Origin: Pseudomonadota bacterium
GTDB taxonomy: Bacteria > Pseudomonadota > Gammaproteobacteria > Xanthomonadales > Rhodanobacteraceae
Direction of reading: 5' to 3'
Length of the DNA stretch: 64,000 bases
NCBI GenBank assembly: GCA_018240565.1
Contig: JAFEFO010000034.1
Coordinates: 186,001-250,000 of the forward strand
Shown here: positions 1 through 64,000 of the stretch, one piece after another
Position numbering within the stretch: the stretch's first letter is position 1
Layout: each line of letters begins with the position of its first letter
The notes under the pieces: model-generated
Databases searched by the model: none
What the model was told of the DNA's origin: nothing
The model's input: the letters and a program-made list of their open reading frames with translations, nothing else
Program-made: the position numbers and the translations under genes

Positions 1-2
1 TG

Positions 3-41
3 AAATACGCCCTCGACGTGCAACTGACGCGACGGTTTTAG
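3..41 (+). CDS. 3' end of a gene cut by the window edge; outer-membrane-type C-terminus
   Basis: Only the last 12 codons are present, ending KYALDVQLTRRF and a TAG stop. A C-terminal Phe with hydrophobic or aromatic residues at alternate upstream positions (L, V, L, Y) is the usual last beta-strand signal of outer-membrane barrels read by BamA. The frame choice rests on this pattern and on a stop followed at once by a strong hairpin. The family cannot be named from 12 residues. Confidence 0.45.
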   Translation, partial: KYALDVQLTRRF

Positions 42-72
42 CCGGCTGCCAGCCGCAATCGCCAACCCCTTC

Positions 73-99
73 CTCTCCCCCGACGCCGTCGGGGGAGAG
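73..99 (+). terminator. Hairpin after the truncated gene
   Basis: A perfect 12-bp inverted repeat, CTCTCCCCCGAC and its complement, with a 3-base loop. It lies about 30 bases after the TAG of the upstream gene and before the S74 gene. There is no clear T-run, so termination is inferred from position and stem strength. A closely similar C5/G5 palindrome ends the S9 peptidase gene at 35375-35399. Confidence 0.5.
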
Positions 100-213
100 C
101 GTTTCTGCGTCCGCGAATGCGCGAGCGCGCCGACACTTTGCATGCCTGTAATTCTTCGCCGCATTTGTGGAACTTGATGGATGGTTACCCCACAACGTCC
201 GCAGGAGGACATC

Positions 214-1533
214 ATGCGCAAGGCAATCGTTCCAGTCGTATCCACACTCGCGTTGGCCGTATCGATGGCCATTTCAATGACCGCGTCGGCCGCCAGCTTC
301 AGCTATCACGGCAGCTTGCAGGACAACGGCAAACCTGCCGATGGCAAGTACGATCTGCAACTCACCCTGTATTCGGCAGCGCAAGGCGGCAAGGTCGTGG
401 GCGGCCCGCTCACCCTGTACGCCGTGCCGGTGCAGCACGGCAGCTTCGACACGCAGGCGGATTTCGGCCCGTTGTCGAACGTACAAAACGCCTGGCTCGC
501 GGTCAGCGTCAAGACCGCAGGTAGCGACACCTTCAGTGCGCTCGGCGCCCGCGCTCCAGTGAGTGCGGATGCCACCGCCGCGACCGGCAGCGTATGTCCC
601 GGCGCGTGGACGCTGGCGGGCAATGCGGGCAATCCGGCGGGGAGTTATCTGGGCACGGCGGATGCCAATCCGTTGGTGTTCGAGGTGAATGGCAGCAAGA
701 TCGGGACACTCGCGCCTTCTCCGGTTTCCACCGTACCGGATGCACCCAACGTGGTTTTTGGCGGTTCGACCAATATCGCGGCCGGCGTTGCTGGCGCGAC
801 GATTGCCGGCGGCGGAAGACCAGTGGCATATTGTGGCTCGGGCGGCCAATCGGACTGTGCCAACACGGTCGGTTTTTTCGGCCGTGGCAGCTACGGCACA
901 GTCAGTGGCGGGCGAGGAAACGCTGCCGACGGATATGCGTCAGTAGTACCCGGCGGAGCCGACAACATTGCATTTGGCGACCATAGCTTTGCCGGTGGGG
1001 TCGGTTCCTATGCGTACGGAAATGGCAGCTTCGTATGGTCGGACGCAAGCGCCGACAATGCGTTTGGCTTTAATTCCCCGTTCAACAAGGACAACAGCTT
1101 CAACGTTCGCGCAACCGGCGGTTTCTATCTCGAATCAGGCAACAATGTTGGTGTCCAACTCCTTGCGGGAAGTGGAACCTGGGCACCGTTGAGCGACCGC
1201 AACGTCAAGACGGCCATCAAGAACATCGATGTCAGCAGCATCCTCGACGGCGTGGTGGCGATGCCCGTGACGTCCTGGCAATACATCACCCAGAAGGCCG
1301 ACATCCGCCATTTGGGACCGATGGCGCAGGATTTCTATGCCGCGTTTCATTTGGGCGCTGACAATCGTCACATCCCCGAAATCGATGAAGGCGGCGTTGC
1401 GCTGGCGGCGATCCAGGGCTTGAACAAGAAGGTCGAAGGCGAGAATGCGGCGCTGAAAACCGAAAACGCCACGCTCAAGTCGGAAATCGACGCGATTCGC
1501 AAGCGCCTGGACAAGATCGACGGGAGCAAGTGA
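214..1533 (+). CDS. Secreted protein with C-terminal peptidase S74 (intramolecular chaperone) domain
   Basis: A 439-residue protein of unknown role. The ATG at 214 is preferred over one 33 bases upstream because GCAGGAGG lies just before it and a signal peptide follows, with a hydrophobic core and TASAA cleavage site. Residues 170-290 are rich in Gly, Asn, Ala and Ser and repeat loosely, like the beta-roll stalks of surface fibres. Residues 327-330 read SDRN, the start of the S74 domain. In phage endosialidases this domain drives trimer folding and then cuts itself off between Ser and Asp. The end, about residues 405-436, is a heptad coiled coil rich in ENAALK-type repeats, also typical. No phage genes are nearby, so this is probably a bacterial surface or secreted trimer. 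The next gene starts one base after the stop. Confidence 0.75.
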   Translation: MRKAIVPVVSTLALAVSMAISMTASAASFSYHGSLQDNGKPADGKYDLQLTLYSAAQGGKVVGGPLTLYAVPVQHGSFDTQADFGPLSNVQNAWLAVSVKTAGSDTFSALGARAPVSADATAATGSVCPGAWTLAGNAGNPAGSYLGTADANPLVFEVNGSKIGTLAPSPVSTVPDAPNVVFGGSTNIAAGVAGATIAGGGRPVAYCGSGGQSDCANTVGFFGRGSYGTVSGGRGNAADGYASVVPGGADNIAFGDHSFAGGVGSYAYGNGSFVWSDASADNAFGFNSPFNKDNSFNVRATGGFYLESGNNVGVQLLAGSGTWAPLSDRNVKTAIKNIDVSSILDGVVAMPVTSWQYITQKADIRHLGPMAQDFYAAFHLGADNRHIPEIDEGGVALAAIQGLNKKVEGENAALKTENATLKSEIDAIRKRLDKIDGSK

Positions 1534-1534
1534 C

Positions 1535-1819
1535 ATGCGCGCCCAACGCTTGGCTCTCATCGCCGCCGCGCTGCTGGCTGGCAGCTCGGCCTTCGCCGGG
1601 CAGTTTTCGCTCAGCGGCACGGCACGTTTGTCGCAAGACGCGCCCACCCAGGCCAATTCCCGGTACTCGCTGCGTGCACAGTTGAACACGCCCGCTGCGA
1701 GCAGTGCTGTCGTGCAAACCGGCGCCCGTTACACGTTGTTCGCCGCGCTCACGGCGGCGTCGCTGGTTTGCTACAACGACACGATCTTCCGCGACGATTT
1801 CGACGGCGACGGGTTGTAG
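1535..1819 (+). CDS. Small secreted protein with C-terminal IFRDDFD motif
   Basis: A 94-residue protein with a clear signal peptide (MRAQRLALIAAALLAG, then SAFA) starting one base after the S74 gene, so the two are probably co-translated and may act together. The mature part has no domain I recognise. The C-terminus reads YNDTIFRDDFDGDGL. This resembles the end of the subtilisin-like protease at 51962-53458 ([12 protein letters not shown]) and a stretch near the end of the protein at 36278-37021 (DTVFAQGFD). The shared motif suggests a common C-terminal signal, perhaps for sorting or anchoring, but its function is not known to me. Confidence 0.65.
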   Translation: MRAQRLALIAAALLAGSSAFAGQFSLSGTARLSQDAPTQANSRYSLRAQLNTPAASSAVVQTGARYTLFAALTAASLVCYNDTIFRDDFDGDGL

Positions 1820-1882
1820 TCGCCAGTCTCACCGCGTCGAGTCCGCATTGGCGCATGGACGCGCCGGTGCGTCGGGCGGCGC

Positions 1883-1891
1883 TGCTATACT
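1883..1891 (+). promoter_or_regulatory. Extended -10 promoter for frr
   Basis: TGCTATACT is an extended -10 element (TGn plus TATACT, five of six consensus bases) 31 bases before the frr start. The -35 region is weak, as is common for extended -10 promoters. It gives the envelope cluster its own start after the unrelated S74 gene pair. Confidence 0.5.
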
Positions 1892-1922
1892 CCCGACAAT
1901 TCGTTTTCAGGGATTGCCGACC

Positions 1923-2480
1923 ATGCTCGCCACCATAAAATCCGACGCCCAGAACCGCATGGCCAAAAGCGTCGAGGCGCTCAAGCACGAGTTGCAGCGC
2001 CTGCGCACGGGCCGCGCCAGCACGGCCCTGGTCGAACACCTCAAGGTCAACTACTACGGCTCGGACGTGCCGATCTCGCAGGTCGCCAACATCGCCGTGG
2101 CCGACGCGCGTTCGCTGGTCATCACGCCGTGGGAAAAACCCATGGTGCAGGCGGTGGAAAAAGCCATCCTCGCTTCGGACCTGGGCCTGACGCCGACGAC
2201 GGCGGGCACCGTGATCCGCCTGAACATGCCGGTACTGACCGCCGAGCGGCGCAAGGAGCTGGCCAAGCATGTGTCGCACGAAGGCGAAAACGCCAAGATC
2301 GCGATCCGCAACATTCGTCGCGACGCCCTGCACCAGATCAAGGAATTGCTCAAGGACAAGGCGATCACCGAGGACGAAGAACGCCGCGCCGACGACGAGG
2401 TGCAAAAGCTCACCGACAAGGCGATCAAGGACGTTGACGCGGTGGCCAAGGCGAAAGAAGACGAGCTGATGGCGCTTTGA
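1923..2480 (+). CDS. frr: Ribosome recycling factor
   Basis: RRF works with EF-G to split the ribosome after termination. The 185-residue length is exactly usual. Recognisable stretches include LRTGRAST (residues 28-35), PWEK followed by the second conserved helix, and a lysine-rich C-terminal helix ending KAKEDELMAL. The open frame runs further upstream, but the ATG at 1923 gives the standard N-terminus (MLATIKSDAQNRM). In relatives frr follows rpsB, tsf and pyrH. Here it follows an unrelated secreted-protein pair and has its own promoter, so the usual cluster has been broken. Confidence 0.97.
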   Translation: MLATIKSDAQNRMAKSVEALKHELQRLRTGRASTALVEHLKVNYYGSDVPISQVANIAVADARSLVITPWEKPMVQAVEKAILASDLGLTPTTAGTVIRLNMPVLTAERRKELAKHVSHEGENAKIAIRNIRRDALHQIKELLKDKAITEDEERRADDEVQKLTDKAIKDVDAVAKAKEDELMAL

Positions 2481-2493
2481 GGCGGAACCGCGC

Positions 2494-3312
2494 GTGGAGG
2501 GGATCCTGAACGCAACGATTTCCGCACCGGACTCGGTACATGTGGAACTTTCCACATTGCCGCAACCCCGGCATGTCGCCATCGTCATGGACGGCAACGG
2601 GCGCTGGGCGCGGTCGCGGCATCGTCCGCGCACGTTCGGCCACCGCGCCGGCCAGAAGGCCGTGCGCGCCGCGATCGAATTCTGCCTGCGCCGCGGCATC
2701 GCCGCGCTGACGCTGTTCGCGTTCTCCAGCGAGAACTGGAACCGCCCGCGCGATGAAGTCGGCGCGCTGATGGAGTTGTTCCTCAAGGCGCTCGATCGCG
2801 AAGTGGACGAACTGCACGGCCATGGCGTGCGCGTCGCCTTCATCGGCGATCTGTCGGCATTCGCGCCAGCCTTGCGCGAACGCATGACCGGCGCGGCGGA
2901 AAAGACGCGCGGCAACGGCAAGCTCGCGCTCAACATCGCGGTGAATTACGGCGGCCGTTGGGACATCGCACATGCCGCGCGCAACACGGCGCTGGCGGTG
3001 CAGCGCGGCGAAATCAGCGCCGATGCGATCGACGAAAAATCCATCGCACGATTCTTCTGCCTTGCCGACCTGCCGCCGGTCGATTTGTTCATCCGCACCG
3101 GTGGCGAGCAGCGCATCAGCAATTTCCTGCTCTGGCAGGCGGCGTACAGCGAGTTCTACTTCAGCGCCGTGTTGTGGCCGGATTTCGACGCCGCGGAGTT
3201 CACGCGCGCGCTCGACGAATTTGCGCGACGCGAGCGCCGCTTCGGCAAGACCAGCGAACAGATCGCAAGGCCGGCCCCCGTTTCCGGCGATCACGGACGA
3301 TCACCCTCATGA
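2494..3312 (+). CDS. uppS: Undecaprenyl diphosphate synthase
   Basis: This cis-prenyltransferase makes the C55 lipid carrier for peptidoglycan and O-antigen. It shows [13 protein letters not shown] with the catalytic Asp, the FSSENW stretch, NYGGR and the [19 protein letters not shown] region that binds the isopentenyl diphosphate. The start is uncertain. The GTG at 2494, 13 bases after frr and with a GAGG-like site upstream, gives 272 residues; the GTG at 2542 would give a shorter protein closer to the family core. The last four bases overlap cdsA (ATGA), indicating coupled translation. Confidence 0.93.
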
Positions 3313-4124
3313 AGCAACGCGTCGTCACCGCCCTGCTGCTCGCCCCTTTGGCCATCGCGCTGATCCTGCTGTTGCCGACGCCGGCGTTCGCCGTGATCAT
3401 CGCCGGCCTGTGCCTGCTTGCCGCCTGGGAATGGACGCGGCTTTCCGGCCTGCGCGATCGCCGCTGGCGCGGCGTGTTGCTGGCAGTCGCCGCTTTGGCC
3501 TTCCTTGCGCTGTGGCACTGGCGCGATCATGCCGCAATCACCGCCATCATCACTGCCGGCGCCGTGTGGTGGGTCGTGGCACTGGCCTGGCTCGGGCACA
3601 TCAGTTTTGCCGCTGCGCCCACGCGCGAGAATGCGCGGCTCAAGCTTGCCGCCGGCGTGTTCGTGATCTTTCCCGCGTGGATCGCGCTGATGCGCCTGCA
3701 CGGCGATCCAGCGCTGGGCCACTGGTGGGCGCTGTTCGCGTTGATGCTGGGCTGGGCGGCGGACACGTTTGCCTACCTCGCCGGCATGCGCTGGGGCCGG
3801 CGCAAGCTCGCGCCCGCGATCAGCCCGGGCAAGACCTGGGCCGGCGTCTACGGCGGACTCGCCGCCACCGCGGTCGTCGCCGCCATCGGCGGCTGGCTGC
3901 TCGACGTACGCGGCCTGACCCTGTGCGCGCTCGTGGTGCTCGGATTGCTGTGCGTTTGCTTTTCGATCGTCGGCGATTTGTTCGAAAGCCTGATCAAGCG
4001 CCACGCTGGCGTGAAGGACTCTGGCGCGCTGTTCCCCGGCCACGGCGGCGTGTTCGATCGCCTGGACGGCATCTTCGCCCTGCTGCCGTTGTTCGCGCTC
4101 GGCAAACTGCTGCTCGGCGCATGA
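3309..4124 (+). CDS. cdsA: Phosphatidate cytidylyltransferase
   Basis: This integral membrane enzyme makes CDP-diacylglycerol from phosphatidic acid and CTP, the entry point to all phospholipids. The 271-residue protein has many hydrophobic segments and the family signature near the C-terminus, [12 protein letters not shown] then [11 protein letters not shown]. The start overlaps the uppS stop and the stop overlaps the dxr start, both as ATGA, in the standard proteobacterial order. Confidence 0.96.
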
Positions 4125-5299
4125 AGCGCGTCGCGGTCCTCGGCGCCACCGGCTCGATCGGCGCCAGCGCGCTGGATGTGATCGCACGCCATCCGCAGCG
4201 ATTCACCGTGCATGCCTTGACCGCGCACCGCAATGTCGACGCACTGGTGGCGTTGTGCGCGCGCCATCGCCCGTCGCTGGCGGTGATCGCCGACGCGACG
4301 CTCGAACCGGCCCTGAAATCGAAGCTCGCCGGCGCGGGACTGCCCACGCGCGCCGCATCCGGCGCAGACGGTTTGCGTGACGCCGCAGCGAACGACGCGG
4401 ACATCGTCATCGCCGCCATCGTCGGCGCGGCGGGTTTGGATTCCACGCTTGCCGCCGCGCGCGCCGGCAAGCGCCTGCTGCTGGCCAACAAGGAAGCCGT
4501 GGTCATGGCCGGGCCGCTGTTGCTGCAAGCCTTGCGCGAAGGCGGCGGTGAACTCGTGCCGATAGATTCCGAACACAACGCGATATTCCAGTGTTTGCCC
4601 GGCGCTCGCACCGATCTGGATCGCGCCGGCGTGCGCCGAATCGTGCTCACAGCATCCGGCGGACCGTTCCGCGGACGCACGCGCGCGCAACTCGCGCACG
4701 TCACTCCGGATCAAGCCTGCGCGCATCCGAAGTGGGTCATGGGCCGCAAGATTTCGGTCGACTCGGCCACGTTGATGAACAAGGGCCTGGAAGTCATCGA
4801 GGCGCATTGGCTGTTCGGCGCGCGCGCGGAGCAGATCGATGTGGTCGTGCATCCGCAAAGCATCGTGCATTCGCTGGTCGAATATGCCGACGGCTCGACC
4901 CTGGCGCAGCTCGGCAACCCGGACATGCGCACCGCGCTCGCGCACGCGCTGGCGTGGCCCGAACGCATCGAGTCGGGCGTGGCTCCGCTGCATTTGGCGC
5001 AACTGGGCAGCTTGCAATTCGAGGCACCGGATCGGGCCACGTTCGCTTGCCTGGACCTGGCCTGGCGCGCGCTCGCCGCCGGTGGCACGGCGCCGGCGAT
5101 CCTGAATGCCGCCAACGAAGTCGCAGTAGCGGCGTTCCTGGCCGGCGCGCTGCCGTTCCTGGCCATCGCCGAAGTGATCGCCGCCACGCTCGATGCAATG
5201 CCGGCTGAACCGGTCGCCACGCTCGATGAACTGGTTTACGCCGATTTAACCGCGCGGGCGCATGCACAACGTATCATGCGCGCGGCGCACTGTTGCTGA
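4121..5299 (+). CDS. dxr: 1-deoxy-D-xylulose 5-phosphate reductoisomerase
   Basis: Dxr makes 2-C-methyl-D-erythritol 4-phosphate, the second step of the non-mevalonate isoprenoid pathway that feeds UppS. The N-terminus [14 protein letters not shown] is the NADPH-binding loop. Further markers are [12 protein letters not shown], the metal-binding [11 protein letters not shown], the flexible loop around [20 protein letters not shown], and HPQSIVHS. At 392 residues it has the usual size. It overlaps cdsA by ATGA, and rseP begins within about ten bases of its stop. Confidence 0.97.
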
Positions 5300-5307
5300 G
5301 TTTTCGG

Positions 5308-6657
5308 ATGAGCGAGTTTTTCGGTTCCGTCTGGTGGCTGCTGGTCACGCTGGGCCTGCTGGTCACCTTCCACGAGTTCGGCCACTTCTGGGTCGCGCGC
5401 CGTTGTGGCGTCAAGGTCCTGCGCTTTTCCGTGGGATTTGGCAAACCGGTGTGGTCGCGCTTCGGCCGCGACGGCGTCGAATACGCGATCGGCGCGATCC
5501 CGCTCGGCGGCTATGTGAAGTTTCTCGACGCGCGCGAAGCGGAAAACCCCGAATCGGCCGCGCACGAGCCCGGCGAATACAACGCCGCTCCGGTCGGCAA
5601 GCGCATGCTCATTGCCGTGGCCGGGCCGGTGTTCAATATTGTCTTCACTGTTTTCGCGTTCTGGGCCATGTTCGTGGTCGGACGCCCCGACTTCCAGCCT
5701 GTCATCGGCGCGCCGCAGGGCCTGGCGGCTGCCGCCGGACTGCAAGACGGCGACCGCATCCTCAGCGTCGATGGCGACCGCGTGGATTCGTGGAGCGCGG
5801 CGATGCTCGACGTGGCCCAGTCGGCGATGCTGCGCCGCGATGCGACGCTGCAAGTCGCTACGGCCAACGGCCAGACGCAAACGCGCACCCTGGCGCTGAG
5901 CCAACTCCCGCAGGGCGTGGCCGACAACGACAAGACCTTCGACGCCATCGGCCTGTCGTTGCAGCCGCCACCGGCGATCGTCGGCGTGCTCAGTGCCGGC
6001 GGCGCCGCGGAAAAGGCGGGCCTGCACACCGGCGACCGCATCAGCGCCATCAATGGCAAGCCGGTCGCCTCGTTTGCCGACCTGGTGAAGATCGTGCCGG
6101 ATCAGGCCAAGCGCGATCCACGCCTGCACCTGACCGTGCAACGCGGTGCCGATACGCTGGGCTTCGACCTGACCGCCGAGCGGCAAGCCACAGGCGGCGC
6201 GGAACGCTGGCTCATCGGCATCGGCGCGGCCGATTCGCACGACGCACTGGAACGCTACAACCCGTTGCGCGCGGTGCCGGCCGCCCTGCGCGAGACCTGG
6301 AAGACCACCAGCGCCACGCTCGGCATGATCGGCGCCATGCTCACCGGCGCGGCCTCGACGAAAAACCTGTCCAGCGTGATCAGCATCGCGCAGGTCGCCA
6401 ACGCCTCGGCGCACATGGGGCTGGCGTGGTTCCTGTCCTTCCTTGCGGTGATTTCGCTGAGCCTGGGAATTCTCAACCTGCTGCCGATTCCCCTGCTCGA
6501 TGGCGGGCATCTGCTCTACTACGCCATCGAATGGGTCAAGGGCAGCCCGCTGAGCGAGCGCACCCTGATCGCCGGACAATACGTGGGCATGGCCGCGCTG
6601 GCTGCCCTGATGAGCCTGGCCTTTTACAACGATATCCTGCGTTTGATCGCCGGATGA
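5308..6657 (+). CDS. rseP: Site-2 intramembrane zinc protease RseP
   Basis: RseP cuts anti-sigma factors such as RseA in the inner membrane during the envelope stress response, and clears signal-peptide remnants. The N-terminal membrane segment carries the zinc motif HEFGH, followed by GFGKPVWSR and the GAIPLGGYVK loop. Two PDZ-like domains fill the periplasmic middle, and the C-terminal NLLPIPLLDGGHL holds the third metal ligand. An in-frame TTG exists 15 bases upstream; I prefer the ATG at 5308 (449 residues). Its place between dxr and bamA is conserved. Confidence 0.95.
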   Translation: MSEFFGSVWWLLVTLGLLVTFHEFGHFWVARRCGVKVLRFSVGFGKPVWSRFGRDGVEYAIGAIPLGGYVKFLDAREAENPESAAHEPGEYNAAPVGKRMLIAVAGPVFNIVFTVFAFWAMFVVGRPDFQPVIGAPQGLAAAAGLQDGDRILSVDGDRVDSWSAAMLDVAQSAMLRRDATLQVATANGQTQTRTLALSQLPQGVADNDKTFDAIGLSLQPPPAIVGVLSAGGAAEKAGLHTGDRISAINGKPVASFADLVKIVPDQAKRDPRLHLTVQRGADTLGFDLTAERQATGGAERWLIGIGAADSHDALERYNPLRAVPAALRETWKTTSATLGMIGAMLTGAASTKNLSSVISIAQVANASAHMGLAWFLSFLAVISLSLGILNLLPIPLLDGGHLLYYAIEWVKGSPLSERTLIAGQYVGMAALAALMSLAFYNDILRLIAG

Positions 6658-6726
6658 CATTACAATACCCGGCCGCGGCGGATTCCGGCGCGGCAATCCC
6701 GATTACATGAAAAGCTGGAAGTGACG

Positions 6727-9201
6727 ATGAAGCGTATCGCCGCCCTTGTACTGTTCGCCTGCCTCGCCGCCAAGGCCCATGCGTTCGATCCGTTCGTCGC
6801 CTCCGATATCCGCATCGACGGGCTGCAGCGCATTTCCGCCGGCACGGTGTTCACCTACCTGCCGATCGAAAAAGGCGACCAGGTCACCAACGATCGCGCC
6901 GCGCAGGCGATTCGCGCGCTGTACAAGACCGGATTCTTCAGCGACGTGTCGGTGTCGCGCCAGGACAACATCCTCGTCATCACGGTCAAGGAACGCCCGG
7001 CGATCTCCAAGATCGAGATCAAGGGCAACAAGGACATCAAGACCGATGAACTGCTCAAAGGCCTGAAGAACATCGGCCTGTCCGACGGCGAACCCTTCGA
7101 CCGCCTGTCGCTTGATCGCGTGACCCAGGAACTCACCCGCCAGTATTACAACCGCGGCAAGTACAACGTCACCATCAAGCCCATCGTCATCGGTCTGGAT
7201 CGCAACCGCGTGGACTTGTCGATCACCATTGCCGAGGGCAAGGTCGCCAAGATCAAGCAGATCAATGTCGTCGGCAACCACGCCTTCACCCAGGCGCAGA
7301 TCCGCGACGATTTCGAATCCGACACCAGCAATTGGACCTCCTGGTATTCCAAGGACGACCAGTATTCGCGCGAAAAATTGTCGGGCGACCTGGAAAAACT
7401 CAATTCGTACTACCTCGACCGCGGCTACGCCGACTTCAACATCGACTCGACCCAGGTCAGCATCAGCCCCGACAAGCGCACGATGTACGTCACCGCCGAC
7501 ATCACGGAAGGCAACGTCTACAAGATATCCGACGTCAAGCTCAGCGGCGAACTGGTGCTCAGCGAAGCGGACATGCGCAAGCTGGTGGTGACCCGCGAAG
7601 GCGACGTGTTCTCGCGCCAGAAGCTGGAAAAATCCGCGCAGCAGATGACCGCCGTGCTTGCCAACATCGGTTACGCATTCGCGCAGGTGACGCCGATCCC
7701 CTCCATCGATCGGGAAAAGCGCACGGTCGGGATCAATTTCTTCGTCAATCCCGGCAAGCGCGTGTACGTGCGCCGCATCGTGTTCAAGGGCAATGCCGTG
7801 ACCCAGGACGAGGTCATGCGCCGCGAGATGCGCCAGCTCGAAGGCGCCTGGTATTCGCAGGCCGCGATCGACCGCTCCAAGGTGCGCCTGCAGCGCCTGG
7901 GCTATTTCAGCAAGGTCGAGATCACCACGCCCAAGGTGCCGGGAACCGATGACCAGGTCGATGTCGACGTGGCCGTCACGGAAACCTCGTCCGGTGCGTT
8001 CACCTTCGGCATCGGCTATTCGCAGGTCTACGGCCTGGTGCTCAGCACCTCGGTGTCGCAGAACAACTTCCTCGGTACCGGTGATCGCGCCGCGCTGACC
8101 GTGTCCAAGAGCGACTTCATCACCAAATACGCGCTGTCGTATTACCAACCCTACCTGACGCCGGATGGCATCGGTCTGGGCTACGATCTGTCGTATTCGA
8201 AGTTGAACCAGCAGCAGGCCAACCTCGCCAACTACCTGAGCAACACAGGCGCGTTTTCGACCTACATCGGCCTTCCGGTGAGCGAAAACGACACGGTCAA
8301 CCTGCAACTTGGCGTGAGCAAGACCAAGATCCTGACCGGCTATCCGGTGCAGCAGGCGATCCTGGATGCCAATGGCAACCCTGTGCTCGACGCCAACGGC
8401 AATCCGACCTACCTCACCTACACCGCGTACTATTCGCCGCAGCCGATCGTCGATTACATCAAGCGCCTGAACCACCAGACGTTCCACAACTGGGCGATCA
8501 CCGCCAGCTGGGCGCACGATACGCGCAACAAGTTCTTCAATCCGACCCATGGCTCGCTGCAGCAGTTCTCCGCCGAAGTGGCGCTGCCCGGCTCCACCGT
8601 CGAGTACTACAAGCTGATCTATCGCTATGCCCAGTACATTCCGGTCACCGAAGGCATCACCTTCGAAGGCTCGACCACGATCGGCTACGGCAATACCTGG
8701 CGTGCGGCCAATGGCGTCGATCCGGACACCGGCGCGCCGATCAAGGTGTCGGGACTGCCGTTCTTCGAGAACTTCTATGCCGGCGGCGTCTCCGACGTGC
8801 GCAGCTTCCGCGACAACACGCTCGGCCCGTATGCGCTGGCGCCAGGTTGCACCGACGCCACCAACTACTATTGCCGCCAGCCGCTCGGCGGCAACCTGAA
8901 GACCGTTGCCTCGTTCGAGCTGATTTTTCCCACGCCCTTCGTCAAGGATGACAGCGCCACGCGCCTGTCGTGGTACCTGGACATGGGCAACGTGTTCAAC
9001 CAGAACAACCAGTCGCTCGGCACCACCGGCCTGTACAACAACAACGGCTTCTCCTGGGACGAGATTCGCGCCTCCACCGGCATATCCTTGCACTGGCAGG
9101 CGCCGGTCGGCCCGATCGTGATCAACCTCGGCCGGCCGATCCGTTCCAAGCCGGGCGATATCGGCGAAACGCTGCAGTTCAACTTCGGCACGACTTTCTA
9201 A
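6727..9201 (+). CDS. bamA: Outer membrane protein assembly factor BamA
   Basis: BamA is the core of the complex that folds barrels into the outer membrane. A GGAAG site precedes the ATG at 6727, and a signal peptide ends in AKAHA. Five POTRA domains occupy roughly residues 22-420; a 16-strand barrel follows and ends in NFGTTF with the terminal Phe. The conserved loop-6 motif, normally VRGF, reads VRSF here (about 8800-8811), then RDNTLGP. A predicted surface loop holds a short tandem repeat, DANGNPVL then DANGNPTY (about 8367-8415). Length is 824 residues. Confidence 0.97.
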   Translation: MKRIAALVLFACLAAKAHAFDPFVASDIRIDGLQRISAGTVFTYLPIEKGDQVTNDRAAQAIRALYKTGFFSDVSVSRQDNILVITVKERPAISKIEIKGNKDIKTDELLKGLKNIGLSDGEPFDRLSLDRVTQELTRQYYNRGKYNVTIKPIVIGLDRNRVDLSITIAEGKVAKIKQINVVGNHAFTQAQIRDDFESDTSNWTSWYSKDDQYSREKLSGDLEKLNSYYLDRGYADFNIDSTQVSISPDKRTMYVTADITEGNVYKISDVKLSGELVLSEADMRKLVVTREGDVFSRQKLEKSAQQMTAVLANIGYAFAQVTPIPSIDREKRTVGINFFVNPGKRVYVRRIVFKGNAVTQDEVMRREMRQLEGAWYSQAAIDRSKVRLQRLGYFSKVEITTPKVPGTDDQVDVDVAVTETSSGAFTFGIGYSQVYGLVLSTSVSQNNFLGTGDRAALTVSKSDFITKYALSYYQPYLTPDGIGLGYDLSYSKLNQQQANLANYLSNTGAFSTYIGLPVSENDTVNLQLGVSKTKILTGYPVQQAILDANGNPVLDANGNPTYLTYTAYYSPQPIVDYIKRLNHQTFHNWAITASWAHDTRNKFFNPTHGSLQQFSAEVALPGSTVEYYKLIYRYAQYIPVTEGITFEGSTTIGYGNTWRAANGVDPDTGAPIKVSGLPFFENFYAGGVSDVRSFRDNTLGPYALAPGCTDATNYYCRQPLGGNLKTVASFELIFPTPFVKDDSATRLSWYLDMGNVFNQNNQSLGTTGLYNNNGFSWDEIRASTGISLHWQAPVGPIVINLGRPIRSKPGDIGETLQFNFGTTF

Positions 9202-9257
9202 GCCGCCGACGCGAAGGGCTGTGCAAATCCGGCCCTTTGCGTATGATCCGGGCTGGG

Positions 9258-9830
9258 ATGGCGATACCAAGGGTTTCTTCGGTGAGGTCGAGCACTGGCG
9301 CAAGGCGAATTTTCAGCGCAATGGTGCTGGCGCTGGCGTTGCTGCCATTGCTGGCCTTTGCCCAGAGCACGGCAACCAAGGTCGGCTACGTCGACCTCAA
9401 GCGCCTGATCGACAATGCCCCGCAGATGATCGAAAGCCGCGCCCGCCTGCAGCGCGAATTCGCCCCGCGCGATGCGACGCTCAAGGCCGATGAGGCGCGC
9501 CTGGCGGACATGAACAAGCGCTATACCCGTGACGCCGCGATCCTTTCCAAGGCCGATGCCGAGGCGCTCAAGCGCCAGATCGATACGCTCGACGGCGCGA
9601 TCAAGCGCACGCGCGACGCCCTGCGCAACGACCTCAACACCCGTGCCGCCGCCGACCGTGATCGCGTCTGGCAGCAGATCAACGATGCCGTGATCGACTA
9701 CGCGCGCGCCCACGACTTCGACCTGGTCGTGCCCAGTCCCGTGGTCTATGCCAACCCGCGCATCGACATCACCGATGCGGTGCTCGACCAGTTGCGCCAT
9801 GCCAAGCCGGCCGCCGGTTCGCCGCCATGA
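9258..9830 (+). CDS. skp: Periplasmic chaperone Skp/OmpH
   Basis: Skp is a trimeric jellyfish-shaped chaperone that holds unfolded outer-membrane proteins for BamA. The mature part begins about STATKVGYVDLKRLIDNAP, the typical OmpH N-terminus, followed by long charged helices and a hydrophobic end. The start is uncertain. ATG 9258 (190 residues) gives a long basic stretch before the signal peptide core; ATG 9243 and ATG 9321 are alternatives. The lpxD start overlaps its stop by ATGA. Confidence 0.88.
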   Translation: MAIPRVSSVRSSTGARRIFSAMVLALALLPLLAFAQSTATKVGYVDLKRLIDNAPQMIESRARLQREFAPRDATLKADEARLADMNKRYTRDAAILSKADAEALKRQIDTLDGAIKRTRDALRNDLNTRAAADRDRVWQQINDAVIDYARAHDFDLVVPSPVVYANPRIDITDAVLDQLRHAKPAAGSPP

Positions 9831-10855
9831 CTGCCTCGCCCTCGCACACGCTCGCCAACCTTGCAGCACGATTCGACCTGCAGCTGCGCGGTGACGGCAC
9901 GCGCGTGATCGCCGGCGTCGGCACGTTGCAAGACGCCACGCCCGAGCAATTGGGTTTTCTCGCCAACCCGCACTACCGCGCGCAACTGACCAGCACCCGC
10001 GCCGGCGCGGTCGTGCTGCGCGCAGCCGATGCCGAGACGTGCCGCGGCGATTGCCTGATCGCCGCGGATCCCTACGTCGCGTTCGCCAAGATCGCCGCCT
10101 TGTTCGAACGCACGCCCGTGGCAATGCCGGGCATTCATCCCAGCGCCGTGGTTGCGGCGGACGCCACGATCGCAGCGGGCGCCAGCATCGGCCCGCACTG
10201 CGTGATCGAGGCCGGCGCACGCGTGGATGCCGGCGCCGTGCTAGGTCCGCACTGCATCGTCGGCGAGCGCTGCGTCGTCGGCGCGCAATCGCGCCTGGTC
10301 GCGCGCGTGACTTTGGTACGCGACGTGTTGCTGGGCAAGCGCGTGCTGGTGCATCCGGGCGCCGTCATCGGCGCGGACGGCTTTGGCCTGGCCTTCGACC
10401 AGGATCATTGGATCAAGGTGCCACAGCTCGGCGGCGTGCGCATTGGCGACGATTGCGAGATCGGCGCGAACACCACCATCGACCGCGGCGCGCTTGGCGA
10501 TACGGTACTCGAGGACGACGTGCGCCTGGACAACCAGATCCAGATCGCGCACAACGTCCATGTCGGCGCGCACACCGCGATGGCTGGCTGCGCGGCAGTG
10601 GCCGGCAGCGCCCGGATCGGCCGCTACTGCCTGATCGGCGGCGGCGCCGGCATCGTCGGCCATATCTCGATCACCGACAAGGTGACGATCACCGCACGCA
10701 GCCTGGTCACGCATTCGATCGAGCAGGCTGGCGAGTATTCCTCCGGCACGCCAATACAGGATAATCGCGCCTGGCGACGCAATGCCGCGCGCTTCAAGCA
10801 CCTGGACGAACTCGCGCGCCGCGTGCAGCAACTGGAAAAGGAAGCAAAGCAATGA
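9827..10855 (+). CDS. lpxD: UDP-3-O-acyl-glucosamine N-acyltransferase
   Basis: LpxD adds the second, N-linked hydroxyacyl chain in lipid A synthesis. After an N-terminal uridine-binding domain, residues from about 105 form a hexapeptide-repeat left-handed beta helix with many I/V-G-x-x-x-x turns. The catalytic histidine lies in [14 protein letters not shown]-terminal helix ([17 protein letters not shown]) matches the family. The 342-residue length is normal. It overlaps skp and fabZ by ATGA. Confidence 0.96.
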
Positions 10856-11319
10856 ACCCGACCGACACCCCGCTCGAACTGCCGCTCGACGTCGAGCGCA
10901 TCATGACGCTGCTGCCGCATCGCTATCCGTTCCTGCTGGTGGATCGCGTGGTCGAGTTCGAGCATTCCAAGCGCCTCGTCGCATTGAAAAACGTCACCGT
11001 CAACGAACCGTGTTTTACGGGCCATTTTCCGGGCCATCCGGTGATGCCTGGCGTGCTGATCATCGAGGCGTTGGCGCAAGCCTCGGGCCTGCTCGTGTTC
11101 CTGTCCGCCGCGAAGCATGATGCGCAGCCGATGTACTACCTGGTCAAGGTCGACAACGCCAAGTTCACGCAAATGGTCGTCCCCGGCGATCAGTTGATGC
11201 TGCACGTGGAGCTCAAGCGCATGATCCGCGGCATGGGCCTGTTCGCCTGCCGCGCGCTGGTCGCCGGCAAGCAGGTCGCCGAAGCCGAACTGCTGTGCGC
11301 CGGGCGCAGCGGCGCATGA
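10852..11319 (+). CDS. fabZ: 3-hydroxyacyl-ACP dehydratase FabZ
   Basis: FabZ dehydrates 3-hydroxyacyl-ACP in fatty acid elongation and so competes with LpxA and LpxD for the same substrate, which explains its place between their genes. The hot-dog core carries [14 protein letters not shown], the catalytic His in [12 protein letters not shown], and the acidic catalytic residue in [10 protein letters not shown]. Length 155 residues; ATGA overlaps on both sides. Confidence 0.97.
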
Positions 11320-12095
11320 TCCACGCCACCGCGCAGATCGATCCGCAGGCGAAACTCGGCGCCAACGTCAGCGTCGGTGCGTTCACGGTGATCGGCGCCG
11401 ACGTGGAAATCGGCGACGGCACCACGATCGGCCCGCACACGGTGATCGAAGGCCCCACGCACATCGGCCGCGACAACCGCATCTGGCAATTCGCCTCGAT
11501 CGGCGCGGATCCGCAGGACAAGAAATACCGCGGCGAACGCAGCGAGCTCGTCATCGGCGAGCGCAACACGATCCGTGAATTCACCACCATCAATCGTGGC
11601 ACCGGCGGTGGCGCCGGCGTCACCCGCATCGGCGACGACAACTGGCTGCTCGCCTACACGCACATCGCCCACGACTGCGTCGTCGGCAGCCATTGCGTGT
11701 TCTCCAACAACGCCACGCTGGCCGGGCACGTGGAGATCGGCGACCACGTCATCCTGTCCGGATTCGCCGGCGTGCACCAGTTCTGCCGCGTCGGCGAGCA
11801 CGCCTTCATCGGCATGGGCGTGCTGCTCAGCGGCGACGTGCCGCCGTTCATGATGATCGCCACGGATGCCGACACGCAGGGCCGTCCGCGCGGCATCAAC
11901 AGCGAAGGCTTGAAACGCCGCGGCTTTTCACCCGAACGCATCGCCACGATCAAGCGCGCGTACAAGACCTTGTACGTTTCGCGATTGCCCTTCGAGCAGG
12001 CACGCGCCGAGCTGGCGCGGACCGCCCCGGGGGCGCCGGATGTGGCACGCATGCTCGAGTTCATCGAGCGCGGGCAGCGCAGCCTGATGCGATGA
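11316..12095 (+). CDS. lpxA: UDP-N-acetylglucosamine O-acyltransferase
   Basis: LpxA performs the first step of lipid A synthesis, moving a 3-hydroxyacyl chain to UDP-GlcNAc. Nearly the whole first 190 residues are hexapeptide repeats. The catalytic His is in [11 protein letters not shown] and the acyl-ruler region follows in [20 protein letters not shown]. The C-terminal helical part is typical. The 259-residue length is normal. It overlaps fabZ and lpxB. Confidence 0.97.
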
Positions 12096-13267
12096 CGCCG
12101 GACGCAAGTCCGCTGTTCATCCTCGTCGCCGGCGAAGCCTCGGGCGACCTGCTCGGTGCCGGATTGATCAGCTCCCTGCACGAACGTTTCCCGTCCGCGC
12201 GCTTTGCCGGCATTGGCGGGCCGCGCATGGCCGCAGCCGGCATGGACATCTGGTACCCGGCAGATACGTTGTCGGTCATGGGATTGGTCGAGGTATTGCG
12301 CCACCTGCCGCAACTGTTGTCGGTCCGGCGCGACGCATGCAATCGCACGTTGCAGCAGCGCCCGGTGGCATTCATCGGCATCGATGCGCCGGACTTCAAC
12401 CTCGGCCTGGAGCGTCGCCTCAAACAGGCCGGCATCCGCACCGTGCACTACGTCAGCCCGTCGATCTGGGCCTGGCGGGAAAAGCGCGCCACGAAGATCG
12501 GCGCCAGCGCCGACCGCGTGCTGTGCCTGTTTCCGATGGAACCGCCGATCTATGCGAAGCACGGCGTGGACGCGCGCTTCATCGGCCATCCGCTCGCCGA
12601 TGCGTTTGCCCTGGAGCCGGATCAGGCGGCCGCGCGACGTGAACTGGGCATTGCAGCGGATGTCCCCGTGCTTGCGCTGTTGCCCGGCAGCCGGCTCGGT
12701 GAAATCCACCGGCTTGGCCGCGATTTTCTCGATGCCGCGATCCTGCTCAAACGGCAGGTTCCACAATTGCAATTCGTGGCGCCAATGGCCAATGCGCAAT
12801 GCCGCACGGCGTTTTCCGCGCTCGGCCCACTGCCGGACGAATTGCGCGTGATCGACGGCGGTGCGCACTCGGCGCTGGTTGCGGCCGACGCCGTGCTGCT
12901 CGCTTCGGGCACGGCGGCGCTGGAGGCGATGCTGGCCAAGCGCCCGATGGTGGTGGCCTATCGCATCGCGCCGTTGACGCATTTCATCGTGAAGACGCTG
13001 GGCATGCTGCGCACGGACGTGTACTGTCTGCCGAATATCCTGGCCGGCAAGCGCCTCGTGCCGGAATTGATGCAGGACGCCTGCCGACCCGATGCACTCG
13101 CCGCGGCGCTGCTGCCGTTCCTGCGCACACGCGCCGCGCCGCCCGGGCTGATCGACGAGTTCCGCCGCCTGCACCAGTCCCTGCGCGGCGGCGGCAATGC
13201 GGCGGCGGCCGATGCCATAGCGCAACTGTGCAGCGCGTCAGCGGCCGCTTGCCCCGAGCCGCTATGA
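12092..13267 (+). CDS. lpxB: Lipid-A-disaccharide synthase
   Basis: LpxB joins UDP-2,3-diacylglucosamine to lipid X to make the lipid A disaccharide. The GT19-family markers are [14 protein letters not shown] at the start, [17 protein letters not shown], the [10 protein letters not shown] loop, and [18 protein letters not shown] near the nucleotide site. It has 391 residues. The ATG overlaps the lpxA stop, and the next gene starts seven bases after its own stop. Confidence 0.96.
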
Positions 13268-13274
13268 TGCGGGC

Positions 13275-15047
13275 ATGAGGCTGCCTCTTCCCAAACGCAC
13301 GCGCATCGTCACCGCCATCGCCGCGTTGGGTTTCGCGGCGTTGCTGATCCTCGGGCCGTTTGCGTCGAGCGAGCGCGGCGAGATGTTGTTCGCGCTGGCG
13401 CTGATCATCGACACCGCCCTGCTCGTCGCATTCCTGAGCCGCCGCCCTGCCTTCGCCATGGCCGTGCCGGGCGTGGTCTTCGGTGGCCTGCTCGTCGCCG
13501 GCGCGATCAAGTTCAAATACCTGACCACGCCCCTGCTCGCGCCGGACCTGGTGTACTTCCTCAACCGCGACCTGCTCGACGTCGCCAACCACTATCCGAG
13601 CATCATGGTGGCATTGGTCGGCGGCGCCGTGCTGATTCCCGGCGTGCTGATCGCCGTGTGGTGGCTGGATCGCCCGCACCTGTTCGCGCAGCTCAAGCCC
13701 GCGCCGCGCCGCGCCTTGCAAACCATCGGCGCGCTGGCGTGCATCGCCTTGCTGGTCGCGGTCGATTCGCCACGCGGGCCGTTTTCCAGCGTGTTCGAAA
13801 AAGGCATGTGGGCGATGATGAACGACCGCAATTACATCGTCGACTTCTTCGCCTCGTTCTGGCAGACGCAGATCGTCATCCCCAAGCCTGCGGCGGACGC
13901 TGACAAGTCCCTGGTCTGGACGCAATCGCCCGCCGACAATCCCCCGGCCTGTCCGCGCAACCGCTGCACCACGACCCGTTTCGCCAGCGCGCAGGAACAC
14001 CCGGACATCGTTTCGATCCTGGAAGAAAGCACGTTCGATCCGACGATGCTCAAGGTGTGCACGATTCCGCGCCTGTGCAAGCTGCGCATGTTCGAGGCCG
14101 ATGGCCGCACGCGCGCGCATGGGCTGGCGACGATGCACGTGTGGGGCGGCGGCACCTGGACATCCGAGTTCGCCCTGCTTACGGGCCTGAATCACCTGAG
14201 CTTCGGCGAGGCCGGCCTGTACGCACCGTACAACCTCGCCCCGCGCGTCGCCTACACCCTGCCGCGCGTCCTGCACGCCGCCGGTTACCGCGTCATCGCT
14301 ATCTACCCGATGACCGGCGATTTCATCAACGCGCGCAACGCCTACAAGGACTACGGCTTCGACAAGTTCTACGACGGCCAGGATTACGGATTGTCCTGGG
14401 AATCGCCGGACAGCGACCTGGTGCAGGTGTTCGATCGCATCTACGCACAGGAGAAAAAGACCATCGGCAAGCAGCCGCTGTTCGTGATGATGCTGACTCT
14501 GCGCGAACACGGCCCGCACATGGATCCGTACAAGACCATGCCGGCGCCGTTCGACAAACCGCTGTTCCCCGGACACTGGAAACCCAAGGATCTGGACGAT
14601 TGGCTGAACCTGAACCTCGCCAACTACCTGTACCGCGTTGCCGGGTCGGACGCCGCGATCACGCACATCGAGAAAACCCTGCTCGATGCCGGACGCCCGG
14701 CGCTGCTGTTCCATTTCGGCGACCACCAACCGTCGTTCGAGGGCGCGATCCGCGCGTTGCAGAAGATCGTGCCGCCATCGGTTCCGGATTCGAACTTCAT
14801 CACCTATTTCATGCTCAAGAGCAACTTCAAGCCGGCGCGCAGCGGCTACAGCTATCCGGCGCTGGACATCAGTTTCGCCGGTTCGCTCATCCTCGACATC
14901 GCCGGCGTGCAGAAGGACGCGTTCTTCCAGGCCAATGCGTTGATGCGCGAGCGCTGCCAGGGGCGTTACCTGGATTGCCCAAACAAGCCGCTGCTCGATG
15001 CGTACGACAATCATGTCTTCGACACGCTGCACGCCGTGCACGAATGA
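13275..15047 (+). CDS. LTA-synthase-like membrane sulfatase-fold transferase
   Basis: A 590-residue protein with about four to five N-terminal membrane segments (residues 10-165) and a periplasmic alkaline-phosphatase / sulfatase-fold domain. Recognisable pieces are [10 protein letters not shown], with the likely Thr nucleophile and metal site, then [15 protein letters not shown], and a late FHFGDHQP with metal-binding Asp and His. This layout fits lipoteichoic acid synthases, OpgB and related transferases that move a phosphoglycerol or phosphoethanolamine head group. Gram-negative bacteria lack LTA, so the acceptor here could be a glucan, lipid A or another envelope glycan. Sitting between lpxB and rnhB, and overlapping rnhB by ATGA, points to an envelope role. 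The substrate is not evident from sequence. Confidence 0.8.
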
Positions 15048-15616
15048 ATGAACGCTTGATCGCCGGAGTGGACGAAGCCGGCCGCGGCCCGCTGGCCGGT
15101 CCGGTCGTGGTGGCAGCGGTGATTCTCGATCCCGTGCAGCCGATCGCGGGGCTCGCCGATTCCAAGATTCTGGGCGCCGCGCGCCGCGAGGCGCTGGATG
15201 CGCAAATCCGCGCGCAGGCAATGGCCTTCAGCGTCATCGAAATCGGCGTCGCCGACATCGACCGGCTGAACATCCTGCAAGCCACCCTGCTCGGCATGTC
15301 GCGCGCGCTCGCGACGCTCGCGCCCGCGCCGCAGCTTGCCCTGATCGACGGCAATCGGCTGCCCAAGGACCTCGCCTGCGCCGCACGCGCCATCGTCGAC
15401 GGCGACGCCACGGAACCGGCCATCAGCGCCGCGTCGATCCTGGCCAAGGTCGCACGCGACCGCATCCTGTGCGAGCTCGATGTCATCCATCCGGGCTACG
15501 GCTTCGCACGGCACAAGGGCTATCCGACGCCCGAACACTTCGCCGCGCTGGAACGCCTGGGTCCCTGCCCCGCGCACCGGCGCAGCTTCGCGCCGGTGCA
15601 GCGCGCCTTGTTCTGA
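15044..15616 (+). CDS. rnhB: Ribonuclease HII
   Basis: RNase HII nicks RNA-DNA hybrids, including single ribonucleotides in [18 protein letters not shown] carries the first catalytic acids, and [14 protein letters not shown] and HKGYPTPEH complete the family pattern. It has 190 residues. In relatives dnaE follows rnhB; here a catabolic cluster follows after about 50 bases, so the conserved block ends here. Confidence 0.96.
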
Positions 15617-15667
15617 CGTTACTTTGTGCCTGTTTCGCCATGCCGCCGCTGGCGTTACAGTGGCGGC

Positions 15668-17125
15668 ATGTCCGATCTGCTGAAACTCGCCAATCTCATC
15701 GACGGTCGCCTGATCTCACCGCAAAACGGCCAGTGGCTGGACGTTTTCGAACCCGCGACGGCGCAGCGCTACGCCGATTGCCCGGACTCGGACGCGGCCG
15801 ACATCGACGCCGCCGTGGCAGCGGCGACGCGCGCCTATCCCGCCTGGTCGGCCGCGCCCGTGGCCGAGCGGGCGCGCCTGCTGGAACGGATCGCGGATCG
15901 CATCGAAGTGCGCCTGGAGGAATTCGCGCAGGCCGAATCGCGCGACAGCGGCAAACCGGTGGCGCTCGCGCGCCGCCTCGACATTCCACGCGCGGTGTCG
16001 AACCTGCGCTTCTTCGCCACGGCAATCACACAGTTCTCGTCCGAGTCGCACGCGATGGATGGCGGCGCGATCAACTACACCCTGCGCCAGCCGCTCGGTA
16101 CGGTCGCCTGCATCTCGCCGTGGAACCTGCCGCTGTACCTGTTCACCTGGAAGATCGCGCCGGCGCTCGCGGCAGGCAACACCGTCGTGGCCAAACCGTC
16201 GGAAGTCACGCCATTGACGGCGTGGATGTTTGCGCAGGCCTGCATCGACGCCGGACTACCGCCCGGCGTGCTCAACATCGTCCACGGCACTGGTGCACGC
16301 ACGGGACAGGCGCTCATCGCGCATCCCGGCATCAAGGCCATCTCGTTCACCGGTTCCACGCGCGTCGGCGCGGCCATCGCAAGCGCCACCGCGCCGCGCT
16401 TCATCAAGACCTCGCTGGAGATGGGCGGCAAGAACCCGACGCTCGTCTTCGCCGACTGGGAAGCGAGCGAAGCGAACTGGTCGACCCTGTTGCGCTCGGC
16501 GTTTTCCAACCAGGGCCAGATCTGCCTGTGCGGTTCACGCATCCTCGTCGAGCGCGCGGTCTACGAGCCATTCAAATCCGCGTTCGTGGAAAGAGTCCGC
16601 GCCCTGCGCGTCGGCGATCCGCAGGATCCGGCCAACGATCTCGGCGCCGTGGTATCGCGCACGCATTTCGACAAGGTCATGGGCCACCTCGCACTGGCGC
16701 GCGAGGAAGGCGGCACGATCCTGTGCGGTGGCGAGGCCGTGCATCCGCAAGGCCGTTGCGCCGATGGCTGGTTCATTGCGCCAACCCTGATCGAAGGCCT
16801 CGGTGCGGACAGTCGCACCAACCAGGAGGAAATCTTCGGCCCGGTCGCCACGCTCATTCCCTTCGACGGCGAGGACGAAGCGGTCGCGCTGGCCAATGCG
16901 ACGAACTATGGCCTCGCCGCGTCGGTGTGGACGACGAACCTCAAGCGTGCGCATCGCGTCGCCGCGCGGCTGGAGTCGGGCATCGTCTGGATCAACTGCT
17001 GGCTCAAGCGCGATCTGCGCACCCCGTTTGGCGGCGTCAAGCAATCCGGCGTCGGCCGCGAAGGCGGCATCGACGCCTTGCGCTTCTTCACCGAACCCAA
17101 AAACGTCTGCGTCGACCTGGAGTGA
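15668..17125 (+). CDS. nbaE: 2-aminomuconate-6-semialdehyde dehydrogenase
   Basis: This NAD-dependent aldehyde dehydrogenase oxidises the semialdehyde made by ACMSD to 2-aminomuconate. The general base is Glu251 in EMGGKNP and the nucleophile is Cys286 in NQGQICLCGSR. The CLCGSR form is typical of the ALDH8 / AmnC / NbaE / hydroxymuconic-semialdehyde group rather than betaine or succinate enzymes. The ATG at 15668 gives 485 residues and the normal N-terminus. Neighbouring RidA, NbaC, ACMSD and KynU genes support the assignment. A 2-hydroxymuconic semialdehyde role cannot be fully excluded. Confidence 0.85.
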   Translation: MSDLLKLANLIDGRLISPQNGQWLDVFEPATAQRYADCPDSDAADIDAAVAAATRAYPAWSAAPVAERARLLERIADRIEVRLEEFAQAESRDSGKPVALARRLDIPRAVSNLRFFATAITQFSSESHAMDGGAINYTLRQPLGTVACISPWNLPLYLFTWKIAPALAAGNTVVAKPSEVTPLTAWMFAQACIDAGLPPGVLNIVHGTGARTGQALIAHPGIKAISFTGSTRVGAAIASATAPRFIKTSLEMGGKNPTLVFADWEASEANWSTLLRSAFSNQGQICLCGSRILVERAVYEPFKSAFVERVRALRVGDPQDPANDLGAVVSRTHFDKVMGHLALAREEGGTILCGGEAVHPQGRCADGWFIAPTLIEGLGADSRTNQEEIFGPVATLIPFDGEDEAVALANATNYGLAASVWTTNLKRAHRVAARLESGIVWINCWLKRDLRTPFGGVKQSGVGREGGIDALRFFTEPKNVCVDLE

Positions 17126-17127
17126 GC

Positions 17128-18510
17128 ATGCGCCGATCCTTTGCCCGCATCCTGCGCGTCGTGTCTTTCGCCGGCATCGCCACCGCGATCACCGGCAACG
17201 CATTGGCGGCCGGTGAGCACACCTCGCCGACCGCGAACGAGATGTCGCCATCGGAATGGCGCAGCCTGCAATTGCGGGCCGCCGACCAGTCGGACAAGAT
17301 CATGCACGACGCGCGCAAGCTGCCCGGCCTGCTCGCGCAATACCTGTACATGCAATCCAAATACGACGCCAACCACGAGCGCGCGTTCCAGCTCATCTTC
17401 GGCCAGTACCTGAGCTGGTTCCAGACCTTCATCGGCGACTACGACGGCGCGGCATCGAGTTTTTCCATCGCCCAGCCCGCCCAACCCGACGATGCACGCA
17501 GTCCGCTGACCGGCGGCTGGCAAGCCAAGCCGGCCGGCGACGTGATCCTTGAACTGGCCAAGGACCGCAAGGCCGTGTTCTTCAACGAGGCGCACAGCGC
17601 GCCGATCACGCGAACCCTGACCATCGAGCTGCTGGCGAAACTGCGTGCGCAGGGCTTCAACTATTTCGCCGCCGAAACCCTGTATCGCAATGACAAGGAA
17701 TTGAATGCGCGTGGCTATCCGACGCCGGACAGCGGCTTCTACGTCGACGAGCCGCTGCTCGGCGAGATGGTGCGCACCGCGCTCAAACTCGGCTACAAGG
17801 TGGTTGCCTATGACGTGGAAAACGCCGGCTTCGGCGATGCGCGCGAACTGGCTGGTGCGCAAAACCTGTACCACATCTTCAAGCAGGACCCGAAGGCGCG
17901 CCTGGTCGTGGACGCCGGCTTTGCGCATATCCAGAAAACGGGGAAATACCTCGGCGGCAGCAGCGTGGTGGAATTCTTCCAGAAAATGTCCGGCATCGAT
18001 CCGCTGTGCATCGAGCAGACCATGATGATGCAGCACGCGCGAGCGGATCAGGATCACCCCTTTTACACCGCGATCATCAATGCGATGCATCCGGCCCGAC
18101 CCATCGTCTTCGTCGACGACGGCAAAACCTGGACGCTCAAACCCACGCAGTACGACCTGAGCGTGGTCTTTCCCGCCTACCCGCGCAATGACCAACGGCC
18201 GGACTGGCTCGCGCTGGACGGTCTGCGCGTGCCGTATCCCGTCGCTGGCGACATGTGCCGAGGACATTTTCCGTGCCTGATCGAAGCGCAATATGCCGAT
18301 GAAGGAAAAGATGCCGTGGCGGCGGATCGCGCCCTGCTCGATATCGTCGATGCAAACTCGGACATGGCCAGCCGCGTGATTTCCGGACATGGTTCCGCGC
18401 AAAGCCGGCTGTTCCTGCGGCCGGGCAAATACCGCATCTCCGCGACCGACCGCGGCAATCGTGTCATCACCGCGCGCGAGGTGACGATAACCGCAGGCTC
18501 CAAGCCATGA
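17128..18510 (+). CDS. Secreted protein of unknown function, possibly TIKI/ChaN- or EreA-like
   Basis: A 460-residue protein starting two bases after nbaE and overlapping the RidA gene by ATGA, so it is firmly in the operon. An N-terminal signal peptide ends near GNALAA. The middle shows VFFNEAHSAPITRTLTIELL, then YFAAETLYRND, VVAYDVEN and a late HIQKTGKYLGG. A GEAH-like motif followed by helices and a second His loosely recalls ChaN/TIKI and erythromycin esterase folds. I cannot assign a reaction. The C-terminal 60 residues look like a small beta domain. It is an odd partner for cytosolic tryptophan catabolism. Confidence 0.7.
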   Translation: MRRSFARILRVVSFAGIATAITGNALAAGEHTSPTANEMSPSEWRSLQLRAADQSDKIMHDARKLPGLLAQYLYMQSKYDANHERAFQLIFGQYLSWFQTFIGDYDGAASSFSIAQPAQPDDARSPLTGGWQAKPAGDVILELAKDRKAVFFNEAHSAPITRTLTIELLAKLRAQGFNYFAAETLYRNDKELNARGYPTPDSGFYVDEPLLGEMVRTALKLGYKVVAYDVENAGFGDARELAGAQNLYHIFKQDPKARLVVDAGFAHIQKTGKYLGGSSVVEFFQKMSGIDPLCIEQTMMMQHARADQDHPFYTAIINAMHPARPIVFVDDGKTWTLKPTQYDLSVVFPAYPRNDQRPDWLALDGLRVPYPVAGDMCRGHFPCLIEAQYADEGKDAVAADRALLDIVDANSDMASRVISGHGSAQSRLFLRPGKYRISATDRGNRVITAREVTITAGSKP

Positions 18511-18932
18511 ACGACGCCATCCACACCGCCACCGCACCCAGGCCCGTCGGCGCCTATCCGCATGCACGGCGCGTGGGCAATCTTTTGTTTTTGTCCGGCG
18601 TCGGCCCGCGCGATCCGGCCACGAATGCGATTCCGGGGAATGTATACGCCTCCGACGGCACGCTCGCAGCCTACGATATTGCTGCGCAGTGCCGGCAGGT
18701 CTTCGCCAATGTGCGTGCCGTGCTCGAGGCCGCCGGCGCGCGCTGGGACGATCTCATCGACGTGACCGTCTTCCTCACCGACATGGCGCGCGATTTCGCC
18801 ACGTACAACACGATCTACGCCGAGCACTTCACCGCCGCGCAGCCGTGTCGCACGACGCTCGGCATCACCGCCTTGCCGACGCCAATCGCGATCGAATTGA
18901 AGTGCATCGCCGCACTGCCGGAGAATCGCTGA
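18507..18932 (+). CDS. nbaF: RidA-family 2-aminomuconate deaminase
   Basis: A 141-residue RidA/YjgF-fold protein. It keeps the trimer-interface pattern [20 protein letters not shown] and a late [12 protein letters not shown] in place of the usual arginine-containing RidA signature. General RidA proteins hydrolyse enamine or imine intermediates. In 3-hydroxyanthranilate pathways a relative deaminates 2-aminomuconate to 4-oxalocrotonate, which is the step needed here after NbaE. The specific role is inferred from the neighbours. Confidence 0.82.
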
Positions 18933-18933
18933 C

Positions 18934-19452
18934 ATGCTCGCCCCGCCCATCGACTTCAAGAAATGGATCGACGAACACCGCCACCTGCTCAAGCCGCCGG
19001 TCGGCAACAAATGCATCGTCGATGGTGATTTCATTGTCATGATCGTCGGCGGGCCGAACGCGCGCACCGACTACCACTGGGACGAGGGTCCCGAGTTCTT
19101 CCACCAGATCGAAGGCGAAATGGTGCTCAAGGTCCAGGACGAGGGCCGCGCGCGCGACATCCCGATCCGTGCCGGCGAAGTGTTCTATTTGCCACCGCGC
19201 GTGCCGCACTCGCCGCAGCGCATGGCGAATTCCATCGGCCTGGTCATCGAACGCAAGCGCCTGGCGCACGAAAAGGATGGCCTGTTGTGGTTTTGCGAGC
19301 GCTGCAACCACAAGCTCTACGAAGAGTTCTTCACGCTCGGCAACATCGAAACCGATTTTCCCGCCGTGTTCGAGCGCTTTTACCGATCGCAAGAGGCGCG
19401 CACCTGCAAGGGTTGCGGGCATGTGAATCCGGCGCCGGAAAAGTACCGCTGA
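18934..19452 (+). CDS. nbaC: 3-hydroxyanthranilate 3,4-dioxygenase
   Basis: This cupin enzyme opens 3-hydroxyanthranilate to 2-amino-3-carboxymuconate semialdehyde. Iron ligands fit the cupin pattern [16 protein letters not shown] and the later PHSPQR. The C-terminus carries two Cys pairs, CERC and CKGC, forming the rubredoxin-like second iron site found in bacterial HAO. The 172-residue length is typical. It starts one base after the RidA stop. Confidence 0.96.
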
Positions 19453-19465
19453 GTAATCCACGGTT

Positions 19466-19490
19466 CGGCAAGCACGCGCTATCCTTGCCG
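19466..19490 (+). promoter_or_regulatory. Inverted repeat just before the FUSC gene
   Basis: CGGCAAG and its complement CTTGCCG are separated by 11 bases and end two bases before the ATG at 19493. In RNA this hairpin would cover the ribosome binding region; in DNA it could be an operator. No partner site was found, so the role is open. Confidence 0.3.
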
Positions 19491-19492
19491 CG

Positions 19493-21556
19493 ATGCTGAA
19501 ATCCCTGCTGGAATTCAAACCGCGCGACGTGCCCTGGATGGTCGGCCTGCGCAATACCGCCGCGGTCGCCCTGCCGCTGGCCATGGGCGTGGCCAGTGGC
19601 CATCCGGGCGTTGGCCTGGGCATTTCCGCCGGCGCGCTCAACACCATGTTCTCGGACCAGCCGGGCCCGTACCGCCTGCGCCTGCGGCGCATGCTCGGCG
19701 CCGCTGCGGCAGCGGGAATCTCGGCCTTCGCTGGCTACACCCTGGGTGGCAACACGGCGGTCTTCGTGCCCGTCGCCCTGCTCTGGGGGATTGCCGGAGG
19801 CCTGCTTGTCGCGCTCGGCCCGGACACCGGCCGGCTGGGCCTGATCAGCATGATCTTGCTCGTCGTCACTTCGGCTGATCCACGCACACCCGCGCAGGCA
19901 CTCGGCCCGGCCCTGCTGATCTTTGCCGGCGGCGTGCTGCTGATGCTGTTCGCCATCGCCGCCTGGCCCCTGCAACGCTATCGCCCCGAACGCATGGCGC
20001 TGGCGCAGACATGCCGGCAGCTGGCAGCGAGTGCGCGCCAGCGTGACGACACCGCACAAGCACCGCCGGTCACGCAGGCGTTGACCGACGTTGAAGACCT
20101 GTTGCATGGCCACGACCGCGCGCGTGGCGTGGCGATGGACACCTTGCGCGTGCTCGCCGAACTGATCGAACGCATCCGCCTGGAGTTGCTCGCGCTCGGC
20201 GGCCTGCGCGGCGGCAGCACCGAGGACGCCGCCACGCTCGGGCGCCTGCGCGAGTACGCCGCACGCGTGCTCGATGCGATCGCCGTCGCACTCGATGCCG
20301 GACAACCCGCGCTCACCGCCACGGCGGCGCTGGAGGGTTTTGATGCCGCGCAGGATGCGCTCGACCAATCCGCGGGCACGGACAATTTCCATCTGATCGC
20401 GGTTGCACATGCGCGTGCGCTGGGCGGGCAATTGCGCGCCGCCGTGCGCAACACGGACTTCGCCGGCAGCCGCGGCGAGTTGCGTCTGGCCGCGCGCGAA
20501 GCCACGCTGCCGCGCGCATTGCGCCCGCGCAACGCGCTGGCGACCCTGCGCGCGAACCTGCATTTGTCGTCGGTCGCCTTGCGTCATGCGATCCGCTGCG
20601 GCGTCTGCCTTGCCATCGCCATTGCCGGCGAACGCCTCGCCGGCATCGGCCACGGCTACTGGGTGCCGATGACCTGCGCGATCGTGCTCAAACCGGATTT
20701 TGCCGGGACCTTTCGCGTCGGATTGCTGCGCGTCGCCGGCACGCTCGCCGGCCTGGTACTGACCACCGCACTGGTGCACGTCGCGTTCGGCAATGAATGG
20801 GCGCGCATCGCCCTGCTCGCGATCCTGTGTTTCGGCTTCCGCCAGTTGACCACGATGCACTATGGCCTGGGCGTGACCTTGCTCACCGGCCTGATCGTGG
20901 TGCTGCTCAGCTTCGAGGGCATGGCGCCCGGCGACACCATGGCCGCGCGCGCGCTTGGCACGGGCCTGGGCAGTGCGCTCGCGCTCACCGCCTACGCGCT
21001 GTGGCCGACCTGGGAACGCGGCCGCGTGCGCGGCGCCCTGGCGGACCTCATCGACGCGTATCGGCAATACTTCCTTGCCGTTTCCGGCGCCGACACGCGC
21101 GTGCGCGCGGACGTGCGCGCGGCCAGCCGGCGCGCGCGCACCAACGCCCAGGCCTCGCTCGATCGCCTGCGCGGCGAACCGCGCCGCCGCGACCTCGTCG
21201 CTACGGCCGAAGGCGTCTTCGCCAACGCCAACCGTTTCCTGCGCGCGGCAATGGCCCTGGAAGCGGCGCGCCAATCCTTGCCGCCCTTCCAGGACCGCAG
21301 CGCCGTCGAGGCCTTCGCCGGCCGTGTCGAGGCGACGATGCTGGCTTTGGCGCACACCTTGCGCGAGGGCACGCCGGCCGGCGATGTGTCGCTGCGCGAG
21401 GCGCAAAGCCGGTTGCGCGACGCGTTGCGCGCCCGCGCATCGGCCGACGATCCCGTGCTCGTCGCGGCCTGGATCGACGCCAGCGATCGCATCGCCGACA
21501 GCATCGACACGCTCGCGCATTTGCTGCGGCGCGACGCCGCGCGCGGCAACGGTTAA
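19493..21556 (+). CDS. FUSC-family inner membrane protein (YccS/AaeB-like)
   Basis: A 687-residue protein with two blocks of about five to six membrane segments (residues 20-160 and 365-510), each followed by a helical cytosolic region. This is the layout of FUSC proteins such as YccS and the aromatic acid exporter AaeB. Examples are VALPLAMGVASGHPGVGLGISAGALN in the first block and HGYWVPMTCAIVLKPDF in the second. It sits inside the kynurenine cluster, so export of toxic aromatic intermediates such as 3-hydroxyanthranilate is a reasonable inference, not shown. The next gene starts 12 bases after its stop. Confidence 0.85.
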   Translation: MLKSLLEFKPRDVPWMVGLRNTAAVALPLAMGVASGHPGVGLGISAGALNTMFSDQPGPYRLRLRRMLGAAAAAGISAFAGYTLGGNTAVFVPVALLWGIAGGLLVALGPDTGRLGLISMILLVVTSADPRTPAQALGPALLIFAGGVLLMLFAIAAWPLQRYRPERMALAQTCRQLAASARQRDDTAQAPPVTQALTDVEDLLHGHDRARGVAMDTLRVLAELIERIRLELLALGGLRGGSTEDAATLGRLREYAARVLDAIAVALDAGQPALTATAALEGFDAAQDALDQSAGTDNFHLIAVAHARALGGQLRAAVRNTDFAGSRGELRLAAREATLPRALRPRNALATLRANLHLSSVALRHAIRCGVCLAIAIAGERLAGIGHGYWVPMTCAIVLKPDFAGTFRVGLLRVAGTLAGLVLTTALVHVAFGNEWARIALLAILCFGFRQLTTMHYGLGVTLLTGLIVVLLSFEGMAPGDTMAARALGTGLGSALALTAYALWPTWERGRVRGALADLIDAYRQYFLAVSGADTRVRADVRAASRRARTNAQASLDRLRGEPRRRDLVATAEGVFANANRFLRAAMALEAARQSLPPFQDRSAVEAFAGRVEATMLALAHTLREGTPAGDVSLREAQSRLRDALRARASADDPVLVAAWIDASDRIADSIDTLAHLLRRDAARGNG

Positions 21557-21567
21557 ACTTCGGCACC

Positions 21568-22575
21568 ATGCTCAAGATCGACACGCACGCGCACATCCTG
21601 CCCGCCCGCTGGCCGAACCTGGCCGAAAAGTACGGCGACGAGCGTTTTCCGGTGATGGTCGATGCCGATGGCCGCCACCGCATCTACAAGGATGGCAAGT
21701 TCTTCCGCGAGGTCTGGGCCAACGCCTTCGATGCCGAGCACCGCATCGCCGACTACGCGAAGTTCGGCGTGCAGGCGCAGGCGATTTCCACCGTGCCGGT
21801 GCTGTTCTCGTACTGGGCCAAACCGAACCAGGCGCTGGAGTTGCACCGGTTCCTCAACGAGCACACCGCGCAGATCTGCCGCGATCATCCGCGCCACTAC
21901 GCCGGCATCGGCACGGTGCCGCTGCAGTCGCCGACGCTGGCGATCCAGGAAATGGAACGCTGCGTCGAACAACTCGGCCTGCAGGGCGTGCAGATCGGTT
22001 CGCACGTGGAAAACTGGAATCTGGATGCGCCGGAATTGTTCCCATTTTTCGAAGCCGCTGCGGACCTGGGCGCGGCGATCCTCGTGCATCCATGGGACAT
22101 GATGGGCCGCGAAACCATGCCCAAATACTGGCTGCCGTGGCTGGTGGGCATGCCGGCGGAACAATCACGCGCTGCATGCTGCCTGATTTTCGGTGGCGTG
22201 CTCGAGCGCCTGCCGAAGCTGCGCGTCGCCTTTGCCCACGGCGGCGGCTCGTTTCCGTACACGATCGGCCGCATCGAGCACGGCTTCCGCATGCGACCCG
22301 ATCTCGTCGCCACCGACAATGCGCGCAATCCGCGCGAATACCTGCAGCGCGTGTTCTTCGATTGCTGTGTGCACGACGACCGCGCACTGCGCTATCTGCT
22401 CGATGTCGCCGGCGCTTCCCGCGTCATGCTCGGCACCGACTACCCGTTCCCGCTCGGCGAGCAGGAGCCCGGCGCCGGAATCGCCGCGCTTGGCCTTGCG
22501 CATGCCGATGAACAACGCCTCTACAGCGGCGCCGCGCTGGAATGGCTCGGCCTGCCCCCATCCCGTTTCACGTGA
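21568..22575 (+). CDS. nbaD: 2-amino-3-carboxymuconate-6-semialdehyde decarboxylase (ACMSD)
   Basis: ACMSD removes CO2 from the NbaC product, steering it away from spontaneous cyclisation to quinolinate. The metal site of this amidohydrolase starts with H7 and H9 (DTHAHILP). Further ligands lie in ILVHPWDMMG (His), FAHGGGSFPY and GTDYPFPLGE (Asp). The stretch KDGKFFREVW near residue 45 is typical of the family. It has 335 residues; the longer upstream frame is not used because it overlaps the FUSC gene. Confidence 0.95.
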   Translation: MLKIDTHAHILPARWPNLAEKYGDERFPVMVDADGRHRIYKDGKFFREVWANAFDAEHRIADYAKFGVQAQAISTVPVLFSYWAKPNQALELHRFLNEHTAQICRDHPRHYAGIGTVPLQSPTLAIQEMERCVEQLGLQGVQIGSHVENWNLDAPELFPFFEAAADLGAAILVHPWDMMGRETMPKYWLPWLVGMPAEQSRAACCLIFGGVLERLPKLRVAFAHGGGSFPYTIGRIEHGFRMRPDLVATDNARNPREYLQRVFFDCCVHDDRALRYLLDVAGASRVMLGTDYPFPLGEQEPGAGIAALGLAHADEQRLYSGAALEWLGLPPSRFT

Positions 22576-22589
22576 CTGCGGAGATTTTC

Positions 22590-23111
22590 ATGTTGCGATT
22601 CGCATCATTTCTTGTCCTTGTCCTCGCCACGGGCAGCGCCATGGCGCAGACGCCCGGCGAGTATTCGCTGGACCAGGGCATCATCAAGTTCAATGCGCCG
22701 TCCGCATGGCCGGTGATCATGCAAAAGTCCGAAGGCGATCCGCAGTTCGTCGCGTTCCAGGTCAAGGATCCGGCCGATACCGGCAGCGGCGAAGCCACGC
22801 GCGTGACCGTGGAAACACGCCTGCTCAACGACTCGAGCAACTTCCAGCCGATGGTCAATCGCGACGTGGACAAGGCCAAGCAGATGCCCGGCTACGAGCA
22901 GCGTACCGATGGCGTGGATTCCACGACCCTGCGCTATTTCGCGCGCAACGGCAAGACGAAATACGAATACCGTGAAACCTGGTACCTCAACAGCCATCTG
23001 CTCGTGCATGTGCGTTGCGCGCGGCCGCTGCTGGACAAGACCACGGCGCAATGGACGGCCGACTACGAAAAGGGATGTTCGCAAATCATGTCGTCGCTCA
23101 AGCCGCATTGA
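22590..23111 (+). CDS. Secreted protein of unknown function
   Basis: A 173-residue protein with a clear signal peptide (hydrophobic core, then GSAMAQ) and a GGAG site nine bases upstream of the ATG at 22590. The mature part starts TPGEYSLDQGIIKFNAP and looks like an all-beta or alpha/beta periplasmic domain with two Cys near the end. No family is recognised. It lies between ACMSD and kynU, seven bases before kynU. Confidence 0.7.
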   Translation: MLRFASFLVLVLATGSAMAQTPGEYSLDQGIIKFNAPSAWPVIMQKSEGDPQFVAFQVKDPADTGSGEATRVTVETRLLNDSSNFQPMVNRDVDKAKQMPGYEQRTDGVDSTTLRYFARNGKTKYEYRETWYLNSHLLVHVRCARPLLDKTTAQWTADYEKGCSQIMSSLKPH

Positions 23112-23118
23112 TGCGACG

Positions 23119-24408
23119 ATGACTTCCCTGACCGACGCCGCTACCGAAGCCGACGCCCTCGCCCGCGATGCCGCCGATCCGTTGGCTGCGTTCCGCGACG
23201 AGTTCCTGATTCCACCGCATGGCGACGGCCAGCAGGTCTACCTGTGCGGCAATTCGCTCGGCCTGCAGCCGCGCGCGACGCGCCAGGCCCTGCTTGACGA
23301 ACTCGACGACTGGTCGCGCCTGGCGGTGGAAGCGCACTTTCGCGGCAAGCATCCGTGGATGCCCTACCACGCCGAGGTGCGCGAGCACCTGGCCGAAGTC
23401 GTCGGCGCACAGCTGCTGGAAGTGGTGGCGATGAACTCGCTCAGCGTCAACCTGCACCTGATGATGGCGAGTTTCTACCGGCCCACGCGCGAGCGCTGCG
23501 GCATCCTGATCGAGAAGAATCCGTTTCCATCCGATCGCCATGCCGTGGACTCGCAGATCCGTTTCCACGGCTTCGATCCGGCATCCGCGCTGATCGAAGT
23601 CGAGTCCGACGAGGCCGGCGGCACGATTTCCGCGTCTGCCATCGAACGCGCCATCGACGCACATGGCGCACGCACCGCGCTGGTGCTTCTGCCCGGCGTG
23701 CAATACCGCACGGGCCAGGTGTTCGACCTCAAGGCCATCACCCGACTCGCGCACGCGAAAGGCTGCATGGTCGGCTTCGATCTTGCGCACTCGGTGGGCA
23801 ACGTGCCCGTGGACCTGCACGACAGCGGTTGCGATTTCGCCGTGTGGTGCAGCTACAAATACCTCAATTCCGGACCGGGCGCCGTGGCCGGCTGTTTCGT
23901 GCACGAACGCCACGCACGCGCCAATCTGCCGCGTTTCGCCGGCTGGTGGGGCCACGACCAGGCCACGCGATTTGCCATGGGACCAGAGTTTTCGCCAACG
24001 CCCGGCGCCGACGGCTGGCAGTTGTCGAATCCGCCGATCCTCGCACTCGCGCCGCTGCGCGTGTCGCTGGAGATCTTCCACCGCGCCGGCATGAGCGCCT
24101 TGCGCAAGAAATCCATCGCCCTGACCGGCTATCTGGAATCCCTGATCAGCGAACATCTGGCCGACGTGATCGACATCGCCACGCCGCGCGAACCCGCGCG
24201 TCGCGGCTGCCAGCTCTCGCTGCGCGTCAAGGGTGGACGCGAGGCCGGCCGCGCATTGTTTGCGCATCTGGAAACGCACGGCATCATCGGCGACTGGCGC
24301 GAACCGGACACCATCCGCATCGCGCCGACACCGCTGTACAACCGCCACATCGATTGCCTGCACCTCGTGCGCGGCGTGCGCGACTGGCTGGCGCCGCAAC
24401 CCGCCTGA
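23119..24408 (+). CDS. kynU: Kynureninase
   Basis: KynU is a PLP enzyme that splits kynurenine or 3-hydroxykynurenine into (hydroxy)anthranilate and alanine. YLCGNSLGLQP lies near the N-terminus, and the PLP lysine is Lys247 in WCSYKYLNSGPG. PGVQYRTGQ, DLAHSVGNVP and RFAGWWGHD are further family stretches. It has 429 residues. It supplies NbaC with 3-hydroxyanthranilate. Tryptophan dioxygenase, formamidase and kynurenine monooxygenase are not in this window. Confidence 0.96.
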   Translation: MTSLTDAATEADALARDAADPLAAFRDEFLIPPHGDGQQVYLCGNSLGLQPRATRQALLDELDDWSRLAVEAHFRGKHPWMPYHAEVREHLAEVVGAQLLEVVAMNSLSVNLHLMMASFYRPTRERCGILIEKNPFPSDRHAVDSQIRFHGFDPASALIEVESDEAGGTISASAIERAIDAHGARTALVLLPGVQYRTGQVFDLKAITRLAHAKGCMVGFDLAHSVGNVPVDLHDSGCDFAVWCSYKYLNSGPGAVAGCFVHERHARANLPRFAGWWGHDQATRFAMGPEFSPTPGADGWQLSNPPILALAPLRVSLEIFHRAGMSALRKKSIALTGYLESLISEHLADVIDIATPREPARRGCQLSLRVKGGREAGRALFAHLETHGIIGDWREPDTIRIAPTPLYNRHIDCLHLVRGVRDWLAPQPA

Positions 24409-24412
24409 ACGG

Positions 24413-24437
24413 CGACGCAAGCCGGGGACTTGCGTCG
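24413..24437 (+). terminator. Terminator hairpin after kynU
   Basis: CGACGCAAG and its exact complement CTTGCGTCG enclose a 7-base loop, starting four bases after the kynU stop. A short T-poor tail follows, so efficiency is uncertain. It separates the kynurenine cluster from the marR operon. Confidence 0.55.
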
Positions 24438-24438
24438 T

Positions 24439-24459
24439 AATACTGTACCCATTAGTATT
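24439..24459 (+). promoter_or_regulatory. Candidate MarR operator
   Basis: AATACT and AGTATT form an inverted repeat with a 9-base spacer, 28 bases upstream of the marR start and directly after the kynU hairpin. MarR proteins usually bind AT-rich repeats of this size in their own promoter. The region is AT-rich in an otherwise GC-rich window. Assignment is by position and symmetry only. Confidence 0.4.
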
Positions 24460-24486
24460 GCGATAGTTGTATCCTGAAATATATCG

Positions 24487-25011
24487 ATGAGCGCACTTCC
24501 GCCCTGCCCCAGCTTCGATGCCATCGAATCGAGCATCGCCCGTGTCGCCACGCGCCTGCATGGCGCGCCGGTGCGCGATATCGTGTTGTTGCGCCTGATC
24601 AAGCATCTGTCGGCGCGGTTCACCGCGCATGTGGGCCGGATGGTGCGGCCGGCCGGACTGAACGAAGTCAGCTTTCGCACCCTGATGATGCTGTTCGCCA
24701 ATGCCGAAACCGGCATGCATGCCTCCCAGCTCAGCGAAGCCGCCGGCGAAACCCGCGCCAACATGACGCGCATCTGCGACGATCTCTCGCGCAAGGGCCT
24801 GCTGCGGCGCCGCGCGGGCATCGCCGACCGCCGCCGCGTGGTGCTGGAAATCACGCGCAAGGGCGCGGCCTTGATCGAACGCCTGTTGCCGAGGATGTGG
24901 AATGAGCTGGACCTGGGCATGCGCGCGTTGAGCGCAAGGGACAAGCTCGACCTGGAACGCCTGTTGAAGAAACTCGCCGCGGCGCTGGACGCCAAGGAGC
25001 ACACCGCATGA
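24487..25011 (+). CDS. MarR-family transcriptional regulator
   Basis: A 174-residue winged-helix protein. The recognition region is LSEAAGETRANMTRICDDLSRKGLLRR, followed by the wing AGIADRRRVVLEITRKG, the MarR hallmark DRR. It is the first gene of an operon with three efflux components, overlapping the next by ATGA. It probably represses its own operon until a toxic ligand binds, like EmrR. The ligand is unknown. Confidence 0.93.
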   Translation: MSALPPCPSFDAIESSIARVATRLHGAPVRDIVLLRLIKHLSARFTAHVGRMVRPAGLNEVSFRTLMMLFANAETGMHASQLSEAAGETRANMTRICDDLSRKGLLRRRAGIADRRRVVLEITRKGAALIERLLPRMWNELDLGMRALSARDKLDLERLLKKLAAALDAKEHTA

Positions 25012-26450
25012 TCGCCCTTCGCCCCGGACTGCTCGCCGCCGGCATCGTCCTGCTCACCGGCTGTGCGATCCCGCCACGCCCGACGCATCCGGACCTGACC
25101 GCCACCGCGCCGCTGGCCGGCGTCGGATCGTCGTCGACCGCGGCATGGCCGGATGCGCAGTGGTGGCAGCGCTACGGCGACGAACAACTCGACCATCTGC
25201 AAGCACTCGCCTTGCGCAGCGCGCCGACGCTGGCCGTCGCCCGCGCGCGCTTCGACCAGGCCATGCGGCAGACCGACGTGGTGCGCGCCGAGGGCGGATT
25301 GAGCATTTCCGGTTCCGCGCAGGTGCAGCGCGATCGCTTGAGCGAACATGGCCTGATTCCGAGCAGGTTCCTCGGCTTCACCTGGTACAACCAGGGCGAC
25401 CTGGGCGTGCAGTTCCAGTACGACTTCGACTTCTGGGGCAGCCATGGCGCGGACATCGCCGCGGCGACCAGCCGCGCGCGTGCCGCGCAAGCCGAGCGTG
25501 CCGCGGCGCAATCCGTGCTTACTGCCGCCGTCGCGCAAACGTATTTCCAGTGGCAGGCCGACCAGGCGCGTCTCGCCATCCTGCGCGAAATCGTCACCGG
25601 TTACGAACACGGGCGCGCCATCGTTGCCGCGCGCGCGCGCCAGGGCCTGGACGCCGACGACAACGTGCATCGCGCCGACGCCGATCTGGCTGCGGCACGC
25701 GAGCAGATCGCCACGATCGAAGGCGACGCGCGCATCCAGCAGGCCGCGCTTGCCGGATTGCTTGGCGCCGCGCCAGCCGAGCTGCCCGCGCTCGTCGCCC
25801 GACCGCTTCCGTCCGCGGATACGGCGTTGCCCGCCGACGCCGGACTCGACCTGCTGGCGCGCCGCGCCGATGTCGCCGCCAGCCGCTGGCGCGTGGAAGC
25901 CGCCCTGAAGGACGTCGATGTGGCGCGCGATGCGTTCTATCCCGACCTGAGCCTGTCGGCGATGGCGGGATTGTCATCGATCGACCTGGGCAAGCTGCTC
26001 AGTCCCGGTAGTGCGGTGGTTGCTGCCGGTCCGGCCTTGCATTTGCCGATCTTCGAAGGCGGTCGCCTGCGCGCGCGCTTTGGCGTTTCCAAAGCTGCGC
26101 TCGGTGCCGCCGTGGCCGACTACAACGCCGCCGTGGTCGACGCCGCGCACGATGCGGCCACGCAAGCGTTGTCGCTGCGGCAAATCCGTGAGCGGCAGGA
26201 ACAGAACGCATTGCAGCTGGCGGCACAGCAAAGGTTGCTCGCCAGTGCGCGCGCGCGCATGCAACGCGGCCTGACCGACGCCATCCCGGTGCTCGACGCG
26301 GCGCGCACGCTGGATCGCCAGCGCGACGCGACCGTACAGCTGGATGCCGCGGCGTTGGCCGCCGAAATTTCCCTCACACGAGCGCTCGGCGGCGGCTATC
26401 GCGCCGAAGCAGCACTCGAACCCACGCCCCCCGGAGCCCACTCGCCATGA
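25008..26450 (+). CDS. NodT-type outer membrane efflux lipoprotein
   Basis: This is the TolC-like channel of a tripartite pump. A lipoprotein signal ends in LLTGC with Cys19 as the lipid site. Two OEP domains follow with long helices; FDFWGSHGAD and HLPIFEGGRLRARF are typical of the RND/EmrAB-associated NodT family. It has 480 residues. The start and stop overlap marR and emrA by ATGA. Confidence 0.93.
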   Translation: MIALRPGLLAAGIVLLTGCAIPPRPTHPDLTATAPLAGVGSSSTAAWPDAQWWQRYGDEQLDHLQALALRSAPTLAVARARFDQAMRQTDVVRAEGGLSISGSAQVQRDRLSEHGLIPSRFLGFTWYNQGDLGVQFQYDFDFWGSHGADIAAATSRARAAQAERAAAQSVLTAAVAQTYFQWQADQARLAILREIVTGYEHGRAIVAARARQGLDADDNVHRADADLAAAREQIATIEGDARIQQAALAGLLGAAPAELPALVARPLPSADTALPADAGLDLLARRADVAASRWRVEAALKDVDVARDAFYPDLSLSAMAGLSSIDLGKLLSPGSAVVAAGPALHLPIFEGGRLRARFGVSKAALGAAVADYNAAVVDAAHDAATQALSLRQIRERQEQNALQLAAQQRLLASARARMQRGLTDAIPVLDAARTLDRQRDATVQLDAAALAAEISLTRALGGGYRAEAALEPTPPGAHSP

Positions 26451-27607
26451 GCGATTCCCCGATTGCCAACGACACCGGCAATGGCAAGCGCCGCCGCCTG
26501 CTGCTGATCATCGCCACCGTCTTCATCGTCGCCGGCATCGCCTGGCTGGCATTGTGGTGGCTGGTGTTTTCCCTGCGCGAAGTCACCGATGATGCCTACG
26601 TCAACGGCAACCAGGTAATCGTGTCCTCGCAGGTACCCGGCACCGTGACCGCGATCCTCGCCGACGACACCCAGCGCGTCGACGCCGGGCAGGTGCTGGT
26701 CAAGCTCGATCCCACCGATTCCGACCTCGCCTTGGCGAAGGCGCAAAGTGCATTGGCACAGGCCGTGCGCCAGGTGCGCCAACAGACGCAGATGGCTGGC
26801 CAATACGACGCCGCCATCGCCGCGCAGCGCGAAAACCTCGCTCGCGCGCAAGCCGACCTCAAGCGCCGCGAGCCGCTGCTCGCCGAACACGCGGTGGCGC
26901 CGGAAGAAGTCGCGCACGCGCGCCAGGCCGTGGCCGATGCGCAGGCGGCGCTCGACGCCGCCACGCGCCAATCCGCCGCCGCGCACGCGCTGGTCGACGG
27001 CACCTCCATCGCCGACAACCCGCTGGTGCAGCAGGCACGCGCGGCATACCGCGAGGCGTGGGTGAACGCGCATCGCAATGCGATCGTCGCGCCGGCATCG
27101 GGATACGTCGCCCAGCGCAGCGTGCAGATCGGCCAGCGCATCCAGCCCGGACAGGCGCTGCTCACCATCGTGCCGCTGCACGATTTGTGGGTCGATGCGA
27201 ATTTCAAGGAAAGCCAGCTGGCGCACATCCGCATCGGCCAGAAGACCACGGTGCACACCGATGTCTATGGCGGCGACGTGACCTACGCCGGCCGTGTCGA
27301 AGGCCTCGCCGCGGGCACCGGCGGCGCCTTCGCCCTGCTGCCCGCGCAGAATGCCTCGGGCAACTGGATCAAGGTCGTGCAACGCGTGCCGGTGCGCATC
27401 GCACTCGATGCAAAGCAACTCGAAAAGCACCCGCTTCGCGTGGGCCTGTCCACCGAAGTGACGGTCGATACGCACGATCGCAACGGCGCGATGCTGGCAC
27501 CGACGCCGTCGACCAGGGCCGTGGCGCAAACCACGGTTTACAGCGCGGACTTCGCGGCGGCCGACGCGGCGGCGGATGCCATCGTCAAGGCCAATTTGAG
27601 TCACTGA
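26447..27607 (+). CDS. emrA: EmrA-type membrane fusion protein
   Basis: This HlyD-family periplasmic adaptor links the EmrB-type transporter to the outer membrane channel. One membrane segment lies near residues 22-43, followed by DDAYVNGNQVIVSSQVPGTV, a helical hairpin rich in Ala and Gln, and the second lipoyl half with APASGYVAQRSVQIGQ. The end has the usual beta-barrel. It has 386 residues. Confidence 0.93.
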   Translation: MSDSPIANDTGNGKRRRLLLIIATVFIVAGIAWLALWWLVFSLREVTDDAYVNGNQVIVSSQVPGTVTAILADDTQRVDAGQVLVKLDPTDSDLALAKAQSALAQAVRQVRQQTQMAGQYDAAIAAQRENLARAQADLKRREPLLAEHAVAPEEVAHARQAVADAQAALDAATRQSAAAHALVDGTSIADNPLVQQARAAYREAWVNAHRNAIVAPASGYVAQRSVQIGQRIQPGQALLTIVPLHDLWVDANFKESQLAHIRIGQKTTVHTDVYGGDVTYAGRVEGLAAGTGGAFALLPAQNASGNWIKVVQRVPVRIALDAKQLEKHPLRVGLSTEVTVDTHDRNGAMLAPTPSTRAVAQTTVYSADFAAADAAADAIVKANLSH

Positions 27608-27617
27608 CAAGAACATC

Positions 27618-27726
27618 GTCATGCCGGCAGGGATTGCCGGCATCCAGACTGCATGGATGCCGTCCGTGGCAACTGGATTCCCCTCGGCTCGCTGGCGCAA
27701 GCCTCGACCATGCCGGAATGACGAGC
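27618..27726 (+). repeat. REP/BIME-like repeat between emrA and emrB
   Basis: A palindrome (ATGCCGGCA, loop GGGAT, TGCCGGCAT) starts 10 bases after the emrA stop. It is followed by CCAGACTGCATGGATGCC and ends in a partner tail, GCCGGAATGACGAGC. The same parts, in the same order, recur at 30745-30857 and 63440-63548. It may stabilise the upstream mRNA or tune EmrB relative to EmrA. Confidence 0.7.
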
Positions 27727-27741
27727 AAATTGAACTCGACC

Positions 27742-29298
27742 ATGCCCGACATCGATCTTCCGACAACCGAACGCGCCCCGCCCCTGCGTGGCGCTGCGCT
27801 CGCCGCCATGACCGTGGCGGTGGCGGTCAGCACCTTCATGGAGGTGCTGGACCTGACCATCGTCAACGTGTCGGTGCCGCACATCGCCGGCAGCCTTGGC
27901 GTGAGCGCGCAGGAAGGCACCTGGGCGATCAGCTCGTATTCCCTCGCCAGTGCGGTGATGCAGCCACTCACCGGCTGGATCGCCAAGCAGTTCGGCGAAG
28001 TGCGCACGTTCTGCATTTCCGTGCTGCTGTTCGTGGCGATGTCGATGCTGTGCGGCATGGCCACGAGCATGCCGATGCTGGTCGTCGCGCGATTGCTGCA
28101 AGGCGCCGGCTCCGGGCCGATGGTGGCGCTGTCGATGGCGCTGCTGCTCAACAACTATCCGGATGCAAAAAAAGGCATCGCGCTGGCGGTGTGGGCGATG
28201 ACCGTAGTAATCGCGCCGATCTTCGGGCCGATCCTCGGCGGTTGGCTGACCGACAACTATTCCTGGCCGTGGATCTTCTACATCAACGTGCCGGTGGGCC
28301 TGCTCGCTGCGATCGTGACCTGGAACCTGCTGCGCGAACGCGAATCGAAAATCGTGCGCACGCCGATCGACAAGGTTGGCCTGTTCCTGCTCATTCTCGG
28401 CGTCGGCTGCCTGCAATTCATGCTCGACAACGGCAACGACAAGGACTGGTTTTCCTCGCCGATGATCCTGACGCTCGGCATCGTCGCCGTCGTCGCCCTG
28501 GTGTTCTTCGTCGCCTGGGAATTGACCGACCGGCACCCGGTCGTCGACCTGCACCTGTTCTCCAAGCGCAATTTCGCCGTCGGCGTCACCGCGCTGTCGT
28601 TGGGCATGGTGGCGTTCTTCGGCATCAACGTGGTGTTTCCGCTGTGGCTGCAGATCACCCTGGGCTACACGGCGACGTGGGCGGGCCTGGCCACCGCGCC
28701 GGTCGGCATCCTCGCCTTCCTGATCTCGCCGATCATCGGCAAGAACATCCAGCGCCTGGAATTGCGCTGGGTGACGACGTTCGCCTTCATCGTGTTCGGC
28801 ATCACCTCGATCTGGTTCGCGAGCTTTCCCACCGACGCCTCGTTCGGCCAGCTCGTGGTGCCGCGCTTTCTGATGGGCATCGGCATCGCCTGCTTCTTCG
28901 TGCCGCTCAATCAGGTCATCGTGTCGGGGCTGCAGCCGGATGAAATCGCCTCCGCCTCGGGCCTGGCGAACTTCTTCCGCACCATCGCCGCGAGCTTCTC
29001 CACCGCGGTCACCGTGACGATCTGGCAGCACCGCGGCGACTACCACCACGCCATGTTGGCCGAGCACCTGAACCAGGCCAGCCCCGCCACGCAAGGCTAC
29101 CTCGACCATCTGTACGCCTTTGGCGCAACGACGCAGCGCGCCTGGGCCTTGATCGAAGGCATCGTCTCGCGCGAATCGCTCACGCTCGCGGTGAACGACG
29201 TGTTCCTGCTGTGCGCCGCGTTGTTCTTCGTGATGATCCCGATCGTGTGGATCGCCAAACCGCCGTTCGGCAATGCGGGCGGTGCGGTGGGGCATTGA
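27742..29298 (+). CDS. emrB: EmrB-type DHA2 major facilitator drug exporter
   Basis: A 14-helix major facilitator transporter of the DHA2 class. Marker motifs are TFMEVLDLTIVNVSVPHIAG in helix 1 (motif D1), then LTGWIAKQFG (motif A), LQGAGSGP (motif B) and APIFGPILGGWLTD (motif C). I use the ATG at 27742 (518 residues). The ATG at 27718 lies in the repeat tail and neither has a clear ribosome site. With EmrA and the NodT protein it forms a drug pump under the MarR gene. Confidence 0.93.
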   Translation: MPDIDLPTTERAPPLRGAALAAMTVAVAVSTFMEVLDLTIVNVSVPHIAGSLGVSAQEGTWAISSYSLASAVMQPLTGWIAKQFGEVRTFCISVLLFVAMSMLCGMATSMPMLVVARLLQGAGSGPMVALSMALLLNNYPDAKKGIALAVWAMTVVIAPIFGPILGGWLTDNYSWPWIFYINVPVGLLAAIVTWNLLRERESKIVRTPIDKVGLFLLILGVGCLQFMLDNGNDKDWFSSPMILTLGIVAVVALVFFVAWELTDRHPVVDLHLFSKRNFAVGVTALSLGMVAFFGINVVFPLWLQITLGYTATWAGLATAPVGILAFLISPIIGKNIQRLELRWVTTFAFIVFGITSIWFASFPTDASFGQLVVPRFLMGIGIACFFVPLNQVIVSGLQPDEIASASGLANFFRTIAASFSTAVTVTIWQHRGDYHHAMLAEHLNQASPATQGYLDHLYAFGATTQRAWALIEGIVSRESLTLAVNDVFLLCAALFFVMIPIVWIAKPPFGNAGGAVGH

Positions 29299-29326
29299 GA
29301 AATCTCAACGCCGACCGGTGCGCCGC

Positions 29327-29621
29327 CTAGAGTCGTCCTGACCAATAAGCCTGGGCGCTTGCGGTGTGGGGCAATCGCAAGCACCTGAACGGTGTCGCCC
29401 GTTTCCCGGAAAATCAGGCTGAACGGGAACCCGCGCAGCGACGCGCGCCGAATGTCCGGCGTTTGAACCACCTTGTAGCGATGCGGCGCTTCGCAAACCC
29501 GAAGTAGCGCCGCCCGGAATGAGGCGTGATAGCGCCGCCCCAATCCTTCTGCGCGCGCATCGTAGTAAACGACCTGTTCTTCGTGCTCCAGCGCCGCAGC
29601 GGGATGCAGCACGTAGTTCAT
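29327..29621 (-). pseudogene. ParE/RelE-type toxin, frameshifted near its 3' end
   Basis: The first 91 residues match ParE-family toxins: MNYVLHPAAALEHEEQVVYY, then FPFSLIFRETGDTVQVLAIAPHRKRPG. Family members end soon after, in PGYW plus a few residues. Here the reading frame continues without stop and would run antisense into the emrB gene to 29097. Removing one A of the AA at 29347-29348 restores PGYWSGRL and a stop at 29327-29329, giving 97 residues. A single-base insertion has therefore disrupted the end, either as a real mutation or a sequence error. The ATG overlaps the antitoxin stop by four bases. Confidence 0.75.
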
Positions 29622-29851
29622 TTCAAGCGTGCCCGTACCCGCCGCTCAAGTTCGGTGGCCGTAACCAGTTTGACCCTGCCCGCATCGATCTCACGCGCGC
29701 GCCGTGACGCCTCATCGAGCCAGAGCTTTTCTGCTTCGCCCTCAGATAACTCCTCAAGACTCGCCAGTAACCGCTGCGCAAGTTTTGCGCGCTTTGCGAC
29801 GGGAAGTTCGAGGGCTTCTTTTTCCAGAGCGTTCGATTTCATGCCCGACAT
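29618..29851 (-). CDS. Addiction-module antitoxin of the ParE-type pair
   Basis: A small protein (77 residues from the start chosen) with the pattern ALELPVAKRAKLAQRLLASL followed by DEASRRAREIDAGRVKLV. This is the addiction module component family that pairs with ParE/RelE toxins. GGTGG precedes the ATG at 29851; ATG 29842 is an alternative. It is first in the pair, as usual, and lies downstream of ppsR on the same strand. Confidence 0.85.
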   Translation of the reverse strand: MSGMKSNALEKEALELPVAKRAKLAQRLLASLEELSEGEAEKLWLDEASRRAREIDAGRVKLVTATELERRVRARLK

Positions 29852-29896
29852 GCTACCACCCAATTTCGCGAATGCGAATTCCAACTCACGCCACCC

Positions 29897-30712
29897 TCAA
29901 AACATGTGTTTCTCGATCCCCAGCTGCGCAAGGATCTTGCTGGCGATTTCCTCGATCGAGGTATGCGTGGTGTTCTGAACCGGGATGTTTTCGCGGCGGA
30001 ACAACTTGTCCGCTTCGGACAGTTCATGCCGGCATTGCTCGATTTTCGCGTAGCGGCTGCCAGGCTTGCGCGCCTCGCGCACCTGTGCGAGGCGCTGCGC
30101 TTCGATGCTCAGGCCGTATAGTCGCTTGCGGAAAGGCACCAGGCGCTTGGGCAGTTCAAGCTTTTCGAGGTCTTCCTCGGTGAGCGGATAGTTCGCCGCC
30201 TTCACGCCGTAATGCAGGGCCATGTACAGGCAGGTCGGCGTCTTGCCCACGCGCGATACGCCGACAAGGATGACGTCGGCATCGGCATAGTTCACATCGA
30301 TGCCGTCGTCGTGCGTCAGCGCATAGTTGGTCGCGTTGATGCGCGATTCGTACTCGGCGAAGTCGGTGAGCCCATGCGCCTTGCCCACGCGCGGCGAGCG
30401 CTTGGTGCCCAACTCATGTTCCAGCGGCGCGATGAACGGCGCGAACACGTCCAGCATCAAGGCGCCACAGGTGGCGAGGATTTCGGTCAGCACCGGATCG
30501 ACCACGGTGTTGACCACGATCGGCCTTATGCCGCTCACGGTGAAGACGTTGCGGATGCGCGCGGCGGCGCCATGCGCCTTTTCCTCGTCGTCGACGAAGG
30601 GAATGCGCACCGTGTCGAATTCGATGCCGTCGAACTGGGTCAACACGGAATGGCCGATGGTCTCGGCGGTGATGCCGGTGCCGTCGGAGACAAAGAAGAT
30701 GGGGCGGTGCAT
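29897..30712 (-). CDS. ppsR: PEP synthetase regulatory kinase/pyrophosphorylase
   Basis: This DUF299 protein switches PpsA off by ADP-dependent phosphorylation of a threonine and on again by phosphate-dependent removal. [17 protein letters not shown] at the N-terminus and the nucleotide loop [15 protein letters not shown] identify the family. It has 271 residues. It is divergent from ppsA, its target, with a shared upstream region that includes a repeat. Confidence 0.96.
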
Positions 30713-30744
30713 GGGGCAAGTGTACGTGACGTTTGCAGAAATTC

Positions 30745-30857
30745 GTCATTCCGGCAGGGACTGCCGGAATCCAGGACACTAGGATATGAGTTGTTCTACG
30801 CTGGGAGGCGACCATCCTTGGCATCTGGATCCCGGCAACCCTTGCCGGGATGACGAG
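30745..30857 (+). repeat. REP/BIME-like repeat between ppsR and ppsA
   Basis: Two palindromes face each other: ATTCCGGCAG / CTGCCGGAAT (loop GGA) at 30748-30770 and ATCCCGGCAA / TTGCCGGGAT (loop CCC) at 30829-30851. The element begins GTCAT and ends GACGAGC as at 27618-27726. It lies within the divergent ppsR-ppsA regulatory region. Confidence 0.75.
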
Positions 30858-30948
30858 CAGAAACCTTGTTTCGCCGCCCGTAAACCCCGAAAATTGGCAT
30901 CTTTTCCGCGCCCTGCGCGACCATCCCCGCATTTTCCGGAGTTTGAAC

Positions 30949-33317
<2,369 letters not shown>

Positions 33318-33321
<4 letters not shown>

Positions 33322-35330
33322 AGACCGCAACGCTGTTCGCTTGTGCTGCGCTGGCATCTTTCGGCATCGGCGCCAATGCCGCATCGTTTTCGTTCGACGA
33401 CGTCGCCAAGCTCGTTTCCCTGAGCGATCCGCAAATCTCGCCAGATGGGAAAAGCATCGTCGTGGTGCGTTCCACGCCGGACTGGAAAACCGACAAGAAC
33501 AAACTCGAACTCGATCTGGTCGACGCGAAGACCGGCGCACAGCGCGCGCTCACGTTTGAACGTGAGGGTGTCTCGTCTCCACGATGGTCGCCGGATGGAA
33601 CGCGCCTTGCCTTTCTCGCCAAGTCCGCCTTGCCCAAGGATGCGGATGGCAAGGATGGCGACGCAAAGGATGATGGCGATGCGAAAGCACAGATTTTCGT
33701 GATGTCGATGTCCGGCGGCGATGCCGTGCGCATCACCAAGGCAATACAAGGCGTCGACGAATTCACCTGGAGCCCGGACGGCACGCGCATCGCCTTCCTG
33801 ACCGAAGATCCACCGGTCAACGAAAAGGCGATCAAGGAACACAACAAATCGTTCCAGGTCACCGACGGACATTTTCTGCTGCGCGAGGCGCTCGCGCCGA
33901 CGCATGCGTGGATCGTGTCGACCAAGGGTGGCGACGCCAAGCAACTCACCCACGGCACGTACAGCCTCAAGAACGACCAGGATGCGCCCGCGCCGCTGGT
34001 TTTCAGCCGCGACGGCAAGCGCATCGTGTTCACGAAATATCCCTCGCCCTACTGGGGCCCGTCGTTCCGCAGCGTGATCGCATCGGTGGGCGTCGACGGC
34101 GGCGAGCCACAGACCCTGGTCGATGCCCAGGGTTCGACGGATTTCGCCTACGCACCGGACAGCGATCGCTTCGCCTTCCGGCGCTCGCGCAATGGCGATC
34201 AGAACAATGGCAATGCCGTGTATGTCGGTGTCGGTGGCAAGATCAGCGACGCCACTGCCGCACTGGCGCGCAATTTCAATGGCTATGCCTGGCTGCCCAA
34301 CGGCAAGGCGCTGCTGACATTCGGTGAATTGGGCACAAACTCCGTGATCTGGGAGCAGCCGGTCGATGGCAAGGCGAAACTGCTGGATCTGGGCGATGTG
34401 CAGGTTTCATCCGCACTGAGTGTTTCCACGCACGGTGCGTTCGCTTTCATCGGTGCAACGTCGACGCAACCCGCCGAGTTGTACGTGATGGAATCGCCGC
34501 AGGCCAAGCCGCGCCGGCTGACCGACGTGAACGCGTTCGTCGCCAAGCTCGACCTCGGCCGCAGCGAATCGATCGCGTGGAAAACCGAAGACGGATTCAA
34601 CGCCGATGGCGTGCTCACCTACCCGCCGGGTTTCGACAAGGCAAAAAAATATCCGCTGGTGCTGCAAATCCACGGCGGACCGGAAGCCGGTTCCACCGCG
34701 CGTTTTTCCCCGTTGACGCAACTGCTGGCCGCGCCCGGTTTCATCGTGTTCCAGCCCAATTATCGCGGCAGCACGAATCTTGGCGACGCCTACCAGCACG
34801 CAATCTTCCGCGACACCGGCGCCGGTCCCGGCAAGGACGTGATGGCCGGCGTGGACGCCGTGAACAAGCTCGGTTTCGTCGATGCGAACCGCATCGGCGT
34901 GTCCGGCTGGTCCTACGGCGGCTACATGACGACGTGGCTCACGGGCCACTACGCCATCTGGAAGGCGGCGGTGTCCGGCGCTGCGCTCACCGACTGGGTG
35001 ATGGACTACACCATCGCCTACTACCAGATGGGCGACACGTACTTCTTCGGTGGCTCGCCGTGGATCGCCAAGTACGCCGACATCTGGCGCGAACAATCAC
35101 CGATTCAGTATGCGCAAAACGTGAAGGCGCCCACGTTGATCATGGGCGACGTCGGCGACCCCAACGTGCCGCTGGTCAACAGCTACGAGTGGTACCACGC
35201 CCTGCGCGACAACGGCGTCGAGGTGCAATTCGTCGCTTACCCTGCCGATACGCATTTCCCGCGCGACATCGTGCAGACGGTGGATGTGTACCGCCGTTGG
35301 GTGGGGTGGATGGAAACGTATCTGAAATAA
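33318..35330 (+). CDS. Secreted S9 family prolyl oligopeptidase-like peptidase
   Basis: A 670-residue protein with a signal peptide ending GANA, a beta-propeller of TolB/WD-like repeats ([20 protein letters not shown] and others), and a C-terminal alpha/beta hydrolase domain. The nucleophile is Ser532 in [11 protein letters not shown] and the catalytic His is in PADTHFPRD. It fits dipeptidyl or acylaminoacyl peptidases acting on peptides in the periplasm. It overlaps ppsA by ATGA, so it may share the gluconeogenic promoter. Confidence 0.92.
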
Positions 35331-35374
35331 CCCAGCGATCGTATTGCAGGCACTGCCCCCATCCGCCTTCGGCA

Positions 35375-35399
35375 CCTTCCCCCGCGCAGCGGGGGAAGG
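35375..35399 (+). terminator. Bidirectional hairpin between convergent genes
   Basis: CCTTCCCCCGC and its exact complement with a 3-base loop lie between the S9 peptidase and the convergent DUF1993 gene. It is close in sequence to the hairpin at 73-99. Confidence 0.55.
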
Positions 35400-35423
35400 A
35401 AAAGCTGCGCGCCGCTCGATGGA

Positions 35424-35930
35424 CTAACCGCCGATGAAATCGGCCTTGCCCAACTCCACGCCGTTGTGGCGCAGGATGTTGTACGTCGTCGTGATGTGGA
35501 AATAGAAATTCGGCATCGCGTAGTAGCGCAGGTAATCCAGACCGTTGTCGAAATGCTTGTCGCCATGACGCATTTTCAGCGTAAGCGGCTTGCTTTCGCT
35601 GCCGGTGAAGTTCGCCGCGGGAATGCTGTTGATGAAGTCCCGCACCTTGGCCACACGGGCCTTCAGTTCCGCAAACGTGGTTTCGTTGTCCGGATGCGAC
35701 GGCACCTCGACGCCACCCAGGCGCGCCGCAGCGCCTTTGATCATGTCGCAAGCGATCTGCACCTGGCGCGTGAGCGCAAACATGTCCGGTGCCAGGCGCG
35801 CACCGGTCAGCACGGTTTCATCGATCTTCTTCGCCGTGGCGAATGCCGCGCCCTTGTCGAGGATCGCGGACAAACTGCCGAGCATGCGATTGGCGATCGG
35901 AACGGTCATTTCGTACATCGTGACTTGCAT
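35424..35930 (-). CDS. DUF1993 family protein
   Basis: A 168-residue protein starting MQVTMYEMTVPIANRMLGSL, a typical DUF1993 beginning, with PDMFALTRQVQIACDMIKGA and a C-terminal YYAMPNFYFHITTTYNILR. The fold is probably a DinB-like four-helix bundle, sometimes metal-binding; the late His and Tyr residues would fit. A GGAG site precedes the ATG. No pathway is indicated by the neighbours. Confidence 0.88.
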   Translation of the reverse strand: MQVTMYEMTVPIANRMLGSLSAILDKGAAFATAKKIDETVLTGARLAPDMFALTRQVQIACDMIKGAAARLGGVEVPSHPDNETTFAELKARVAKVRDFINSIPAANFTGSESKPLTLKMRHGDKHFDNGLDYLRYYAMPNFYFHITTTYNILRHNGVELGKADFIGG

Positions 35931-36035
35931 GGGAACTCCGCTGGGTTGAAAAATGACGGCGGAATTCTACTCCCTCCTCTGCGCCGAACGAACACCTCCG
36001 CAAGCCTGGAGCCAACAGCTACAATGCAGCTTGGA

Positions 36036-36172
36036 GAACTTCTTGAACCGTAGCGAGCGAAGGCAGATTGCGGGTCGCCGGAGCGCAGGAAGCGGAGCTT
36101 ACTCGAATGTAAATGAGCATTCCGAGCACCGCCGGCACGCGAGCTGCCGAGCGCAGCAGGTTCCAGAAGTTC
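36036..36172. other. 137-base folded element upstream of tRNA-Arg
   Basis: The ends GAACTTCTTGAACC (36036-36049) and GGTTCCAGAAGTTC (36159-36172) pair at 13 of 14 positions. Inside are further small inverted repeats, such as TTAC-n6-GTAA (36099-36112) and CGGCA / TGCCG (36133-36149). The base composition and lack of a good reading frame suggest a noncoding, structured or MITE-like element. It ends six bases before the tRNA. I have a sense that similar elements recur in related genomes but cannot verify this. Confidence 0.5.
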
Positions 36173-36178
36173 GATCAA

Positions 36179-36255
36179 GGCCCCGTAGCTCAGCTGGATA
36201 GAGCGCGCCCCTCCTAAGGGCGAGGTCGCCCGTTCGAATCGGGCCGGGGTCGCCA
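36179..36255 (+). tRNA. tRNA-Arg (anticodon CCT)
   Basis: A complete 77-base cloverleaf including an encoded CCA end. The acceptor stem GGCCCCG pairs with CGGGGTC, the D-arm has GCTC / GAGC, the anticodon stem CGCCC / GGGCG holds loop CTCCTAA with anticodon CCT (reads AGG), and the T-arm is GCCCG-TTCGAAT-CGGGC. AGG is a rare codon in such GC-rich genomes. Confidence 0.97.
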
Positions 36256-36277
36256 GCCTCAATGCAGCGCACGAGTG

Positions 36278-37021
36278 CTACGGGGAAGGCCCGGCGTGCG
36301 GCAGTTCCCACGCGTCAAAGCCCTGCGCAAACACCGTGTCGACTGGCCCGGCTATCGTGGTCAGTATGGCAAAGCTATTTTGTGTCGATGCCCCCGAAAA
36401 ACACTTTCCGGGCGTCCCGAAGTTCGTGCCGTCACATGCAGAATCAGCATTTGTGAATGCCTTTTCTCCGCAGCCGCTTGCAAACGACATCAAATCCGCA
36501 CAAGGCGTAACTCGATTCAGACTGAAAAGCTCCCCGATCACCATAGCTGTCGACCAGCAAACTTCATCTACGTTGCCGCCAAAGGCACTTGCAAACACGA
36601 AACCCAATGTGTTCGGTTGGTATGCGCCTGTAAACGGGGCCATTAGGCCAATACCGTCCTGCAATCCCATCGAAGTTCCCGTAGTCGTCAGCAGTACTTC
36701 ATCGCGCGGCAAGTTGCCGGGGTCATGAACAGTCAACTTGATATTGAATGGCTCCAACACCGCACGTGTGCATGCCGCTATCTGAGCGAACGTGTCACTG
36801 GAGTACGCAAACGGCTGCACCGTAACCGCCCCATAGATAACCGACGAATAACGATTAACGGCATTGTCATTGCCAGCGTAGATAGGACAGCCACCAATAC
36901 AAGTGTTGAGATAGACAAGCTTCGGAGCAGATGCAGTTTGAATGGCTGCTGAGGATTTGGCAGTTGCACATGACAGCACTGCGCCAAAGACTGCTGCAAG
37001 AAACATGAATTGGGATTTCAT
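36278..37021 (-). CDS. Secreted protein resembling an inactive metalloprotease
   Basis: A 247-residue protein with a signal peptide ([16 protein letters not shown]) and lower GC than its neighbours. From memory, [11 protein letters not shown], the Asn/Ser-rich stretch after it, and [20 protein letters not shown] resemble secreted zinc-protease-like proteins of predators and xanthomonads. In those, a motif like CWTxAxExxHSxGLDH follows. Here the matching stretch reads [17 protein letters not shown], with no zinc-binding His. If the comparison holds, this is a dead protease. Late Cys residues and QNSFAIL also fit. The C-terminal DTVFAQGFD resembles the motif of two other secreted proteins in this window. 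Confidence 0.6.
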
Positions 37022-37113
37022 CGGTTGATCACCTGCTGTGCACTACCGATTGTTACGATATTTGGCGCTTTGACCTGACACACCCTGACAAACAGCCGAG
37101 ACCCAACCAGTTT

Positions 37114-37122
37114 TGCTATAAT
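37114..37122 (+). promoter_or_regulatory. Extended -10 promoter for the AmaB-like gene
   Basis: TGCTATAAT is a perfect extended -10 element, 54 bases before the ATG at 37177. The leader contains a 6-bp hairpin, CGCGCC / GGCGCG (37135-37153). The -35 region is not convincing. Confidence 0.6.
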
Positions 37123-37176
37123 TTTCAGCTATTTCGCGCCGTTCATAGGCGCGATTCCCGTCACTCTGGAGCACCT

Positions 37177-38712
37177 ATGTCCGCATCCATCCTTTCCGCC
37201 CTCGGCCTCAAACAAACCGAATCCGGCACGTATCTGGGCAATGGCGAATGGTCGAAATCGACCGGCGCCGGCGTCATCGAAGTGCTCAATCCGAGCACGC
37301 AGGAAGTCATCGGTCGCGTCAATGCCACCTCGCCAGACGACTACGAAACCATCGTCAAGCGCGCGCAGGAAGCCTTCAAGCACTGGCGCGCGGTGCCGGC
37401 GCCGCGGCGCGGCGAAGCCGTGCGCCTGTGCGGCGAAGCACTGCGCAAGCACAAGGACGCGCTGGGTTCGCTGGTCGCGCTGGAAATGGGCAAGATCAAG
37501 CCCGAGGGCGACGGCGAAGTGCAGGAGATGATCGACATCGCCGACTTCGCGCTTGGCCAGTCGCGCATGCTGTACGGCTCGACCATGCACTCCGAACGCC
37601 CCGGCCATCGCATGTACGACCAGTATCATCCGCTTGGCCTCGTCGGCATCATCAGCGCGTTCAACTTCCCGGTTGCGGTGTGGGCGTGGAATGCGTTCAT
37701 CGCCGCGGCCTGCGGCGACATCTGCATCTGGAAACCCTCGCCGAAGACGCCGTTGTCGGCGATCGCCGCGCTGAAAATCTGCAACGCCGCGCTCACGGCC
37801 GGCGGCTTCCCGGACCTGTTCTTCCTCTTCAATGACGCGGGTAGTGAACTCGCTGCAAAGTTCGTGGACGATCACCGCATCGCGCTGATCAGCTTCACCG
37901 GCTCGACTGCGGTCGGCCGCCACGTCGGCGAGCGCGTGGCCAAGCGCATGGGCCGTTCGTTGCTGGAACTCGGCGGCAACAACGCCATCATCGTCGATGA
38001 AACGGCGGACCTGAAACTCGCGATCCCGGCGATCGTGTTCGGCGCCGTCGGCACCGCCGGCCAGCGTTGCACCACCACGCGCCGCCTGTTTGTGCACGAA
38101 TCGATCTACGACAACGTGGTCGACAAACTGGTCGGTGCCTACCAGCAGGTCGAGAAGAAGATCGGCGATCCGACCCTGGCGACGACATTGATGGGCCCGC
38201 TCAACAGCCCGGACGCGGTCAAACGCTACACGAGCGCCATCGAAAAGGCCCGCGCATCCGGCGGCAAGGTGCTCACCGGCGGCAAGGCGCTCACCGACCG
38301 CCCCGGCAATTTCGTGCTGCCGACGATCATCTCGGGACTGAAGAATTCCGATGAGGTGGTGCAGACCGAAACCTTCGCGCCGATCCTGTACGTGATGCCG
38401 TTCAAGAGCATCGACGAGGCGATCCATGCGCACAACGGCGTGCCGCAGGGATTGTCGTCGGCGATCTTCACCCAGAACGTGAAGGCGGCCGAAGCCTTCC
38501 TGTCCAGCGCGGGATCCGACTGCGGCATCGCCAACGTCAACATCGGCACGTCCGGCGCGGAAATCGGCGGTGCGTTCGGCGGCGAAAAGGAAACCGGCGG
38601 TGGCCGCGAATCCGGATCGGATGCGTGGAAGGCCTACATGCGCCGCCAGACCAACACGATCAACTATTCGGACGCGTTGCCGCTGGCGCAGGGCATCAAG
38701 TTCGAGTTTTGA
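37177..38712 (+). CDS. amaB: ALDH7-type semialdehyde dehydrogenase (AmaB-like)
   Basis: A 511-residue aldehyde dehydrogenase of the ALDH7A1 / antiquitin group, which oxidises 2-aminoadipate semialdehyde (or its cyclic form, piperideine-6-carboxylate) in lysine breakdown. Glu264 in [10 protein letters not shown] is the general base and Cys298 in [14 protein letters not shown] is the nucleophile. The C-terminal [19 protein letters not shown] is characteristic. It is monocistronic with its own promoter. The glutaryl-CoA dehydrogenase at 47952 fits the same lysine route. Confidence 0.9.
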
Positions 38713-38733
38713 CCCGGCCCGCGTTTGTTCCGC

Positions 38734-38766
38734 CAGCATGTGCATGTTATGATAATGCACATGCTG
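38734..38766 (+). promoter_or_regulatory. 12-bp inverted repeat over the RHH gene promoter
   Basis: CAGCATGTGCAT and its exact complement ATGCACATGCTG flank a 9-base spacer that contains a -10 like element (TATGAT at 38748-38753). It ends 11 bases before the ATG of the ribbon-helix-helix gene. This is the classic arrangement for an autorepressed small regulator. Confidence 0.65.
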
Positions 38767-38777
38767 CGGAGCATCCG

Positions 38778-39098
38778 ATGAAAACCGACCGCGTCACGCT
38801 GCTCATCTCGCCCGACGACAAGCGCCAACTGCAAAGTCTGGCCGAGGATCGCGGCGTCACCGCCAGCGAACTGGTGCGCCAGGCCGTGCAGGCGTACGGC
38901 GCGAGCTCCATCGATGAAACGCGCGAACTGGCCGCGCTCACGGCCGAGCTGCGCGGTGCGATTCCGGCCATGCGCAAGAGTTTGCGCGACGCGAATACTA
39001 CCGCTGAGCGCACCATCGCCGCACTGGGCGACAGGACGCAATTCAAGATCGCCGAAGCACCGGCGCGCTACCGCGCCGGCAAGCGCCGGGCACGCTGA
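38778..39098 (+). CDS. Ribbon-helix-helix (CopG-like) regulator
   Basis: A 106-residue protein. The first 45 residues, DRVTLLISPDDKRQLQSLAE then GVTASELVRQAVQAYG, form a beta strand and two helices of a ribbon-helix-helix dimer. The rest is helical and basic at the end (AGKRRAR). It probably binds the perfect inverted repeat just upstream. The stop overlaps the next ATG by one base, so the two small genes form a unit. Confidence 0.8.
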   Translation: MKTDRVTLLISPDDKRQLQSLAEDRGVTASELVRQAVQAYGASSIDETRELAALTAELRGAIPAMRKSLRDANTTAERTIAALGDRTQFKIAEAPARYRAGKRRAR

Positions 39099-39295
39099 TG
39101 GGCGTTCTCGCCGATGCCATTTCCGCGCTCAAGGACGTGCTGCAGATGCGCGGTGACATGGATCGCCTCGCACGCAACGTCGAATCGTTGACGCAGCTCA
39201 TGACCGATCTCGACCGCCGCCTGATCCGCATCGAGACGATGGTCGAAATGGCCGGCAAACGCGCGGCTGCCCCGCCGCGGCTGCCAAAAAAATAG
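39098..39295 (+). CDS. Small coiled-coil protein of unknown function
   Basis: A 65-residue protein made mostly of amphipathic helix: MRGDMDRLARNVESLTQL, then LDRRLIRIETMVEM, with heptad-spaced leucines and isoleucines, and a Pro/Lys-rich tail. No signal peptide or toxin signature. It is translated directly after the RHH gene and ends six bases before pyrD. It could be an oligomeric partner of the RHH protein. Confidence 0.75.
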   Translation: MGVLADAISALKDVLQMRGDMDRLARNVESLTQLMTDLDRRLIRIETMVEMAGKRAAAPPRLPKK

Positions 39296-39301
39296 TCCGG
39301 C

Positions 39302-40327
39302 GTGTACGCGCTCGCAAAATCCTTCCTGTTCTGCCTCGACGCCGAACGCGCGCACGATCTTGCGCTGGCCTCGATCGAAGCGGCCTATCGCACGGGTTTG
39401 AATCCCCTGCTCGCGGCCAAACCCACCGCATTGCCGACGCGAGTCTTCGGCGTCGACTTTCCCAACCCGGTTGGCCTCGCCGCCGGGCTCGACAAGAATG
39501 GCGCCCATATCGATGCGCTGGCGGCGCTGGGATTCGGATTCATCGAAATCGGCACGACCACGCCTCGTGCGCAGCCCGGTAATCCGAAGCCGCGCATGTG
39601 GCGCTTGCCGGAACATCTCGCGGTGATCAATCGCCTGGGTTTCAACAACGCCGGCGTCGATGCGCTGGTGCGCAACGCCGAACGCGCGCGTTTTTCCGGC
39701 GTTCTCGGCATCAACATCGGCAAGAACAAGGACACGCCGAACGAACGCGCCATCGACGATTATCTTTTTTGCCTCGAGCGCGTGTATGCGCGTGCGAGCT
39801 ATGTCACGGTGAACATTTCTTCGCCGAACACGCAAGGCCTGCGCGATTTGCAGGAGGAAGAAACCCTCAAACGTTTCATCGGCACCCTGCGCGATGCCCA
39901 GGAACGCCTTGCGACCCGACACGGCGCACGCAAGCCGATGTTGCTCAAGATCGCACCCGATCTTTCCGAACCCGAACTCGACGGCATCGCACAGGTACTG
40001 CTGGCCGCGAAAATCGACGGCCTGATCTGCACCAATACCACGGTCGATCGCGGCATGATTGCCGGCGCGACGCATTCGGAAGAAACCGGAGGTTTGTCCG
40101 GCAAGCCATTGTTTCAAAAAGCAACATTCGTGCTTGATGGCATGGCACGGCGGCTCGACGGCAAGATCCCGCTGGTCGGCGTCGGCGGTATTCTTTCCGG
40201 TGCGGACGCCGCGGCAAAGATCGCCTCCGGCGCGAGCCTGGTGCAGTTCTACAGCGGCATGATCTACCGCGGACCGGCCCTGATCGGCAAATCGGTCGAG
40301 GCCATTCGCAGGCAGCTTGCGCAATGA
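39302..40327 (+). CDS. pyrD: Dihydroorotate dehydrogenase (quinone), class 2
   Basis: PyrD oxidises dihydroorotate to orotate in pyrimidine synthesis, passing electrons to quinone at the inner membrane. The N-terminal helix ([21 protein letters not shown]) is the membrane-associating part of class 2 enzymes. [21 protein letters not shown] with the catalytic Ser174, and [15 protein letters not shown] follow. It starts with GTG and has 341 residues. It is six bases after the coiled-coil gene and overlaps murB by ATGA. Confidence 0.96.
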
Positions 40328-41367
40328 AGCCGGATACCCTGAATGAGTCGGATTACCGCGTCACTGAACTGGCGGATCTGTCGCGCCGCAACAGTTTTCG
40401 CGTGCCGGCGCGCGCGCAATGGCTGATCGAAGTGGGCGATGCCGGCGCCCTGCCCGAAGTGTTCGGTCTTGGTGCGGTGCGGCGCTCGCCACTGCTGGTG
40501 CTCGGCGAAGGCAGCAACGTGTTGCTGACCCGCGACTGGCCCGGAGCGGTGCTGTCGATTGTTGCACGCGGGATCCGCATCCTCGATGCTCGCGGCGACA
40601 ACACCCGGGTGCGCGTGGAAGCCGGCGAAAACTGGAACGACTTCGTGCACTGGTCGCTTGGCCAAGGCTTTGCGGGTCTGGAAAACCTGGCCCTGATTCC
40701 CGGCAGCGTCGGCGCCGCGCCGATCCAGAACATCGGCGCCTATGGCGTGGAAGTGCGCGAGTTCATCGAGACCGTCGAAGCATTCGATCGCCGCACGGGC
40801 CAAGTCGTGCGGCTCGACAACGCCGCCTGCGGCTTTGCCTACCGCGACTCGTTGTTCAAGCGCGACGCGGATCGTTACCTCGTCTGCGCCGTCGAATTCC
40901 TGCTGCCGCGCCGGCGCGAGCTGCGCCTGGATTACGCCGGCATGCGTGAAGAACTTGCGGCGATGAAAATCGACACGCCAAATCACGCCACCGTTGCCGA
41001 AGCCGTGATGCGCCTGCGCACGCGCAAGCTGCCAAATCCCGCGCAGATCGGCAATGCGGGCAGTTTTTTCAAGAATCCGCTGGTGTCAGCAGCACAGGCC
41101 GACACGTTGCGCAGCGCGAATCCCGCACTGCCGGTATGGCCGGGCGATGACGGCCAATGCAAATTGTCCGCCGCCTGGCTGGTCGAGGCCTGCGGCTTCA
41201 AGGGTGTGCGCGAAGGCGATGCCGGCGTATCGGAACGCCACGCGCTGGTGCTGGTCAATCATGGCGCCGCAACCGGCGCGCAATTGTGGGCGTTGGCACA
41301 GCGAATCATCGAAGCGGTGTACGTGAGGTTTGAGGTGCGTCTGGAACCCGAACCGCGCATCGCCTGA
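40324..41367 (+). CDS. murB: UDP-N-acetylenolpyruvoylglucosamine reductase
   Basis: MurB uses NADPH and FAD to make UDP-MurNAc for peptidoglycan. [12 protein letters not shown] begins the FAD site, followed by [26 protein letters not shown] and the catalytic Ser in [12 protein letters not shown]. The sequence is of the type I class, as in E. coli. It has 347 residues. Pairing of murB with pyrD is found in several xanthomonad-like genomes only in some lineages, so the link may be local. Confidence 0.95.
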
Positions 41368-41400
41368 CGTCGAATTGTTTCAAATAGCAGGAGTATCTCC

Positions 41401-44109
41401 ATGTATTTGCACAATAAATCAAGACCGATTGCGCTGGCGATCTGGCTCGGTTGCGCACTCGCCTTCGGCGGCATCTCATCGGTCATGGCCGAAGCGCCGC
41501 CGTCTTCGACCACGCAGGAAAATGTGTTGCATTCCACGCTGGAAAACGGCCTGCGCGTGGTGATCGTGCGCGATACGCTGGCACCGATGGTGACCACGCA
41601 GATCACCTACATGGCCGGCAGCTACGAAACCCCCGCGGGATTTCCCGGGACCGCCCACGCGCTCGAGCACATGATGTTCCGCGACAGCCACGGACTGAGC
41701 GGCTCGCAGTTGAACGAAATGACCGGCAAGATGGGCGCCGAGAACAATGCCTTCACCACCAATGATGCCACCCAGTACTATTTCGTGGCACCGGCGCAAT
41801 ACGTGGATCTTCTGCTCAAGATCGAGGCCACGCGCATGCGCGGCGCGCAGCTTTCCGACAAGGATTGGGGGCTGGAAAAAGGCGCGATCGAACAGGAAGT
41901 GTCGCGCGACATCTCCGACCCCGGCTACCTCGCCTTCATGGAAGCCGAACGCGCGCTGTATGCCGGCACCGGCTACGCCGACGATGCATTGGGTTCGCGA
42001 CCTTCCTTCGACAAGACCACGGGCAAGATCCTGCAGGGCTTCTATGATGCCTGGTACGTGCCGAACAACGCCCTGCTCGTGATCGCCGGCGACGTCGATC
42101 CACAGGCCACCTTGTCCAAGGTCAAGGAACTCTTTGGCCCGATCCCACGCCACGCGACGCCGGCGCGCGCGCCGGTCAAACTGGCGCCCTTCAAGCCCTC
42201 CACGATCGCCAAGACCACGCCGCAAGGCACCGGCTCGGTGCAGTTCATGTACCGCATGCCCGGCATGCAGTCGAAGGACTACGCGGCCTCGCAAGTGTTG
42301 ATGGACGTGCTCGGCAACCCGCGCAGCAACCTGTCGGAACTGGCGGCGCAAGGCAAGGTCCTGTCGTCCGATGCCGGCGTGCAGCCGTTCAGCCACGGCG
42401 GCATCGGCGTGATCGAGGTGGGTTTTCCCAAGGGCGGTGATTCGGCCAAAGCACGGCAGCACCTGGACGACACGCTCTCCGATTTGCTCAAGCACGGCGT
42501 GTCCGCAGACCTGGTCGATGCTGCCAAGCGCTCGGAACTGGCCCAGGCCGAATTCAAGAAAAACAGTGCCGTGCAGCTTGCCAGTTCCTGGTCACAGGCC
42601 CTGGCCTGGCAGGGTCTGGATTCGCCCGACCAGGCTGAACAGCAGATCCGCGATGTCAGCGTGGCCGACGTCAACCGCGTCGCCCGCGAGTACCTGCAAC
42701 GCGATGCCCGCGTCACCGTCGTGCTCACCCCCGACCCGAACGGGAAGCGTCCGCCAGACAGCCAGGGCTTTGGCGGCACAGAAAAATTCGGCAGCGACGA
42801 CAAGCTCGACGTACCGCTGCCGCCGTGGGCGGGCGCCGCGCTGGCCAGGCTCGAGATGCCGCACTGGACGCTCGACCCGGTGTCGATGAAGCTCGCCAAT
42901 GGCATCACCCTGATCGTGCAGCCGACGCGCGTGAGCAAAACCGTCACCGTGGCCGGCCACGTCGATCACGATGCCAAGTTGCAGGAGCCGGCGGGCCAGG
43001 ATGGCGTCGGTCGCCTGCTCTCGGCGTTGTTCGACTACGGCACCACGACGCTCGACCGCAGCGCCTTCCACAAGGCGTTGGACGAGATCGCCGCCACCGA
43101 ATCCGCGGGCGATGATTTCGGCCTGGCCGTGCCCACCGCCGGCTTCGATCGCGGCATGCAACTGCTCGCCGACAACGAACTGCACCCGGCGCTTCCGGAA
43201 GCGGCATTCGCGGTGCAGCAAAAGACCCTGTCGCGCACGCTCGCCGGCGAAATCCAGTCGCCGCAGTACAAGATGTTCCGCGCCTTGTCCAAAGGCCTGT
43301 TGCCGGCAGGCGATCCGGGCCTGCGCGAAGCACTGCCCGCCACCGTGGACAAGCTGTCACTGGCCGATGCCAGGGCCTATTTCGCACAGACCTATCGCCC
43401 CGACCTGACGACGATCGTGGTCGTCGGCGACGTGACGCCGGACCAGGCCCGGGCCACGGTCGAGAAATACTTCGGCGCCTGGAAGGCGACCGGTCCCAAG
43501 CCCGACGTCATCCCGAAGCCGGTTCCGCTCAATCCCGCCAGCTACACCGTCGTGCCCAATGCCTACGCCTCGCAGGACCAGGTGCTGATGGGCCACATGC
43601 TCGATGTGAACCTCGCCAATCCCGATCGCTACGCGCTCAAACTCGCCAACGACGTACTTGGCGGCAATGGTTTCGCCTCGCGCCTGATGGTCGACATCCG
43701 CGTCAAGCACGGCTATGCCTATGGCGCGAGCTCGGGCATGAACATCGACCGCTCGCGCTCGATGTTCTACGTCTACTACGGCTCCGACCCGGACAAGGTC
43801 GCGCCGGTCGACGCATTGGTCTTGCAGAACATCGAGGCCTTGCAGAAGACGCCGATCAAGGACGACGAACTGACCAATGCGCGCCAGTTCCAGATCCGTT
43901 CGATTCCGCTGGGGGTTTCCAGCGTCAATGGCATCGCCCGCTCGCTGCTGTCATGGAGTTGGCACGGCGAACCGCTGGACCAGCCGATGCAAGCGGCGAA
44001 GTTTTATCTCAAGCTCACCGCCGCCGACGTTCAGGCCGCGTGCGCAAAATACCTCAAGCCGAAAAACCTGGTGCAGGTGGTGCAAGGTCCGGCGCCGAAA
44101 GCCCACTGA
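41401..44109 (+). CDS. Two-domain M16 zinc peptidase
   Basis: A 902-residue secreted or periplasmic peptidase of the pitrilysin / processing-peptidase family. An N-terminal hydrophobic segment (ALAIWLGCALAFGG) is a signal peptide. The first M16 half has the inverted zinc motif HALEH (His86, Glu89, His90) and the distal Glu in GAIEQEVSRD. The second half from about residue 490 lacks HxxEH and is structural, as usual. It probably degrades peptides. A good site, GCAGGAG, precedes the ATG. Confidence 0.93.
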   Translation: MYLHNKSRPIALAIWLGCALAFGGISSVMAEAPPSSTTQENVLHSTLENGLRVVIVRDTLAPMVTTQITYMAGSYETPAGFPGTAHALEHMMFRDSHGLSGSQLNEMTGKMGAENNAFTTNDATQYYFVAPAQYVDLLLKIEATRMRGAQLSDKDWGLEKGAIEQEVSRDISDPGYLAFMEAERALYAGTGYADDALGSRPSFDKTTGKILQGFYDAWYVPNNALLVIAGDVDPQATLSKVKELFGPIPRHATPARAPVKLAPFKPSTIAKTTPQGTGSVQFMYRMPGMQSKDYAASQVLMDVLGNPRSNLSELAAQGKVLSSDAGVQPFSHGGIGVIEVGFPKGGDSAKARQHLDDTLSDLLKHGVSADLVDAAKRSELAQAEFKKNSAVQLASSWSQALAWQGLDSPDQAEQQIRDVSVADVNRVAREYLQRDARVTVVLTPDPNGKRPPDSQGFGGTEKFGSDDKLDVPLPPWAGAALARLEMPHWTLDPVSMKLANGITLIVQPTRVSKTVTVAGHVDHDAKLQEPAGQDGVGRLLSALFDYGTTTLDRSAFHKALDEIAATESAGDDFGLAVPTAGFDRGMQLLADNELHPALPEAAFAVQQKTLSRTLAGEIQSPQYKMFRALSKGLLPAGDPGLREALPATVDKLSLADARAYFAQTYRPDLTTIVVVGDVTPDQARATVEKYFGAWKATGPKPDVIPKPVPLNPASYTVVPNAYASQDQVLMGHMLDVNLANPDRYALKLANDVLGGNGFASRLMVDIRVKHGYAYGASSGMNIDRSRSMFYVYYGSDPDKVAPVDALVLQNIEALQKTPIKDDELTNARQFQIRSIPLGVSSVNGIARSLLSWSWHGEPLDQPMQAAKFYLKLTAADVQAACAKYLKPKNLVQVVQGPAPKAH

Positions 44110-44121
44110 CGCGCATCCCGC

Positions 44122-44143
44122 CGCCCGGTCGCAGGACCGGGTG
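44122..44143. terminator. Hairpin between convergent genes
   Basis: CGCCCGGTC and GACCGGGTG pair over 9 bp (one G-T) with a 4-base loop, between the M16 gene and the convergent cyclase gene. It can serve both strands. Confidence 0.5.
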
Positions 44144-44158
44144 GCGCACAGGCACCGC

Positions 44159-45061
44159 CTATTCGCCGCACTGGAAATAGACGACGTGGTCCGGATTCAG
44201 GCCGACGGTCTGGCCCAGGCTGATCGAGCCGGTCTTGCGCAGGTGCACCTCGTCGCGGTGCAGGCGCAATTCGTCGTCATCGCCAAGCTTGACCCAGGTG
44301 CCATTGGTCGAGCGGTCGGAAATCATGAAGTAGCCACGCTTGTACTCGATCAGGGCGTGGTTGCGCGAAACCCATTCGGCATCCACGCACAGGCTGCTGG
44401 CCGCATCCCGGCCGAGCGTGAACGGCGGCGACAGGGCATCGAGTTCCAGAACCTGGCCGCGATAGCGCAACAGCAGCCTGGCCGCCGCGGGCTGGCCGCC
44501 GGCATCGAGCCGGATCGCGCGCTGCACCATGGTCACGTTGGAGGTGTCTTCCTGCCACTGCACGTCGACGATGTCGATCGGATGCTGCTTGCCGGCCACG
44601 CGCGCCTGTCCGACCGCGCGCGTGTGCAGCATGCCGACGTTGGTCAGCATGTTGACCGTGCTCGCGGTGGTGATGATCTGCTCGCGCTTGGCCAATGACG
44701 CCATGCGCGCGGCGGTGTTGACCGCATCGCCGTAGACGTCGTTTTCCTCGACCAGGGTTTCGCCATGGTGCAGGCCGACGCGGATGGCGAGCTTGTCCTT
44801 GGCGAAATTCGGATCGTGGGCGATGCGCTTTTGCATGTCCACCGCGCACAGCAGCCCCTGCATCGGCCCGGGGAAGGTGCACATGATTTCATCGCCGATG
44901 GTCTTGATCACGCGCCCGCCGTGGCGCGCGGTGACTTCCGACAACGCGCCGAGGATCGCCGCGACCAGGCGCCGCGCTTCGAGGTCGCCGCGCGTCTCGA
45001 ACAGCTTGGTGCTGCCGCTGACGTCGGCGAACAGGATGGTCAAGGGGATGGTTTGGCTCAT
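44159..45061 (-). CDS. Class III adenylate/guanylate cyclase with FHA domain
   Basis: Residues 5-170 are a class III cyclase catalytic domain: ILFADVSGSTKLFE with the first metal Asp, IKTIGDEIMCTF with the second, and DVYGDAVNTAARM. Residues 205-290 form an FHA phosphothreonine-binding domain: FTLGRDAASSLCV, WVSRNHALIEY and DRSTNGTWV. The protein therefore links a nucleotide second messenger (or a degenerate version of it) to Ser/Thr kinase signalling. It has 300 residues and no membrane segment. No kinase lies nearby. Confidence 0.9.
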   Translation of the reverse strand: MSQTIPLTILFADVSGSTKLFETRGDLEARRLVAAILGALSEVTARHGGRVIKTIGDEIMCTFPGPMQGLLCAVDMQKRIAHDPNFAKDKLAIRVGLHHGETLVEENDVYGDAVNTAARMASLAKREQIITTASTVNMLTNVGMLHTRAVGQARVAGKQHPIDIVDVQWQEDTSNVTMVQRAIRLDAGGQPAAARLLLRYRGQVLELDALSPPFTLGRDAASSLCVDAEWVSRNHALIEYKRGYFMISDRSTNGTWVKLGDDDELRLHRDEVHLRKTGSISLGQTVGLNPDHVVYFQCGE

Positions 45062-45120
45062 CGCGGCCCAAGTTTAGGCTATTCCGGCGACCGGCACCAA
45101 GCCCCCGGCCGCCAACGCCG

Positions 45121-47388
45121 TCAGGCCAAGGTCTGCGCCGCAGCGACGATGTCCGCGTCGCCCGGCAAAACCAGCAATGCCGCTCCGGCGAGCGGCGTGT
45201 AGGTATCCACGCCAACCACGCGTTTTAGCGGCTTGGCGCCATTCCCGGACTCGACGATGGCGGTGATGACACCCTCGCCCACCCCCGCCGAACGCCGACC
45301 CTCGTCGACCACGAGGATGCGCTTGCATTCGCCGGCATGGCGCGCGATGGCGGCGTCGTTGAGCGGCGCCAGCCAGCGCAGGTCGACCACGCGCACCTTC
45401 CAGCCATGCGCCTTCTCGATCTCGCGCGCGGCGCGCAGGCTCATCGGCACGCCATTGCCGAACGTGAAGATCACCATATCCTTCGCCGTTGGCTCGTACA
45501 CGCGCTCTTCCCCGAGGGTCATGGCCTGGTCTGGCGGCGGGTAGGAGAACTGCCAGGCGCCGTCGCCGGCGGCGTACAGGTCCTTGGTCATGTACAACGC
45601 GATGGGCTCGAGGAACGCACATACGCGGCCATCGATTTTCGCCAATGCCATCAATGTGCGCAGCATCATCGCTGCGTCATCGCCGCGCGATGGGCATCCG
45701 ACAACAAGGCCCGGAATATCGCGCAGCGCGGTGATCGAATTGTCGTTGTGGAAATGCCCGCCAAAACCCTTCTGATAGCCGAGCGAGGCGATGCGCATGA
45801 CCATCGGATTGCGGTACTGGCCATTGCTGAAGAATTGCAGGCTCGCCGCCTCGCCGCGGATCTGGTCGCAGGCATTGTGGAAATATGCCAGATACTGGAT
45901 TTCGGGCAATGGCAGCAGCCCCAAGTTGGCAAAACCCTGGGCGAGTCCGAGGATGATGGTCTCGTCCAGCAAGGTATTGAACACGCGCGTGCCGCGAAAC
46001 GCCTTTTGCAGGCCCTTGGTGACGGTGTACACGCCGCCCTTTTGCGCCACGTCTTCGCCGAACAGCAGCGCTTCGGGATACTTGCAGAAAATGTCGTGCA
46101 GGGCCTGGTTGATCTGGATGGCCAGATGCCGCGGTGGCAATTTTTCCGGCAACTTGTCGGCGCCACCGAACACGGCGAGGCGCTTGTCGCCGAAATCGGC
46201 GCGACGTGCCTCGACGTTGACCTGGTTCGGATGGTACGGCGCCAAAGGCGCGATGACTTCGGCGAGGTCCGTGAGCTTGGGCCTGCGATCGGCTTCGTCA
46301 GCCGCCGCAAAACACTGCTTGCGGATGTCCTCGTAGCGTTCGAGCAGTTGCTGTTTCGTGTAGATGCCGGCGAGGAGCGCGATGGCCGCGCTGCGCAACA
46401 GCGGATCGGTGGCTTCCACCGCCATCAGTTCCTCGATGCTGCGCCACTCGATCTCGAAATCCGTGCCGGCGTGGCCCATGATGCGCGTGGTGCGCAGGTG
46501 CAGGAACGTCGGCCGGCGCGTCGTGCGGCAGTGATGGACCGCACGCGCCACGCCTTCGTAACCGGCGGCCAGATCAAGACCATCGGCATAGAAATAATCC
46601 AGATCTCGGCGGCCGCTGAAATTCGCGCTGACCCAATCCGTCGGCGTCTTGACCGAAATGCCGATGCCGTTGTCCTCGCACACGAACAAGACGGGCGCGG
46701 GCAACTTCTGGTACGCCGTCCATGCGGCGGCATTGAACGCGGTCTGCGCGGTGGCGTGATTGCTCGATGCATCACCAAACGAACAGATCGCGATGGAATC
46801 TTCCGGTATCGGCAATTTGTGACCGATGCGCCGCGCCTGCTCGATCGCCACCGCCGTGCCGAAGGCCTTGGGCAGGTGCGAAGCGATCGTCGAGGTTTGC
46901 GGCAGCACCCATAGCGGCTTGCTGCCCCAGACCTTGTGGCGTCCGCCGGAGGCCGGGTCATCCTTGCTCGCCGCGAAGGACAACGCCGAATCCATGATCG
47001 GATCCATGCCCGGAAGTTTCCGGAAGCGCTCGGCCATGAACGCGCCGGAACGGTAATGCAGGAAGGCCGGATCCGTGTGCCGCGTCAGCCGCGCGACCAT
47101 CGCGTTGCCTTCGTGACCGCTTGAGCCGATGGTGTAGAACACCTTGTTCTTGACGCGCAGCACGCGTGCCATCAAATCCAGGTGCCGCGAAATCAGTTGC
47201 GAATCGAACAACTCGACGAAATCGCGCACGCTGCACAGGCTGCCGTTGAGCACCGCATCGTTGGGCGCACCGACCGGCACATTCGATCCCGGCCAGTTCT
47301 GCACGAACTCGATGAAATTCTGGTCGCACACCTCGGCGCGATTGAGGCTCTTGTGGCGGGCGGGAATGGGCGTGGCGATGGCGTTCAT
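45121..47388 (-). CDS. Fused alpha-beta 2-oxoacid dehydrogenase E1 (branched-chain type)
   Basis: A 755-residue thiamine diphosphate enzyme with both E1 subunits in one chain. The alpha half (20-390) has the cofactor motif around ICSFGDASSNHATAQ and GHAGTDFEIEWR. The beta half (about 420-755) starts HLAIQINQALHDIFCKYP, has LFGEDVAQKGGVY and ends with the transketolase C-terminal domain (KRILVVDEGRRSAGVG). Such fusions act as 2-oxoisovalerate or other 2-oxoacid E1. No E2 or E3 gene is adjacent. The nearby glutaryl-CoA dehydrogenase raises the possibility of 2-oxoadipate as substrate; this is inference. The start at 47388 is preferred over a longer frame that overlaps the GNAT gene. Confidence 0.9.
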   Translation of the reverse strand: MNAIATPIPARHKSLNRAEVCDQNFIEFVQNWPGSNVPVGAPNDAVLNGSLCSVRDFVELFDSQLISRHLDLMARVLRVKNKVFYTIGSSGHEGNAMVARLTRHTDPAFLHYRSGAFMAERFRKLPGMDPIMDSALSFAASKDDPASGGRHKVWGSKPLWVLPQTSTIASHLPKAFGTAVAIEQARRIGHKLPIPEDSIAICSFGDASSNHATAQTAFNAAAWTAYQKLPAPVLFVCEDNGIGISVKTPTDWVSANFSGRRDLDYFYADGLDLAAGYEGVARAVHHCRTTRRPTFLHLRTTRIMGHAGTDFEIEWRSIEELMAVEATDPLLRSAAIALLAGIYTKQQLLERYEDIRKQCFAAADEADRRPKLTDLAEVIAPLAPYHPNQVNVEARRADFGDKRLAVFGGADKLPEKLPPRHLAIQINQALHDIFCKYPEALLFGEDVAQKGGVYTVTKGLQKAFRGTRVFNTLLDETIILGLAQGFANLGLLPLPEIQYLAYFHNACDQIRGEAASLQFFSNGQYRNPMVMRIASLGYQKGFGGHFHNDNSITALRDIPGLVVGCPSRGDDAAMMLRTLMALAKIDGRVCAFLEPIALYMTKDLYAAGDGAWQFSYPPPDQAMTLGEERVYEPTAKDMVIFTFGNGVPMSLRAAREIEKAHGWKVRVVDLRWLAPLNDAAIARHAGECKRILVVDEGRRSAGVGEGVITAIVESGNGAKPLKRVVGVDTYTPLAGAALLVLPGDADIVAAAQTLA

Positions 47389-47410
47389 GGCGGGAATCGA
47401 CGAGTGGATG

Positions 47411-47962
47411 TCAGGATTCGGCGGCGCGCCGCGCACGCCATTCCTCGCGCGTCTGGCCCCAGACGTCGACGATGTGATCTGCGTACGGCGCGGGCAGCGC
47501 GGACTGGCGCAGCAGGCGCGATCCCAGCCTGCGCGCGAGCGCCTGCGAGGGCGTGTTTTCAGGGCTGATCGAATGGATCACGTCGGTCCAACCCAGGTTG
47601 GCGAAGGCCCAATCGATGGTGGCGATTGCGGATTCGCGCGCGTAGCCACGGCCCCAGGCGCTGCGCCGGAACGCCCAACCGACCTCAGTGCCGGGCCAGC
47701 CCTCGGGAAACCACGGACCACATTGGCCGAGCCACTCGCCGCTCGCCTTGTCGAGTACGCTGAACATGCCGAAGCCCTGCATCGCCCACGCACCGGGCAT
47801 CTGCAGGAACTTGCGCCATGCCGCGGCGCGCGGCAGCGCACCGCCGATATGCCGCGCGGCCTCCTCGTCGGCGTGCAGCTCGACGTAGCCTTCGAAATCC
47901 TCAATGCGCGGCAGGCGCAGGAGCAGGCGTTCGGTCTCGATGCGGGGCGAATCAGAAGGCAT
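47411..47962 (-). CDS. GNAT-family N-acetyltransferase (RimJ/RimL type)
   Basis: A 183-residue protein starting RIETERLLLRLPRIED, the classic opening of RimJ/RimL-type acetyltransferases. The acetyl-CoA site is EVGWAFRRSAWGRGYARES, followed by HSISPENTPSQALARRLG. The substrate is unknown. It overlaps gcdH by 11 bases and is followed by the E1 gene. Confidence 0.9.
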   Translation of the reverse strand: MPSDSPRIETERLLLRLPRIEDFEGYVELHADEEAARHIGGALPRAAAWRKFLQMPGAWAMQGFGMFSVLDKASGEWLGQCGPWFPEGWPGTEVGWAFRRSAWGRGYARESAIATIDWAFANLGWTDVIHSISPENTPSQALARRLGSRLLRQSALPAPYADHIVDVWGQTREEWRARRAAES

Positions 47963-49124
47963 TGATGCCCGTCACTTCGCGGCCGACGACGAGCTGGTGC
48001 ACGGTCTCGGTGCCCTCATAGGTGATGACGGATTCGAGATTGAGCGCATGCCGGATCGGGCAATGTTCGGTGGTGATGCCGGCGCCGCCCAGGATATCGC
48101 GGCATTCGCGCGCGATGTCGATGGCCATGCGGCAGTTGTTCCACTTGGCCAGCGACACCTGCGTCGGCTGCATCGTGCCGGCGTCTTTCAGACGACCGAG
48201 CTGCAGGGATAGCAACTGCGCCAGCGTGATCCGCCGTGCCATGTCGGCGAGTTTGAGCTGCACTGCTTGATTGGCCGCGAGCGGGCGCTTGAAAAGGATG
48301 CGGTTCTTGGCGTATTCGGTGGTTTCGGTGAAGCACGCAATTGCGGCGCCGATCGGGCCCCATGTGATGCCGTAGCGCGCTTGCGTAAGGCAGCCGAGCG
48401 GTCCTTTCAGGCCCTTCACGTTCGGCAGACGGTTCGCTTCCGGCACGCGCACATTATCGAAGAACAGCGCGCTCGTAACCGAGGCGCGCAGGCTCATCTT
48501 CTTGTGCACTTCCTGCGCCGCGAAACCCTTGAAATCCTTTTCGACGAGAAACCCCTGGATGCCGTCGTCGGTCTGCGCCCAGACGATGGCGATATGGGCG
48601 AGATTGCCATTGGTGATCCACATCTTGGCGCCGTTGAGGATCCAGTCGGCGCCGTCTTTTTTCGCGTGCGTCTTCATGTTGGCCGGATCCGAGCCGCCGT
48701 GCGGTTCGGTCAGGCCAAAGCAACCGATGACCTTGCCCGCCGCCATCTGCGGCAACCAGCGCTTGCGCTGTTCCTCGCTGCCATAGGCGTAGATCGGATA
48801 CATGCACAGGGACGATTGCACCGAGGCGAAACTGCGCAGGCCGGAATCGCCGCGTTCGAGTTCCTGACACACCAAGCCGTAGCTCACGCCATTCATGCCA
48901 GCGCAGCCGTATTCGTGCGGCAGCGACGAGCCGAGCAAGCCCAATTCGGCCATTTCCGGAATCAGTTCGGTCGGAAAGCGCGCTTTGTCGAAGCAGTCGC
49001 CGATGATCGGCAACACGCGCTCATCGGTGAAACGCGCAACGGTGTCCTGCACCATGCGCTCTTCGTCGGAAAGCAGCGAACGGACGTCGTACAGGTCCAC
49101 GGGATTCAAGGGCGCTGCGGGCAT
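47952..49124 (-). CDS. gcdH: Glutaryl-CoA dehydrogenase
   Basis: This acyl-CoA dehydrogenase oxidises and decarboxylates glutaryl-CoA to crotonyl-CoA in lysine and tryptophan breakdown. FAD/substrate stretches are GCFGLTEPHGGSDPANMKT and WITNGNLAHIAIVWA. The Glu in TYEGTETVHQLVVGR is the catalytic base. The C-terminal half (MQPTQVSLAKWNN then ARECRDILGGAGI) is the glutaryl-CoA branch, not general short-chain. GGAG lies about eight bases before the ATG at 49124 (390 residues). It is divergent from the deacetylase-like gene. Confidence 0.93.
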   Translation of the reverse strand: MPAAPLNPVDLYDVRSLLSDEERMVQDTVARFTDERVLPIIGDCFDKARFPTELIPEMAELGLLGSSLPHEYGCAGMNGVSYGLVCQELERGDSGLRSFASVQSSLCMYPIYAYGSEEQRKRWLPQMAAGKVIGCFGLTEPHGGSDPANMKTHAKKDGADWILNGAKMWITNGNLAHIAIVWAQTDDGIQGFLVEKDFKGFAAQEVHKKMSLRASVTSALFFDNVRVPEANRLPNVKGLKGPLGCLTQARYGITWGPIGAAIACFTETTEYAKNRILFKRPLAANQAVQLKLADMARRITLAQLLSLQLGRLKDAGTMQPTQVSLAKWNNCRMAIDIARECRDILGGAGITTEHCPIRHALNLESVITYEGTETVHQLVVGREVTGINAF

Positions 49125-49140
49125 CGGAAAACTCCGGGTT

Positions 49141-49169
49141 TTGCGCAATGGGGAAAGGCTGCGTATTCT
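49141..49169 (+). promoter_or_regulatory. Promoter for the deacetylase-like gene
   Basis: TTGCGC and TATTCT with 17 bases between them, in the 79-base region between divergent gcdH and the deacetylase-like gene. Transcription would begin near 49176, before the GTG at 49204. Confidence 0.4.
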
Positions 49170-49203
49170 ATCCGCCTGCTTGCTGAAAGTCCCGCAGAAT
49201 CAA

Positions 49204-50034
49204 GTGCTACGCGTACCCGTATTGACCTACCATGCCGTGAATATCGCCGGCAACGACTATGCGAACAACGACCATGTCGCCTTCGCCGCCGACCTGCGCC
49301 TGATCGACGACCTAGGACTGCGCATCGTGCCGCTGCATTGGGTCGTCGATGCGGTGCTCGGCACGACGCAACGCGACCTGTCGCGCTGCGTGGCGCTGAG
49401 TTGCGATGATGGCTCGGATTTCGACTTCCACGATCTCGACCATCCCGCGCATGGGCCACAACGCAGCCTGTACAACGGCATGCTTGATTTTATCGCCGAA
49501 CGCGGCGCCGCGGCGCAACCGAGCCTGCATCTGACCAGCTTCGTGATTGCATCGCCGCAGGCGCGCATGCAGCTCGACCAGAGATGCCTCGCGGCGCGAG
49601 GATGGATGAACGAGGACTGGTGGCCGCAGGCGACCGCGTCCGGATTGATGGCCATCGAATGCCACAGCTGGGAACACAACCACCCGGCGCTGGGCGAAAC
49701 CGGAGGCAATGGCATCCCGCGCGGCTCGTTCTCCAGCGTCGATTCGCCGGCGCGGGCCGAACACGAAATCGCGCAGGCGATGGCTTACCTCGCCGGCCGC
49801 ACCGGCAAGCAGGCAGTCACCCAGTTCGCATTTCCCTTCGGCCAAAGCAACGCGTTTCTCGTCAACGACTATCTGCCCGGACGCGGCGCCGAGCTCGGCT
49901 TGACGGCAGCCTGGTCGACCGATGGCCGGGCAGTCGCCCCAACCGATGATCGCTGGAAGCTGCCGCGCCACGTCTGCGGCTGGCACTGGAAATCGCCGGA
50001 CGAATTGCGGGCGATCCTGGAATCGGCCGCCTGA
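49204..50034 (+). CDS. Polysaccharide-deacetylase-like protein
   Basis: A 276-residue protein beginning LRVPVLTYHAVNIAGNDYA. LTYHA near the start, LSCDDGSDFDFHD with a double Asp, and ECHSWEHNHPALGE match the metal-binding steps of NodB-fold (CE4) deacetylases. There is no signal peptide from this start. The frame is open far upstream, but that part is antisense to gcdH, so a GTG (49204) or TTG (49180) start is likely. The substrate is unknown. The convergent paralogue pair ends one base beyond its stop. Confidence 0.75.
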   Translation: MLRVPVLTYHAVNIAGNDYANNDHVAFAADLRLIDDLGLRIVPLHWVVDAVLGTTQRDLSRCVALSCDDGSDFDFHDLDHPAHGPQRSLYNGMLDFIAERGAAAQPSLHLTSFVIASPQARMQLDQRCLAARGWMNEDWWPQATASGLMAIECHSWEHNHPALGETGGNGIPRGSFSSVDSPARAEHEIAQAMAYLAGRTGKQAVTQFAFPFGQSNAFLVNDYLPGRGAELGLTAAWSTDGRAVAPTDDRWKLPRHVCGWHWKSPDELRAILESAA

Positions 50035-50035
50035 C

Positions 50036-50539
50036 TTAAAACGGGCCGATCGCCTGCGCCATTGCCACCAGACCGCGCTTGAGCTGGTCGTTGATCGGCT
50101 TGCGCCAGTGCACGAGCAATTTGTCGTGGCCGGTCGGCTCGAAACCGGCCTGCAGATCCACTTCCCAGGCGCGTGCGTCGCCGCAGTAGCCGAAGAATCC
50201 ATCGCAGCGATCGGCGAAACGCGCGAAGCCGTAGCGCAGCAATTGCACCATGGCACTGCCGGATGCAGCCAGCGCATCCTTCTGCGCCGGATCCAGGTGC
50301 GCGAAGGCGCGCCCATCCGTGCAACATCCGCCGACCAGGATCACGCTGCCGAACGGCATGAACTTGGCATACGACATCGGCGCCAGCGTGCCTTCGCGCG
50401 TGCGCACGAAGGCGACGAGGTCGTGCTTCCACTGCGGAATCGGATGGCCGAACTTGCGCTGGAACAGTTCGCCGACGACCGGCCGTGGATCGTCGATTTC
50501 GCTGATCAGCAGGAATTCTGGTTTGTCGGCAAGCGTCAT
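50036..50539 (-). CDS. Conserved protein of unknown function, paralogue 2 of a tandem pair
   Basis: A 167-residue soluble protein. It aligns with the product of the gene at 50552-51046 along its whole length: VGELFQRKFGHPIPQW, FGYCGDARAWEVDL, HDKLLVHWRKP and a shared end in PF. FGYCGDA is the most conserved block. The fold could be GNAT-like, but the acetyl-CoA loop is not clear. It is the last gene of the NAD-related run. Confidence 0.75.
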   Translation of the reverse strand: MTLADKPEFLLISEIDDPRPVVGELFQRKFGHPIPQWKHDLVAFVRTREGTLAPMSYAKFMPFGSVILVGGCCTDGRAFAHLDPAQKDALAASGSAMVQLLRYGFARFADRCDGFFGYCGDARAWEVDLQAGFEPTGHDKLLVHWRKPINDQLKRGLVAMAQAIGPF

Positions 50540-50551
50540 CAGACCACCCTG

Positions 50552-51046
50552 TCAGAACGGCACGAAGGCATTGGCTTTCTCCACCATGTGGCCGCGACGG
50601 CGCGCATCCACCTCGCGCGTCCAGTACACGAGCAGGCGCGCATGCGCGGTCGATTCGAATCCCACCGCGCGATCCACGCGTTCGGCCAGCGCATCGCCGC
50701 AATAGCCGAAGATCGCGGCGAAACGCGGCGCGAAGTGCTTCACCGACCACGCCAGCACATGATGATACAGGCCACCGGCCGCATGCAGCGCGGAGCGTTC
50801 GTCGTCGCCCATCTGCCGCAGCACACGATTGTCCACGCACGCACCGCCACCGAGCAGGATGTCGCCGCAGTCGGTGAAGTGCACGTAGCAAACCGGGATT
50901 TCATCGCCGCCTCCGCCACGGCAATACGCCGCGACGTGGTGCGGAAACCGTGGCAGCGTGCGCGCGTATTTGCGCTGGAACAGAGCCTCCAGCGCAGCGG
51001 GTGCGTCCTCGCTTTCGCGCACAATGATGAAATCGTCGACGTTCAC
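50552..51046 (-). CDS. Conserved protein of unknown function, paralogue 1 of a tandem pair
   Basis: A 164-residue protein starting with GTG, overlapping the 5'-nucleotidase stop as GTGA. It shares with its downstream neighbour the blocks ALFQRKYARTLPRF, GDILLGGGACVDNR, FGYCGDALAERVDRAVGFE, LLVYWTREV and the final FVPF. There are no signal or membrane segments. The pair arose by local duplication and has diverged. Confidence 0.75.
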   Translation of the reverse strand: MNVDDFIIVRESEDAPAALEALFQRKYARTLPRFPHHVAAYCRGGGGDEIPVCYVHFTDCGDILLGGGACVDNRVLRQMGDDERSALHAAGGLYHHVLAWSVKHFAPRFAAIFGYCGDALAERVDRAVGFESTAHARLLVYWTREVDARRRGHMVEKANAFVPF

Positions 51047-51978
51047 TCGTGGCTCCTTGCCTGGTTGCGCACCCCATGCGGCACATGGCCCGTGGCCACA
51101 TGCTGGCGCGCGGATTCCACGTTCGCGTGCGAATCGTCGAAGAAGATGTCGGCGCCGAAAGTTTGCAGGAACGGTCCCTTGTCGCGGCCGCCGAGGAACA
51201 ACGCCTCGTCCAGGCGCACGCCCCAGCTGCGCAAGGTGAGGATCACGCGCTTGTGCGCGGGCGCCGAACGCGCGGTGACCAACGCGGTGCGGATGGGCGA
51301 TTCGTCACCGGCGGGAAACGCCGCCTGCAGGCGATGCAGTGCGGCGAGGAATCCGCGGAACGGTCCGCCGGACAAGGGCTTGTTGGCATTCTCGACCTCG
51401 TTGCGGTGGAACGCCTCGATCCCTTGTTCCTGCGAGACGCGCTCGGATTCGTCGCCAAAGACCACGGCGTCGCCGTCGAAGGCGATGCGCAATTGTTCCG
51501 ACGCGGTCGTCGGCGCCTTGGATGGCAGGATCGTTGCGGCAGCTATGCCCGCGGCCAATGCCGCTGCGACGCTCTCGGGATTTGCCGACAGGAACAGTTG
51601 CGCGCCAAACGAGTGCACGTAGGGCGAGGTCGGCGCGCCGCCGGTGAACACCGCGCGCGCGATCTGCAGTGCGTAATGCTCGATGGAATTGAAGATGCGC
51701 AGCCCGGTGTCGGCGGAATTGCGCGAGAGCAGGACCACTTCCACGCGTGGCTCTGGCGCATCTTCGTTCAGGCGCAACAGCTTGCGCACCAGTGGAAACG
51801 CGATGCCCGGCGCGAGCAGGTCGTTCTCGCGCGCCATCTGGAAGCGGCGGTATTCGTCGATGCCTTCGCGCTCGAACAGTTCATGGCTCTCGCCCAGGTC
51901 GAACAAGGCGCGTGAGGAGATCGCGACGATCAGGCGATCGCCCGGATCGGAATCGGGGCGGTCAGCGGTCGAAGCCAT
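51043..51978 (-). CDS. Cytosolic 5'-nucleotidase (NT5C1-like)
   Basis: A 311-residue protein of the 5'-nucleotidase family that dephosphorylates nucleoside monophosphates. LIVAISSRALFDLGES is the altered HAD-type start with its Asp (FDLGE), and VEVVLLSRNSADTGLRIF, IAFDGDAVVFGDESE and DIFFDDSHANVE complete the pattern. It overlaps the protease stop by 17 bases and the next gene by GTGA. Confidence 0.88.
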   Translation of the reverse strand: MASTADRPDSDPGDRLIVAISSRALFDLGESHELFEREGIDEYRRFQMARENDLLAPGIAFPLVRKLLRLNEDAPEPRVEVVLLSRNSADTGLRIFNSIEHYALQIARAVFTGGAPTSPYVHSFGAQLFLSANPESVAAALAAGIAAATILPSKAPTTASEQLRIAFDGDAVVFGDESERVSQEQGIEAFHRNEVENANKPLSGGPFRGFLAALHRLQAAFPAGDESPIRTALVTARSAPAHKRVILTLRSWGVRLDEALFLGGRDKGPFLQTFGADIFFDDSHANVESARQHVATGHVPHGVRNQARSHE

Positions 51979-53458
51979 CGATGAAGATCACATCGTTGTA
52001 GGCGGCCAACGCATCGACACGGCCATAGCCCAGTGCATGGTTCGGCCAAACGGTGCTGGCAATGCCGCCGCAGGTTTGCGGTACCGGGTTGGTCACGCCA
52101 GCGCGAATCGCGGTTTCGCGCAAGATGGAGGCCACCTCCGCCGGTTTGCCCTTGAGCGACGGGAATGCCGACATCAGCAAGGCCGCCGCGCCAGCCACAT
52201 GCGGCGTGGCCATGCTGGTGCCGCTCATGTTGGCGTAGCCATTGGTCGGTATGCTCGAATACACGCCATATCCCGGCGCAATCACGTCGGGTCGCACTTT
52301 TGTGGCACCCGCCACCGGCCCGCGCGAGGAAAACCCCACGAGTGCGTCGTTGCTGTCGGTGGCTCCAACCACGAAGCTGGCGTCATAAATCGCGGGTGGC
52401 CCGGCGATCGTGCCACAACCCGGACCCGCGTTGCCTGCCGCAGCAGCATAGAAGATCCCACCAGCGACAAGATTGTTCACCGCCGTTTCGATCTCGTCCC
52501 CGACGGTGCAACCTTCGGAAACGGCGCAATACCACGAATTGCTGACGATATCCGGCGCCAGATCGGGATTCGGGCTGCTGTCACTGGAATTGGTCGGCGC
52601 CAGCATCCACTGCATGCATTCGATGTAACGCGCCGGCGTGCCATTGCCACTGGCCATGTTGCGGCAGCCGATCCACTTCGCGCCGGGCGCGACGCCGATC
52701 TGGTTGCCTGCGCCATCGTCGCCGGCCATCGTGCCCATGGTATGCGTGCCGTGACCGACGTCATCGCATGGAAACGGCGAATCATTGCCGCAGGAACTGC
52801 CGGTGGAATCGTGGATGGCATCGTGCCAGTTGTAATTGTGGTTCACGCCCACGCCGTTCCAGCCGCGATACTTGGCCTTGAGCGCCGGATGATCCCACTG
52901 GTAGCCGGTGTCTTCGCCGCCGATGACCACGCCCTGCCCGGTATCGCCCTTGGCCCAAACCGCGGGCGCGTCGATCTTGCTCACGCCCCAGGCGATGCTG
53001 CTTGCCGCTTGCGGCAAACGTGCGCTCTCGACCTGTGGCAGTTGTTGCGGTATCCGCGGATTCGCATCGATGCGCGCGATATCCGCGCGCGACGCCAATG
53101 CGGTCAATGCCGAAACGGGAATCCGCGCCTGGATCACGTTGGCGATCCAGTAGTCGCGGTGCACGATTCCATGCGCATCGAGCCAATCGCGCGTGACGGC
53201 CTGATCCGCTGCCGCGCGCGCTTGCAGCTGTGCAACCAGGGCGCGACGGCGCACGCGGTAGTCGCTGCCGGAAGCAAGCGGGGCAAGCACCGGCGTGGCC
53301 TGGTCGGGAAACACGAGCAGCACATCCGCGCTACCGGCGGCGGACAGCGCCCTGCGCACCTGCGGATCGACCACGGCGGCACTCGCGCTGGCGGCGGCAA
53401 GCAGGCACAGCGCCCCCGCGATACTTGGGACGAACCGCTCAGTAGGCAAACTGCTCAT
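51962..53458 (-). CDS. Secreted subtilisin-like (S8) protease with IFIDGFDR tail
   Basis: A 498-residue bacillopeptidase-F-like protease. A signal peptide ends near ASASAA, an inhibitor-like propeptide runs to about residue 150, and the catalytic triad is Asp183 ([12 protein letters not shown]), His236 (VGHGTHTMG) and Ser415 ([12 protein letters not shown]). The oxyanion Asn lies in [18 protein letters not shown]. The C-terminus is [14 protein letters not shown]. It starts inside the end of nadK (20-base overlap), so a secreted protease is co-transcribed with cytosolic NAD genes. Confidence 0.93.
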
Positions 53459-54203
53459 TCAGAATCCGGTCCTCGAGATTGTGTTCCGGATCGAACAGAA
53501 TCGTCACGGTTTGATCTTGCGATTCGTGGATCGATACCTCGACCACATCGCGCACTTCATTCGAATCTGCGGTTGCGCTGACCGGACGTTTGTAGGGGTC
53601 GAGGATCTCGAACTTCACGCGCGTACCCGCGCGCAGGATTGCGCCGCGCCAGCGCCGCGGGCGGAACGGACTGATCGGCGTCATCGCCAGCACGTCGGCG
53701 CCCAGTGGCAGGATCGGTCCGTGCGCGGACAAGTTGTACGCGGTTGAACCCGCCGAGGTGCACACCAGTACGCCATCGCACATCAACTCCTCGATCTTCA
53801 CCGCGCCGTTGAGCGAGACCTGGATATGCGCCGCCTGCTTGGTCTGGCGCAGCAGCGAGACTTCGTTGAACGCGAGCGACGTCGTGGTCGTGCCCGATTC
53901 GCTCACCGCCTCCATGACCAGTGGCTTGAGCACCGTTGGCTGCGCGCGCGCCAGACGCTCGGTCAAATCATCCGGGCGATACTGGTTCATTAGGAACCCG
54001 ACCGTGCCAAGCTTCATGCCGTAGTAGCGTTTGCCCGCCGCCAGGTGCCGATGCAGCGTGCGCAGCATGAAGCCATCGCCGCCGAGCGCGACAATCACCT
54101 GCGCCTGCTCCACCGGGGTTTCGCCGTAACGCGCGCGCAAACCGGCAAGGGCCGATTCCGCCTCGGGTGTCTTGCTGGCGACGAAGGCGATGGCGGTGGT
54201 CAC
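53439..54203 (-). CDS. nadK: NAD kinase
   Basis: NadK phosphorylates NAD to [17 protein letters not shown] carries the GGDG motif; [20 protein letters not shown] and [16 protein letters not shown] are the conserved substrate blocks. The open frame runs upstream into gdhB, but the GTG at 54203, eight bases after the gdhB stop, gives the normal N-terminus ([16 protein letters not shown]) and 254 residues. Its stop lies within the start of the protease gene. Confidence 0.94.
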
Positions 54204-54210
54204 GCGGCGC

Positions 54211-57200
54211 TCATCCGGCCTGCACCAGCTGCGCCAGCCGGCGCACCGCAACCGAGACGATCGGGTAGTCGGCGACGCGTTGCGAGCGCATGTCGGCAAA
54301 CATGGCCAGGGTGAACTTGAGCGCCGGGTCATCGCGATTGAGCCAGGCCTCGACCAGTTCCGCGCCGCTGCCCTTGCCGCCGTGGTCGATGACCTGCGCA
54401 GTGAGCGCGCGATGCTGGCTGTACAACTCGTCGCGCAGGCTGCCGCGCGCGTGCGCATGCCAGCGCGACTCGACTGGCAGGTCTTCGATCTTGCCCATCA
54501 GCCACGACAGATGCAGTGCATCGCCGAGCGCGAAATACACTTCCGCGGCGCGTTCGACCTGCAGGTTGTGGTCGGCGGCGACGTGGATGATGTCGAGCCC
54601 GGATCCCGGCGTCGGCAGCACGGCAAGGTCCGACGACAGCGCTTGCGGAAATCCGGCGTCGATCCAGCGCTGCCGGTCGGTGTCGTAACGCTGCTTCTCG
54701 CGCGGCGTGATCGCCGTGACCAGATGGCCGCGCAACTCGCGCATGCCCGCGTGGTAGCGATCGACCGCGGCGGCGATGTCCAGCGTCGCATCGGAATGGT
54801 TGAGGATCCAGCGCGTGGAACCGCGCAGTGCGTTCCAGATCACCAGCAGCGCCTCGATCTGCGCGTTGCCGTCCACCTTGCCGTCGAGCGCCTCGATGCC
54901 GGCCCACATCGCGCGCGCATCGAACACTTCGCGGGCGATGTTGTAGGCACGTGCCACCTGTGCCGGCGTCTTGCCGGTGTCCTCGCCCATGCGCAGCACG
55001 AACGTGGCGCCCATGCGGTTGACCATGGAATTGGTCACCGCCGTGGCGATGATCTCGCGCTTCAAGCGATGGCGTTCCATGTGCGGTGCGTATTTCTCCT
55101 GCAGCGGCGTGGGGAAGTAACGACGCAATTCCTTGGACAGGTACGCATCTTCCGGCACGTCGGATTCGAGCAGTTGCTGGAACAACACGATCTTCGAATA
55201 CGACAGCAGGATCGACAGCTCCGGCCGCGTCAACCCCAGCCCGCGCGCCTTGCGTTCGGCAAACTCGGCGTCGCTGGGCAGGTATTCGATCTGGCGATCG
55301 AGCAGGCCCTGGCTCTCCAGCGTGCGGATGAAATGCTGCTTGGCGCCGATGCGCGCCACCGACATGCGTTCCATCAGGCTGATCGCCTGGTTCTGGCGAT
55401 AGTTGTCGAGCAACACCAGACGCGCAACCTCGTCGGTCATCGCGGCAATCTCGGTGTTGCGCGTCTCGTAGGTCAACTCGCCGCGCTGCACCGCGTCGCT
55501 GAGCAGGATCTTGATGTTGACCTCGTGGTCCGAGGTATCCACGCCCGCCGAGTTGTCGATGAAGTCGGTGTTGAGCAGCACGCCATTGAGCGCCGCCTCG
55601 ATGCGGCCGCGCTGGGTGAAGCCGAGGTTGCCGCCCTCGCCCACCAGCTTGCAGCGCAACTCGCGGCCGTTGATGCGGATGGCATTGTTGGAACGATCCC
55701 CGACATCCGCGTTCGTTTCCGTCTCGGCCTTGACGTAGGTGCCGATGCCACCGTTCCAGAGCAGGTCGACGGTGGCCTTGAGGATCGCGCGCTTGAAGTC
55801 GTTCGGCGACAGCGATTCCACGCCGACGTCGATGCCCAACGCCTCGCGCACCTGCGCGGACACCGGAATCGCCTTCGCGCTGAGCGGATAGACGCCGCCG
55901 CCAGCGCTGATCAGCGCGGTGTCATAGTCCGCCCACGAGGAGCGCGGCAGCTTGAACAGGCGCTCGCGCTCGGCGAAGGATTTCGCCGCATCCGGATTCG
56001 GATCGAGGAAAACATGACGGTGGTCGAACGCGGCGACCAGGCGCGTATGCCGCGACAGCAGCATGCCGTTGCCGAACACGTCGCCGGACATGTCGCCGAT
56101 GCCGACGCAGGTGAAATCCTGCGTCTGGCAGTCGCGCGCCATGGCGCGGAAATGGCGCTTGACCGATTCCCAGCCGCCCTTGGCGGTGATGCCCATGGCC
56201 TTGTGGTCGTATCCCACCGAACCGCCCGAGGCGAAGGCATCGCCGAGCCAGAATCCGTGCTCGGCGGAGATCGCGTTGGCGATGTCGGAAAATGTGGCTG
56301 TGCCCTTGTCGGCCGCGACGACCAGGTACGGATCGTCGCCGTCGTGGCGCACGCAATTGAGGGGATGCACGATCTTGCCATCGACCAGGTTGTCGGTGAT
56401 GTCGAGCATGCCATTCATGAACAGCCGATAGCAGGCGATGCCTTCGGCGAGCACGGCGTCGCGATCGCCACCGACGGGCGGGCGCTTGACGAAGAAGCCG
56501 CCCTTGGAGCCGACCGGCACGATGACCGTGTTCTTGACCATCTGCGCCTTGACCAGGCCCAGCACCTCGGTACGGAAGTCCTCGCGCCGATCCGACCAGC
56601 GCAGGCCGCCGCGTGCGACCGGGCCGAAGCGCAGGTGCACGGCTTCCACGCGCGGCGCGTAGACGAAGATCTCGCGGTAGGGACGCGGCTTGGGCAGGTC
56701 CGGCACCTTGGACGAGTCGAACTTGAAGCTGATGTATTCGCGCACGCGGCCAGCCGGCGTCTGGAAGTAACTGGTGCGCAGCATCGCGCCGATCACGCCG
56801 AGGAATCCGCGCAGGATGCGGTCTTCGTCGAGGCTGGCGACGCGATCGAGCAACACGCGCAGCGCGATGACGATCGCCTGCATCTGCGCGTCGCGCGACT
56901 GCCCGCGCACGTCGATGAGGTTGTCCACGAACCCGCTGTGGGTCTTTGCGACGTCCACCGGCAACAGGACTTCAAGCTCACGCCGCAGGCGCTTGCGCGC
57001 GCCTTCGAGCACGGTCTTGCCCGGGTTCTCGCGCTGCGGGTCGAACTTGGCTTCGAACAATTCGACCAGCAAGCCGGCAATCAGCGGGTAGCGGTTGAGG
57101 GTTTCTTCCATGTAGCTTTGCGAGAACGTCGCATTGGTCTGCACGATGTACTTGCAGATGCCGCGCAACATCGCGACCTGGCGCCAGTCGAGGTTCGCGC

Positions 57201-59154
57201 CGAGGATGAGCTTGTTGAAGCCGTCGCTCTCGGCCTGGCCGCGCCAGATGCGTTCGAAGCTGGTCTGGAACGTCTCGCGCACCTGGTCCAGGTCGAAGCC
57301 GAAGCCCGCCGCCGGCTGCACTTCGAAGTCCTGGATCACGGCGGCGGTGTCGCCGAGCTTCATCTCGTAGGGATGCTCGGACAGGATTTTCAGCCCCATG
57401 TTCTCGAGCATCGGCAAGGCGTCGGACAGCGTGATCGGCGCGCCGAAGCGGAACAGCTTGAAGCGCAGGCTGCCTTCGCCCTGCCCCGCCTTGTACAACG
57501 ACAGGCGCAGGTCATTGGCGTCCTTGAGGCTGGCGATGGATTCCACATCCGCCGCGGCGACTTCGGCGCTGACTTCCTCGATGTATCCGGCCGGCAACGC
57601 GCGCCCGAAGCGGCTGGCGAGCTTGCTGCCCTTCTCCTCGCCATGCTTGCGCACGAGTTCTTCGCGCAGGGTGTCGCGCCAGTTGTGCACGATCTGGCCG
57701 ATGCGCTCTTCCAGCTGCGCGGTGTCGTATTCGGCGCGCGCGCCGGGTTTCGGCCGCACGATCAGGTGCAGGCGCGCCAGCGCCGATTCGCCGACGTTGA
57801 TCGTCGAATCCACACGCTCGCCATGGAAGGTGTCGCGGAGCAGGCCTTCGATGCGCTCGCGCACGTCGGCGGTGAAACGGTCCCGCGGCATGTAGGTCAG
57901 GCACGAGTAGAAGCGCCCGTACTTGTCGCCGCGCACGAACAGGCGCGCGCGCGCGCGTCCATGCAGGCCGAGCACGCCCATCGCGGTGGCGAACAGTTCG
58001 TCTTCCGAGGCCTGGAACAATTCGTCGCGCGGCAGGGTTTCCAGGATGTGCCGCAGGTTCTTGCCCGAATGCGAATCGCGGCGCAGGCCGGAGCGATCCA
58101 TCACCGCCTCGAACTTTTGGCGCAGCAGCGGAATCTCCCAGGGCCTGCGCGCATACGCGCTGGACGTGAACAAGCCGAGGAAACGCCGTTCGGCCACGGG
58201 CACGCCGGCGGCATTGAATTCGAGCACGCCGACATAGTCCATGTAGCCCGAGCGGTGCACACTGGAGCGTGCATTGGTCTTGGTCAGGATGATCGCATCC
58301 AGGGCGCCCGACTGCGGCAAGTCGCGCGCCGCCAGCGACTTGAGCGAGCGCGGCGCGACCGAGCGTTCGCTGCCACGCAGGATGCCCAGACCCGAACCAT
58401 CCACGGCCTGCAGCACGTCTTCGCTTCCGGATTTGCCGACGCGATACTCGCGGTAACCCAAAAAGGTGAAATGATCGGCGGCCGCCCAGCGCAGGAATTC
58501 CTGTGCCTCGGCGACGCCGACCGCGTCGATCGGCAGCTTCTGCTTGCCCATGTCATCGGCGATGGCCAGCATCTTGTCGCGCATCGCCGGCCAGTCGCGA
58601 TAACACTGCGCGACATCCTCGAGCGCCGCGCGCACGGATTGCTCAAGGCGCGCGCGTTCCGCTGGATCGGCAACGCGATCGATCTCGAAATGCATCAGTG
58701 ATTCGGCCTTGCCCTTGCCGCCTTCCGCCGCAAACGCGAGCACATTGCCGCCGGCATCACGTTCGACGCCATACACCGGATGCGCCACCAGGTGCACGGC
58801 CAGGCCCGCCTGCGCCACGGCGACGCCGACCGAATCGACCAGGAACGGCATGTCGTCGGTCACCACGTCGATCACCGTGTGCGGGGATTCGTAGCCATCG
58901 GCATCGGACGCCGGATTGAACACGCGCAGGTTCGGCACGCCGGACTTGCGCACGCGCGCGAAATCGAGCAGACCGCGCATCATCCCGGCCCAGCCGGCCG
59001 CGTCGTGCGCCTGCGCATCCTCGGCAACGAGCCTGCGGAAAAAGTGCTCGACGAACGGCCGCGCCAGCGGCGTCGACGTGCTGCCAAGGGAAGCGAGGAC
59101 TGCTTGCGAAATCGAGTCGTCGCTGCGTGCGGCGGCGCTGGGGCTGGCGTTCAT
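54211..59154 (-). CDS. gdhB: NAD-specific glutamate dehydrogenase, GDH-180 class
   Basis: A 1647-residue enzyme that converts glutamate to 2-oxoglutarate and ammonium for catabolism. The large N-terminal region contains ACT-like regulatory domains. The catalytic core begins near residue 830 with [15 protein letters not shown] and [11 protein letters not shown], then [30 protein letters not shown] is the nucleotide-binding part. This class is known from Pseudomonas, Streptomyces and xanthomonads. A complete antisense open frame of 1509 codons lies opposite and is a codon-bias shadow. It leads the operon continuing to nadK. Confidence 0.96.
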
Positions 59155-59269
59155 GGGAATCCGTCCGGAACGGGAAATTCGGGACTACAAGGATACCCCT
59201 TCACAGCAAGCATTCGCCACCCGCGCGCGGCCCGGCGCGGGCCCAAAAGCGATTCGCGTCAGATGGGGT

Positions 59270-60418
<1,149 letters not shown>

Positions 60419-60436
60419 GAGGGCTCCTCGTGTGCC

Positions 60437-60470
60437 GTCATTCCGGCCAAGGATTGGCCGGAATGACGAG
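60437..60470. repeat. Single REP unit between hydrolase and acyl-CoA dehydrogenase
   Basis: GTCATTCCGGCCAA and its exact complement TTGGCCGGAATGAC flank a GGA loop, a 14-bp stem, followed by GAG. It is one unit of the family seen at 27618, 30745 and 63440. It lies 17 bases past the hydrolase stop and 18 bases before the dehydrogenase start on the minus strand, so it could end the hydrolase transcript. Confidence 0.7.
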
Positions 60471-60487
60471 CTAAGCAGGTTGCGATT

Positions 60488-61315
60488 TTACCGTTTCCCG
60501 CCCTGCCACGTCAGCGATCCGGGTGCGGGCAGGTTCGAGAAATCGCAGGGCGGATGGTCTAGGCGCTGGTCGAGCAACCACGGCAACAGGGCAGGCGTGG
60601 AATACGCGTGATGCCAGATCACGTGCATCTCGTTCGGATATTCGGTGTAGCGCGGCGAGCCGCCGAGCGCCCGCAGCGCGCGCACCACCGCGCGCGAGCC
60701 GACCATGGCGCCGCCATAGCCGGTTTCCACATCCGTGTCGTTGTCCTTGGCGCCGTGGAAGATCCATTCGGGCACGTCGCGGATCGATGCCAATCCCGCA
60801 AGCTCCGTCATGCCCGACATCGGCACGCCGGCGGCGAAGCATTCCGGCCAGGTCTTGAATGCATCCCACACACCCGTCCCGCCGTCGGAGATACCGGTGA
60901 GATAGATGCGCCGTGCATCGATGGGAAATCGCTTGAGCGCATCGCGCACCACCGCGGCCACGCGCGCCGGTGGCCAATAGCCGCCCGTCGTCTGCGGCGC
61001 GACATAGACCAGCGGGATGCTGCCGTGGATGGCCTGGTCCAGCCACAGCATCGAACCGTTGCCGTAGCCGGCCAGTTGCGATTCGTTGTTGGTGCCGTCC
61101 TGCCAGTCGCCGTGCAGGAACACGATCAGCGGCAGCTTTTCGCCATCAATGCGACCGGGCGTTTGCATGGCGCGATACGGCACGTGCAGTGCATCCGGCG
61201 TCCAGTATTTGGCCAGCGCCGAGTAGGCAACCTCGGCGTGCGCCGGCAACGCCGCCTGCAGCAACGCGACGGCGACGAGGCCCAGCCATTGGCACACGCG
61301 CAAGGTCACCGGCAT
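60488..61315 (-). CDS. Secreted alpha/beta hydrolase (esterase / peptidase-like)
   Basis: A 275-residue protein with signal peptide (QWLGLVAVALLQAALPAHA) from the ATG at 61315. PLIVFLHGDWQDGTNN gives the oxyanion site, LTGISDGGTGVWDAF the nucleophile Ser in GISDG, and MHVIWHHAYSTP the likely His. It fits the PHB-depolymerase / predicted peptidase COG4099 group. Longer upstream frames are not used because they overlap the metH-operon promoter. Substrate unknown. Confidence 0.82.
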   Translation of the reverse strand: MPVTLRVCQWLGLVAVALLQAALPAHAEVAYSALAKYWTPDALHVPYRAMQTPGRIDGEKLPLIVFLHGDWQDGTNNESQLAGYGNGSMLWLDQAIHGSIPLVYVAPQTTGGYWPPARVAAVVRDALKRFPIDARRIYLTGISDGGTGVWDAFKTWPECFAAGVPMSGMTELAGLASIRDVPEWIFHGAKDNDTDVETGYGGAMVGSRAVVRALRALGGSPRYTEYPNEMHVIWHHAYSTPALLPWLLDQRLDHPPCDFSNLPAPGSLTWQGGKR

Positions 61316-61345
61316 CCGCGCCGCGAAAACACGGCGCCTGCGTGA

Positions 61346-61374
61346 TTGACCGCCTTTGTTTGGACGCCTATCAT
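61346..61374 (+). promoter_or_regulatory. Sigma-70 promoter of the SahR-metH operon
   Basis: TTGACC (61346-61351) and TATCAT (61369-61374) with exactly 17 bases between, each five of six consensus bases. It is the best promoter match in the window. The predicted start is near 61381, at the edge of the palindrome that follows. Confidence 0.75.
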
Positions 61375-61381
61375 TGCCATC

Positions 61382-61407
61382 TATCTTTCGATCAAGATGA
61401 AAGGATA
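61382..61407 (+). promoter_or_regulatory. 26-base palindromic operator before sahR-like gene
   Basis: The pattern TATC-n-TT-nn-ATC-nn-GAT-nn-AA-n-GATA has exact two-fold symmetry at most positions. It lies from the predicted transcription start to four bases before the TTG start and covers the ribosome site. An ArsR dimer bound here would block the promoter and the start. Confidence 0.6.
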
Positions 61408-61410
61408 CTG

Positions 61411-62340
61411 TTGAATCTCGCCGCCACATCGGCCCTGCTGCGCCTGCTGTCCGACCCGACCCGGGTGCGGCTGCTCGCGCTGCTCGAGCGCGAGGAACTC
61501 ACCGTGGCCGAGCTGTCCAGCGTACTGCGCCTGGCGCAACCGCGCGTGTCCACGCACCTGGCGCGCCTGAAGGAAGCGGACCTTGTGCGCGACCGCCGCG
61601 CTGGCGTGTCGGCCTATTATCGCCGCAATCCCGATCCGGACGCGAAATCCGCCGCCCTGCTCGATGCGCTGCGCGAACATGTCGACGACGCACTCATTGC
61701 GCACGACCTGCAGCGCCTGCCCGCCATCCTCGCGCAGCGCGCACGCGCGGCCGGCTGGGCGGATTCGGTGGCTGGCGACATGGAACGGCACTACTCGCCG
61801 GGCCGCACCTGGGAAGTGCTGGCGCGCGCGTTGACCAGTCTTATCGAAGTCGGCGATGTGCTCGACATCGCTTCCGGCGACGGCGCCCTGGCCGAACTGC
61901 TCGCCCCGCACGCCAAATCCATCGTCTGCGTCGACGCCGGCGAACGCGTCGTTGCCGCCGCGCGCACGCGCCTGAAATCCTTCCGCAACGTCAGCGTGCG
62001 CCAGGGCGACATGCACGCGCTCGATCTCGGCACGCGCCGCTTCGACCTCGTACTGCTGATGCACGCATTGACCTACAGCCAGGATCCGGCCGGCGCCATT
62101 GCCGAAGCCGCGCGCGTGCTCAAACCGGGCGGCCGCCTGTGCGCGGTCACCCTCGGCCGGCACGCGCATCGCGCCGCGGTCGCACCATTCGACCACCGCA
62201 ATCTCGGCTTCCGCGCCGAGGACCTGCGCCGATTCGCACAATCGGCGGGACTGAAGGTCGTCACCTGCGCAACGATGACCCGCGAGCGCCGCCCCCCGCA
62301 TTTCGAAGTGCTGCAACTGACCGCGAAAAAACCCGCATGA
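61411..62340 (+). CDS. sahR: SahR-like ArsR regulator with methyltransferase domain
   Basis: A 309-residue protein. Residues 5-80 are an ArsR winged helix ([38 protein letters not shown]). Residues 140-300 are a class I SAM-methyltransferase fold with [18 protein letters not shown] and [18 protein letters not shown]. This pairing fits SahR, a regulator of methionine metabolism sensing S-adenosylhomocysteine. A TTG start with AAAGGA upstream is chosen. Its stop overlaps metH by ATGA, so it controls its own operon. Confidence 0.85.
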
Positions 62341-63434
62341 ATACCCTGCCCTGGAAAAATCCCGCGCGCGTCGCCGCGCTGGAAAGTGCATTGTCCGAAC
62401 GCATCCTCGTCATCGACGGCGCGATGGGCACCATGTTGCAAGCCTACAAGCTCGACGAAGACGGCTACCGCGGCGAGCGCTTCGCGCGCGGGCAGACGGG
62501 TACGCACGCGCATGGCCACGGACCCGATGTGAACGGGCATGCTTGCGATCACGACGTGAAGGGCAACAACGACCTGCTCACGCTCACGCGGCCGGACATC
62601 ATCCGCGCCGTGCACACGGCGTATCTGGATGCCGGCGCGGATCTGGTCGAAACCAACACCTTCAATTCCACCACGATCAGCCAGGCCGACTATCACCTCG
62701 AGCATCTGGTGCCGGAGTTGAACCGCGAAGGCGCGCGCCTGGCGCGCGAATGCTGCGATGCCGCCGAGGCCAGGACTCCGGGCCAGCCGCGCTTCGTCAT
62801 CGGCGTGCTGGGGCCCACCAGCCGCACCGCCTCGATCTCGCCGGACGTGAACAACCCGGGATTTCGCAATGTGAGTTTCGATGAATTGGCCAAAGCCTAT
62901 GTGGAAGCAGCCACGGCGCTCGTCGCGGGCGGCGCAGACCTGTTGATGGTGGAAACCGTTTTCGACACGCTCAATGCCAAGGCGGCGCTGTTCGCCATCG
63001 AGCAGGCCTTCGATGCCATCGGCGCGCGCGTGCCGGTGACGATATCCGGCACCATCACCGATCTGTCGGGGCGCACCCTGTCCGGTCAGACCGCCGAGGC
63101 GTTCTACTACTCGCTGCGCCACACCCGGCCGTTATCGATCGGCCTGAACTGCGCGCTTGGCGCGACACAACTGCGTCAATACGTCGAAGCGATCGCCAAC
63201 GTCGCCGAGTGTCGTGTCTCCACGCATCCGAATGCGGGCCTGCCGAACGCATTCGCCGAATACGACGAGACGCCGGAAGACATGGCCAGGACGGTCGGCG
63301 AATTCGCGCGCTCGGGATTGGTGAACATGGTCGGCGGCTGCTGCGGCACCACGCCGGCGCATATTGCCGCCATTGCGTCCGCCGTTCGCGGCGTTGCGCC
63401 GCGCGGATTGCCCAGGGCTATCGAGGCTGCGTAA
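62337..63434 (+). CDS. metH: Methionine synthase, homocysteine-binding half
   Basis: A 365-residue protein equal to the N-terminal Hcy domain of Met[14 protein letters not shown] begins the barrel, and the zinc-binding cysteines lie in GLNCALGA and [26 protein letters not shown] is also typical. Between GERF and KGNND there are about 25 residues rather than the 7 of E. coli, including five His ([17 protein letters not shown]). The folate, cobalamin and activation domains are in the next gene. The split leaves a 137-base gap that holds a repeat. Confidence 0.93.
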
Positions 63435-63439
63435 AACTT

Positions 63440-63548
63440 GTCATCCCGGCATGGAATGCCGGGATCCAGACTGCATGGATGCCAGATTGCACAATGCCGC
63501 CCGGCTTGCCATCCCTGGCATCTGGATTCCGGCAGTCCCTGCCGGAAT
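63440..63548 (+). repeat. REP/BIME-like repeat between the two metH genes
   Basis: Palindromes ATCCCGGCAT / ATGCCGGGAT (63443-63465) and ATTCCGGCAG / CTGCCGGAAT (63526-63548) bracket the shared CCAGACTGCATGGATGCC stretch. It is the closest match to 27618-27726. It fills most of the space between the two halves of metH. Confidence 0.75.
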
Positions 63549-63571
63549 AACGGCTTGATGGCTTTTTGAAC

Positions 63572-64000
63572 ATGAACCAATCAACCAGATACACCCGCCT
63601 CTCCGGCCTCGAGCCCCTGGTCATCACGCCGGAGCTGCTGTTCATCAACGTCGGCGAACGCACCAATGTCACCGGCTCGGCCGCGTTCAAGAAGCTGATC
63701 AAGGAAGATCGCTACGACGAAGCGGTTGAAGTCGCGCGCCAGCAGGTTGCCAGCGGCGCGCAGATCCTCGACGTCAACATGGATGAAGGCCTGCTCGACG
63801 CGGAAGCGGCGATGGTGAAGTTCCTGAACCTCATCGCGGCCGAACCGGACATCGCCAGGATCCCGGTGATGGTCGATTCCTCCAAATGGAGCGTGATCGA
63901 AGCCGGCCTGGAATGCCTGCAGGGCAAGGGCGTGGTCAATTCCATCTCGCTCAAGGAAGGCGAGGAGATATTTCTCGAGCAGGCGCGCAAGGTCTTGCGC
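63572..64000 (+). CDS. metH: Methionine synthase, folate/cobalamin half (5' part)
   Basis: The first 143 codons are present and the window ends in frame. [21 protein letters not shown] is the start of the pterin-binding (methyltetrahydrofolate) domain, and [15 protein letters not shown] and [18 protein letters not shown] follow. Together with the upstream Hcy-domain gene it makes a complete cobalamin-dependent methionine synthase in two chains. The ATG at 63572 has no strong ribosome site, so translation may be lower or coupled. Confidence 0.93.

Follow-up and report, generated by a model that had tools for sequence, protein, structure and literature searches.

A short C-terminal tail on unrelated exported proteins of Lysobacterales, a probable recognition element for a second type II secretion system

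The choice of cargo by type II secretion systems (T2SS) is unsolved, since their substrates share no evident linear sequence (PMC7949064). In PelI an exposed 9-residue loop acts as a signal and interaction with GspC and GspD domains is needed (PMC7949064), and the PDZ domain of EpsC is needed for VesB (PMC12369372). The GlyGly-CTERM tag of the rhombosortase system (PMC3237569; VesB in Vibrio) is found at the C-terminus of T2SS-exported surface proteins and combines a Gly/Ser motif with a membrane helix and basic residues. PEP-CTERM with its exosortase and MYXO-CTERM with its myxosortase are tripartite tails with a membrane helix, spread in a patchy manner over many unrelated exported proteins. 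The type IX secretion CTD is a C-terminal signal on Sec-exported proteins for passage of the outer membrane; it is a folded domain in Bacteroidota.

The tail described here has the consensus D-x-[IVL]-F-x-[ND]-G-F-[ED] and stands 0-10 residues from the stop codon in about 40 otherwise unrelated exported proteins of the host genome. It resembles the signal of PelI and Pel3 (exposed loop 3; PMC7949064) in being a short, putatively exposed element on folded exoproteins that would be read by T2SS components, but the latter is a loop of one protein family and part of a composite signal, whereas here one linear C-terminal sequence is found on dozens of unrelated proteins. With GlyGly-CTERM it would share the relation of many proteins to one machine, but it has neither the Gly/Ser motif nor the helix nor the basic residues. 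The helix and basic end of PEP-CTERM were likewise absent, as the protein stops 0-10 residues past the motif and the maximum 17-residue mean hydropathy within the last 45 residues was 1.6. The tail consensus also lacks an LPXTG-like motif with helix and basic end. The sequence-only reading from which this work started had compared the tail with LPXTG and PEP-CTERM; the comparison held for the distribution (unrelated folds, patchy taxonomy and "choice-of-anchor" domains) but failed for the anatomy. No type IX CTD model was present among the 25 most frequent NCBIfam or Pfam families of 92 tail proteins, or among the matches of the proteins P0001, P0003 and P0004 listed below.

The window, that is the whole stretch of 64,000 nucleotides that was analysed (G000:C27:186001-250000), belongs to a metagenome-assembled genome (MAG) of 2.99 Mb in 45 contigs, which is 94% complete. 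The features of interest are:

181..1533, + strand: exported protein, upstream neighbour of P0001; its end resembles an S74-type intramolecular chaperone in our reading
1535..1819, + strand: P0001, small exported protein of 94 aa (translation), signal peptide MRAQRLALIAAALLAGSSAFA
1778..1816, + strand: C-terminal tail of P0001, DTIFRDDFDGDGL, variant D-x-I-F-x-D-D-F-D
36278..37021, - strand: P0004, exported protein (translation) with a signal-peptide-like start, gene less certain
36314..36340, - strand: tail-like DTVFAQGFD of P0004, 11 residues before the stop, with Q replacing N/D
51962..53458, - strand: P0003, S8 (subtilase) protease with signal peptide and tail, Pfam Peptidase_S8 (E=7e-43)
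51965..51994, - strand: C-terminal tail of P0003, 10 residues (translation)

A C-terminal motif common to P0001, P0003 and P0004 had been proposed from the letters, and all three tails are indeed present. The match in P0004 is degenerate and fits the consensus in part, and the gene was not picked by the coding-potential gene caller; P0004 is therefore counted as a possible case only. Neither P0001 nor P0004 gave a significant match to Pfam or NCBIfam. The translation of P0001 ends in ..YNDTIFRDDFDGDGL, and a homologue encoded in a Rudaea MAG (L084) bears the same tail. The pairing of an exported protein with an S74-like end and an adjacent small tail protein recurs in L059, L084, L111, L115 and L157. 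Orthologues of P0003, 43-62% identical, were found in tail-rich genomes, and in these the tail was mostly kept at the extreme end, even behind inserted extra domains (L188, L190), with degenerate tails in several and none in L191. An AlphaFold model of P0003 built from three sequences had a mean pLDDT of 36.

Over the whole host genome the pattern TTYNNNRRYGGNTTYGA (F-x-[NDSG]-G-F-[DE]) gave 53 matches versus 3 for the reversed pattern, and 38 of the 53 lay in frame and at most 12 residues from the stop in long open reading frames. Enrichment over shuffled controls, the check suggested beforehand, was found in a 0.5 Mb sample: the C-terminal 25-mers of 36 out of 377 complete genes matched, a frequency inflated by the choice of sampled stretches around matches, and the comparisons with shuffled ends (mean 0.02, maximum 1 in 200 shuffles) and with the protein bodies of the sample (5 matches in 134,152 residues) remain valid. 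Genes and signal peptides were called by simple in-house scripts. By these heuristic calls, signal peptides were enriched among tail genes, as had been anticipated, both when any nearby start was accepted (30/37 versus 128/316 other genes; Fisher 2.6e-6) and with the caller's starts (16/37 versus 74/316; p=0.015).

Alignment of 39 tails of the host genome gave D, two residues before [IVL], in 35, [ND] in 35 and G in 36, and both F positions and the final [ED] were occupied in all 39. After the motif came 0-10 residues, usually none or one. Third codon positions vary, with all four bases used for Gly, so it is the peptide and not the DNA that is conserved; AT-rich relatives write the same peptide in AT-rich codons. 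No conserved cysteine or arginine cluster was seen in the aligned host tails, no Pfam or NCBIfam counterpart of the tail was found, and the open-licence literature yielded no description of the tail strings, of a C-terminal T2SS signal or of a T2SS in the carrier genera. The C-terminal enrichment and the low hydropathy agree with a short tail of a new kind without a membrane helix, as the sequence-only reading had it, which may function as a secretion recognition element. The link to a second T2SS, the internal copies and the variant ending in DRFE, described below, go beyond that reading.

When 92 tail proteins from the host and named genomes were aligned together, the two phenylalanines of the tail were the only invariant columns. 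These proteins match 90 Pfam families at E<=0.001 (some models overlapping), including S8 and M12B peptidases, MauG, beta-helix, Kelch, FG-GAP, endonuclease I, beta-lactamase and DUF1501. The domain choice_anch_Q, named for its variable C-terminal anchors, was present in 19 of the 92. A Tat signal model was matched by 3 of the 92 and, as Tat cargo folds before export, the tail would act in the periplasm or later. The motif also occurs internally, in frame, at domain junctions of large exported proteins (L002, L006, L007, L012, L031, L046); in L006 it separates the pro-part of an S8 protease from its catalytic part, and in L046 it lies within an RHS repeat protein. Such copies are easier to reconcile with an exposed recognition peptide than with a processing site confined to the C-terminus. 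Tandem double tails also occur, such as ..IFADGFEVLDRIFANGFEP at one C-terminus (L025), and motif pairs 33-39 bp apart were seen in G377, G400 and G462.

Across 369 genomes of the class the pattern was at background (0-3 matches) except in the order of the host. Within this order (Lysobacterales/Xanthomonadales, 299 genomes) most families have the tail, with up to 143 matches per genome; the absence of enrichment in the genome and its relatives, which would have spoken against the motif, was thus not observed. The distribution in the host's own family is patchy, with 19-143 matches in some genera and nearly none in others, including two genomes of the host's genus. Named carriers among the matches listed are Dokdonella, Tahibacter, Chiayiivirga, Aquimonas, Pseudofulvimonas, Rudaea MAGs, Marinicella and many Lysobacterales MAGs. 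Tail proteins were also seen on contigs of a Sedimenticola MAG (L075, L101), possibly mis-binned Lysobacterales contigs.

In the own family, a second secretin of the GspD type (TIGR02517) was present in tail-rich genomes and absent from tail-less ones. It belongs to an operon gspC2-gspD2-gspE2, with gspF2 next to it or at a distance of a few kb, located beside trxA/rhlB and here called T2SS-2. In GspC2 the T2SSC domain is accompanied by a weak PDZ match that falls slightly short of Pfam's cut-off (E=2e-5); the secretin and the ATPase are typical (Pfam Secretin, T2SSE), and T2SSF was also matched. A genome was scored positive for GspD2 if a match reached >=44% identity across most of the protein, or if a fragment of it lay at a contig end; matches of 37-40% in other genomes of a second family (f2) were scored as absent and taken as another T2SS. 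Of the 299 genomes of the order, those with at least 9 tail matches were divided into 64 with and 4 without GspD2, and those with fewer than 9 into 54 with and 177 without (Fisher 3e-27, from hand-transcribed counts and with phylogeny ignored). The four tail-rich genomes scored negative (G412, G482, G487, G546) are fragmented drafts of 180-530 contigs. In the own family (f1) GspD2 was present in 11/11 tail-rich genomes, and the 62 genomes without it had at most 2 matches; in f2, the two genomes with GspD2 had 30 and 21 matches and the 76 without it at most 2. All ten other tail-rich genomes tested have a second GspG at another place in the genome, and the 94% complete host MAG showed a single one. 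The other T2SS, with the gene order E-F-G-H-I-J-K-L-M-N-D, presumably like that of Xanthomonas Xps, is also encoded in own-family genomes without tails, so a T2SS as such is not enough to account for the tail. Tail genes flank the T2SS-2 operon in L221, L225, L229, L235, L236, L255-L257 and L260, which is modestly above expectation by a rough hand estimate. Genes for an ECF sigma factor and Ser/Thr kinase-TPR proteins recur beside tail genes and the operon (L221:5339-8898, L225, L229, L235, L236), hinting at shared regulation; Ser/Thr kinases were also found in L045, L051, L054, L056, L060 and L095.

In carriers the T2SS-2 site reads rho-trxA-rhlB-[gspCDEF]-ftsE-ftsX-rpoH. In all ten tail-less genomes inspected, from f1 and f2 and including both congeners, gspC2 to gspF2 were missing, rhlB was followed by ftsE-ftsX and the order rho-trxA-rhlB ... 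ftsE-ftsX was kept, with rpoH where in range. In both congeners a permease lies between rhlB and ftsE-ftsX. As the operon occupies the same site in other families of the order, its absence points to loss, which probably happened more than once.

DUF1501 proteins could be compared between genomes with and without T2SS-2. All nine of the closest orthologues in genomes with T2SS-2 end in the tail (GIFQGTDLPP-linker-tail or a close form), whereas the four orthologues (42-48% identical) in f2 genomes without T2SS-2 keep the preceding sequence and end in an unrelated extension without the motif. More distant homologues in genomes with T2SS-2 were mixed, with a tail in G400, G421, G375 and G371 and none in G370, G381, G372 and G455, the last at 47% identity. 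The DUF1501 tails in L268 (G367) and L269 (G655) end in GFQ instead of GFE or GFD.

If the tail belongs to T2SS-2, the 54 genomes with GspD2 and fewer than 9 matches, mostly of family f190, should hold a tail missed by the DNA pattern. G401 has T2SS-2 and a single match to the glycine-type pattern. In a 400 kb spread sample of this genome the most over-represented C-terminal triplet was F..D..F, and 10/295 genes ended in [IVL]FxDRFE or a close form, with Gly replaced by Arg, compared to 0.05 in shuffles. The prediction was thus met in G401, the one such genome examined. As a negative set, 145 genes at ten rhlB loci without T2SS-2 contained neither type of tail. Exceptions were found on both sides. 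Family f187 has T2SS-2, yet neither tail type was found in 184 kb of G373, and five f188 genomes (G427, G461, G441, G486, G535) have 3-8 tail matches without a GspD2 orthologue. Three f1 genomes scored positive for GspD2 have 0-1 matches; in these, G594 (L232), G621 (L258) and G639 (L259), the secretin is GspD2-like, GspG homologues lie nearby and the T2SS arrangement is different.

The tail, in the form D-x-[IVL]-F-x-[ND]-[G/R]-F-[ED], is probably a linear C-terminal secretion recognition element for the PDZ-type T2SS-2. Most tail proteins have the Sec or Tat signal expected of T2SS substrates (30/37 by the heuristic calls, together with the Tat model matches), and the host genome encodes a matching T2SS (T2SSC, PDZ, Secretin, T2SSE and T2SSF, with the single GspG). 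After export by Sec or Tat the tail proteins would fold in the periplasm, with the tail left exposed on a short linker to the folded domain. T2SS-2 would bind the tail on its periplasmic side, with the PDZ/HR region of GspC2 or the N-domains of GspD2 as the likeliest binding site, and the folded protein would then be passed through the secretin. Such a mechanism fits the loop signal of PelI and the need for the PDZ domain of EpsC. The link between tail and T2SS-2 is correlative; we infer from it that T2SS-2 reads the tail, and the naming of an exact receptor is speculative. The true partner could instead be some other gene that was lost along with T2SS-2. A stronger claim, that this is the first shared linear signal for any T2SS, a nine-residue address sufficient for passage through T2SS-2 that co-evolves with its periplasmic reader in lineages with the G-type or the R-type, is put forward tentatively, with the chances slightly against it.

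A different role for the tail, as a sorting or anchoring tag bound or cleaved by a surface receptor or processing enzyme outside the T2SS and lost together with T2SS-2, is unlikely. The tail does occupy the usual anchor position of choice_anch_Q proteins, its distribution is like that of PEP-CTERM, and tandem and internal copies exist, but no feature of cleavage or anchoring was seen in the form of a helix or a conserved cysteine or arginine cluster. Cleavage at Asn/Asp-Gly by a legumain-type (C13) transpeptidase was considered and rejected; the R-type tail lacks the Gly, and the protease distribution does not track the tail, PF01650 being present in tail-less congeners and absent from the tail-rich f183, f186 and f189. 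The f185 genomes G381, G398 and G371 are rich in partial C13-type matches, with as many as 12 per genome, most of them inside frames of >1200 aa. An exosortase was rejected as partner as well, as PF09721 is absent from the host genome (G000) and most tail-rich relatives of the family (G643, G645, G474, G514, G367, G655). In the 8 kb loci around tails no partner enzyme was found; the recurring genes were those for Ser/Thr kinase-TPR proteins and the exported protein with the S74-like end.

Less likely still, the tail marks a lifestyle in which numerous large beta-rich proteins are exported; shared ancestry and gene loss alone would account for its correlation with T2SS-2, and its role would be another one, such as a fold-capping hairpin or a site for a periplasmic chaperone. 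The genomes are not independent, close S8 relatives likewise track tail-rich genomes, and the [ND]-G pair could form a turn. However, DUF1501 orthologues persist without the tail in genomes without T2SS-2, the operon is missing between intact flanks in both f1 and f2, and a fold-specific role is hard to reconcile with a tail that occurs in dozens of unrelated families. Chance, low complexity or a mobile DNA repeat adding a coding tail can practically be dismissed, even though the tails are short and in a few genes tandem, given the 53 versus 3 reversed matches, the shuffle mean of 0.02 and the free synonymous sites with their AT-rich codons in AT-rich genomes, which rule out a repeat at the DNA level.

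As a recognition element for T2SS-2, the tail could be read directly from genomes and would let the T2SS-2 secretome be listed by sequence. The question of cargo choice would become testable by removal or swapping of the tail in cultured Dokdonella, Tahibacter or Chiayiivirga, and the tail could serve as a portable tag for the export of folded proteins. The C-termini of many exported proteins that lack annotation in environmental Lysobacterales would also become interpretable.
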